Under the pieces are notes generated by a model that saw nothing but the letters and a program-made list of their open reading frames with translations, searched no databases and was not told the origin of the DNA. 31,619 bases of DNA from a virus: IMG/VR virus record IMGVR_UViG_3300033145_001214, positions 1-31,619 of that record; one strand, 5' to 3'. The position numbers and the translations under genes are program-made. Of this stretch, positions 1 through 31,619 are shown piece after piece; positions within the stretch are counted from its first letter, which is position 1, and each line of letters begins with the position of its first letter.

Positions 1-273
1 TCTTTCTTGGATGATGAGCCTGGCATAAAGTTATACCATTTGTTAATTCATATCTTAATTTTGGATATTTTGACCAAGGGAATATATGGTGAACTATATT
101 ATATCCTGAACAATGTTTATCATTTATTCTACAAGTTTGTTTATCTCTTAATTTAACTCTTCTTACCCATTAATGATATGCGGGGTCATTCCGTTCATCT
201 TTTATACAGCCACCTTTCCATGCAGGATGATTTTTACCAAATTTACCCCTTATTTTTATTTCTTATTACTCAT
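1..273 (-). pseudogene. Broken HNH endonuclease, continues past window edge
   Basis: Reading the minus strand gives a recognisable HNH core: an RDKQTC segment, NIVHHIFPWSKYPKLRYEL, then NGITLC and a final CxxHH running off the window. It matches the other HNH proteins here (HHIKFWSKYP and NG.TLC..CH). The frame is broken twice. An in-frame TAA sits at 170-172, where relatives have a Lys or Gln before W.R.V. The plausible start ATG at 271-273 runs into stops after five codons and is out of frame with the core. It is therefore called a decayed homing endonuclease. A sequencing error could explain one defect but hardly both. The 3' end is not in the window. Confidence 0.7.
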
Positions 274-297
274 TATTGTTTTGTCCATTGTTTTATG

Positions 298-311
298 TGC
301 ACATTGGTGCA
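298..311. repeat. Palindrome TGCACATTGGTGCA, copy 1
   Basis: A 14-bp element with perfect 5-bp arms (TGCAC/GTGCA) around ATTG. It directly follows the stop codon of the dehydrogenase-like gene. Exact copies occur at 14113-14126 and, inverted, at 20851-20864, each 0-2 nt after a stop codon. It is probably a regulator site or small RNA hairpin; its role is unknown. Confidence 0.6.
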
Positions 312-1094
312 TTATTTTTTTTGACCATACTTAAGTATGTTTTTAATTAATTTATTTTTTGTTTGTTCATATAACATTTTATTCACAGAGAATACACATG
401 TTCCACCAAATCCACTTTCTATATCAGGGTTCAAAAGTGGTCTATGGTAGTCTTGAAAATCTGTTCTAAAAATATCATATCCCTGATTATATGTTTCATT
501 CCAAAACAATACAGTTCGATTATAATCTAAATCAAATTGTTTGCAGATTTTTTTAGTTTCGTTTGCTACTATATTATGCATTCCATATTGGAATAAACAA
601 AGCATCTTGGCTAATTCGGTCATTCGGCTATCCTCATAAATTACTGTATGAATTGATAATTTTTCAAAGTATTGTTGTACAAAATCACGCAAACTTTTAC
701 CATCGATCTTATAATTAGGATTATCTATTCCTATAAATTTTGTAAATATTTTTATTGAATCAATTAGTTGATTATGTTGTCCTCTAATAGGTGAATGAAC
801 TATTGACTTATATTTTAATACATCTATTAGTTCTTGTGTTGTTCCTACTTTAACTGTGCTATGAATTATAATAACCTTTGGGTTGAATTTTATAAAATAC
901 TTTTTAACTTCCTTAATAAATCTTTTGTTATATGGAAAACAAATATGCATTACATTATATTCATTTTTTAATTCTATATTCTTATCCTTAATGTCATATA
1001 TATCTATATCATATTCAAAACCAAATATTTCATTTAACGCATAACCAACTGCTCCTTTACCAATAATAATATCTTGTTTTTTCATTTTTATCAT
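312..1094 (-). CDS. UDP-glucose/GDP-mannose 6-dehydrogenase-like protein
   Basis: A 260-residue protein starting with a Rossmann-type IIGKGAVGYAL nucleotide-binding loop (about residues 10-20). Later it has HSTVKVGTT (about 98-106), a SPIRGQH segment, an ELAKMLCLFQYG helix and SGFGGTCVFSVNKML (about 228-242), which matches the catalytic GFGGSCFPKD region of UDP-glucose dehydrogenases including the Cys. Known relatives oxidise nucleotide sugars to uronic acids; the substrate here is unknown. It is shorter than the usual ~430 residues, lacking most of the C-terminal domain, a compact form plausible for a phage. The start at 1094 lies 9 nt after a -10 box; an internal Met at 1085 is an alternative. 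Confidence 0.75.
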   Translation of the reverse strand: MIKMKKQDIIIGKGAVGYALNEIFGFEYDIDIYDIKDKNIELKNEYNVMHICFPYNKRFIKEVKKYFIKFNPKVIIIHSTVKVGTTQELIDVLKYKSIVHSPIRGQHNQLIDSIKIFTKFIGIDNPNYKIDGKSLRDFVQQYFEKLSIHTVIYEDSRMTELAKMLCLFQYGMHNIVANETKKICKQFDLDYNRTVLFWNETYNQGYDIFRTDFQDYHRPLLNPDIESGFGGTCVFSVNKMLYEQTKNKLIKNILKYGQKK

Positions 1095-1103
1095 AATGTA
1101 TTT

Positions 1104-1132
1104 ATTTTAGATGATATCAATTGATTTGTCAA
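1104..1132 (-). promoter_or_regulatory. Sigma70-like promoter for the dehydrogenase gene
   Basis: TTGACA (1132-1127), a 17-nt spacer, then TAAAAT (1109-1104). The -10 box is 9 nt from the ATG at 1094, so the mRNA would start at or just before the start codon. Confidence 0.6.
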
Positions 1133-1137
1133 TATAT

Positions 1138-1869
1138 CTATAACATTGGTTTTTGTTTAATTCTATTTTGAGCTATTTTAATATATTTTAAATCAGATTC
1201 AATCCCAATAAAATTTCTATGTAGATTCTGACAAGCTAATGCTGTCGTTCCACTACCAAGAAATGGGTCAAGAATCAAATCATTTTCATTAGAACTTACT
1301 CTTATAAGTTTCTCTATTATTTTTAACGGTTTTTGGTTAGGATGATATCCGAATTGTCGTCTTTCTTGCCCGCCAAGTATCGGTATTTTAAATACATTTA
1401 TCATTTCTTGTTGTCCGAGCCAATTGAATGTGTAATCACATTTTTCTGTTTTTTCTCTTCCTGCATATAGTATATATTCGGTGGCATTTCTCCAACTTAC
1501 TTGCCTCATTTTTGGCAAAGGATTTAACTTCTCTATCGTTATCAGATTTCTAAAATGGAACTTCAATTTCTCCATCTCTAATCTATATTGGACAAATAAC
1601 TTTTCACTTGTAAAGATGTAAACCTGACCTTTTGGCTTTAATAGTCTTTTAAATTCTTTAACAATGGGTTTAACTTCAAATCCATAATCCCAGAGTCCAA
1701 ATTCTTTTGTATTTACATCCCGTCCATGTAGGACAACACCACTGCTCAAGCCAGAAATATTATATGGAGGATCTGTCACGATAAGATCAATACTACTATT
1801 TGGGATTTTCTTCATTACCTCAATGCAATCGCCTTTTATTATTTTGTTTGTAAAGGAATTAATTGACAT
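1138..1869 (-). CDS. DNA adenine/cytosine-N4 methyltransferase (beta class)
   Basis: A 243-residue enzyme of the N6_N4_Mtase family. The catalytic motif DLIVTDPPYN (about residues 29-38) comes before the SAM-binding motif DPFLGSGTTALA (about 201-212), the beta-class order. It ends in NFIGIE and a helix ..AQNRIKQKPML, a C-terminal pattern shared with the other methyltransferases here, suggesting a recently expanded family. No restriction partner is visible, so an anti-restriction or epigenetic role for phage DNA is likely. Target site and choice between m6A and m4C cannot be read from sequence alone. It ends with TAG. Confidence 0.9.
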   Translation of the reverse strand: MSINSFTNKIIKGDCIEVMKKIPNSSIDLIVTDPPYNISGLSSGVVLHGRDVNTKEFGLWDYGFEVKPIVKEFKRLLKPKGQVYIFTSEKLFVQYRLEMEKLKFHFRNLITIEKLNPLPKMRQVSWRNATEYILYAGREKTEKCDYTFNWLGQQEMINVFKIPILGGQERRQFGYHPNQKPLKIIEKLIRVSSNENDLILDPFLGSGTTALACQNLHRNFIGIESDLKYIKIAQNRIKQKPML

Positions 1870-1875
1870 CTTGTT

Positions 1876-2271
1876 TTATTTTTCAAATTTAATATCCAAG
1901 TCCTTAAATTCTTTTTGTAATTTTTTTGCAAATTTCTTTATTGTTTGTAATATACCACTTTTAAGTTCAATCATTTGGCTATCTGGAATATAATCTAATG
2001 TTTCAGCTAATCCCCATTTATTTTTTATATTTTTAAATCTAAATTTAGCCCATGCGTATTTATACGATGATGAATTAAATTTTAAACATGCTCGAATTTC
2101 CGTTTGTTTTGATTTTTCTAATCCACTAATTGTTTCATCTAATGCCTTGCCCTGATTTTGATTAAGCCAACTTGATGATAATCCGATATTATGTAGTTGC
2201 TTTTCTAATGCTATATTTGCTTCATTAATTATTTTAATAAAATATTGTGGTGCTTTTCTTGTTTTTGTCAT
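1876..2271 (-). CDS. Hypothetical protein, 131 residues
   Basis: I do not recognise the family. The protein is basic and mostly helical in character, without cysteines arranged for zinc and without membrane segments. It starts 6 nt after the stop of the upstream 89-residue gene and ends 6 nt before the methyltransferase start, so it is probably co-transcribed with both. No Shine-Dalgarno sequence is visible; the leader is A/T only, as for most genes here. Confidence 0.6.
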   Translation of the reverse strand: MTKTRKAPQYFIKIINEANIALEKQLHNIGLSSSWLNQNQGKALDETISGLEKSKQTEIRACLKFNSSSYKYAWAKFRFKNIKNKWGLAETLDYIPDSQMIELKSGILQTIKKFAKKLQKEFKDLDIKFEK

Positions 2272-2277
2272 AATTTT

Positions 2278-2547
2278 TTATTTTATATATTTGTCTTTGG
2301 GAATTGGTTTTTTAAGATTATTTAGATATTTCACAACTTCTTTTCTTGTATCAAATCTAATTGTTGTTTTATGACAATCACAATAATAACATTGCATTAT
2401 TCGGTATGGTTTCCATTTCGATTGTTTTTTAAGACAAAAAATACTTCTTAAAAAATTAATTCCTAAATATTGAATAATATAATAATTTTTAATCTTTGCA
2501 GTATTATCATCTCTCCAATATTTTTTAATTATTCTATATTTTTTCAT
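2278..2547 (-). CDS. Hypothetical basic protein, 89 residues
   Basis: A small lysine-rich protein with a CYYCDCH cysteine/histidine cluster near residues 53-59 that might bind metal. The start overlaps the stop of the HExxH protein gene by 4 nt (2544-2547), suggesting translational coupling at the end of the ubiquitin-like cassette. Function unknown. Confidence 0.6.
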   Translation of the reverse strand: MKKYRIIKKYWRDDNTAKIKNYYIIQYLGINFLRSIFCLKKQSKWKPYRIMQCYYCDCHKTTIRFDTRKEVVKYLNNLKKPIPKDKYIK

Positions 2548-2852
2548 TTATTGTTAAAATTAAGTTTATTTTCCTTAATAACTAGTAATAAATCTTCGGC
2601 TAATCCGCTAACTACTTTTTCTTCTTGACCTTGTGCAAATTCTTTTCTCAAACTACTACTATCGATAATTGCATGTAAAAGTTCATGTAAAAATGATATT
2701 TCTAATTGATCTCTTTTTTGTGTTGGATCTAAAATAATCTTTTGTTTAGCATGATAACAAACTCCATATCTATTATCATCTCTGAGAGATTCTTTATCAT
2801 ATTCTATAGTATATATTTTAGTTTTAATTTTAATTTCTTTTGGTATTTTCAT
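2544..2852 (-). CDS. Small HExxH zinc metallopeptidase-like protein
   Basis: A 102-residue protein with FLHELLHAII (about residues 53-62), the HExxH zinc motif of gluzincin-like peptidases, and a downstream EE (about 77-78) that could supply the third ligand. Compact HExxH proteins resembling ImmA/IrrE or SprT domains are common in phages. The gene starts 2 nt after the stop of the E1-like gene, so it probably belongs to the same transcript as the Ubl conjugation genes. It could process conjugates or act independently; its substrate is not visible. Confidence 0.7.
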   Translation of the reverse strand: MKIPKEIKIKTKIYTIEYDKESLRDDNRYGVCYHAKQKIILDPTQKRDQLEISFLHELLHAIIDSSSLRKEFAQGQEEKVVSGLAEDLLLVIKENKLNFNNK

Positions 2853-2854
2853 TA

Positions 2855-3529
2855 TTATTTTGTAGTTAAAAATTCTAAATTCTTTAAATCAAAGATTATT
2901 TCTTTAGGATATTCTTCACCTTTGATAAATTTCTTACATTGATTTCCTATTAGTCCTGCTATAATAAAGCAGTTATAAAATATAGAGCGAGCAGTACATG
3001 ATAATTTATCTGCATCTTTTGAAGAATAGAAATATTCATCATAAAATTCTTGGTCTAGAATATTATTAGGGTCTACAGAATATATCCTTAAAAGCTCCCC
3101 ACCCATTCTTGCATCAATAAATAATTTACATTTACTATCTTTAATAATTTCCCAAATCTTTTTTCTTTCATCCATACTATCAACTGTACAAATCATTATA
3201 TCTTTAATTATATTTGCATTTTCAAATTTATGTGTAAAGGCAAGTAACTCTATATCTTGATTATATTCATCAAGAGTTTTAATTAGTGCAGTTGTTTTGT
3301 ATTCATCTATTTCAGATTCTCTAAATAATTGATTTGGAAGATTGTGTTCTTCTATCTTATCATTATCCCATATAGTAATATGTGGAAAACCTAATTTAGT
3401 CAATACTAATGCAGTTGGACTTCCAATACCTCCAGCTCCTATTATGCCCACCTTCTTATCTATTTCGCTTGGAGCTATTATATCAAGTTGTCGCCAGTAT
3501 CTTTGGTCTTTAAATTCTTCAATTCCCAT
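2855..3529 (-). CDS. ThiF/E1-like adenylating enzyme
   Basis: A 224-residue single adenylation domain. It opens with RYWRQLDII (residues 10-18), typical of ThiF/MoeB/E1 starts, followed by the ATP-binding loop GAGGIGS (31-37), the WDNDKIEEHNLPNQ segment (54-67) with Asp57, Asn63 and Gln67, Lys78, and CTVDSMDER (113-121). A Cys177 in KLSCTAR is a candidate thioester cysteine. Known relatives adenylate the C-terminal Gly of a ubiquitin-like or MoaD/ThiS-like protein. Ubl, E2-like and JAMM genes lie upstream, so its natural substrate is probably the Ubl at 5371-5625. The first 52 nt overlap the 3' end of the JAMM gene in another frame, suggesting coupled translation. Confidence 0.9.
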   Translation of the reverse strand: MGIEEFKDQRYWRQLDIIAPSEIDKKVGIIGAGGIGSPTALVLTKLGFPHITIWDNDKIEEHNLPNQLFRESEIDEYKTTALIKTLDEYNQDIELLAFTHKFENANIIKDIMICTVDSMDERKKIWEIIKDSKCKLFIDARMGGELLRIYSVDPNNILDQEFYDEYFYSSKDADKLSCTARSIFYNCFIIAGLIGNQCKKFIKGEEYPKEIIFDLKNLEFLTTK

Positions 3530-4056
3530 AGTTTTCTTCTTTTAGATATTTGAACATTTTCCTCTATCTCTTTTTTAATCTTATTTCTTAGTATTGTATT
3601 TTCAGGTGAAGTTATCTCTATATCAATATCTTTGATTGTATTTCTAAATGGATTAAACACATCTACTCTTGCCTCCATTTCCATTTTGCGATTAATAACT
3701 AAACTTATTAAAAAATCTGATGTATCACCAAAGTTTTCAATAGTTTGTTCATCTGTGGATGAAAAAAATACTTCCATATCTGAATGAGAATGCCACCATA
3801 ATGATATACCATCTATTGTTTTATTTTTCTTATATTCTTTTTCCAAAAATAATGCTATTGCTTTTTTATCTAAGTCGGTACTAGTATGTCCAGCTTTTTG
3901 TGGAAAAATAAAAACATCATCTACAACTATATTATTCTTATCTTGCTTATTGTAACTTATTTTACCAAGACCAGAGATTTCTCCAGAACAAAGTGTCGCA
4001 TAATATTTTAATTTTAGATAGTTATTGAATGGTATTAATAGTTTTAATTTTTTCAT
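3478..4056 (-). CDS. JAMM/JAB metallopeptidase (deubiquitinase-like)
   Basis: A 192-residue protein with a full JAMM signature: Glu26 in SGEISG, then His89-x-His91-x7-Ser99-x2-Asp102 in WWHSHSDMEVFFSSTD. These residues coordinate zinc and the catalytic water in RPN11/AMSH-type isopeptidases and bacterial JAB proteins. The Ubl of this operon has one residue (Lys84) after its GG. The JAMM enzyme is therefore a good candidate both for trimming the Ubl precursor and for reversing conjugation. The C-terminus is Lys-rich and overlaps the E1-like start by 52 nt. It begins 11 nt after the E2-like stop. Confidence 0.88.
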   Translation of the reverse strand: MKKLKLLIPFNNYLKLKYYATLCSGEISGLGKISYNKQDKNNIVVDDVFIFPQKAGHTSTDLDKKAIALFLEKEYKKNKTIDGISLWWHSHSDMEVFFSSTDEQTIENFGDTSDFLISLVINRKMEMEARVDVFNPFRNTIKDIDIEITSPENTILRNKIKKEIEENVQISKRRKLWELKNLKTKDTGDNLI

Positions 4057-4067
4057 ATTTTAAGTAG

Positions 4068-5354
4068 TTACATATTGCCAGCACTTATACTGCCAGTGGT
4101 AATAACACTATTAGCTTCTTGTGATGGGGCTGATTTGCCTATAAAATTATATATATTAGTATATGCATCTTCATCTCTATATGATGATAGAAATTTTAAA
4201 ATAAGATTAGTCAATCCAACTAAATCAAGTTTTGCTAATAATTTAGGAATTGATGTAGATATATTCCCCCAACATGGATATCCTTCTGAACTAATATGTG
4301 GATGCTGATAGCTTTCTAGTTTTTTCTGATTAAATATTTTTACATCTCCATCTAATAAATTGTAAACAATCTCATATCTTCCTATATCAAAGACATCAAT
4401 ATCTTTAATATCTATTTTGATATTGTTTGTAAAAACATATATCAAATTATTTCTAACTTTAATATCTTTAATTCTCTTATCTTTTTTCATTACTTCAAAA
4501 TTTCTGATTGAATCTTTTTTTGTATCATTATTCTGATAGAGTTTAGATAAAAGTTTATAACTTCTTTTAGCTTGCTCTAATTGTTTTTGCGAATCAGATA
4601 TTTGTTTCATAATATCATGAATTTTTACCTTATTCTTGCTTATATTGTGATCTATTGCTTTTTCAAATATTAATGAGAAATTTTTCTCTCTGCTATTACT
4701 TATTATTTTTAATGCTCTATTTAATATTTTCATAAGCAATTCAACTCCTTCCCCGTTATATATTGATAAAATTGAAAGATGTATATGGGTAATATTTGAT
4801 CTATCTATAGTAGCTACTTTAATTCTGTTTCCATTTTTTTCTTTGGTATAAATCGGAATACCTTTAATATTACTTCCTACTAATATTAATTGTAATTTGT
4901 CTAAATTCTTTAGTGATACTCTACAAATTTCTATTTGTTCTCCTATTGTATCTATATCAACAGGTTCAATATTCTCTGTTTGTATTGATGGTAGTAACGG
5001 TGATACATCTATTAAATATGATTTTTGATTATTAAATCTATCAGTATTTAACATTTGCAATGCTTTCTCAAAGAATACTAAATCATAATTAAATTTATAT
5101 TTATTTTCATTATATCTACAACATTCTTTAGATGCTTCATATTCAGCTACTGTTTCTGTTGGTAATTTAGAATCTTTTATTGATAACTTAAAGTTAGAAT
5201 GTATGTTATTGTATTTTGAAGATTCTGGAACCGAAACTGGTGGAGACATCATATAACTATACACATCACTTACAACACTATCTGTCATAGTAGTAGCTGT
5301 AGTATCAGTAGTTCTAGAATTATCACGTGAACCCCATGGAAGTGTAGCATACAT
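4068..5354 (-). CDS. Large E2-like ubiquitin-conjugating protein
   Basis: A 428-residue protein. Near the C-terminus, residues 351-364 read HPHISSEGYPCWGN, matching the HPxI...G.xC active-site region of prokaryotic E2/UBC-fold proteins, with Cys361 as the candidate thioester cysteine. The ~350 residues before it are not recognised: a Ser/Thr-rich start, a mixed alpha/beta part and a Lys/Gln-rich, probably coiled-coil segment around 235-275. Canonical E2s are ~150 residues, so the extra region may select substrates or carry a second fold. The Ser/Gly-rich tail ends in SAGNM. It lies between the Ubl and JAMM genes, which supports the E2 assignment. The call rests on one motif plus context. Confidence 0.72.
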   Translation of the reverse strand: MYATLPWGSRDNSRTTDTTATTMTDSVVSDVYSYMMSPPVSVPESSKYNNIHSNFKLSIKDSKLPTETVAEYEASKECCRYNENKYKFNYDLVFFEKALQMLNTDRFNNQKSYLIDVSPLLPSIQTENIEPVDIDTIGEQIEICRVSLKNLDKLQLILVGSNIKGIPIYTKEKNGNRIKVATIDRSNITHIHLSILSIYNGEGVELLMKILNRALKIISNSREKNFSLIFEKAIDHNISKNKVKIHDIMKQISDSQKQLEQAKRSYKLLSKLYQNNDTKKDSIRNFEVMKKDKRIKDIKVRNNLIYVFTNNIKIDIKDIDVFDIGRYEIVYNLLDGDVKIFNQKKLESYQHPHISSEGYPCWGNISTSIPKLLAKLDLVGLTNLILKFLSSYRDEDAYTNIYNFIGKSAPSQEANSVITTGSISAGNM

Positions 5355-5370
5355 AAATTCACATTAATTA

Positions 5371-5625
5371 TTATTTACCACCTTCAATTTTACCAGCCGA
5401 ACTAATGATTAAAGATTCTCCATCTTCAACTTCCATATTTTTTTCAAGAATTTCACCATTAACTCTAACTTCTGTACTTCGACCAAAATCCATCTCACCA
5501 GCTTTTAATGCTGCTTTTACATCATCACCCTTTTTTAATACTACTTCCTTAGCTACTCCACCAAGAGGGAGGAGGGTTACTTTAATAATATTTTCTGATG
5601 CTGTTCTTCTTCTTGTTCTTACCAT
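5371..5625 (-). CDS. Ubiquitin-like beta-grasp protein with C-terminal GG-K
   Basis: An 84-residue protein. After a basic N-terminus (RTRRR), the pattern KVTLLPLGG...EVVLKKGDDVKAAL...EVRVNGEIL...VEDGESLIIS is that of MoaD/ThiS/ubiquitin-type beta-grasp proteins. It ends KIEGGK: a diglycine at 82-83 followed by a single Lys84. Removing that Lys would expose a conjugation-competent GG, as JAMM or other peptidases do for ubiquitin precursors. An AAAGGTCGAA element lies 34 nt upstream of the ATG. A sulfur-carrier role is the main alternative, but neighbouring E2-like and JAMM genes favour protein conjugation. Confidence 0.88.
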   Translation of the reverse strand: MVRTRRRTASENIIKVTLLPLGGVAKEVVLKKGDDVKAALKAGEMDFGRSTEVRVNGEILEKNMEVEDGESLIISSAGKIEGGK

Positions 5626-5659
5626 AATTTTATTTTTTTATTATTTATTGTTAATACTT

Positions 5660-5669
5660 TTCGACCTTT
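5660..5669 (-). promoter_or_regulatory. AAAGGTCGAA element upstream of the Ubl gene
   Basis: One of three copies of AAAGGTCGAA in non-tRNA sequence, all on the minus strand 29-35 nt before an ATG (others at 7067-7076 and 31414-31423). It could be part of a phage promoter or an operator. It overlaps the last codons of the 52-residue gene. Confidence 0.5.
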
Positions 5670-5826
5670 ATTTTATTTTTTTTAGATCTATATCTAATAT
5701 ACCAATCGAATCATAAGAATTAATATCAGTTATTTTATAAATATCACCATTATACATTATTATATTTTCTTTTGACATATTTATTTCACATTCAACATTA
5801 CCACTTTGATATCTTTCTGTATTCAT
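5668..5826 (-). CDS. Small hypothetical protein, 52 residues
   Basis: An uninterrupted frame from ATG at 5826 to TAA at 5668, between the pilin-like and Ubl genes. The acidic/hydrophilic product contains MYNGDIYKITDINSYDS. It has no membrane segment and no recognised motif. The position suggests co-transcription into the conjugation cassette. The A/T-only leader resembles that of neighbouring genes. Confidence 0.45.
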   Translation of the reverse strand: MNTERYQSGNVECEINMSKENIIMYNGDIYKITDINSYDSIGILDIDLKKIK

Positions 5827-5833
5827 AATAATA

Positions 5834-6151
5834 TTATTTACACATTACATCAAAATTCTGTCCATAGGTATTATCAGGATTTCCTGTAAACTCTAAAATT
5901 CCATCTGGGCAAATCTCTTTAGCTCTATCTAAATTGGTTTTCTTTTTTTTAGATTTTTCAATTGATGCTTCTTTCTGTCCTTGTGATAACATTTCACATG
6001 CTTCATTATCTCCATTTGCACATTTTACTTTTGTTCTAGCAGAATTTAAAGAAACTAAAACAATGGTTGACAAAATTCCGATAACAGCAACAACGACTAA
6101 TAATTCGATTAAAGTAAATCCTTTTTGTTTTGTTGTTTTTATATTCCACAT
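5834..6151 (-). CDS. Type IV pilin/pseudopilin-like protein
   Basis: A 105-residue protein with a class III (prepilin) signal: a basic leader ending KQKG, the expected PilD-type cleavage point, then FTLIELLVVVAVIGILS with the conserved Glu five residues after the cut, and a hydrophobic helix ending SLNSARTK. The small C-terminal domain has four Cys (CANGDNEAC, EICPDG and a terminal MCK), so disulfides are likely. This N-terminus resembles pilins common in Patescibacteria. A pilin-like gene in a phage is unusual; it could have been acquired from the host. It lies downstream of a prohibitin-like gene across an inverted repeat. Confidence 0.75.
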   Translation of the reverse strand: MWNIKTTKQKGFTLIELLVVVAVIGILSTIVLVSLNSARTKVKCANGDNEACEMLSQGQKEASIEKSKKKKTNLDRAKEICPDGILEFTGNPDNTYGQNFDVMCK

Positions 6152-6168
6152 ATTACTTTTGTTTTGAA

Positions 6169-6206
6169 TTTAGAGAGGATTAATTACAATTTAAATCCTC
6201 TCTAAA
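6169..6206. repeat. 13-bp perfect inverted repeat
   Basis: Arms TTTAGAGAGGATT (6169-6181) and AATCCTCTCTAAA (6194-6206) with a 12-nt loop, between the prohibitin-like and pilin-like genes. A T-run follows on the plus strand only. It could terminate plus-strand transcription, or act as an mRNA-processing hairpin or attenuator on the minus strand. Confidence 0.6.
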
Positions 6207-6218
6207 TTTTTAATATAC

Positions 6219-7037
6219 TTATTTTAATCCGATAAATGGTGTAGCATTTCCCCAATAAGTTGGAACATTCCCATTCCATTTTTCTATCCACCGGAGCTCA
6301 ACTATCTGTGCATTCTCTCTAAGAGCCATAGCCTCAATTCTAATAGCTTCAGCTTTACCTTTAGCATCAGCAACTCTTTGTTTTGCTTCTACTTCAATTC
6401 TTTCTAAATCTCTATCAGCCTTTAATTTCAATTGTTCTGCAGTAACTTTTGCTTCAATAGCTTCATTAAACGCTTCGGAGAAATCAAAATCAACAATATT
6501 AAATTCATCTACATATATATGATGAACCAATAGTCTTTCTCTAATATTGTATTTAATATCTTCTTTAACTGCTTCACGTTTTGTAATCAATTCTTCTGCT
6601 GTATATAATGCAGTAGTTGCCTTAACTACTTCTTGAACTGATGGATCAATAATTCTTTCTTTATATAATTTGCCAACATCTTGCCAAATTTTATTTACTG
6701 AATCTGGAACTAAATGGTAGTTAATAGCAACAACAGAAGTAGCTATCTGTAAATCTTTAGATGCTGCAGATACTGGAACTTCAGCTTTTTGAATCTTAAC
6801 ATCCATTATCTGTACTTTTTGTACAAAAGGAATTTTAAAATACAATCCTTCGTTAAGTACTTTATCTTGAACTGCTCCAAACTGCAATAAGATTCCTCTC
6901 TGTCCTGCACCAACTGTTCCCCAAGCACCAAAGAAAAGAATTAAAGTAACCAAACCAATAACAATATGTTTGATTAATTTTCCTATATTAAAATCATCAT
7001 CTTCGGTATTCCAATTTTCACTTGAAAAATATTTCAT
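6219..7037 (-). CDS. Prohibitin/SPFH (band 7) membrane protein
   Basis: A 272-residue protein. A short acidic N-terminus is followed by one transmembrane helix (about residues 26-45, IVIGLVTLILFFGAW) and then the classic prohibitin opening VGAGQRGILLQFGAV...GLYFKIPF. A long Ala/Glu/Lys coiled coil (about 180-245, KVTAEQLKLKADRDLE) and the C-terminal RWIEKWNGNVP...PFIGL are also prohibitin/HflK-like. Such proteins oligomerise on membranes and modulate proteases or lipid domains; several large phages carry one. An AAAGGTCGAA element lies 29 nt upstream and a terminator-like hairpin about 60 nt further. Being first before the Ubl cassette, it may share its transcript. Confidence 0.88.
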   Translation of the reverse strand: MKYFSSENWNTEDDDFNIGKLIKHIVIGLVTLILFFGAWGTVGAGQRGILLQFGAVQDKVLNEGLYFKIPFVQKVQIMDVKIQKAEVPVSAASKDLQIATSVVAINYHLVPDSVNKIWQDVGKLYKERIIDPSVQEVVKATTALYTAEELITKREAVKEDIKYNIRERLLVHHIYVDEFNIVDFDFSEAFNEAIEAKVTAEQLKLKADRDLERIEVEAKQRVADAKGKAEAIRIEAMALRENAQIVELRWIEKWNGNVPTYWGNATPFIGLK

Positions 7038-7066
7038 ATTTTTTTGTTTTTTATTATTTTACTTAA

Positions 7067-7076
7067 TTCGACCTTT
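7067..7076 (-). promoter_or_regulatory. AAAGGTCGAA element upstream of the prohibitin-like gene
   Basis: Second copy of the shared element, 29 nt before the ATG at 7037 and after the terminator-like hairpin at 7096-7126. This placement suggests transcription restarts here. Confidence 0.5.
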
Positions 7077-7095
7077 GTTTCTTTTAATATTTTTT

Positions 7096-7126
7096 CAAAA
7101 TAAAAAGCACACCCAAAAGTGAGCTT
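7096..7126 (-). terminator. Rho-independent terminator in leader region
   Basis: Minus strand: AAGCTCAC, loop TTTTGG, GTGTGCTT (7 of 8 pairs), followed by TTTTTATTTT. It would end a transcript begun at the promoter at 7314-7341, about 60 nt before the prohibitin-like gene. Confidence 0.6.
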
Positions 7127-7307
7127 ACTTAAATATAATAAATTGTAACTTAATAGTTTTCATTTTTTTGACTCTAGGTCTTTTTAGAATACAGAGAACC
7201 AGAACTTGGATTTCAAACATAGTACCCAGCGATAATAAAATTATCTATATTCTTTAAAAAATAATTTAAGAACTATTTCGCCAAAGTTCCAGTTATCTAT
7301 ATTCTAT
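7104..7307 (-). ncRNA. Possible ~200-nt small RNA or attenuated leader
   Basis: Between a good sigma70-like promoter (7314-7341) and a terminator-like hairpin (7096-7126) there is no credible reading frame. The stretch could be an independent small RNA, or a leader whose terminator controls readthrough into the prohibitin/Ubl operon. Ends are inferred from promoter and terminator only. Confidence 0.4.
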
Positions 7308-7313
7308 ATTCTT

Positions 7314-7341
7314 ATTATATACATAGATATTTTTATGTCAA
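7314..7341 (-). promoter_or_regulatory. Consensus sigma70-like promoter
   Basis: TTGACA (7341-7336), a 16-nt spacer and TATAAT (7319-7314), both perfect hexamers. The -35 overlaps the end of the 62-residue gene. The start point would be near 7307. Confidence 0.7.
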
Positions 7342-7521
7342 CCCCCTTACCTGTGGATAACTTATTCGATATTTTTTCTTAGATTTATTTCTGCATATTA
7401 GATAGTATGGACAATGAAAATTACATTGTATTGTATTATATGGAAACTTATTTGTTGACAATTGAAATTCTTTTGGACGACAGTCTAGTCTTTTTTTAGT
7501 TTTTCTCCATGGATAACCCAT
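7333..7521 (-). CDS. Small Cys-rich hypothetical protein, 62 residues
   Basis: A basic protein with Cys at CRPK and CNFHCPYYLIC, possibly metal-binding. Unlike most genes here it has a strong Shine-Dalgarno GGAGG (7532-7536) 10 nt before the ATG, and a promoter at 7566-7594. Family unknown. Confidence 0.55.
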   Translation of the reverse strand: MGYPWRKTKKRLDCRPKEFQLSTNKFPYNTIQCNFHCPYYLICRNKSKKKYRISYPQVRGLT

Positions 7522-7565
7522 TTTATTAATTCCTCCAAAAATTATCTTTATCGACTTTATTTGTT

Positions 7566-7594
7566 ATAATATTCAATTGTTATATTTTTGTCAA
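7566..7594 (-). promoter_or_regulatory. Sigma70-like promoter
   Basis: TTGACA (7594-7589), a 17-nt spacer and TATTAT (7571-7566), upstream of the 62-residue gene and overlapping the end of the gene before it. Confidence 0.6.
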
Positions 7595-7824
7595 CCCCTT
7601 TTTCCATAGAGTTGAATTTGTTTAAGTTTATTCTTTTCTCTTTCTCTTATATAATACCCTCTTTCTTGTAATTTTTTACATGTTGCTCCACCACCTCTTT
7701 TATTCCCAGATATAAAATAATGCTCAAGACAACAATACCATTTTTTTTGTTTTGGACGATTTGGTCTTTGGTATGCAGGAAATTCTTCACCGCAATATGA
7801 ACATTTAGCAGTAAAACGAGGCAT
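7591..7824 (-). CDS. Small zinc-finger protein, 77 residues
   Basis: N-terminal CSYCGEEF followed by YCCLEH gives a C2-C(H/C) treble-clef-like cluster (about residues 9-34), resembling the zinc finger at the start of phage HNH proteins but without an HNH core. The rest is basic and helical. It starts 1 nt after the HAD-like gene stop, so it belongs to that transcript. It could be a remnant of an HNH endonuclease or a small DNA/RNA-binding protein. Confidence 0.55.
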   Translation of the reverse strand: MPRFTAKCSYCGEEFPAYQRPNRPKQKKWYCCLEHYFISGNKRGGGATCKKLQERGYYIREREKNKLKQIQLYGKRG

Positions 7825-7825
7825 A

Positions 7826-8161
7826 TTATTTCATTTTTAAAAATTCATCTGGCCTGACTGTTTTATCATCTATATATAAATCAGCAGGCATTTTTTCCAT
7901 AACTAAACTATGATACCATACCCTATGTTTCATTAACCATGCTGTGGTGTGTGGTCTATATATCTCTTTTCGTGCTGTATGGATATGAATATGATGTCCC
8001 TTAAAATACATTTCCTTAACTTTGGCAATAATATCTTTTTTTGGCAATGGTTCACCTTCGCCCCAAAATTCTCCTTCACATAATGTTCCATCAAGGTCAA
8101 CTGCTATTAGTGAACATTCTTTGACTTTATTTTTAACTATATTTGGTATATTTTTTTTCAT
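7826..8161 (-). CDS. HAD-superfamily phosphatase-like protein
   Basis: A 111-residue protein with motif I LIAVDLDGTLCEG (about residues 18-30; nucleophile and acid/base Asp in DLDGT), motif II as HTARKE (about 60-65; Thr) and YIDDKTV (about 97-103; Asp pair). This is a capless, minimal HAD fold like many short phage phosphatases. The substrate is not visible; nucleotide or sugar phosphates are typical. The start overlaps the upstream cytosine methyltransferase stop as ATGA. Confidence 0.8.
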   Translation of the reverse strand: MKKNIPNIVKNKVKECSLIAVDLDGTLCEGEFWGEGEPLPKKDIIAKVKEMYFKGHHIHIHTARKEIYRPHTTAWLMKHRVWYHSLVMEKMPADLYIDDKTVRPDEFLKMK

Positions 8162-8829
8162 AATAATGTTTTTTGTTTTATGTTTGATTTATATTGTTCA
8201 AATAATGGTTTCTGTTTATTTTCTCCCAAAGCACATTCTAAAATATGAAGTCCTGTTTCTGGTTCAACACAATTCCTCAAAACAGTTCTTTTATTTATCC
8301 TCTTATATTTATCTAAATCAAATCCTTTTCTGTTTTGTAGTGTTTCTATTGTACCATAATGGTCTCTATTTTCTTTTTTGATTGGTGGTATTAAGAAATT
8401 TGCCCAGAAATAATGTTTATTTATTTCTTGTGGTGGTATTAATGGCTTATAATATCCAATAACATTTTCAACTACATATTTACCCTTAAAATAATGTTGC
8501 AAGAATAGAATTTCTTCATAAAGTTTCATATCTGGATACAAGGGTTTTTGTGGATATTTTTCCCTTCCCATTGCTACAAATCTAACTCGTGAATGGGAAG
8601 GGCACGGAGGACTATTCCAGATAAAATCATATTCATTATAATGTTTTAATAAATATTCATGGGCATCTATAATTATAACTTTGTCGTTTGGAAAAAAGTC
8701 TTGATAAATTTTTGCTATTTCTTTGTTATTTTCTATTGCAGTTATTTGGTGAAAGTTTCCCCAGTATTTACGATTTCCCCCGATTCCGCAATAACAATTT
8801 AGGATAGAAAATTTCTTTTTTGTCTGCAT
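8158..8829 (-). CDS. DNA (cytosine-5) methyltransferase, short phage form
   Basis: A 223-residue protein with motif I CYCGIGGNRKYW (about residues 12-23), motif IV SPPCPSHSR (catalytic Cys, about 74-82) and motif VI VVENVIGYY (about 119-127). Canonical C5 methyltransferases are 300-400 residues with a target-recognition domain and motifs IX-X; here the C-terminal part is short, ending in NRKGFDLDKYKRINKR and CVEPETGLHIL. The form resembles short phage C5 enzymes. The stop overlaps the HAD start (ATGA). It ends KQKTLL, similar to the tails of neighbouring N4/N6 enzymes. Confidence 0.82.
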   Translation of the reverse strand: MQTKKKFSILNCYCGIGGNRKYWGNFHQITAIENNKEIAKIYQDFFPNDKVIIIDAHEYLLKHYNEYDFIWNSPPCPSHSRVRFVAMGREKYPQKPLYPDMKLYEEILFLQHYFKGKYVVENVIGYYKPLIPPQEINKHYFWANFLIPPIKKENRDHYGTIETLQNRKGFDLDKYKRINKRTVLRNCVEPETGLHILECALGENKQKPLFEQYKSNIKQKTLL

Positions 8830-8833
8830 ATTT

Positions 8834-9502
8834 TTATAATAATGGTTGTTGTTTTAATCTTTCTAATGATATTTTATGGTAATTAGGGGAGATTTCGATT
8901 CCAATAAATCTCCTATGAAGATTTTGTGCTGCTAATGCAGTTGAACCCGAACCAGAAAATAAGTCAAGTATAATATCGTTGGGATTGCTTGATGCTAATA
9001 TCAATTTTTCTATCAATGGAACAGGTTTTTGTGCTACGTGATATCGCCCTCTAAATGGTGGCTGGTCAGCAAAGTAATCAGTATTTCTTATATCGTGAAA
9101 TGGATTAAAAATAAACTCATCCGAATATGTTTTCCATAAAATCAATTCAGTAAAATTCTCCCATCGTCTTGTGAGTTTCATCATTCTGGCGAATGGTTTT
9201 GTCCAGAATAAGATTTGTCTATGTTCAAAAATCCCAAGCATTTCTTTTAAGAATTTAGGCCACCAAAAAACATATATTTGTCCATCGGGTTTGATAATGC
9301 GGTCGCATTCTTTTAGCCATTTTTGATGGAACTTGATATCAAAATAAGTTTTCTCTTTTACTTTATCAAATATTTTCCCAGCGTTATATGGAGGGTCAGT
9401 GATAATCAAATCTATACTATTTGCTGGTATTTTCTTTAAAAACTTTAAAGAATTATCGCAGAAAACTTTATTTGTAATATTTTTTATTTTATATATTTTC
9501 AT
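8834..9502 (-). CDS. DNA N4/N6 methyltransferase (beta class)
   Basis: 222 residues with DLIITDPPYNAGK (about 30-42) before LFSGSGSTALAAQNLHRRFIGIE (SAM-binding, about 187-209) and a C-terminal ..SLERLKQQPLL. The N-terminus, MKIYKIKNITNKVFC, resembles that of the fragment at 11453-11557. Its ATG overlaps the stop of an orphan methyltransferase tail (9499-9540) as ATGA, which suggests it once followed a complete methyltransferase gene directly. Confidence 0.9.
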   Translation of the reverse strand: MKIYKIKNITNKVFCDNSLKFLKKIPANSIDLIITDPPYNAGKIFDKVKEKTYFDIKFHQKWLKECDRIIKPDGQIYVFWWPKFLKEMLGIFEHRQILFWTKPFARMMKLTRRWENFTELILWKTYSDEFIFNPFHDIRNTDYFADQPPFRGRYHVAQKPVPLIEKLILASSNPNDIILDLFSGSGSTALAAQNLHRRFIGIEISPNYHKISLERLKQQPLL

Positions 9503-9540
9503 AATAATGGTTTCTGTTTAAGACGTTCTTTTGCAATTTT
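9499..9540 (-). pseudogene. Orphan C-terminal tail of a DNA methyltransferase
   Basis: After the HNH stop, the minus strand reads KIAKERLKQKPLL then TGA, with no start. This matches the end of the methyltransferase at 10156-10950 (KIAKQRLKQHPLL) and of the other enzymes here. The TGA overlaps the next ATG. It appears to be the displaced original 3' end of a gene invaded by the HNH at 9539-10117. Confidence 0.75.
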
Positions 9541-10117
9541 AAAAAAATTTTGCCCTAATCCCATAAGTTTTAGTTTTCTTATGACAGGGGACACATAGTG
9601 TTCTTCCATTAGATAATTCATATCTTAGTTCTGGATAATTACAATATGGTTTTATATGATCAGCACAAATTTTAATTCCTTCCTTTTTTAATTCATTAGT
9701 AGTTTTTCCACATTTTTGGCAAGTGAATTTATCTCTTTTCCAAACAGACATTCTCCATTCTTGATATTTTATTCCTCCGTGTTTTGGTCTTTTTTTAAGA
9801 TGATATGTTCTCGGTTTAGTTCCTCTATATTTATTTATTCTTTTTACCCTATCTTTATAATTGAAATCTAAACCACATTGTCTTGAACAAAATTTTTGTT
9901 TGTAATTCTTTTTCTTGGGTATAAAATCTTTTCCACAATTTTTACATTTCAGTATTTGGCATTTTTTACATCTTTTTTGACAACCACCTGTTTGAACAAA
10001 ATTTTTACCACAAATTATACAAATTTTCTTTATATATGGTTTATTTTTTAATCTCCACTTTTTCCAATATTTAGCATTATATTTTTTTCTATATTCTTTT
10101 GTCCATTTAGTGTCCAT
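9539..10117 (-). CDS. HNH homing endonuclease with zinc fingers
   Basis: 192 residues. The N-terminal half holds several CxxC pairs (CIICGKNF, CKKCQ, CKNCGKDF, CSRQC) forming treble-clef zinc fingers. The C-terminal half has EWRMSVWKRDKFTCQKCG, then ADHIKPYCNYPELRYEL and NGRTLCVPCHK, an HNH nuclease core (ADH catalytic region and CxxC zinc pair). It is free-standing, with its own promoter at 10124-10152 whose -10 is 6 nt before the ATG. It sits between an intact methyltransferase and a stranded methyltransferase tail, suggesting invasion of that gene's 3' end. Confidence 0.9.
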   Translation of the reverse strand: MDTKWTKEYRKKYNAKYWKKWRLKNKPYIKKICIICGKNFVQTGGCQKRCKKCQILKCKNCGKDFIPKKKNYKQKFCSRQCGLDFNYKDRVKRINKYRGTKPRTYHLKKRPKHGGIKYQEWRMSVWKRDKFTCQKCGKTTNELKKEGIKICADHIKPYCNYPELRYELSNGRTLCVPCHKKTKTYGIRAKFF

Positions 10118-10123
10118 ATTCTA

Positions 10124-10152
10124 ATCTTATCACATAAGAAAGATTAGGTCAA
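10124..10152 (-). promoter_or_regulatory. Promoter for a leaderless HNH gene
   Basis: TTGACC (10152-10147), a 17-nt spacer and TAAGAT (10129-10124); then TAGAAT and the ATG at 10117. Transcription would begin at the start codon. Confidence 0.65.
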
Positions 10153-10155
10153 TAC

Positions 10156-10950
10156 TTATAATAATGGATGTTGTTTTAAACGTTGTTTTGCGATTTTACA
10201 ATATTCTTCAGACATCTCAATTCCAATAAAATTTCGTTTAAGATTCTGTGCTGCTAATGCAGTTGTTCCACTTCCAAGACAATTATCCAAAACCAAATCT
10301 TTTTCATTTGTATATGTTTTTATTAGGTATTCAAAAAGAGCAATGGGTTTTTGAGTGGGATGTAGTTTATCTTTATCTCTACTAAATTCAATTAAATTAC
10401 TTGGATATCTTTTTCCATTATTAATAGTTGTATGTCCAGAAATATCTTCTCTTCCTCCTTTTCCACCACGGACAACTGCCGAATTATCTCCTTGTTTTCC
10501 AGATTTACAAACATAAGGTTTTCCTTTAGTAAATTGTGGATTATAATTCATATTAGAACCATTTTTTACAAACGAAGTTGCACCATTCCCAAAAACACAA
10601 ATATCTTCTGTTATTTTCAATGGTTGAAATTTTGAATTTAAAAAATTAGTTCCATTATCTTTTTTCCAAATCCAATTATATTTATATAATTTTAAATTAG
10701 AACAAATTAATAAACTTGTAAATGGTTGCTGTGCTGTTAAAACAATAGCCCCATTATCTTTAATCATTCTTTCATATTGCTTCCATAGTTTTTTTATATC
10801 AATACGATTATCCCAATTAGATGGAGTTGTTCCATAGGGGAGATCTGAAATAATTGCATCTATTGATTTATTTGGAATAAATTTCATTAATTCAAGACAG
10901 TCACCTTGATGTATTTCATTTATTTTTAAGTATCCATTTTCCAATATCAT
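10156..10950 (-). CDS. DNA N4/N6 methyltransferase (beta class)
   Basis: 264 residues with a DAIISDLPYGTTPSNWD catalytic motif (about residues 31-47; DLPY instead of DPPY, as in several phage adenine methyltransferases) and LDNCLGSGTTALAAQNLKRNFIGIE (about 223-247). The C-terminus is KIAKQRLKQHPLL. It is flanked on both sides by HNH genes, and beyond those by a methyltransferase N-terminal fragment (11453-11557) and an orphan tail (9499-9540). Either it carries replacement ends, or a whole HNH-methyltransferase-HNH cassette replaced the middle of a resident gene. The start overlaps the HNH stop as ATGA. Confidence 0.9.
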   Translation of the reverse strand: MILENGYLKINEIHQGDCLELMKFIPNKSIDAIISDLPYGTTPSNWDNRIDIKKLWKQYERMIKDNGAIVLTAQQPFTSLLICSNLKLYKYNWIWKKDNGTNFLNSKFQPLKITEDICVFGNGATSFVKNGSNMNYNPQFTKGKPYVCKSGKQGDNSAVVRGGKGGREDISGHTTINNGKRYPSNLIEFSRDKDKLHPTQKPIALFEYLIKTYTNEKDLVLDNCLGSGTTALAAQNLKRNFIGIEMSEEYCKIAKQRLKQHPLL

Positions 10951-11456
10951 AAGTAATAATTTATATGTTTTTTAATTTTAATCCATTTATCTTGATCGAT
11001 ATCTACCTTCGCTCTATTTTCTAGCCAAGATATAAACTGCAAATTATCCAATAACAAACTTCCATTTTTTGATTTCGAAATAATATGGTCAAGAGATGGT
11101 TTAATCCACTTATCACCAGTTTTATTCCATTCATTAAACAAATAATTAAATTTTGTATCTTTATAAAATCTTTCTATGTATGCTTTGTATAATAAGGTAA
11201 TAAAGCCCTTATAATCTCGTTTTCTTTTTATTGCACTATTTAAATATTTTAATTTTTCTATATCATTAAAACTTTTAAGCCATTTTAATGAAACATTGTA
11301 TTTCAGGTGGGCTTTCATATTCTTTAAGCAATGTTCTTTGGTCATTTTCTTTCCATTTGACCATATTGTAATAGCTCCACTACTATACAATTTTTTCATT
11401 GAATGGCTTATATTCTCTCTATGTTTTTTGGTAAATACTCTTAAATTATTTCTCAT
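10947..11456 (-). CDS. HNH homing endonuclease
   Basis: 169 residues from ATG 11456; the frame can be extended two codons to a TTG. An N-terminal KKHRENISHSMKKLYSSG resembles a NUMOD3-type DNA-binding motif. The C-terminal SLDHIISKSKNGSLLLDNL...SWLENRAK is the HNH core (Asp-His-Ile and Asn). The start overlaps the stop of a truncated methyltransferase N-terminus (ATGA), and the stop overlaps the start of a complete methyltransferase (ATGA). It is thus wedged exactly between a broken and an intact copy of the same kind of gene. Confidence 0.82.
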   Translation of the reverse strand: MRNNLRVFTKKHRENISHSMKKLYSSGAITIWSNGKKMTKEHCLKNMKAHLKYNVSLKWLKSFNDIEKLKYLNSAIKRKRDYKGFITLLYKAYIERFYKDTKFNYLFNEWNKTGDKWIKPSLDHIISKSKNGSLLLDNLQFISWLENRAKVDIDQDKWIKIKKHINYYL

Positions 11457-11557
11457 ACACAAAGTATCATATCTATACTCTTGTCTGGTATTCTTATCAT
11501 AAAATCCAAACAGTCAGCACAATAAATTTTATTTACAATATCTTTTATTTTGTACAT
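11453..11557 (-). pseudogene. Truncated N-terminus of a DNA methyltransferase
   Basis: A 34-residue frame beginning MYKIKDIVNKIYCADC and ending PDKSIDMILCV. This matches the first ~34 residues of the methyltransferases at 15679-17307 (MYKIKDIKDKI) and 8834-9502, stopping just before the DPPY motif. The TGA overlaps the following HNH start. It is the stranded 5' end of a methyltransferase gene broken by the HNH insertion. Confidence 0.8.
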
Positions 11558-12216
11558 TTTATTGATTTAATACATTCGGTATATATTTTTTTCCATTCTT
11601 TGTTTGATATATCCTTATTGTATTCCATCCCTCTGGAAATATATTTATACCATCTCACTTCGAATCCCGATTTATAGTGCTTGAAATTTGGTAGTTCAAG
11701 AACACAATCATCAGCGTGTCCATTTTTTCCTTTCTTGTTTTCTTCAAACCATTTCTTAAAATTATCATCGTGTTCACAAGTACAATGAACAGCACAACCA
11801 CTTGGAAATGTCAAGCCAAATTTCTTACAATATTTCTTGTAGACATAATCTTTAATCTTTTCCCTTGCATTATATGATATTTTCTTGGGTGATTCAATGC
11901 AACCGAATTCATCTTCTTTCCAACCATACTTTTCTTTTAGTTCTTTATCAACCAAACTCTGATAGCAATCTTTAGAATGTAGTTCATCGAATTCCATATC
12001 ATCCCACCCGCAACTACAATCGCTCCATTGATACGGAAGCATTTCAAAAACTTTATTTTTATAATCTACACCATATCCATATTGTCCTCCAAGAATTCCT
12101 CCACCCTGCCATTCGTTATCAAATATTATTTCTGTAATATATGCGGTGATATTTACAAGGTCTAAATCTATATTGGTTGATGATGTTGGTGGTGTTATTA
12201 TTTTTATTTTTGTCAT
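11545..12216 (-). CDS. Hypothetical Cys-rich phage protein, 223 residues
   Basis: Not recognised. It contains CSCGWDDMEFDELHSKDC (about 67-84) and CAVHCTCEHDD (about 140-150), two Cys/His clusters likely to bind metal, and a Gly-rich GGGILGGQYGYG segment. The last 12 nt overlap the start of the truncated methyltransferase. Its start lies 4 nt after the remnant end of another methyltransferase. Hydrophilic and probably cytoplasmic. Confidence 0.65.
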   Translation of the reverse strand: MTKIKIITPPTSSTNIDLDLVNITAYITEIIFDNEWQGGGILGGQYGYGVDYKNKVFEMLPYQWSDCSCGWDDMEFDELHSKDCYQSLVDKELKEKYGWKEDEFGCIESPKKISYNAREKIKDYVYKKYCKKFGLTFPSGCAVHCTCEHDDNFKKWFEENKKGKNGHADDCVLELPNFKHYKSGFEVRWYKYISRGMEYNKDISNKEWKKIYTECIKSIKCTK

Positions 12217-12220
12217 ATTT

Positions 12221-12858
12221 TTATAATAATATTTTTTGTCTTAATCTTTGTTTAGATATATTGCAAAATTCTAAATTCTTTTAAGTTCTTGACTTGCTAC
12301 TGCCGTTGTTCCACTGCCAAGAAAAGGGTCACATACTATATCATTTTCATTGGAACTTATTTTTACAAATATTTTACATAATTCTAATGGTTTGCTTGTT
12401 GGGTGAAACCTCATATTATTCTTCCAGTTACTTTGTGGCTTAGAATATCTAAATACATCCACATTTTCACTACCCACAAAACTTGGTTGAAATGTTGGTT
12501 TGCCAAATTTAATATAAAAAATTGGATCATATGTCCACAAAAACATTTTTTTTGTTGGTTTGGCAAGGTTGGGATGGTGCCAAATTAACATTCTATGTGG
12601 TTTAAATATTTTAAATCCTAATGGAATATATTTCTGACCAAAAAATATATATGCTGAACTATTTTCTTTCATTTTGGGCTTTAACATTTTCCACCATTTC
12701 TTTGTAAAACTGTCAATATCAACATCGTCCCATTTTTGAGTAGATTTTAGTACTCCATATGGAGGGTCAGTCAGTAATAAATCAATACTTTTATTTGGTA
12801 TCTTAGGTATTATATTAAAACAATCCCCATGGGTGACTTTATTAAGAAATTTTTTCAT
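12221..12858 (-). pseudogene. DNA methyltransferase with frameshifted/deleted C-terminus
   Basis: The N-terminal 195 residues are a normal beta-class methyltransferase: DLLLTDPPYGVL (about 27-38) and CDPFLGSGTTAVASQELKR (about 174-192). The frame stops at 12271 just where relatives continue NFIGIE. The +1 frame then reads EFCNISKQRLRQKILL to TAA at 12221, a typical tail. About 8-9 residues (FIGIE region) plus the frame are missing, so this is a small deletion, perhaps between short GAATTT repeats. That region contacts SAM, so the enzyme is probably inactive unless the truncated form still folds. Confidence 0.8.
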
Positions 12859-12881
12859 ATTATTTAATCCAAAACTTCCAC

Positions 12882-13337
12882 TTAAAAATATAAATTCGGA
12901 TTACCTTTTTTAGTTAAATTATGACATTTTTTACAAAGCGTTAATCCATTATTTATATTCCAAAATTCTTCACAATTTAATGCTTGTTCTAATGTTATAA
13001 TATTATTTTCTATCATTATTTTAGAAAATTCCTTCAAATGATGAGCTTCAATATATCCCTTTTCCCTGCATTTCTGACAGGTAAAATCATCTCTTGTAAA
13101 TATGTCAGATCGCCATTGACGATATTTATATGAATCATAAATTCTTTTATTTAAAGTTGTAATATTCCCTCTATAATTCCATCTCATTTCCCCAACATAT
13201 CTACTAATTCTCTTTCTAGTTTTCAACGAATGTTTTTTTCCCAACATACCATAAGTAGGTTTTTGTCCTTTATTCGCTTTACTTATTTTCTTTTTTGTTT
13301 CTTTAGAGTGTTTAAACCCTTTTTTTCTTCCTCTCAT
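12882..13337 (-). CDS. HNH homing endonuclease with NUMOD3-like motifs
   Basis: 151 residues. N-terminal GFKHSKETKKKISKANKG and GKKHSLKTRKRISRY are NUMOD3-type DNA-binding repeats. YRQWRSDIFTRDDFTCQKC, EAHHLKEFSKI and NNGLTLCKKCHNLTKKG form the HNH core. It is closely related to the HNH at 27006-27539. Unusually for this region it has a clear Shine-Dalgarno AAGGAG (13347-13352) 9 nt before the ATG, hinting at transfer from a different genome. Confidence 0.9.
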   Translation of the reverse strand: MRGRKKGFKHSKETKKKISKANKGQKPTYGMLGKKHSLKTRKRISRYVGEMRWNYRGNITTLNKRIYDSYKYRQWRSDIFTRDDFTCQKCREKGYIEAHHLKEFSKIMIENNIITLEQALNCEEFWNINNGLTLCKKCHNLTKKGNPNLYF

Positions 13338-13355
13338 ATTTAATTACTCCTTTTT

Positions 13356-13562
13356 TTATCCGAAGTTCCACCATTTTTTCTTTTTATAGTATTTACAATC
13401 ATTATTTTCATTTATATCTTCACAATATTTACATTTTGTTCTTTTATGATGCTCTTGATAACTATCATATTCCATAGTTTCACAAAACATTCCACATTCA
13501 TCACATCTCCAAGATGAACTTTTATAGAAATATTTACAATTTTCACAATATATCTTTTTCAT
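13356..13562 (-). CDS. Small zinc-ribbon protein, 68 residues
   Basis: From the Met at 13562 the protein reads CENCKYFY, CDECGMFC and CKYCEDIN: three CxxC clusters, a likely zinc-binding protein. The frame is open to an upstream ATG at 13622 that overlaps the previous gene, but homology-like sequence starts at MKKIYCENC. It ends WWNFG; a similar stretch reappears beyond the adjacent HNH gene. Confidence 0.55.
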   Translation of the reverse strand: MKKIYCENCKYFYKSSSWRCDECGMFCETMEYDSYQEHHKRTKCKYCEDINENNDCKYYKKKKWWNFG

Positions 13563-13608
13563 ATTTTTATTATTTTTATTTATTTTATAATCTTCTATAT
13601 GATAGCCA

Positions 13609-13869
13609 TTATTTTTTCTCATTTAATGTTAACCAAAATTGAGCAACTGCTTCTTCTGGACTTTTATATATTGATTGTTGTTTTTTTTGATACCAAATAC
13701 AATAACCACTGCTAGTGCAACATAAATCAAATTGAACATTGCTACATGCTTTTATAAGTTGTGAAAGACTTGGTTGTCCATATAAATACCAATCAAAAGC
13801 ATAAGTATTATCTTCATTTGGAAATTTTGCTCTTTTTAATCGCTGAATTGTATTATAATTATATGTCAT
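13609..13869 (-). CDS. Hypothetical protein, 86 residues
   Basis: Contains FDWYLYGQPSLSQLIKAC and an SPEEAVAQFWLTLN C-terminus, a pattern I associate with small uncharacterised phage proteins. It starts 4 nt after the stop of the next zinc-ribbon gene. No catalytic motif is seen. Confidence 0.5.
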   Translation of the reverse strand: MTYNYNTIQRLKRAKFPNEDNTYAFDWYLYGQPSLSQLIKACSNVQFDLCCTSSGYCIWYQKKQQSIYKSPEEAVAQFWLTLNEKK

Positions 13870-13873
13870 ATTT

Positions 13874-14119
13874 CTACAAATCTGCTATTTTATTTTTCCA
13901 GTTTTTTAACCTTATCCATCCAATAAAACCACAACTACATTCTGTATGTCTCTTAAGTTTCCCATCATCATAAATCTCATATACACTTACACTTTTATTT
14001 GCTTCACATTTTGGGCATTTGAAATAAGCAATGATATGCTTACCATCTATTACATCTATAACTCTTGGAAATTTTGAGTATTTTTTTTGGGGTATATTAT
14101 ACATTTGTTTTGTGCACAT
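13874..14119 (-). CDS. Zinc-ribbon hypothetical protein, 81 residues
   Basis: CPKCEANKS (about 35-43) and ECSCGFIGW (about 60-68) form a CxxC...CxC ribbon. The first ATG lies inside the palindrome at 14113-14126; a second Met six codons on is an alternative start. Unknown role. Confidence 0.5.
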   Translation of the reverse strand: MCTKQMYNIPQKKYSKFPRVIDVIDGKHIIAYFKCPKCEANKSVSVYEIYDDGKLKRHTECSCGFIGWIRLKNWKNKIADL

Positions 14120-14126
14120 TGGTGCA
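14113..14126. repeat. Palindrome TGCACATTGGTGCA, copy 2
   Basis: Exact copy of the element at 298-311, 2 nt after the stop of the gene at 14129-14446 and covering the first ATG of the next gene. Confidence 0.6.
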
Positions 14127-14128
14127 TA

Positions 14129-14446
14129 TTAAAGAAATTTTGCTATATATTTTAATTTGTTCTTTTTTAAAACCATCTGCCTAAGATGATGTTGCCATTT
14201 TTCAATATTTTCTTGTGCCAGTATCTCACTCATTGGAACTAACATTGCATCGCCATCATCCCATTCTTCCCCAAAGAATGATTTAGCGAACCCATGGTCA
14301 AAAATGATTTTCATTGTATCTTGTAAAACAACTCCAAAAGGTATCCCAGTTTTTTCATATTGAAAATGCAATCCCTTATATCCATTTTGTCTTGCTTGTT
14401 TTATTGCTTTTTTTAAGATTTGTTTATCTGATAGTTTTTTTGACAT
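14129..14446 (-). CDS. Hypothetical phage protein, paralogue of 25276-25623
   Basis: 105 residues. It shares KQILKKAI..A..NGY at the start, IIFDHGFAKSFFGEEW in the middle and KWQHHLRQMVL...LKYIAKFL at the end with the gene at 25276-25623 in this window. No catalytic motif is evident; the conserved (H/D)FAK.F(W/F)GE and WQ.HL.QMV strings define the family. Function unknown. Confidence 0.65.
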   Translation of the reverse strand: MSKKLSDKQILKKAIKQARQNGYKGLHFQYEKTGIPFGVVLQDTMKIIFDHGFAKSFFGEEWDDGDAMLVPMSEILAQENIEKWQHHLRQMVLKKNKLKYIAKFL

Positions 14447-14462
14447 ATTTTTTAATATTTTT

Positions 14463-14771
14463 TTATTTTTCCCACATAATTAAAAGCTCTTTTTTCCCAT
14501 TATAGATATCTCTATCCGCATCACATTCATCCACTGTTTTGATTTCAAGTGTTGCATTATCCAACAAAATACTTACAAAGGCATGTTTTTTATTGTCAAT
14601 GTGATGAGTGCGTGTTTGTAGCCCTATCTCATTTAATGCTTTTAAAAGTGGTATTGCTTCTTTATTTGCAACAAATTCACCATTTCCAAAATCAACTATT
14701 TTATATTTTTTATTTAGCTCATGGTGATGATTACAATATTTATATTTATCGGTTGGTTTTTTTATTTTCAT
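14463..14771 (-). CDS. Hypothetical phage protein, ~102 residues
   Basis: Contains FGNGEFVANKEAIPLLKALNEIG followed by TRTHHID and HAFVSILLDNATLEI. It is soluble with no known catalytic signature. The frame is open from an ATG at 14777 that overlaps the radical SAM stop; the Met at 14771 is equally possible. Upstream and downstream spacing suggests one operon. Confidence 0.55.
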   Translation of the reverse strand: MKIKKPTDKYKYCNHHHELNKKYKIVDFGNGEFVANKEAIPLLKALNEIGLQTRTHHIDNKKHAFVSILLDNATLEIKTVDECDADRDIYNGKKELLIMWEK

Positions 14772-15658
14772 AAGCATATGTCTTTATATTTTTTATTTTC
14801 TTGTCTATCTAAAAATTGTTCGAATGTCATTCCTCTAAAAATATGGTGCTGATTTGCCCATCTTGCTAATGGTATATATTTTCTGTCTTCTGTTTTATTA
14901 TATTTTTGGACAAAAGCAAGTTGGTTTAAATCTTTCAATAAATTTAACCTATAAAGATCTTCTTCTAATGTTGTATTAAAGCCAACTAAAACATACCAAA
15001 GGCATCTACTGATTTTATTTTTTGTTAATAGTTTTATTGCTTTTCTAACAAATATTTCAGTTTCCATAAAATCAAAAGAAAATCTATATACCATATGTTT
15101 TATTTCAGATAATTCTTTTGCAATTTTTTCTGTTAATAATCTACAATCTAAACCTTGATTAAAATCAACTCTTAATTTTTCTTTTTTAATCTGATTTGTT
15201 ATTTTAAAAAAATGTTCTTGTAATCCTAAAATATTATTATCTAATAATACTATGTCTTTTCTTTTTTTATCCCAAATATCATAAATATCTGCCACTGGTT
15301 TTATTTTTCCTTCTTTCTGTGGCACTATACAAAATGGACATTTTCTTATACAGCCTCTTGTGGTAAATCCTAATGCATAATCCATATTGTGGTAGAGTTC
15401 ATAATTTGGCATTATATGTTCAACTTCTTCTGGTAGAATAATGTCCCATTTTTCAGTTCCAGAACCACCCAATACATCGTAATGATATAATGGTTTTGAC
15501 CAAGTGAATATTTGACTTGCATAAACTTTATCATAGCTTTTAAGTGGAAAATATAATTCAACATTATCTCCTTGTTTTTTATGCCAAGCTGATAATTTCA
15601 TTAAAGCAAGGTTTGGTATTTTACTATCTACATCATATAAGGCTATTTCTTTTTTCAT
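14768..15658 (-). CDS. Radical SAM protein
   Basis: 296 residues with GFTTRGCIRKCPFC (about 96-109), the CxxxCxxC cluster that binds the radical SAM [4Fe-4S] cluster. It also has a DNNILG segment after the first beta strands, a GLDCRLLTEKIA stretch, RFSFDFMETE and WYVLVGF. The N-terminal ~90 residues resemble a B12-binding-like or truncated MiaB-like domain without visible cobalamin motif (no DxHxxG). Phages carry such proteins near DNA-modification genes; the substrate cannot be inferred. The stop overlaps the next gene's start. Confidence 0.88.
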   Translation of the reverse strand: MKKEIALYDVDSKIPNLALMKLSAWHKKQGDNVELYFPLKSYDKVYASQIFTWSKPLYHYDVLGGSGTEKWDIILPEEVEHIMPNYELYHNMDYALGFTTRGCIRKCPFCIVPQKEGKIKPVADIYDIWDKKRKDIVLLDNNILGLQEHFFKITNQIKKEKLRVDFNQGLDCRLLTEKIAKELSEIKHMVYRFSFDFMETEIFVRKAIKLLTKNKISRCLWYVLVGFNTTLEEDLYRLNLLKDLNQLAFVQKYNKTEDRKYIPLARWANQHHIFRGMTFEQFLDRQENKKYKDICL

Positions 15659-15678
15659 ATTTTGTGCACTAATATTTT

Positions 15679-17307
15679 TTATATTCCTAATTGCTCTGGT
15701 GATTCTTCTTTAATTCTTTTTTCAGCCAGTTTTACATATTCAGAATTTATTTCAATTCCAATAAAACTACCAGATGAGCAATACAATCTTTGAGCAATAG
15801 CTGTTGTTCCACCACCAAAAAAAGGATCTAAAACAATTCCACCCTCATATTCTATGTTTTTACATTTACATTTATTTTCTCCAATAACCTTATTAGTATT
15901 CCACCATCTTGGATTATGATTTGGATGTGATTTCCCCCATTTTATTTTAGACCTTTCAATTCCCTCTGGCTTCCCTTGCTCTGTATATATAGGAGTTCCT
16001 TCTTTTTTACTTTTTGTAGTTACAATATGTCCACATTTTTTACAGATTTTATGTGGTAGGCAAGTTTTTATAGGTCTAGATAATAATGCTACTGGAAATA
16101 AAGCAAAATGTTTTATTGAACTCGGTCTAGTATTCACTTGCCAAACATCACAAATATTTTTACCTTGGATATTACAAATAGATGAATTAATATCTTTGTT
16201 TGTTTTCTGTGTTGGCATAAAATTTCTATTACCTAATTCTTTATTATTTCCACCTCTACCACATCTTCTTACATCATGCTCTGGTCTTGCTTGGCTTGTA
16301 TTCCCTGGAACTAGTCCCCCCCGTGGTATTCTTGCATTTCGAGCACGTGGACTTCCATAGTTTTCTGATTCAATACCATATCCATCAAATTTACCTTTAT
16401 AGTTTTTATCTTTTCCAAATTGTTCTCTAAAAACCTTTGGTGGTTGCATTGGTTTATCAACTTTATCTTCAAACATTTTCCCTTGAGTTTGTACTACACC
16501 AAGATTTACCCCCCTTTGGTATCTTTCTAATGATTGAGTTTGATGTGGAATACGAACAGAATCTAGATTAAAATAATACTTCTTGTTTTTTGTAAAGAAA
16601 AAAAGATATTCATATGCTGTATTAAATCTATCATTTACAGAAGTTGGCATCACATTTCCAATAGTAGAATTTGTTTTATGTATCATTACCTGCTTTGACC
16701 AGATAATCTTATTACGAAGAATCCACCCATCATCAATCATTGCAATAGCTAATCTTTCTGGAATCATACATAAGCACTTTGATGGATATTTTCCTGTTCC
16801 TCTTTTTGTGTGCCTATGTTCTGAAACTCCATATTCATCTTCTTGTTGGTTTTGAAGATTCCCATAATTTTTTCCACTACCACTTTTTGTCCAGTATGAA
16901 TCTGCAATATTTATCCAAAAACTTCCACTTTTCTTTAATACTCTTTTAATATTTCTAGCCACATCGACCATTTTATTAATATAATCTTGTGGTGTTTCTT
17001 CGAGTCCAACCTGATTTTTTTTAATGAACTTTGAATATATTATTGCTTTATAACTTATTATTTCACCATTCAAATTTTGTATTTCTCTGATTTTAGAGAA
17101 GTAGTCTTTGTTTTTCTGTTCTTTTATCCATTGTTGGGCTTCTTTTTTGGTGGGGAAACTTTTGTCATATAATGTCGAATAATCGCGAAGTCCGTAGTAA
17201 CTTGGACTCGTAATCACCGTATCAATGGTTTCATTTGGAATTTTTTTCAATTCATCAATAACATCGCCTTGTAAAATTTTGTCTTTTATGTCTTTTATTT
17301 TATACAT
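15679..17307 (-). CDS. Large DNA N4/N6 methyltransferase
   Basis: 542 residues. The catalytic motif is TVITSPSYYGLRDY (about 31-44), a TSPPYxxLRDY variant with Ser for Pro, typical of N4-cytosine/N6-adenine enzymes of this long type. Also present are GSFWINIADSYW, SKCLCMIPERLAIAMI and the SAM-binding DPFFGGGTTAIAQRL (about 492-506) plus GSFIGIEINSEYVKLAEKRI. A Cys-rich insert, CKKCGHI and CKCKN, may bind zinc. It follows the replication module and heads the methyltransferase region. The N-terminus MYKIKDIKDKI is like that of the fragment at 11453-11557. Confidence 0.9.
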   Translation of the reverse strand: MYKIKDIKDKILQGDVIDELKKIPNETIDTVITSPSYYGLRDYSTLYDKSFPTKKEAQQWIKEQKNKDYFSKIREIQNLNGEIISYKAIIYSKFIKKNQVGLEETPQDYINKMVDVARNIKRVLKKSGSFWINIADSYWTKSGSGKNYGNLQNQQEDEYGVSEHRHTKRGTGKYPSKCLCMIPERLAIAMIDDGWILRNKIIWSKQVMIHKTNSTIGNVMPTSVNDRFNTAYEYLFFFTKNKKYYFNLDSVRIPHQTQSLERYQRGVNLGVVQTQGKMFEDKVDKPMQPPKVFREQFGKDKNYKGKFDGYGIESENYGSPRARNARIPRGGLVPGNTSQARPEHDVRRCGRGGNNKELGNRNFMPTQKTNKDINSSICNIQGKNICDVWQVNTRPSSIKHFALFPVALLSRPIKTCLPHKICKKCGHIVTTKSKKEGTPIYTEQGKPEGIERSKIKWGKSHPNHNPRWWNTNKVIGENKCKCKNIEYEGGIVLDPFFGGGTTAIAQRLYCSSGSFIGIEINSEYVKLAEKRIKEESPEQLGI

Positions 17308-17309
17308 TT

Positions 17310-17495
17310 TTATTTACTACTATATAATACCAAGAAAACTAAAAATACTAAAACTATAACTATCGGGATTAAAATAGGAGATAGAATCCACCACCATGAC
17401 CATGAAATATAGCCTAATAGTTTTAATGTTATAAAAACTATTGTTAATAGTCCGAGAAAACCGATACCACTAGAATTTGATGTTGTGTTACTCAT
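17310..17495 (-). CDS. Small membrane protein, 61 residues
   Basis: A Ser/Thr/Asn N-terminus and then two hydrophobic segments (GFLGLLTIVFITLKLLGYI and WILSPILIPIVIVLVFLVFL) with a Trp-rich turn: a two-helix membrane protein. It starts upstream of the large methyltransferase, ending 2 nt before it. It might be holin- or host-membrane-directed, but that is only speculation. Confidence 0.6.
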   Translation of the reverse strand: MSNTTSNSSGIGFLGLLTIVFITLKLLGYISWSWWWILSPILIPIVIVLVFLVFLVLYSSK

Positions 17496-17634
17496 ATTTT
17501 TATTTTTATTATTTGCCGTTCTAAGGCATTATTTATTTTTTATATAGGATATATCATCTTTTGACATAAAATCGTTATAAGACGAACGTGTGGCTTGTGG
17601 GGCTATACTGTAACATTAATTGAAGGTTGATTAT

Positions 17635-17769
17635 TTAGTAATTTCTTTCAATTTCTTTTTCAACTTCTTTCCATTTTATTTGTTTGTAAATTTTATCTGA
17701 TTTTTCAGTATCATTTCTATAAGATATTTTACAAAATAATTCTTTAAGTTTTTTTATTAATTTATACAT
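17635..17769 (-). CDS. Small basic hypothetical protein, 44 residues
   Basis: An open frame from ATG 17769 to TAA 17635, three nt after the helicase stop, with A/T-rich leader like its neighbours. The Lys/Glu-rich product begins MYKLIKKLKELFCKI and is probably helical. The rest of the gap (17496-17634) shows no gene or clear signal. Confidence 0.4.
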   Translation of the reverse strand: MYKLIKKLKELFCKISYRNDTEKSDKIYKQIKWKEVEKEIERNY

Positions 17770-17772
17770 TAT

Positions 17773-19401
17773 TTAGTAATTATTAAAAGATGATTGTTGT
17801 TTTTCTTTTGGTAAATCTACAAGTTGCCATCCCTGATAACTTTTATAATCATTTGTATTAGGGTCAAATTCAACCTCTATAATTCCCTCCCCATTTGGGT
17901 TTCTTGATTTTGGAATATAAAATGTTGTTTTATATTTATTTATTTCATCTACACTATCTCTTTCTCTCCAAATGTTTATTACATAATTAGCATTTTGAAC
18001 AATAGCGATACTATCCTTAAAACTATCTAACCTTGGTTTTCTACCATCAAGTTTTTTATAATGAACTACTAAAATAATTCTTGCCCCTGTTCTATTTTGT
18101 AATGTTTTTAATCTAACCATTAATGACTCAATATAATCACTTTTATTAGCATTACCTTGTAATAAATCAAAATAATGCAAATGGTCTATTAAAAATAATG
18201 ACACACCATTATTTACTTGTTCCTCAATTAACTCTTCTAATAAACTAATATTCATTTGTTGTTTTACATCAGCAAAATATATATCATTATTTTTTAAGTT
18301 ATTAGATGCTTTAGATAATTCTTCCTCAATTTGTTCTCTTGATATAGTATTTTTTCTATAATCATTCCATTTGTAATTTTTTTGTCCTCTTTCTTGTCTT
18401 ATTTTTCCAACTTCAAAATATAATCTTTTAATAGCATAGTCATCTAATCTATCCTCTAATGCAAATACAACACATTTTCTATTTTTACTTGCTTTATATA
18501 TTATGTTTGTAGCAAAAGTGGTTTTTCCAGTTCCTGATTCACCACCAACTACAACTAATTCCCCTGGAAATAATCCAGTTAATTTATCATCAAGCCAATC
18601 ATATCCAAAACTAACAATATCTTTTTCTTTTGTTGTTAGTAATATATCTATACCATCCTGAAGAACTTTAGTAAATGGTATAAAATTAACAATTCCCTGT
18701 GCTTTATGTTCTATTTTTCTATCATTTTTTATAGCTCGGCGACTAATACTTTCATAAACAGACCGCAACTCCCCCTCTGGTAAAGCTGGAATATTTCTAT
18801 TATTCCATATCCTTGCTGTTTCCCATACTGTTGTTTCCCATGTATCTTGAGAAAAAACTCTCATTAATTTACCAATATATTTTGATGCAGTTTCGTTTCG
18901 TTGTCCTTCTGATACCCCACTTGATATTTCTGCCCAATCCTCATTATTCTTAAATCCAAAAAGATACTTCGGAAATAATGATGGCATTTTATGATTAACC
19001 CATTCATACTTAACACCAGATGAATGAATACTTGGAGGAGCAATAACATATCCACCATCACCACGAATATCTATTAAATCTTTTATTCTTGTTTTATTAT
19101 TAATACCTTCTGTATATTTATAATAATAATGCCACCCACCACCACCAGTTTTAACTATTAATGTATCAGGTAAATTATCAACACTACCACCTTTTTCAAC
19201 ATCAACAACAATCAAATCTGAAATTTTTCCTGTTATTATCCCAATATTCATTTCTGGAAATTTCTTAAACCATTCTCTTACTTCATCCTCTGTTGGTTTT
19301 CTTGATTGAAATTTTTTCCATGGTATTAATGGTTTTTTATCTCTACCAACTGGTAAAATAGATGCTCTTTTTAAATATTGTAATATATCATCAACAATCA
19401 T
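17773..19401 (-). CDS. Prim-Pol primase fused to DnaB-like helicase
   Basis: 542 residues. N-terminal Prim-Pol domain: NIGIITGKISDLIVVDVE (about 51-68, metal-binding Asp pair region), VKTGGGGWHYYY (about 83-94) and DIRGDGGYVIAPPS (about 110-123). A RecA-type helicase domain follows, with Walker A GGESGTGKTT (about 286-295), an ALEDRLDDYAIKR segment and Walker B LFLIDHLHYFD (about 399-409), then ILVVHYKK. Such fusions prime and unwind phage or plasmid DNA and can serve as the replicative core. Neighbouring zinc and replisome-organizer genes fit a replication module. Confidence 0.92.
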   Translation of the reverse strand: MIVDDILQYLKRASILPVGRDKKPLIPWKKFQSRKPTEDEVREWFKKFPEMNIGIITGKISDLIVVDVEKGGSVDNLPDTLIVKTGGGGWHYYYKYTEGINNKTRIKDLIDIRGDGGYVIAPPSIHSSGVKYEWVNHKMPSLFPKYLFGFKNNEDWAEISSGVSEGQRNETASKYIGKLMRVFSQDTWETTVWETARIWNNRNIPALPEGELRSVYESISRRAIKNDRKIEHKAQGIVNFIPFTKVLQDGIDILLTTKEKDIVSFGYDWLDDKLTGLFPGELVVVGGESGTGKTTFATNIIYKASKNRKCVVFALEDRLDDYAIKRLYFEVGKIRQERGQKNYKWNDYRKNTISREQIEEELSKASNNLKNNDIYFADVKQQMNISLLEELIEEQVNNGVSLFLIDHLHYFDLLQGNANKSDYIESLMVRLKTLQNRTGARIILVVHYKKLDGRKPRLDSFKDSIAIVQNANYVINIWRERDSVDEINKYKTTFYIPKSRNPNGEGIIEVEFDPNTNDYKSYQGWQLVDLPKEKQQSSFNNY

Positions 19402-19412
19402 TGTTATGTTAA

Positions 19413-19691
19413 TTATTTATTTAATTCTTTTTTTATTTTCTTTTTCAAACCTTCACTACTATAATTATCAATTAACCATTCTAAATACCCTCTGTCTTTT
19501 TTTACAACATCACTAATTCGTTCACCTCGATATTTTCCAAAATATAAAGTAGCATATTCTTCTCTTGGTAAAAATCTTTGATGTTTTTTACAAAAAGGGC
19601 AAAGACCTTCAGTATGTTTTGTATTATTACTAAATACTCTTTCCCTAGTTTCGTATTCATCAAATTGTCTCTTACATTTTCCACAAATCAT
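19413..19691 (-). CDS. Zinc-finger protein with DUF3820-like segment
   Basis: 92 residues: CGKCKRQF (3-10) and CPFCKKH (31-37) make a zinc ribbon. YFGKYRGERISDVVKKDRGYLEWLI (about 50-74) resembles the FGKxxG...YL.WL pattern of the DUF3820/exonuclease-associated family. Located between the replisome organizer and the helicase, it is probably a replication accessory, but no activity can be assigned. Confidence 0.6.
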   Translation of the reverse strand: MICGKCKRQFDEYETRERVFSNNTKHTEGLCPFCKKHQRFLPREEYATLYFGKYRGERISDVVKKDRGYLEWLIDNYSSEGLKKKIKKELNK

Positions 19692-19694
19692 ATT

Positions 19695-20639
19695 TTAATC
19701 TAAAAGTTTTAATTTATCCTTAGGTAACCAATCTATCATATTTTTGTCTATATGATTAAATAACTTATATTTACCATTATTATCAATCAATATTTTGCCG
19801 TTTTGTACTAATAACCTTTTATTTTTGAAATATGGAATCCAATCAAGTTGCTTTGTAAGACATAATTCATACCAGTTATATTGGTCTTTTACACTCCATC
19901 TTTTTATTATATTATCTAAATTCATTTTTTCTTCATTTGTTGTTTGATTATTAAGATTCGCTTTTACAACCAACATACCAAATTGTTTTCTAAGTTTAGA
20001 TGGAGAAAAAACATTTTTCATCCAAAAATCATCATTACGAACCCATCTTATAACTTTTTCTATCAAATCAAATGAACGTTTATCGATACGATTAATTTTA
20101 TCCATATCTTTATACCATACATCCCAATTTGGTTTTGGATATCCTTTATCATTTTTTAAAATAAGTTCATATAAAAGTTTTGCCAATTCTTTGGTTTTTT
20201 TATTTATTAAATTTTTACCCTTAGAATTAGAATTAGAATTAGAATTAAGATTAAGATGCGATATGGTATTTATATCATATCCATACCTTATAGCAAAATC
20301 AATAATATCTCGTGGAATATGGCTTATTTCTGCTCTTATTCCCGTTATTACCTTTGGACTACTCCATTTTTGGTGCTTAATAAAGTTCGGTATTATAATA
20401 TAGTTGTTTTTATACAAAATTTTGGGTTTTAATCGTGGAAGATAAGATGAATTTAGTTCATTAATCTTGAGTCCTGTCTCAAAAGCAATTATTTCAATTG
20501 GAATTTCATAGATACCACAAATACTTGTATGTTCATTAGTTAAAAAATAAATAAATAAGTATCGGTCAAGTGGATTAAGCTCTTGTTTTACCCAACTATC
20601 AGACCAAAATTTTGTATTCATCATTCTTTGTTTTGCCAT
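19695..20639 (-). CDS. Phage replisome-organizer / DnaD-like protein
   Basis: 314 residues. MAKQRMMNTKFWSDSWVKQELNPLDRYLFIYFLTN and IYEIPIEIIAFETGL are typical of the winged-helix N-terminus of phage replication initiation proteins. A low-complexity NLNSNSNSNSNSK linker (DNA: tandem AATTCT/AGAATT units near 20220-20252) separates it from a C-terminal helical region with NDDFWMKNVFSPSKLRKQFGML, characteristic of DnaD-like/replisome organizer tails. It likely binds origin DNA and loads the helicase encoded just downstream. The iteron-like repeat inside such genes often marks an origin; here it is simply the linker-coding repeat. Confidence 0.75.
   Translation of the reverse strand: MAKQRMMNTKFWSDSWVKQELNPLDRYLFIYFLTNEHTSICGIYEIPIEIIAFETGLKINELNSSYLPRLKPKILYKNNYIIIPNFIKHQKWSSPKVITGIRAEISHIPRDIIDFAIRYGYDINTISHLNLNSNSNSNSKGKNLINKKTKELAKLLYELILKNDKGYPKPNWDVWYKDMDKINRIDKRSFDLIEKVIRWVRNDDFWMKNVFSPSKLRKQFGMLVVKANLNNQTTNEEKMNLDNIIKRWSVKDQYNWYELCLTKQLDWIPYFKNKRLLVQNGKILIDNNGKYKLFNHIDKNMIDWLPKDKLKLLD
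20220..20252. repeat. Hexanucleotide tandem repeat in coding sequence
   Basis: About four to five ATTAGA/AATTAG units encoding the Asn-Ser linker of the replisome organizer. It could vary in length by slippage. Confidence 0.7.
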
Positions 20640-20658
20640 TATTTTAATTTTTTAATTA

Positions 20659-20865
20659 TTATTTGAAAAAATCATATAACTTTTCTAATGATTTTCTAAA
20701 TTTTTTAGATGATATATTTTGTGGTTTTTTAATTATAAGCTTAAAAACCTTATCATTTAAGATTATTTTTACTTTCCTTAGTCTAATATTTTTTGGTATT
20801 ATGTTTAATATAATTTTAGTTATGATATAATTAAACATTAGATTAAGGTGTGCACCAATGTGCAT
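20659..20865 (-). CDS. Hypothetical basic protein, 68 residues
   Basis: Lys/Ile-rich with a hydrophobic N-terminal half (MFNYIITKIILNIIP) and a basic C-terminal half (SSKKFRKSLEKLYDFFK). The first ATG is inside the palindrome at 20851-20864; a Met ten codons on is an alternative start. Weakly supported. Confidence 0.4.
   Translation of the reverse strand: MHIGAHLNLMFNYIITKIILNIIPKNIRLRKVKIILNDKVFKLIIKKPQNISSKKFRKSLEKLYDFFK
20851..20864. repeat. Palindrome TGCACCAATGTGCA, copy 3 (inverted)
   Basis: Inverted copy of the elements at 298-311 and 14113-14126, directly after the stop of the 80-residue gene. Confidence 0.6.
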
Positions 20866-21107
20866 TAATAATTTATATTAATTGTAAATATTTTCTTTTT
20901 TGGCATCTTTGTCCAAAATCCAGCACATTCAAAATATTTCCATCCATCCTCATCTTTCACTTTTTTCCAATCCTTTTGTTCACCAATTGTTTTACATTTT
21001 CTATCCCTATTATTTATTTGTTCAGTATAAATATCCCATTCTAAAAATTCTTCACCATATATTTTTTCACAATCTCTGATTTCATTTAATAGTTCTTTTA
21101 TTTTCAT
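20865..21107 (-). CDS. Hypothetical protein with EWD..TEQ motif, 80 residues
   Basis: Contains FLEWDIYTEQ (about 20-29), which recurs as IIEWDVWTEQ in the 51-residue gene at 29306-29461, and then KDWKKVKDEDGWKYFECAGFWTK. Unknown but apparently a real phage family. The start overlaps the end of the NinG-like gene by 26 nt. Confidence 0.55.
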   Translation of the reverse strand: MKIKELLNEIRDCEKIYGEEFLEWDIYTEQINNRDRKCKTIGEQKDWKKVKDEDGWKYFECAGFWTKMPKKKIFTININY

Positions 21108-21513
21108 ATATTTTTTTTATTTTTAATAATTCTTTATTTAATCTTTTAATATGGTCTTTGTACCATTTAAGATTAGGTTTTGTAAGTTGATGCCTTTTTT
21201 TATTTATACTATCTACCCACTCTTGCCCACGATTTAATATGATATTGGCGGATATACTGCCATCTGACCTGGTATGGAGCAAAAAATGGCATTTATTAGA
21301 AAGTCCGATTCCATTTTCTATATCATATCGCAATGCATTAGAAAGTGATTTTTCAATAAAATGATGTCCCACTTGAGTTTTTTCTTGGGTTTTTCCTTTT
21401 CTACATCCTTCACAAATAGGATGGAGTTTGCGAACAATTTGTTGCCACAGAGCATCTGCCTCTTTTCTTTTCTTTTTAACTTTATTTCTATATTTTTGGA
21501 GAGAAGTTTTCAT
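21082..21513 (-). CDS. NinG/HNH-like recombination nuclease
   Basis: 143 residues with CEGCRKG (about 34-40), VGHHFIEKS (about 48-56), LRYDIENGIGLSNKCHFLLH (about 61-80) and a basic helical C-terminus. The C-x2-C, GHH and C-H spacing fits the NinG/Rap and HNH families that act on recombination intermediates in phages. The N-terminus, KTSLQKYRNKVKKKRKEAD, is repeated in diverged form at the start of the neighbouring HNH protein (KTASQIYRAKIKKARKESD), suggesting that this gene's 5' end was duplicated when the HNH element inserted. Confidence 0.7.
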   Translation of the reverse strand: MKTSLQKYRNKVKKKRKEADALWQQIVRKLHPICEGCRKGKTQEKTQVGHHFIEKSLSNALRYDIENGIGLSNKCHFLLHTRSDGSISANIILNRGQEWVDSINKKRHQLTKPNLKWYKDHIKRLNKELLKIKKIYENKRTIK

Positions 21514-22270
21514 GTTTTTTATATTTTTTTGAAAGTTTTTCCCATTCTCTTTCCCACCAGTGGATATATTTATGGCATTTTTTACATAAAGTTACTCCAT
21601 TGTAAATTCTATATCTTAATATGGGGTATTTTGACCAAAATTTAATATGATGTCCTATTATATATTTTTTTTCTCCACATTCTTGACATTTATAATCATC
21701 TCTTTTAAAAACTTTTGTTCTCCATGTTTTATATTTTTTAGTATAACAAGCATGATGATATCGTGGTTTCTTACCCTTCCATCTCGGATTATTTTTTCCT
21801 TTCATGCTTTTACTAAAACATGGTTTGCATAATTTGTTTTTTGTCCAATTAGAAATAGCAATTCCACAAACTCTACATTTTTCTCTTCTATTTCCACCCC
21901 TCCAGAATATAGAATCCTTTCCTTTGGGGGTATTATATTTTACATATTTACGGAAACATATATTGGAACAGAAATTTGTTTTTGATGTGTTTTGTGATTT
22001 GTGACGATAATATTTTTTTCCACATTCCATACAAATCATTAAAACTTTTGTTGTTTGGTTGATGGAATTACATTTATGAGAACAACATTTTGCTCTATAT
22101 ATATGAGATGGTTTGACATAAAAGTTTTTTTTGCAAACAGGGCATATAAAAACCTTTCCTTTACGGGGTTTATATCCCAAAGAAACCATTAGTAGATGTT
22201 TATCAGATTCTTTACGTGCTTTTTTAATTTTGGCTCGATAAATTTGTGATGCTGTCTTCTTTTTTTTCAT
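21488..22270 (-). CDS. HNH endonuclease fused to a displaced NinG-like N-terminus
   Basis: 260 residues from Met 22270. Residues 1-25 (KTASQIYRAKIKKARKESD) resemble the first residues of the downstream NinG-like protein, so the HNH reading frame appears to start in a stranded copy of that gene's 5' end. Zinc fingers follow (CPVCKKNF, CCSHKC, CMECGKKY, CSNIC, CRVCGIAI, CKPC), then WRGGNRREKC, WRTKVFKRDDYKCQECG, GHHIKFWSKYPILRY and NGVTLCKKCHKY, the HNH core. The last 26 nt overlap the start of the NinG-like gene in another frame. The frame is open to an ATG at 22303. Confidence 0.85.
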   Translation of the reverse strand: MKKKKTASQIYRAKIKKARKESDKHLLMVSLGYKPRKGKVFICPVCKKNFYVKPSHIYRAKCCSHKCNSINQTTKVLMICMECGKKYYRHKSQNTSKTNFCSNICFRKYVKYNTPKGKDSIFWRGGNRREKCRVCGIAISNWTKNKLCKPCFSKSMKGKNNPRWKGKKPRYHHACYTKKYKTWRTKVFKRDDYKCQECGEKKYIIGHHIKFWSKYPILRYRIYNGVTLCKKCHKYIHWWEREWEKLSKKYKKHENFSPKI

Positions 22271-22439
22271 TAAACTCAATATTTTTAATTGGTAATTCTC
22301 CATTTATCCAAGCCACTTCCCCACAAAAAGGACATATTTTTTGAGATGTTGGGTATTTTGATATCCAAAAAAAATCGTAACAGTGATGGCATATATATTC
22401 ATAAAGGATTATTCCATTTTTGTTTTTTAAATGTTCCAT
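22224..22439 (-). CDS. Small zinc-ribbon protein, 71 residues
   Basis: YICHHCYDFFWI (about 16-27) and KICPFCGEVAWI (about 34-45) form a CxxC...CxxC zinc ribbon of a kind found in many phage genomes. The 3' end overlaps the start of the HNH gene by about 47 nt. It begins 4 nt after the receiver-domain gene. Confidence 0.6.
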   Translation of the reverse strand: MEHLKNKNGIILYEYICHHCYDFFWISKYPTSQKICPFCGEVAWINGELPIKNIEFNEKKEDSITNLSSQN

Positions 22440-22443
22440 ATTT

Positions 22444-22812
22444 TTAATCTTTTAAATACTTATTTATCCATATTTCTAATTTGTCTAAAAAATGTTTGTC
22501 CATTTTATTAATAGCATCATGTGCTCCGTATTTTAGTAATCTATGATTATTTTCTGGCAAAGATGATATAGCAAGTATGTTTTTAAAATTATTTTTATGT
22601 GACAATAAAAAGAAAGTTCCTCGTCCATCTGGTAGGTCATGGTCTATTAATAATATATCATATTTTATATAGGTTAATTGATTAGCTTCTTCTAATGTTG
22701 GGATTACAGTAATTAAATTTGCCGACCCATTATTTTGTGTGAGTGAATCAAGTTTATTTAGTATTTTAGATACTATATAAAAATTATCTTCTATGATTAA
22801 TATTTTTTTCAT
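22444..22812 (-). CDS. Stand-alone CheY-like receiver domain
   Basis: 122 residues from the Met at 22812; the longer frame runs into tRNA-Arg and is not credible. KKILIIEDN (2-10) supplies the acidic pair, YDILLIDHDLPDGRG (about 56-70) the phospho-acceptor Asp, ILAISSLP the Thr/Ser position and INKMDKH the Lys switch. No output domain, so it would act by protein-protein contact. A free receiver in a phage might intercept host phosphorelay signalling. It lies directly downstream of tRNA-Arg(TCT). Confidence 0.75.
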   Translation of the reverse strand: MKKILIIEDNFYIVSKILNKLDSLTQNNGSANLITVIPTLEEANQLTYIKYDILLIDHDLPDGRGTFFLLSHKNNFKNILAISSLPENNHRLLKYGAHDAINKMDKHFLDKLEIWINKYLKD

Positions 22813-22863
22813 ACCCTTATTGTTTTTTGAATTATTTTTTGTAATGTTTGTTCTTTGCTTATG

Positions 22864-22938
22864 TACCCCCAGTAGGATTTGAACCCACGACACACTGGAT
22901 AGAAGCCAGTTGCTCTGTCCGAACTGAGCTATGGGGAT
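22864..22938 (-). tRNA. tRNA-Arg(TCT)
   Basis: Cloverleaf with acceptor ATCCCCA/TGGGGGT, D-arm GCTC..GAGC, anticodon stem ACTGG/CCAGT with loop CTTCTAT, and T-loop TTCAAAT. The discriminator is A. Reads AGA. CCA is not encoded. A promoter lies at 22948-22976. Confidence 0.9.
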
Positions 22939-22947
22939 ATGTATTCT

Positions 22948-22976
22948 ATTCTAATAATAAATAAACGTTTAGTCAA
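22948..22976 (-). promoter_or_regulatory. Promoter upstream of tRNA-Arg(TCT)
   Basis: TTGACT (22976-22971), a 17-nt spacer and TAGAAT (22953-22948), between tRNA-Arg(TCG) and tRNA-Arg(TCT). Transcription would begin just before the tRNA 5' end. Confidence 0.6.
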
Positions 22977-23002
22977 TACGGTTGCCTGTGGATAACTTTT
23001 TA

Positions 23003-23078
23003 GTACCCTTAGTAGGATTTGAACCCACACAACATAGCTTCGAAGGCTACTGCTCTATCCAGTTGAGCTATAAGGGTA
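23003..23078 (-). tRNA. tRNA-Arg(TCG)
   Basis: Acceptor TACCCTT/AAGGGTA, anticodon stem GTAGC/GCTAT with loop CTTCGAA. Its 5' end directly follows the CCA of tRNA-Cys, so both come from one precursor. Reads CGA/CGN. Confidence 0.9.
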
Positions 23079-23166
23079 TGGAGCTCAGGATGGGATTCGA
23101 ACCCATAGTTGGGAATTACCCTCTGGTTTTGCAGACCAGTGCCTTAGACCATTTGGCTACCTGAGC
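23079..23166 (-). tRNA. tRNA-Cys(GCA) with long variable arm and CCA
   Basis: Acceptor GCTCAGG/CCTGAGC, three-pair D-stem GCC/GGC, anticodon stem CTGGT/ACCAG with loop CTGCAAA, and T-stem ATGGG/CCCAT. Discriminator U73, a CysRS determinant. CCA is encoded at 23079-23081. The variable region is 16 nt and can pair GGG/CCC, a class II-like arm that is unusual for tRNA-Cys. Confidence 0.85.
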
Positions 23167-23172
23167 CTGTTG

Positions 23173-23255
23173 CGGAAGAAGAGGAAGTCGAATCCCCAAG
23201 GCTTTTACACCCGACAATTTTCAAGATTACTTAACACGCCAATGTCCGTTCTTCC
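23173..23255 (-). tRNA. tRNA-Ser(TGA)
   Basis: Acceptor GGAAGAA/TTCTTCC, discriminator G, anticodon stem GTAAT/ATTGT with loop CTTGAAA, long variable arm and T-arm GGGGA TTCGACT TCCTC. Class II as expected for Ser. Confidence 0.85.
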
Positions 23256-23258
23256 GTG

Positions 23259-23340
23259 CGGAGGAGCTGGGATTCGAACCCAGAGGGCTTTTACACCCAC
23301 AGATTAGCAATCTGTTGCAATGCCATTATGCGACTCTTCC
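23259..23340 (-). tRNA. tRNA-Ser(GCT)
   Basis: Acceptor GGAAGAG/CTCCTCC (one A-C mismatch), discriminator G, anticodon stem ACAGA/TCTGT with loop TTGCTAA, long variable arm GGGTGTAAAAGCCC, T-stem CTGGG/CCCAG. Reads AGC/AGT. Confidence 0.85.
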
Positions 23341-23416
23341 TGGAGCAAGAGACAGGAGTTGAACCCGCAATAATTACTTGGAAGGTAATTGTGTTTCCAA
23401 ATTACACTACTCTTGC
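23341..23416 (-). tRNA. tRNA-Gly(TCC), 5' end overlapped by GIY-YIG gene
   Basis: Acceptor GCAAGAG/CTCTTGC, U73, encoded CCA (23341-23343), anticodon stem ATTAC/GTAAT with loop CTTCCAA. The GIY-YIG reading frame runs through its acceptor and stops in its D-arm (TAA at 23402). A diverged copy of the 5' half (24178-24203) lies on the other side of the GIY-YIG gene. Confidence 0.9.
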
Positions 23417-24130
23417 TTTATGTCTTTTAAATTTAGCATAATAAGCACGAAGTGCTTGTCTTAATTTTTCCCTAGTTGCTATAGTTATTGGTGATCTATT
23501 AAGGGCAGATTCTCTTATTTTCTCTTTGGTTTTTTCTGAATGTTTTTTACCAGTCATTCCAAAATTTGGATTAGTCTTAGCATTTTCTCTCATTTTCTCT
23601 ATAGTGATTTCTGTATGTTTTTTTCCTAAATTTGCTTGTTTAAGATTTTCTTTATGTTCTTTTGTTTTTGGCTTACCAGTTAATGCAAGTGATACATTTA
23701 ACCCCCTAGATTTATTAGTTCTTTGAACTGCTTCTTTTAATTTCCTCTTTGTTTCTATGGAATGTCTATATTCACTTGATTTTTTACTTATTTTCTTTTT
23801 GGTTTCTATGGAATGTTTCTTGCCTTTGAATTTTGGTATACCAGATCTGTTAATGTAGTTCCATCCTCCCCTTCCTCCATTACACAGATTATAAGTATCT
23901 TTTTTTAAGCAGAATTTTTCAGTAACTATTTCTGATTCTTTATTTAATGCATCTGTTTTGTTGTTAAATTTAAACAATGTTTTTCTAACAAAGTTTTTCT
24001 TACCATATTTTTCTATAGCTTTTTGAAGAATTTTACCCGAACCAAGGTAATTATCTTTTCTCTGACTTTTATGAACTCCAATATAGATTTTTTTATTTAT
24101 TAGATTTGTAGTTTTATAAATAATATACAT
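23402..24130 (-). CDS. GIY-YIG homing endonuclease with NUMOD3 repeats
   Basis: 242 residues from the Met at 24130. The N-terminal MYIIYKTTNLINKKIYIGVH is a GIY-YIG catalytic start (here IIY...YIG), followed by LGSGKILQKAIEKYG (catalytic-domain helix) and an ESEIVTEKF segment with the conserved Glu. The C-terminal half repeats NUMOD3 DNA-binding motifs (GKKHSIETKKKIS, GKKHTEITIEKMR, GKKHSEKTKEKIR). The ATG lies 6 nt after the -10 box of its own promoter. Its last codons are the 5' part of tRNA-Gly, and a stranded 5' half of a like tRNA lies upstream: insertion into a tRNA gene with replacement of its 5' half. Confidence 0.9.
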   Translation of the reverse strand: MYIIYKTTNLINKKIYIGVHKSQRKDNYLGSGKILQKAIEKYGKKNFVRKTLFKFNNKTDALNKESEIVTEKFCLKKDTYNLCNGGRGGWNYINRSGIPKFKGKKHSIETKKKISKKSSEYRHSIETKRKLKEAVQRTNKSRGLNVSLALTGKPKTKEHKENLKQANLGKKHTEITIEKMRENAKTNPNFGMTGKKHSEKTKEKIRESALNRSPITIATREKLRQALRAYYAKFKRHKARVV

Positions 24131-24136
24131 ACACAT

Positions 24137-24165
24137 ATTGTATCATAAAATTAAAATCTTGTAAA
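24137..24165 (-). promoter_or_regulatory. Promoter for the leaderless GIY-YIG gene
   Basis: TTTACA (24165-24160), a 17-nt spacer and TACAAT (24142-24137). The -10 box is 6 nt from the ATG at 24130. Confidence 0.6.
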
Positions 24166-24177
24166 CATAAAAACAAA

Positions 24178-24203
24178 CGCTCTACCAATTGAGCTACTCT
24201 TGC
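24178..24203 (-). pseudogene. Orphan 5' half of a tRNA
   Basis: Reads GCAAGAG, TA, then a D-arm GCTC..GAGC and stops being tRNA-like after position 26. The first 10 nt match tRNA-Gly(TCC) downstream of the GIY-YIG gene (12-nt identity, AAGCAAGAGTAG, at 24194-24205 and 23407-23418), but the D-arm differs. No 3' half follows. It is a displaced end left by the endonuclease insertion. Confidence 0.75.
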
Positions 24204-24206
24204 TTG

Positions 24207-24277
24207 CGACCCTACAGGGAATCGAACCCTGGTTTCTGGAGTGAAATTCCAGGTGCTTGCCACTGGCGGATAGGGTC
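24207..24277 (-). tRNA. tRNA-Glu(TTC)
   Basis: Acceptor GACCCTA/TAGGGTC, discriminator G, anticodon stem CTGGA/TCCAG with loop ATTTCAC, T-stem CAGGG/CCCTG. Confidence 0.88.
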
Positions 24278-24318
24278 ATATTTATAATGTTTTTTTAAAT
24301 TGTTTCAATTTTATCATG

Positions 24319-24360
24319 AGCTCAGTAGAGGACTCGAACCCCTAACTAATATTATTACAG
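24319..24360 (-). pseudogene. Orphan 3' half of a tRNA
   Basis: Starts directly after tRNA-Thr and contains an intact T-arm (AGGGG TTCGAGT CCTCT), acceptor 3' strand ACTGAGC and U discriminator, but no D-arm or acceptor 5' strand. Its acceptor can pair with the orphan 5' half at 25099-25124 (GCTCGGT), about 800 nt upstream across an HNH gene and tRNA-Thr. Confidence 0.65.
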
Positions 24361-24434
24361 AGCTGGAGATAGGAATCGAACCTACAATCTTCACGTTACA
24401 AGGGTGTTACTCTACCAAATTGAGCTACTCCAGC
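24361..24434 (-). tRNA. tRNA-Thr(TGT), imperfect anticodon stem
   Basis: Acceptor GCTGGAG/CTCCAGC, D-arm GCTC..GAGT, loop CTTGTAA, T-stem GTAGG/CCTAT. The anticodon stem ACACC/CGTGA has only three central pairs (27-43 A-A and 31-39 C-C mismatches). Probably functional but possibly decaying. Confidence 0.75.
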
Positions 24435-24448
24435 TTAATTGTTGTTAT

Positions 24449-25063
24449 TTATCTACAACTTCTTCCATTCCCCTTATTTGCTCCTTTATATGTTGCTGTC
24501 AATGAATGACAATTTGGACATATTAATTCTAAATTCTTTTCTGTGTTATTTTTATAATTTCCATCTTTATGTTCAATTTCTAAAGGGATATTTCCTGTGT
24601 ATTTATTTACTGTTTTCCAACCGCATTTTTGGCATTTATTATTATTTTTCTTAAATAAATATTTCTTAATATAATTTGGAACACCTCCTATTCTTCCTCC
24701 TTCTATCTTTCCATTTTTCCAATCTTTAATATATTGTTTGTATTTATATTCTTGTTGGCATTTATGATTACAAAATTTTTTTCTTACTAATTTTTTACAA
24801 TTTAAACAAAAGTTTGTTTTTTTTCTTCCTTTGTTCCAATATTTAGCCATACAAGAGGAATTACAAAAATTATTCTTTCTCTTTTTATAGTGTATTATTT
24901 TATTACAATTTTTACATTGTTTTGGGTTTTTATAATATTCTTTTTGTCGTTTAGCTTTTAGGTCAGAATTGTATTTTTTATTTTTTTCAGAATGAGTTAT
25001 TTGGTGTTCATATAAAGCTTTTTTTGTTTTAAATAACTTTTTACATTTTTGGCATTTATGCAT
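24449..25063 (-). CDS. HNH endonuclease with multiple zinc fingers
   Basis: 204 residues. It opens with a C2H2 finger (CQKCKKLFKTKKALYEHQITH), then CKNCNKI..CNSSC and CLNCKKL..CNHKC treble clefs. The C-terminal part has CQKCGW, IEHKDGNYKNNTEKNLELICPNCHS and a basic TATYKGANKGNGR tail, a known HNH subtype in phages. The -10-like TAGAAT lies 8 nt before the ATG. It is flanked by an orphan tRNA 5' half upstream and, beyond tRNA-Thr, a matching tRNA 3' half. Confidence 0.87.
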   Translation of the reverse strand: MHKCQKCKKLFKTKKALYEHQITHSEKNKKYNSDLKAKRQKEYYKNPKQCKNCNKIIHYKKRKNNFCNSSCMAKYWNKGRKKTNFCLNCKKLVRKKFCNHKCQQEYKYKQYIKDWKNGKIEGGRIGGVPNYIKKYLFKKNNNKCQKCGWKTVNKYTGNIPLEIEHKDGNYKNNTEKNLELICPNCHSLTATYKGANKGNGRSCR

Positions 25064-25095
25064 ATAGTTTGATTCTATAATTAAAATATATTTTA

Positions 25096-25124
25096 AGTTG
25101 CTTTACCTGCTAAGCTAACCGAGC
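25096..25124 (-). pseudogene. Orphan 5' half of a tRNA
   Basis: Reads GCTCGGT, TA, D-arm GCTT AGCAGGTA AAGC, A, and then departs from a tRNA. The acceptor 5' strand can form seven pairs (one G-U) with the 3' half at 24319-24360. It lies just 3' of the closing stem of the structured RNA at 25127-25278. Confidence 0.65.
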
Positions 25125-25126
25125 CT

Positions 25127-25278
25127 TAATTAACAACTTTACAAGGAAGAGAATTATGGAAAGGCTTTATTTAATAATCCTCGAAGGAATTATGACTGCC
25201 GAAGCAGACCCCAATAATTCTCTATCCCTGCTTTCTATGCTAAGAAAAAGGGCAAATCCCCTGTAAAATTGTTAATTA
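25127..25278 (-). ncRNA. Unassigned structured RNA with 19-bp closing stem
   Basis: Begins at the stop codon of the gene at 25276. The ends TAATTAACAATTTTACAGG (25278-25260) and its near-complement (25146-25127) form about 19 pairs with one G-U and one bulge. Inside are a second long stem (ATAATTCTCT at 25157-25145 against 25228-25214), a CTGC-TTCG-GCAG tetraloop hairpin, a TTTCT..AGAAA hairpin and GGG..CCC. It is not tRNA, tmRNA, 6S or a group I intron as far as I can see. It is probably processed from the tRNA precursor. Confidence 0.6.
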
Positions 25279-25623
25279 TAAAAATTTTCTAATATATTTA
25301 ATGGGTTCTTTTTCTAATACCATTTGTTGGAGGTGGTATTGCCATTCGCTAATTGGTGAAGCAATACAACCCTTTCCTTCTTTACCTGTTTTAAGATTGA
25401 AATCTCTTTCAGTAATGGTTCTGTTTACTTTCTCTCCCCAAAATGCTTTAGCGAAGTCGTGGGAGAAGATAATAGAATAATATACTGGTTTATCAAAATC
25501 AATTCTTTTTAATAAATATTCTATACCTAACATTTTTTTAATTAATCCCCATTCTATTGTTGATGAATATCCATTCTCAACCGCTTTATCTATTGCTTTT
25601 TCTAATATTTGTTTATTTGTCAT
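25276..25623 (-). CDS. Hypothetical phage protein, paralogue of 14129-14446
   Basis: 115 residues sharing KQILEKAIDKAVENGY, IIFSHDFAKAFWGE and EWQYHLQQMVL..PIKYIRKFL with the gene at 14129-14446. The family is widespread in phages but uncharacterised. Its stop codon is the first base pairs of the structured RNA downstream. Confidence 0.65.
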   Translation of the reverse strand: MTNKQILEKAIDKAVENGYSSTIEWGLIKKMLGIEYLLKRIDFDKPVYYSIIFSHDFAKAFWGEKVNRTITERDFNLKTGKEGKGCIASPISEWQYHLQQMVLEKEPIKYIRKFL

Positions 25624-25652
25624 AATTTATTTTTTGTTTTTATAATATTAAG

Positions 25653-25724
25653 TACGAGAGGAAGAAGTCGAACCCTCAACCTGCGGTATGTAACACCGTA
25701 GCTCTACCATTGAGCTACTCTCGT
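25653..25724 (-). tRNA. tRNA-Val(TAC)
   Basis: Acceptor ACGAGAG/CTCTCGT, A73, D-arm GCTC..GAGC, anticodon stem ACGGT/ACCGC (A27-C43 mismatch) with loop GTTACAT, T-stem GAGGG/TCTTC with G-U pairs. Confidence 0.82.
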
Positions 25725-25742
25725 GTGATTTTCTTGTATTTA

Positions 25743-25817
25743 TGGTACGAAGGATAGGATTCGAACCTATAACTACTTGGATATAAGCCAAGGTCTCTAC
25801 CATTGAGTTACCTTCGT
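25743..25817 (-). tRNA. tRNA-Ile(TAT) with encoded CCA
   Basis: Acceptor ACGAAGG/CCTTCGT, A73, CCA at 25743-25745, anticodon stem CTTGG/CCAAG with loop CTTATAT. A UAU anticodon reads AUA directly, without the lysidine modification needed by the usual CAU form; AUA is frequent in these AT-rich genes. Confidence 0.88.
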
Positions 25818-25827
25818 ATATAAAAGA

Positions 25828-25900
25828 TTATGACAAGATTCGACCATCCTACAACTACTTAGATATAAGCTAAGGTCTCTACCATTGAGTTATTCCCATA
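25828..25900 (-). pseudogene. Decayed duplicate of tRNA-Ile(TAT)
   Basis: D-arm, anticodon stem (CTTAG/CTAAG) and loop CTTATAT match the neighbouring tRNA-Ile(TAT) nearly base for base, but the acceptor strands (TATGGGA and TTGTCATA) pair poorly and the T-arm is disrupted. A tandem copy that has degenerated. Confidence 0.75.
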
Positions 25901-25907
25901 TTTACAG

Positions 25908-25979
25908 TACAGAAGGTAAGATTCGAACTTACGATCTCCTCGATATCAGCGAGTTGCTCTACCACTGAGCTACTTCTGT
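25908..25979 (-). tRNA. tRNA-Ile(GAT)
   Basis: Acceptor ACAGAAG/CTTCTGT, A73, D-arm GCTC..GAGC, anticodon stem ACTCG/CGAGG (A27-G43 mismatch) with loop CTGATAT, T-stem GTAAG/CTTAC. Its 5' end abuts the structured RNA at 25982-26185. Confidence 0.87.
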
Positions 25980-25981
25980 AT

Positions 25982-26185
25982 AAGAGCTAGTGAGGTTTTT
26001 TCTAACTAACTATTAGCCGTGCAGGGGCTTTCGCCCATCCTTTCGGATTGACAGCTTGAGTAGTTGACAGAGTATCCAATACCTTCCTCACGACCTGTGT
26101 GTTTATATTCATCTTAATAAGGAACTTGACTTTATTTATTAAGATATATTTAGAATCATCGCCACGATGTCAAGCGTTAGCTCTT
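25982..26185 (-). ncRNA. Unassigned structured RNA filling the tRNA-Ala/tRNA-Ile gap
   Basis: Outer stem AAGAGCTA/TAGCTCTT, then GTGAGG/CCTCAC beside it at the 3' side. Internal hairpins: CATCG-TGG-CGATG, ATCTTAATAA/TTATTAAGAT whose loop holds GTCAAG complementary to an upstream CTTGAC (pseudoknot), GTAT-TGG-ATAC, ATCC-GAAA-GGAT and GGGC-GAAA-GCCC. CTGTCAA occurs twice. It spans the gap from 1 nt after tRNA-Ala to 2 nt before tRNA-Ile, so RNase P and tRNA 3' processing would release it. I find no match to RNase P RNA or tmRNA core sequences. Confidence 0.65.
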
Positions 26186-26186
26186 G

Positions 26187-26260
26187 TGGACTCGACTGGA
26201 TTCGAACCAGCAACTTCCTGAGTGCAAAACAGGTACTCTAACCATTAGAGTTACAAGCCC
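26187..26260 (-). tRNA. tRNA-Ala(TGC)
   Basis: Acceptor GGGCTTG/CGAGTCC has the G3-U70 pair that defines tRNA-Ala, A73, loop TTTGCAC with stem CCTGT/TCAGG (T-T at its base), T-stem GCTGG/CCAGT. An HNH gene ends 5 nt upstream. Confidence 0.87.
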
Positions 26261-26264
26261 ATTT

Positions 26265-26831
26265 TTATAATTTTTTTAATAATTTCCTTGGTGTCAAGAA
26301 TTTAGTATCAAAAATCCATTCATTGTTTACTAATCTTAAATGTCTTTTCATATGACATTTGCCACAAACTATTTCTATATTATTTTTATTGCTATTATTG
26401 TTGTTACCATCTTTGTGATGAGTTATTAACAAATATTTTTTATTTTCTTTACAATCTAAACATCTTGGATTTTTAGCATTGTTAATAAGGTTTCTACAAG
26501 ATCTTCTCTTTTTAGAAGTTCCATAATGATTTGGTCTAATCTGTGGGCAATTTCCATTGAGACTTTGTGCTTTTTCTTTACATTTTCTTGAACAAAAGAA
26601 AAAACCATGTTTTGCATTTCTTAAATGAGATATTTGTCGCTCAAAAGCCTTACCACAAGTATGGCATTTTAACTTAGTTCTTTTTCGACTATCTTTATAA
26701 AAACATTCAGGAGAGCAATATTTTCGTAATCTTTTTTCATAAACTCGTCTCAAAAATAATTTATTACAAAATTCACATTTAGATTTTTCAGCTTTTCGTC
26801 TTCTTCCATTTTTATCAATAAGGTATTCCAT
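26265..26831 (-). CDS. HNH endonuclease with zinc fingers
   Basis: 188 residues. N-terminal fingers CEFCNKLFLRR..YCSPECF and CHTCGKAFERQ..FCSRKC; the HNH core is CLDCKENKKYLLITHHKDGNNN followed by NIEIVCGKCHMKRH. A promoter TTGTAA-17-TATACT (26869-26841) leaves 9 nt before the ATG. It sits directly upstream of tRNA-Ala. Just upstream of its promoter (26878-26902) GGGCTGTAATG... resembles a degenerate tRNA-Ala 5' end (GGGCTTGTAA), so it may follow the same insertion pattern as the other endonucleases. Confidence 0.87.
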   Translation of the reverse strand: MEYLIDKNGRRRKAEKSKCEFCNKLFLRRVYEKRLRKYCSPECFYKDSRKRTKLKCHTCGKAFERQISHLRNAKHGFFFCSRKCKEKAQSLNGNCPQIRPNHYGTSKKRRSCRNLINNAKNPRCLDCKENKKYLLITHHKDGNNNNSNKNNIEIVCGKCHMKRHLRLVNNEWIFDTKFLTPRKLLKKL

Positions 26832-26840
26832 AATATTGTA

Positions 26841-26869
26841 AGTATATCACAGATAGAATCTCATTACAA
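26841..26869 (-). promoter_or_regulatory. Promoter for the HNH gene at 26265-26831
   Basis: TTGTAA (26869-26864), a 17-nt spacer and TATACT (26846-26841), 9 nt from the ATG. Confidence 0.5.
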
Positions 26870-26913
26870 GTTAATCTTGCCTATCTTGGAACATTACAGC
26901 CCTTATTTATTTG

Positions 26914-26986
26914 TGCCGAAGCCTGGAATCGAACCAGAATTTTTGGTTCTTCAAACCAACGCCATGACCACATAGGCTACTTCGGC
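26914..26986 (-). tRNA. tRNA-Phe(GAA)
   Basis: Acceptor GCCGAAG/CTTCGGC, A73, anticodon stem TTGGT/ACCAA with loop TTGAAGA, T-stem CTGG/CCAG. Confidence 0.9.
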
Positions 26987-26991
26987 TTTTG

Positions 26992-27001
26992 TTAATCCCA
27001 C
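26992..27001. repeat. Direct repeat copy, ttaatcccac (left)
   Basis: Identical to 27544-27553; together they flank the HNH gene at 27006-27539. On the minus strand it reads GTGGGATTAA, the Trp-Asp-stop end of the upstream gene. Confidence 0.6.
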
Positions 27002-27005
27002 GAAT

Positions 27006-27539
27006 TTATTTTAAAGTATTGCAACCCTTTTTTGTTAAATTATGACACTTATCACAAAGTGTTTTGCCATTATCTATATCCCATAAAGCATTACAATTTG
27101 AGGCATCTTCCAATGTTTCAATGTGATTTTCTATTAATAATTGACTGAAGCCCTTATGGTTATGATGAGCTTCAAGGCGAATAGTTTTCCCATTTCCACT
27201 TTTAGCATTACACTCTTGACAAGTATAATTATCTCTTTCAAAAACTGCTCTACGCCATTGTTTCCATTGTGATGAATTATAGATTTGATTTCTTAAATCA
27301 GTTATTCCTCCCTTCCAATTCCAGTGCTTTAATCCTTGAGTTTTTAGATTTGGTCTACCTAAATTAAATAATCTTGTTTTTTCTTTTGATTTTTCTAGAT
27401 GTTTTTTATTTTTAAAACCACCTCCAATAAGACTATGTCCTTTTTTAAATTCAGTAGCAATAGAAGTTCTTTTGCCTTTCTTAGCTTTACTTATATTAAT
27501 ACCATGTTGTTTTGTTTTTATATATATTCCTCTTGGCAT
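27006..27539 (-). CDS. HNH homing endonuclease with NUMOD3-like motif
   Basis: 177 residues from the Met at 27539 (MPRGIYIKTKQHGINIS); the longer frame overlaps the upstream gene. SKAKKGK is NUMOD3-like. WKGGITDLRNQIYNSSQWKQWRRAVFERDNYTCQEC, EAHHNHKGFSQL and NGKTLCDKCHNLTKKG form the HNH core, closely similar to 12882-13337. The gene lies exactly between two copies of GTGGGATTAA, the 3' end of the upstream coding sequence, indicating insertion at that stop codon. Confidence 0.9.
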   Translation of the reverse strand: MPRGIYIKTKQHGINISKAKKGKRTSIATEFKKGHSLIGGGFKNKKHLEKSKEKTRLFNLGRPNLKTQGLKHWNWKGGITDLRNQIYNSSQWKQWRRAVFERDNYTCQECNAKSGNGKTIRLEAHHNHKGFSQLLIENHIETLEDASNCNALWDIDNGKTLCDKCHNLTKKGCNTLK

Positions 27540-27543
27540 ATAT

Positions 27544-27553
27544 TTAATCCCAC
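27544..27553. repeat. Direct repeat copy, ttaatcccac (right)
   Basis: Right-hand partner of 26992-27001. Confidence 0.6.
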
Positions 27554-28032
27554 AGTGAAAAAAAATGTTTAATAAATAACTTTCCACCTTTTTGGAATTT
27601 GGAATTTAGTTTATCATATTTTTTCTTGTTGAATGTATAGTTTTTATTGATACATTTATCCTGCCCAATATCGTCTGCCGCTCTAAATCCATCTTCAATC
27701 TCTTTTAATATCTTTTTCCACTTCCAACATTGATTGCGTTTTCTTGTATTGTCAAATACATCACCTGGGCAACCACTTACATTTTTTCTTAGTTGTTTAA
27801 TAATATCGGGCATCCATTCAATAAGATATCCTCCTACATCCCATGCATCACAATCTGCCCATCCACGTTTCCCCCGCTGGCAAAACCACTTGATTTCTCT
27901 TGGTCTGCCCACTATCCAGTCCCACCTTCGCCAAAACCAGTAGTATATTTCTTGATACCATGTTGTGCTGAAATCAATTTCATCCATCGGTGTGCCTTTA
28001 AATTTAGTTGTCTTGATTGTTTTTTTGCTCAT
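27544..28032 (-). CDS. Hypothetical Trp-rich phage protein, 162 residues
   Basis: Contains IKWFCQRGKRGWADCDAWDVGGYLIEWMPDIIKQLR (about 47-82), a Trp-rich block I have seen described only as a phage protein of unknown function, followed by GCPGDVFD and a Lys-rich tail. No membrane segment. Its stop codon overlaps the direct repeat that marks HNH insertion. The start overlaps the preceding 66-residue gene. Confidence 0.65.
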   Translation of the reverse strand: MSKKTIKTTKFKGTPMDEIDFSTTWYQEIYYWFWRRWDWIVGRPREIKWFCQRGKRGWADCDAWDVGGYLIEWMPDIIKQLRKNVSGCPGDVFDNTRKRNQCWKWKKILKEIEDGFRAADDIGQDKCINKNYTFNKKKYDKLNSKFQKGGKLFIKHFFSLWD

Positions 28033-28204
28033 AAATTTCTTTTAAATATTTTAATGGTTCTTTATTTAGAATAAGTTTTTTTAGAACAAATTCCCATTCT
28101 TGCTCAAAGAATATTTTTGCTAACTTAAAATTTTCTTTAGTCAAAATCCAAAATATTTGCTTATAGTTTTTCTTACAAAGGTTATATATGTGTTTTTGTG
28201 TCAT
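28004..28204 (-). CDS. Hypothetical protein, 66 residues
   Basis: C-terminal EWEFVLKKLILNKEPLKYLKEI resembles the end of the family at 14129-14446 and 25276-25623 (WQ.HL.QMVL...IKYI), and LAKIFFEQEW may correspond to FAK.F(W)GE. It is therefore probably a short or eroded member. The 3' end overlaps the next gene by 29 nt. Confidence 0.5.
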   Translation of the reverse strand: MTQKHIYNLCKKNYKQIFWILTKENFKLAKIFFEQEWEFVLKKLILNKEPLKYLKEIYEQKNNQDN

Positions 28205-28221
28205 ATTGTATTTTATTATTG

Positions 28222-28295
28222 TGGCGGAGATCGGATTTGAACCGATGACCTAGTGGTTATGAGCCACTCGAGCTACCAGACTGCTCTACTCCGCT
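28222..28295 (-). tRNA. Initiator tRNA-Met(CAT)
   Basis: The AGAGCAGTCTGGTAGCTC D-arm and CTCATAA loop are the bacterial initiator pattern. The first pair is a mismatch (A1-C72, where classic initiators have C1-A72), and the stem AGTGG/CCACT carries two of three G-C pairs at 30-31. The HNH gene at 28257-28904 reads through its 5' half and stops at the TAA in its anticodon loop. Confidence 0.85.
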
Positions 28296-28904
28296 ATGTA
28301 AAACATTAATTAATCCATTATCTAATTCCCAATGATGGTTAGGACATAGGGCAATTAGATTAGAAATGGCATTAATGTTTTTAATTAAAGTATTATTTGG
28401 AAAATCCGATACATTTTTTAAATGACAAATTTCTATGTGTTTATTATATTTACAAATAGCACATTCAAGTGGTTTTTTGCTTTTAATATAGACCTTATAA
28501 GCATCTCTACGAATATTACTTCTAGCGGATTGATAATTTTTTGCATTTTTAAAAAGATTACCCTTGGTTCTTTTTGTTATTGGATTACCTCTAGACCTAA
28601 TAATTGGAAGACAAATTTCACAATACTTTCTATGACTATAACCACCTTTTTCTAATTTTCTATAATATATAATTTTTCCACAATTTTTACATTTGCCAGT
28701 GGTATTGGATGTTCTATATCTCTTTGGATATTTTTTATTATTATAAGAAGTGGCACAAGAATGGTTACAGAACTGTTTTCTACGAACTTCTGCCACTCTA
28801 TCATTATCTCTAATGGGAATTACTTTTTTACAATTTAAACAAATTATAGGATTTTTGTAATAATTTTTAATTAATTGAGAATATTGTATTTTTTCTATAG
28901 TCAT
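28257..28904 (-). CDS. HNH endonuclease ending inside tRNA-fMet
   Basis: 215 residues. Zinc fingers CLNCKKVI..CNHSC and CKNCGKII..YCEIC are followed by CAICKYNKHIEICHLKNV (HNH) and NLIALCPNHHWELDNGLI. The final residues GVEQSGSSSGS are encoded by the 5' half of tRNA-fMet. The ATG overlaps an orphan tRNA 5' half (28905-28929) beginning with the same AGCGGAGTA as tRNA-fMet. Together these indicate insertion into a tRNA gene with regeneration of its 5' half. Confidence 0.87.
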   Translation of the reverse strand: MTIEKIQYSQLIKNYYKNPIICLNCKKVIPIRDNDRVAEVRRKQFCNHSCATSYNNKKYPKRYRTSNTTGKCKNCGKIIYYRKLEKGGYSHRKYCEICLPIIRSRGNPITKRTKGNLFKNAKNYQSARSNIRRDAYKVYIKSKKPLECAICKYNKHIEICHLKNVSDFPNNTLIKNINAISNLIALCPNHHWELDNGLINVLHSGVEQSGSSSGS

Positions 28905-28929
28905 CTAGTTGCCATTACTATACTCCGCT
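28905..28929 (-). pseudogene. Orphan 5' half of a tRNA
   Basis: Reads AGCGGAG, TA, D-arm TAGT AATGGCA ACTA, G and then the HNH start codon. An 11-nt identity (ATAGCGGAGTA; 28921-28931 and 28287-28297) links it to tRNA-fMet at the other end of the HNH gene; the D-arm differs. Confidence 0.7.
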
Positions 28930-29167
28930 ATTTGTTTAATAATTTTTTAATTTTATTTACATCAAATCCTACAATGAATTTGCCATTTATTTCTATCACA
29001 GGGATAGACATTTGTTTTGTTTTTTTTATCATTCTTTCTCTTGCTTTGTCATCTGTTGTTATGTCTAAATCTTTGTATTCTAACTTTTCTCCATCTAAAA
29101 ATAATTTTAGTGTTGTGCAATATGGGCAAGTTATAGTTGAATATACTTTTATATCTGGTTTTTTCAT
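28928..29167 (-). CDS. Glutaredoxin-like protein
   Basis: 79 residues from the Met at 29167: KVYSTITCPYCTTLKLFL has the CPYC redox pair of glutaredoxins, and SIPVIEINGKFIVGFD supplies the cis-Pro loop and the GG/GF glutathione-side region. Phages often encode such proteins to support ribonucleotide reductase. The frame can be extended 13 codons (start 29206), but homology begins at the chosen Met. The 3' end overlaps the orphan tRNA piece. Confidence 0.82.
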   Translation of the reverse strand: MKKPDIKVYSTITCPYCTTLKLFLDGEKLEYKDLDITTDDKARERMIKKTKQMSIPVIEINGKFIVGFDVNKIKKLLNK

Positions 29168-29174
29168 ATTTTTT

Positions 29175-29239
29175 ATTGTATCATTTAAATTTTCTAATTG
29201 TTTCAAAATGTATCAATTAGTACTTTGAAATGATACAAT
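29175..29239. repeat. 12-bp inverted repeat with related half-sites
   Basis: ATTGTATCATTT (29175-29186) and AAATGATACAAT (29228-29239), with a further TGTATCAATT between them. It lies upstream of the glutaredoxin gene and 3' of tRNA-Trp. It could be an operator, or a folded leader. Confidence 0.55.
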
Positions 29240-29242
29240 TAG

Positions 29243-29315
29243 CAGGACTGGCAGGATTCGAACCTGCAACACGCTGTTTTGGAGGCAGTTGCTCTACCGT
29301 TGGAGCTACAGTCCC
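29243..29315 (-). tRNA. tRNA-Trp(CCA)
   Basis: Acceptor GGGACTG/CAGTCCT, G73 (a TrpRS determinant), loop CTCCAAA. The anticodon stem ACTGC/ACAGC has mismatches at 27-43 and 31-39. The upstream 51-residue frame stops inside its 5' end. Confidence 0.85.
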
Positions 29316-29461
29316 TTATTAATTTGTTTTAATCTTTTCTGCCAACTTTTGATTTCTTTAGCTATATATTTTTTGTCTTTTTTCCAGTAATCTACTTTTT
29401 GTTCTGTCCATACGTCCCATTCAATAATTTCTTGTAATATTTTCTTTATTATTTTGTTCAT
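29306..29461 (-). CDS. Small hypothetical protein, 51 residues
   Basis: From ATG 29461 to TAG at 29306, which lies at positions 8-10 of tRNA-Trp. IIEWDVWTEQKVDYWKKDKKYI resembles the EWDIYTEQ segment of the protein at 20865-21107, supporting expression. Function unknown. Confidence 0.5.
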   Translation of the reverse strand: MNKIIKKILQEIIEWDVWTEQKVDYWKKDKKYIAKEIKSWQKRLKQINKGL

Positions 29462-29469
29462 AAAATATG

Positions 29470-29553
29470 TCCGCCGAGAAGGAATCGAACCTACATGGCC
29501 ACAAGGACAATTGATTTACAGTCAATTCCCGAACCATACGGGACTATCGGCGG
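29470..29553 (-). tRNA. tRNA-Tyr(GTA)
   Basis: Acceptor CCGCCGA/TCGGCGG, A73, anticodon stem ATTGA/TCAAT with loop CTGTAAA, long variable arm as expected for Tyr. Confidence 0.9.
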
Positions 29554-29560
29554 TTTTTTG

Positions 29561-29636
29561 CGGGAGCAACAGGATTTGAACCTGCGGTCCTTTGCTTGAC
29601 AAGCAAATGCATTAAGCCAGACTATGCTATACTCCC
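29561..29636 (-). tRNA. tRNA-Asp(GTC)
   Basis: Acceptor GGGAGTA/TGCTCCC, G73, anticodon stem TTTGC/GCAAA with loop TTGTCAA, T-loop TTCAAAT. Confidence 0.9.
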
Positions 29637-29643
29637 ATAATAG

Positions 29644-29715
29644 CACACAGGACAGGATTCGAACCCGTAATGCTGCATTAACAGTGCAGAGTGATACCAG
29701 TTTCACCACCCATGT
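29644..29715 (-). tRNA. tRNA-Asn(GTT)
   Basis: Acceptor ACATGGG/CCTGTGT, G73, anticodon stem CTGCA/TGCAG with loop CTGTTAA, T-stem ACGGG/CCTGT. First tRNA of the array in transcription order. Confidence 0.9.
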
Positions 29716-29727
29716 TTATGTTGTGAA

Positions 29728-30264
29728 TTATTTTTCAGACATTTCTGTCGGACAAACATAACTTCGTTCTCCACAATTTTTACATCTCCAGTATGTTATT
29801 TCTTCCCACTCTTCATGTTTACATTCCGATGAACTAATTCCTGTTTTAAATTCTCTTATTTCTAAATCCAAATCAGTTCGTGAAAGTGTTCTTGCTTTTT
29901 CTATCCATTCCTGATGGTTTTCTTTATTTACTATCGGAAGTATCTGTCGTAATGTTGTCCAGTATATTCCAGAAATGTCTTCTTGTTTTATATTTAGATT
30001 CTCACAGAAAGTTGAGTAGATTTGTATTAGGTAATATGCTTTTCGTCTATCAAATTGTAGTTCTGGCGACCCTAAATAAGATTCAAAGGTGTCATATCCT
30101 CCATCACCCAAAAAGTGAAAAAGTTCTTTTTCCTTTATTTCTTTAAGTCTTTGCCCCATGACAATAAATGCTCCACCTACTACATTTTTAAGTTGAATAA
30201 TTTCTTGATGTATTGTAAATGCTTTACTGGCATTTTTTTGTTGTAATGATATTTTTGTGTTCAT
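29728..30264 (-). CDS. Phage protein with C-terminal zinc ribbon, 178 residues
   Basis: Helical N-terminal part (GAFIVMGQRLKEIKEKELFHFLG and FESYLGSPELQFDRRKAYYLIQIY), a pattern like DUF3102-type proteins found near phage/plasmid replication genes; then CKHEEW..WRCKNCGE, a Cys/His cluster. The start codon is 6 nt after a consensus -10, so translation is probably leaderless. The tRNA array follows it closely and may share its promoter. Confidence 0.65.
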   Translation of the reverse strand: MNTKISLQQKNASKAFTIHQEIIQLKNVVGGAFIVMGQRLKEIKEKELFHFLGDGGYDTFESYLGSPELQFDRRKAYYLIQIYSTFCENLNIKQEDISGIYWTTLRQILPIVNKENHQEWIEKARTLSRTDLDLEIREFKTGISSSECKHEEWEEITYWRCKNCGERSYVCPTEMSEK

Positions 30265-30270
30265 TTGCTG

Positions 30271-30298
30271 ATTATATCATCGTGTTTTTTTGTGTCAA
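30271..30298 (-). promoter_or_regulatory. Consensus promoter before the tRNA region
   Basis: TTGACA (30298-30293), a 16-nt spacer and TATAAT (30276-30271), then CAGCAA and the ATG at 30264. Perfect hexamers; likely drives the 178-residue gene and the first tRNAs. Confidence 0.7.
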
Positions 30299-30780
30299 GT
30301 ATTTCTGATTTCTTTAAGGCGATGTATTATTGCAAAACATATTTTATCAATTACTAATAAATGAGCATCTATATTTTTTGCTTCGTTTTTTAATAATATA
30401 ATTTCTTGAAGTGTTTCTTTTTGTATACTAGCAAGTTGTCTTTTAAAATTATCAACAGTAATCTTTTTATTTTCCTTGATAATATTTTCATAAATATCTT
30501 TTTCCATACTACACATTTCTGTTTTAACCCAATCTGCTTGTGCTTCATATTTTGCTTTTAATTCTGACAATCTACGAGTTAGACCAGAAAGTACTGCTTC
30601 TCTATGAATAAGTGAATTAGCATCCCATGATAAAAACCCATTTGGTGTACTTTCTGGTCCATGCAATAATTCATTAATTGTTGTGACAACTAATTTAAGA
30701 ATATCTCCATTCTGTTTAGGTTGTTTTTCAATAAACTTTTTTCTAGCACTTTGAAATTCAATTAATGATTGTTGTGTCAT
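30295..30780 (-). CDS. Hypothetical helical protein, 161 residues
   Basis: Mostly charged helices with GFLSWDANSLIHREAVLSGLTRRLSELKAKYEAQADWVK in the middle, likely coiled coil. No known motif is recognised. It starts in overlap (4 nt) with the small DNA-binding-like gene and ends within the downstream promoter. Confidence 0.6.
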   Translation of the reverse strand: MTQQSLIEFQSARKKFIEKQPKQNGDILKLVVTTINELLHGPESTPNGFLSWDANSLIHREAVLSGLTRRLSELKAKYEAQADWVKTEMCSMEKDIYENIIKENKKITVDNFKRQLASIQKETLQEIILLKNEAKNIDAHLLVIDKICFAIIHRLKEIRNT

Positions 30781-31013
30781 TTTTTGTTTTTGGACATGAA
30801 CTTTAATAATTCATTTCCTATAATTTTAAACTCGCATCGATTTTTTGTTCCGATATCTTTTCCCTGTATTTTTCCAAGTTCTATGAATTGTTTAAGATGT
30901 TTTGGATGTTTTATTGGAAACAATCCATTTTTTCCCATTCTTGCAACATCTGGTAGTGTATACCATTGTTCTGGATCTATTTTTTTATGTTCTTGTATCT
31001 TTGGTCTTGACAT
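30777..31013 (-). CDS. Small excisionase-like DNA-binding protein
   Basis: 78 residues: WYTLPDVARMGKNGLFPIKHPKHLKQFIELGKIQGKDIG...RCEFKIIGNELLKFM. The order (turn, recognition-like helix and a final strand/helix with FKI.G.EL) resembles MerR/excisionase-type winged helices that bind DNA. Phage regulators of this size are common. Weak identification. Confidence 0.55.
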   Translation of the reverse strand: MSRPKIQEHKKIDPEQWYTLPDVARMGKNGLFPIKHPKHLKQFIELGKIQGKDIGTKNRCEFKIIGNELLKFMSKNKK

Positions 31014-31018
31014 AATTC

Positions 31019-31378
31019 TTAATTTGGTTCACCAAATTTACCTACGTTTTGATTTGCATTTTGACCTGCATTAACTTCTTGCCCCCCCTTGGGTTGATAA
31101 ATTTCCCAACTTTTCCAAAACAATCCACCTTCTTTATATTCACCAGCTGTGCTTTCTGCTCCACACTTTGTACATTTTCTTTTGATGTAAGTAAACATTC
31201 CTTCGTCTGTTTTAGCTTTATTGCTACCCCATACGATATCTGTTCCTTTACACTTTCCACAAACATCTGGTTGTGTGAAGAATAATGCTTTAGCGATTGC
31301 TTCTTTTTCATCTTTGCCTTCGCATTCTATTTCCATAGATGCGTTTCCGCCCATATCTCTATTAATTTTGATTTGCAT
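31019..31378 (-). CDS. Zinc-ribbon phage protein, 119 residues
   Basis: Contains CGKCKGTDIVW (about 41-51) and RKCTKCGAES (about 68-77) with the GLFWKSW motif after it and an Asn/Gln/Gly-rich acidic-like tail. The arrangement resembles zinc-ribbon proteins beside phage recombination or SSB genes. An AAAGGTCGAA element lies 35 nt upstream. Confidence 0.65.
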   Translation of the reverse strand: MQIKINRDMGGNASMEIECEGKDEKEAIAKALFFTQPDVCGKCKGTDIVWGSNKAKTDEGMFTYIKRKCTKCGAESTAGEYKEGGLFWKSWEIYQPKGGQEVNAGQNANQNVGKFGEPN

Positions 31379-31385
31379 ATTTTTT

Positions 31386-31619
31386 TTATTTGATTAGTTT
31401 TTCTTGTTTCGATTTCGACCTTTTTTTATTTGTTTCTTTTTCCTTTTTTATTCTTTCTTTTTCTTTCTTTATTTTTTCTTTTTCCTTTTTTATTCTTTCT
31501 TTTTCTTTCTTTATTTTTTCTATTTTTTGTAATTTTATTTGTTGAATTCTAAATTCTGATGATATTTCCAATGGAAAGTCTTTTTGCATAGGCTTACTAT
31601 TTGGATTTTCTTCTTTCCA
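31386..31619 (-). CDS. Lys/Glu repeat coiled-coil protein, 5' end outside window
   Basis: The frame stays open to the window edge, so the N-terminus is missing. After a short non-repetitive part, IKKEKER/IKKEKEK units repeat about four times, predicting a charged single alpha-helix or coiled coil. The DNA has a matching ~42-nt tandem repeat. Function unknown. Confidence 0.55.
   Translation of the reverse strand, partial: WKEENPNSKPMQKDFPLEISSEFRIQQIKLQKIEKIKKEKERIKKEKEKIKKEKERIKKEKETNKKRSKSKQEKLIK
31414..31423 (-). promoter_or_regulatory. AAAGGTCGAA element upstream of the zinc-ribbon gene
   Basis: Third copy of the element, inside the Lys/Glu repeat gene and 35 nt before the ATG at 31378. 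Confidence 0.45.
31436..31520. repeat. Tandem ~42-nt repeat coding Lys/Glu heptads
   Basis: Two near-identical units of a pyrimidine-rich (plus strand) sequence encode the IKKEKER/IKKEKEK repeats. Likely to vary in number by recombination. Confidence 0.7.

Follow-up and report, generated by a model that had tools for sequence, protein, structure and literature searches.

A virus-carried cassette in the DNA analysed here appears to encode a self-contained ubiquitin-like (Ubl) conjugation pathway, with maturation by a JAMM protease, activation by an E1, conjugation by an E2 and reversal by the JAMM, and we put the probability of this reading at roughly 0.7. What computation shows is the gene order, the predicted folds of the Ubl and of the E2 domain, the conservation of catalytic residues, the recurrence of the cassette and the association between Ubl tails and the JAMM. 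The original prediction of a compact Ubl conjugation cassette is supported by predicted folds, by profile searches and by the comparison of genomes.

The window, i.e., the whole stretch of DNA analysed, is one entire IMG/VR virus record (31,619 bases), which is linear, has no CheckV estimate and is probably a fragment. It had been described as phage-like, which fits its phage-type replication genes (a Prim-Pol/DnaB helicase and a DnaD-like loader), its 17 tRNAs and its numerous methylase and HNH genes, but no structural genes were seen in the 31,619 bases. The five open reading frames first proposed (Ubl, E2-like, JAMM, E1 and HExxH) were each recovered on the minus strand with exactly matching coordinates, and the features are as follows.

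5371..5625, minus strand: predicted precursor of a ubiquitin-like modifier, 84 aa, ending in GG-K (ORF, AF2 beta-grasp model, Foldseek, VIA and profile match).
4068..5354, minus strand: E2-like protein, 428 aa, with an N-terminal part modelled at low confidence, a long helix and a C-terminal UBC domain.
4140..4529, minus strand: UBC-like domain, residues 276-405 of the E2-like protein, with the HPH motif and the candidate catalytic Cys361 (codon 4272-4274; AF2, VIA and UbcH7 profile alignment).
3478..4056, minus strand: predicted JAMM metalloprotease, 192 aa, with E26, H89, H91, S99 and D102 (invariant motif, CSN5/RPN11 profile match).
2855..3529, minus strand: E1-like activating enzyme of the ThiF superfamily, 224 aa, with the candidate catalytic Cys178 (codon 2996-2998; Pfam ThiF, E1 tree).
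2544..2852, minus strand: small HExxH putative metallopeptidase directly downstream of the E1 (phrog_1233, 2.9e-18).

The spacing of these genes was also as predicted: 16 nt between Ubl and E2, 11 nt between E2 and JAMM, an overlap of 52 nt between JAMM and E1, and 2 nt between E1 and the HExxH gene. Promoter and terminator scans performed no better than on shuffled sequences. The HExxH protein, included in the span first described, shows no tie to the cassette: it falls in a phage family of its own (phrog_1233) and no such gene recurs beside the E1 in relatives. Clustering the neighbours of the cassette across relatives gave no fifth conserved gene, and neither a target gene nor an E3 gene recurred there.

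The Ubl sequence finishes in KIEGGK, in accordance with the expected GG-K end. Its AF2 model is a single beta-grasp domain (pLDDT 79); Foldseek placed SUMO and the ubiquitin of Caldiarchaeum among its nearest folds, at an E-value of about 2e-4, and VIA aligned it to SAMP1 with a Z score of 9.8. TtuB and MoaD also resembled the Ubl in fold comparison, alongside SUMO. The Ubl profile matched PF1061/SAMP2 at 4e-8 to 1e-7, and Pfam returned no match to the Ubl. The presence of a beta-grasp Ubl, on which the original prediction had been made to depend, is borne out in the model by the order of strands and helix, the fold matches and the GG-K tail. By modelled fold and C-terminal glycine, the protein is a predicted beta-grasp ubiquitin-like protein.

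In the E2-like protein, the proposed HPH...C361 site was found as H351-P-H353-x4-G358-x2-C361-x-G363. H351, P352, H353, C361 and G363 are invariant across 13 E2 homologues, and the Asn of the canonical HPN is a His in the window E2. A screen of 3,817 ORFs found the HP[HN]...CxG motif solely in the expected E2 gene. Searches of Pfam, NCBIfam, PHROGs and PADLOC gave no match to this protein, and no Pfam family passes the cut-off, so the family is overlooked by automated annotation. The C-terminal domain was modelled by AF2 with a pLDDT of about 80-93 across most of residues 281-400, the N-terminal part being modelled at low confidence and having no fold assigned to it. A UBC fold at residues 275-410 aligned in VIA to E2 enzymes with Z scores of 6.6-8.0, and the RWD domain of Knl1, a related fold, ranked beside them (Z 8.2). 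With a profile built from 13 homologous UBC cores, the 60 best PDB sequences were exclusively E2 enzymes, at modest E-values (best 0.0024). The top alignment spans the UbcH7 domain and pairs HPNIDEKGQVCL with HPHissdGsiCl, placing HPN...Cys on HPH...C361. Since these E-values are modest, the E2 assignment rests jointly on profile, fold, motif and context. The UBC fold, whose absence had been named as a ground for abandoning the proposal, was recovered in the AF2 model, the VIA comparison and the UbcH7 profile alignment, and the UBC fold and HPx...Cys site, with His replacing Asn, place the modelled protein in the UBC superfamily. A Foldseek search with the whole E2 model had given no significant match, a null result resolved by the second look with VIA and the profile limited to the UBC domain.

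The metal-binding and catalytic residues predicted for the JAMM are complete (E26 and H89-S-H91-x7-S99-x2-D102), and all are invariant in 8 homologues. Its profile matched CSN5, RPN11 and archaeal JAMM1, and Pfam Prok-JAB matched at 0.003, short of the cut-off. This signature (E, HxH-x7-S-x2-D) identifies a putative JAMM/MPN+ protease. The E1, with a single ThiF domain in its 224 aa, matched Pfam ThiF at 1.6e-23, and its closest solved relatives in the profile search were E. coli ThiF, MccB and UBA5. The GAGGIGS loop is present as claimed and the candidate Cys is invariant in homologues, but its number is 178 rather than 177. Judged on its sequence, with an adenylation domain, a glycine-rich loop and a conserved Cys, the protein is a member of the E1/ThiF superfamily. 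An MccB-like peptide adenylation, considered as MccB matches the E1, was dropped given the conserved E2 and JAMM.

In the proposed pathway, the JAMM would cut the Ubl precursor past GG and remove Lys84. The E1, using ATP, would adenylate the C-terminal glycine of the Ubl, which Cys178 would then take over and pass to Cys361 of the UBC-fold E2. Within the infected cell, the E2 would transfer the Ubl onto target proteins at their amino groups, and the JAMM could reverse the conjugation by taking the Ubl off. The chemical steps and the reversibility are a proposal, and during infection the pathway may serve to retune proteins of the host or of the phage. Tagging of host or phage proteins, counter-defence and virion labelling, the roles put forward at first, would be candidate uses.

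To find relatives, single-sequence scans of viral contigs with E2 and E1 queries returned none and a tblastn search of phage records with the E2 gave no match; relatives were recovered by alignment-based scans instead. By tblastn, E1 and JAMM neighbours were found in crAss-like phages (Steigviridae) and in the Flavobacterium phage Fpv, and in Xanthomonas phage PhiXhv-12 an E1 is accompanied by a small protein ending in GG and by an HPH...C protein. A scan of viral contigs with the E1 alignment left 80 loci, most of which show the same succession of a JAMM, a protein in the E2 position and, upstream, a small protein. The order Ubl-E2-JAMM-E1 was found at dozens of loci. It recurs in other large phages and in sparse bacterial genomes and, less strictly, in crAss-like phages and the Flavobacterium phage Fpv. 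Because this four-gene order recurs and the HP[HN]...CxG motif is confined to the expected E2, we consider the cassette more than a chance arrangement.

These loci form two groups. Group A, which includes the window, has HPH...G-x2-C-x-G with minor variants, and group B, the crAss-like one, has H-S-H...C-x-G with a longer spacing than in group A. In the E1 tree, whose bootstrap is not fully settled and which has several long branches, the groups split at 99/100 and the window is sister to one locus (L010) at 98/88. The terminase search was positive in 2/14 group-A contigs, so that it is chiefly their IMG/VR listing that marks them as viral. The crAss-like block has the same gene order, a homologous E1 and JAMM, a protein of ~430 aa with Y-x-H-x-H...C-x-G and a small protein with an invariant SG, mostly with long extensions. 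The E2-like and Ubl-like proteins of the two groups share weak profile similarity (14% probability for the Ubl sets in hhalign), and PDB searches found no E2 with the group B E2-like proteins and no Ubl with the group-B small-protein profile. From their position and their E1/JAMM partners, together with the HxH...CxG motif and the invariant SG, we infer that the group B proteins are E2 and Ubl relatives.

The Ubl tails bear on maturation. Among the loci of group A and the bacterial relatives, residues past the last conserved glycine were present in 14/17 loci with a JAMM vs 1/6 without (Fisher p 0.0086), an association taken as indicative because the loci are related to each other, those lacking a JAMM include two that are nearly identical, and the tails were hand-curated. 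Almost every small protein of group B extends well past SG; in cr106_1 (L009), the small protein stops two residues past SG, an HNH gene comes next and the remainder is a separate ORF. The simplest reading of these sequences is that the JAMM matures the Ubl precursor.

Relatives were also found in bacteria. The genome scan returned eight loci from MAGs binned as Methylomirabilota, Deltaproteobacteria/Myxococcales and Patescibacteria, and the E2 was present in 6/380 Patescibacteria and 12/284 Myxococcota genomes, with at most 6 matches per genome. As read from the sequence, two Patescibacteria loci lie among apparently ordinary chromosomal genes, one (L096) near EngA-like and pseudouridine-synthase-like genes, the other (L097) adjoining groES/groEL-like genes. 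As bacterial loci exist and bacterial and viral E1s interleave in the tree, the module is shared, not purely viral. The claim that the cassette belongs to the phage is thus kept in part: it is probably phage-encoded here, but it has relatives in Patescibacteria and Myxococcota genomes. Concerning the host, an upstream prepilin-like protein matched in 37/59 Patescibacteria vs 3/58 Myxococcota genomes, the identity reaching 74% across 38 N-terminal residues, which hints at a Patescibacteria host.

The crAss-like block has primase, UDG, exonuclease and ribonucleotide reductase genes around it, and from this replication-module position in crAss-like phages we infer, and favour, a part in the infection cycle of the phage itself. 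We tentatively extend this to a phage-adapted ubiquitin pathway that may be an old, near-core part of the replication block of crAss-like and other large phages, with E2 families of its own, some fused to Cys-rich and possibly E3-like tails, and that might modify host or phage replication proteins during infection. The main biological rival, with identical chemistry, is a phage-borne defence in which conjugation guards the infected host or prophage against rival phages, as in Bil, rather than serving the replication of its carrier. The Bil-like gene order, the patchy, sparse presence in bacterial chromosomes and the interleaving E1s agree with it, but the crAss-like block sits within a replication neighbourhood in lineages not known as defence islands and no gene adjoining the window cassette was recognised as a defence gene, so we consider it unlikely.

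The main chemical rival is a sulfur carrier, a ThiS/MoaD/TtuB-like Ubl that the E1 would thiocarboxylate for tRNA or nucleotide thiolation or for a cofactor; the E2-like protein would then be an accessory. NCBIfam ThiF/MoeB are among the best whole-protein family matches of the E1, although far under their cut-offs, and the 17 tRNAs of the window and the likeness of the Ubl to TtuB and MoaD, as well as to SUMO, would suit such a function. However, the cassette includes a UBC-fold E2 with an invariant HPH...Cys, the E1 sequence contains neither a rhodanese domain nor a CxxC pair, and no recurrent sulfurtransferase or thiolation enzyme was found beside the cassette, which makes this reading quite improbable. 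A structural role like that of lambdoid TAPI/TAPK, with Ubl and JAB acting in virion assembly without conjugation, is suggested by the lambdoid Ubl-domain protein that adjoins a JAB protease (PMC1779556), but those clusters lack both an E1 and an E2, the genes around the window cassette include no tail or structural ones, and the E1 and E2 catalytic residues are conserved, so that it is very improbable.

Bacterial ubiquitin-like conjugation is known chiefly as an anti-phage defence, and crAss-like phages are abundant in the human gut. Taken as a conjugation pathway, the cassette and its relatives in other large phages and in crAss-like phages mean that bacterial viruses probably carry out ubiquitin-style tagging of their own while infecting; a dedicated phage pathway, if true, would place the same chemistry on the attacker's side. 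If the crAss-like relation is correct, a block conserved in those genomes, with genes currently annotated as 'thiamine biosynthesis' or hypothetical, gets a testable function. No description of a complete phage cassette was found in open papers (supplements, preprints and most subscription papers lay outside this search, and priority is not established), and the words ThiF, ubiquitin and JAB are absent from the main text of a crAss-like survey (PMC7886860).

Compared with known systems, the lambdoid phages also have a phage Ubl and JAB side by side (TAPI/TAPK), but without E1 or E2 and sited in tail genes (PMC1779556). In type II CBASS, Cap2 is an E1-E2 fusion next to a cGAS-like enzyme, whereas the window has separate genes and no such neighbour was seen; the match of the PADLOC E1-E2 models was confined to the E1 part. 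The parts also correspond to those of the type 6 operons (6a-6e) of Iyer 2006, but in types 6a-6c the E2 is fused to the E1 and here it is separate. The type 6d E2, a type taken in this analysis as equal to PRTRC, lacks the usual His before the Cys and has one after it, whereas H351 and H353 precede C361 in the window, and the PRTRC_ThiF model gave the window E1 42 bits for a cut-off of 145. Bil consists of four genes, encoding Ubl, E2, JAB/JAMM protease and E1, and its protease is reported to bare the C-terminal glycine of the Ubl (PMC11354881). The likeness to Bil put forward at the outset stands for the gene set and order, but does not make the window cassette Bil: BilA has two Ubl domains vs one in the 84-aa window protein, BilB has a C-E-H-H motif vs an HPx-type site with a conserved His before the Cys (HPH...C), and BilD combines inactive and active adenylation domains with a Cys domain vs a 224-aa E1 with one ThiF domain (PMC11354881). 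The crAss-like/Fpv block is alike in gene order, E1 and JAMM, and differs in its separate E1 clade, its HSH motif and its longer spacing.

We examined the E2-like genes of group A, the loci with an HPH...C-type E2 to which the window belongs. Cys-rich, CxxC-type C-terminal tails were observed on several group-A E2 ORFs (loci L007, L010, L012, L013, L015, L025 and L065), and these tails may be zinc fingers that play an E3-like role. Unlike these proteins, the window E2 has no Cys-rich CxxC-type tail. At locus L098 (5635-7748), which is the same contig as L010, one cassette carries two HPH...C E2-like genes in tandem.

In the crAss-like phage cr106_1 (locus L009, 3408-4611), an HNH endonuclease gene lies between the Ubl-like part and its C-terminal extension. 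The Ubl-like part ends two residues past the SG dipeptide, and the HNH gene sits where JAMM is predicted to cleave.

The neighbourhood of the window cassette includes a prepilin-like gene immediately upstream, whose product has an N-terminus similar to Patescibacteria pilins, and a Band-7/SPFH gene:

5834-6151, minus strand: prepilin-like protein; its N-methylation motif matches Pfam N_methyl at 9.7e-10
6219-7037, minus strand: Band-7/SPFH protein (Pfam, 5.4e-33; phrog_200)

This single 31.6-kb fragment also carries many HNH-type genes and five mutually related DNA methyltransferase-like genes:

1138-1869, minus strand: DNA methyltransferase-like
8834-9502, minus strand: DNA methyltransferase-like
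10156-10950, minus strand: DNA methyltransferase-like
12271-12858, minus strand: DNA methyltransferase-like
15679-17307, minus strand: DNA methyltransferase-like

Several kb downstream of the group-A cassettes of three other loci, we observed a common large protein, an AAA-type ATPase by appearance:

L099, 16272-17879: large AAA-type ATPase-like protein
L100, 11651-13294: large AAA-type ATPase-like protein
L101, 13541-15085: large AAA-type ATPase-like protein

Finally, the Myxococcota genomes G446, G007 and G456 each contain four to six E2 matches on separate contigs, hinting at expanded cellular versions of the cassette system.
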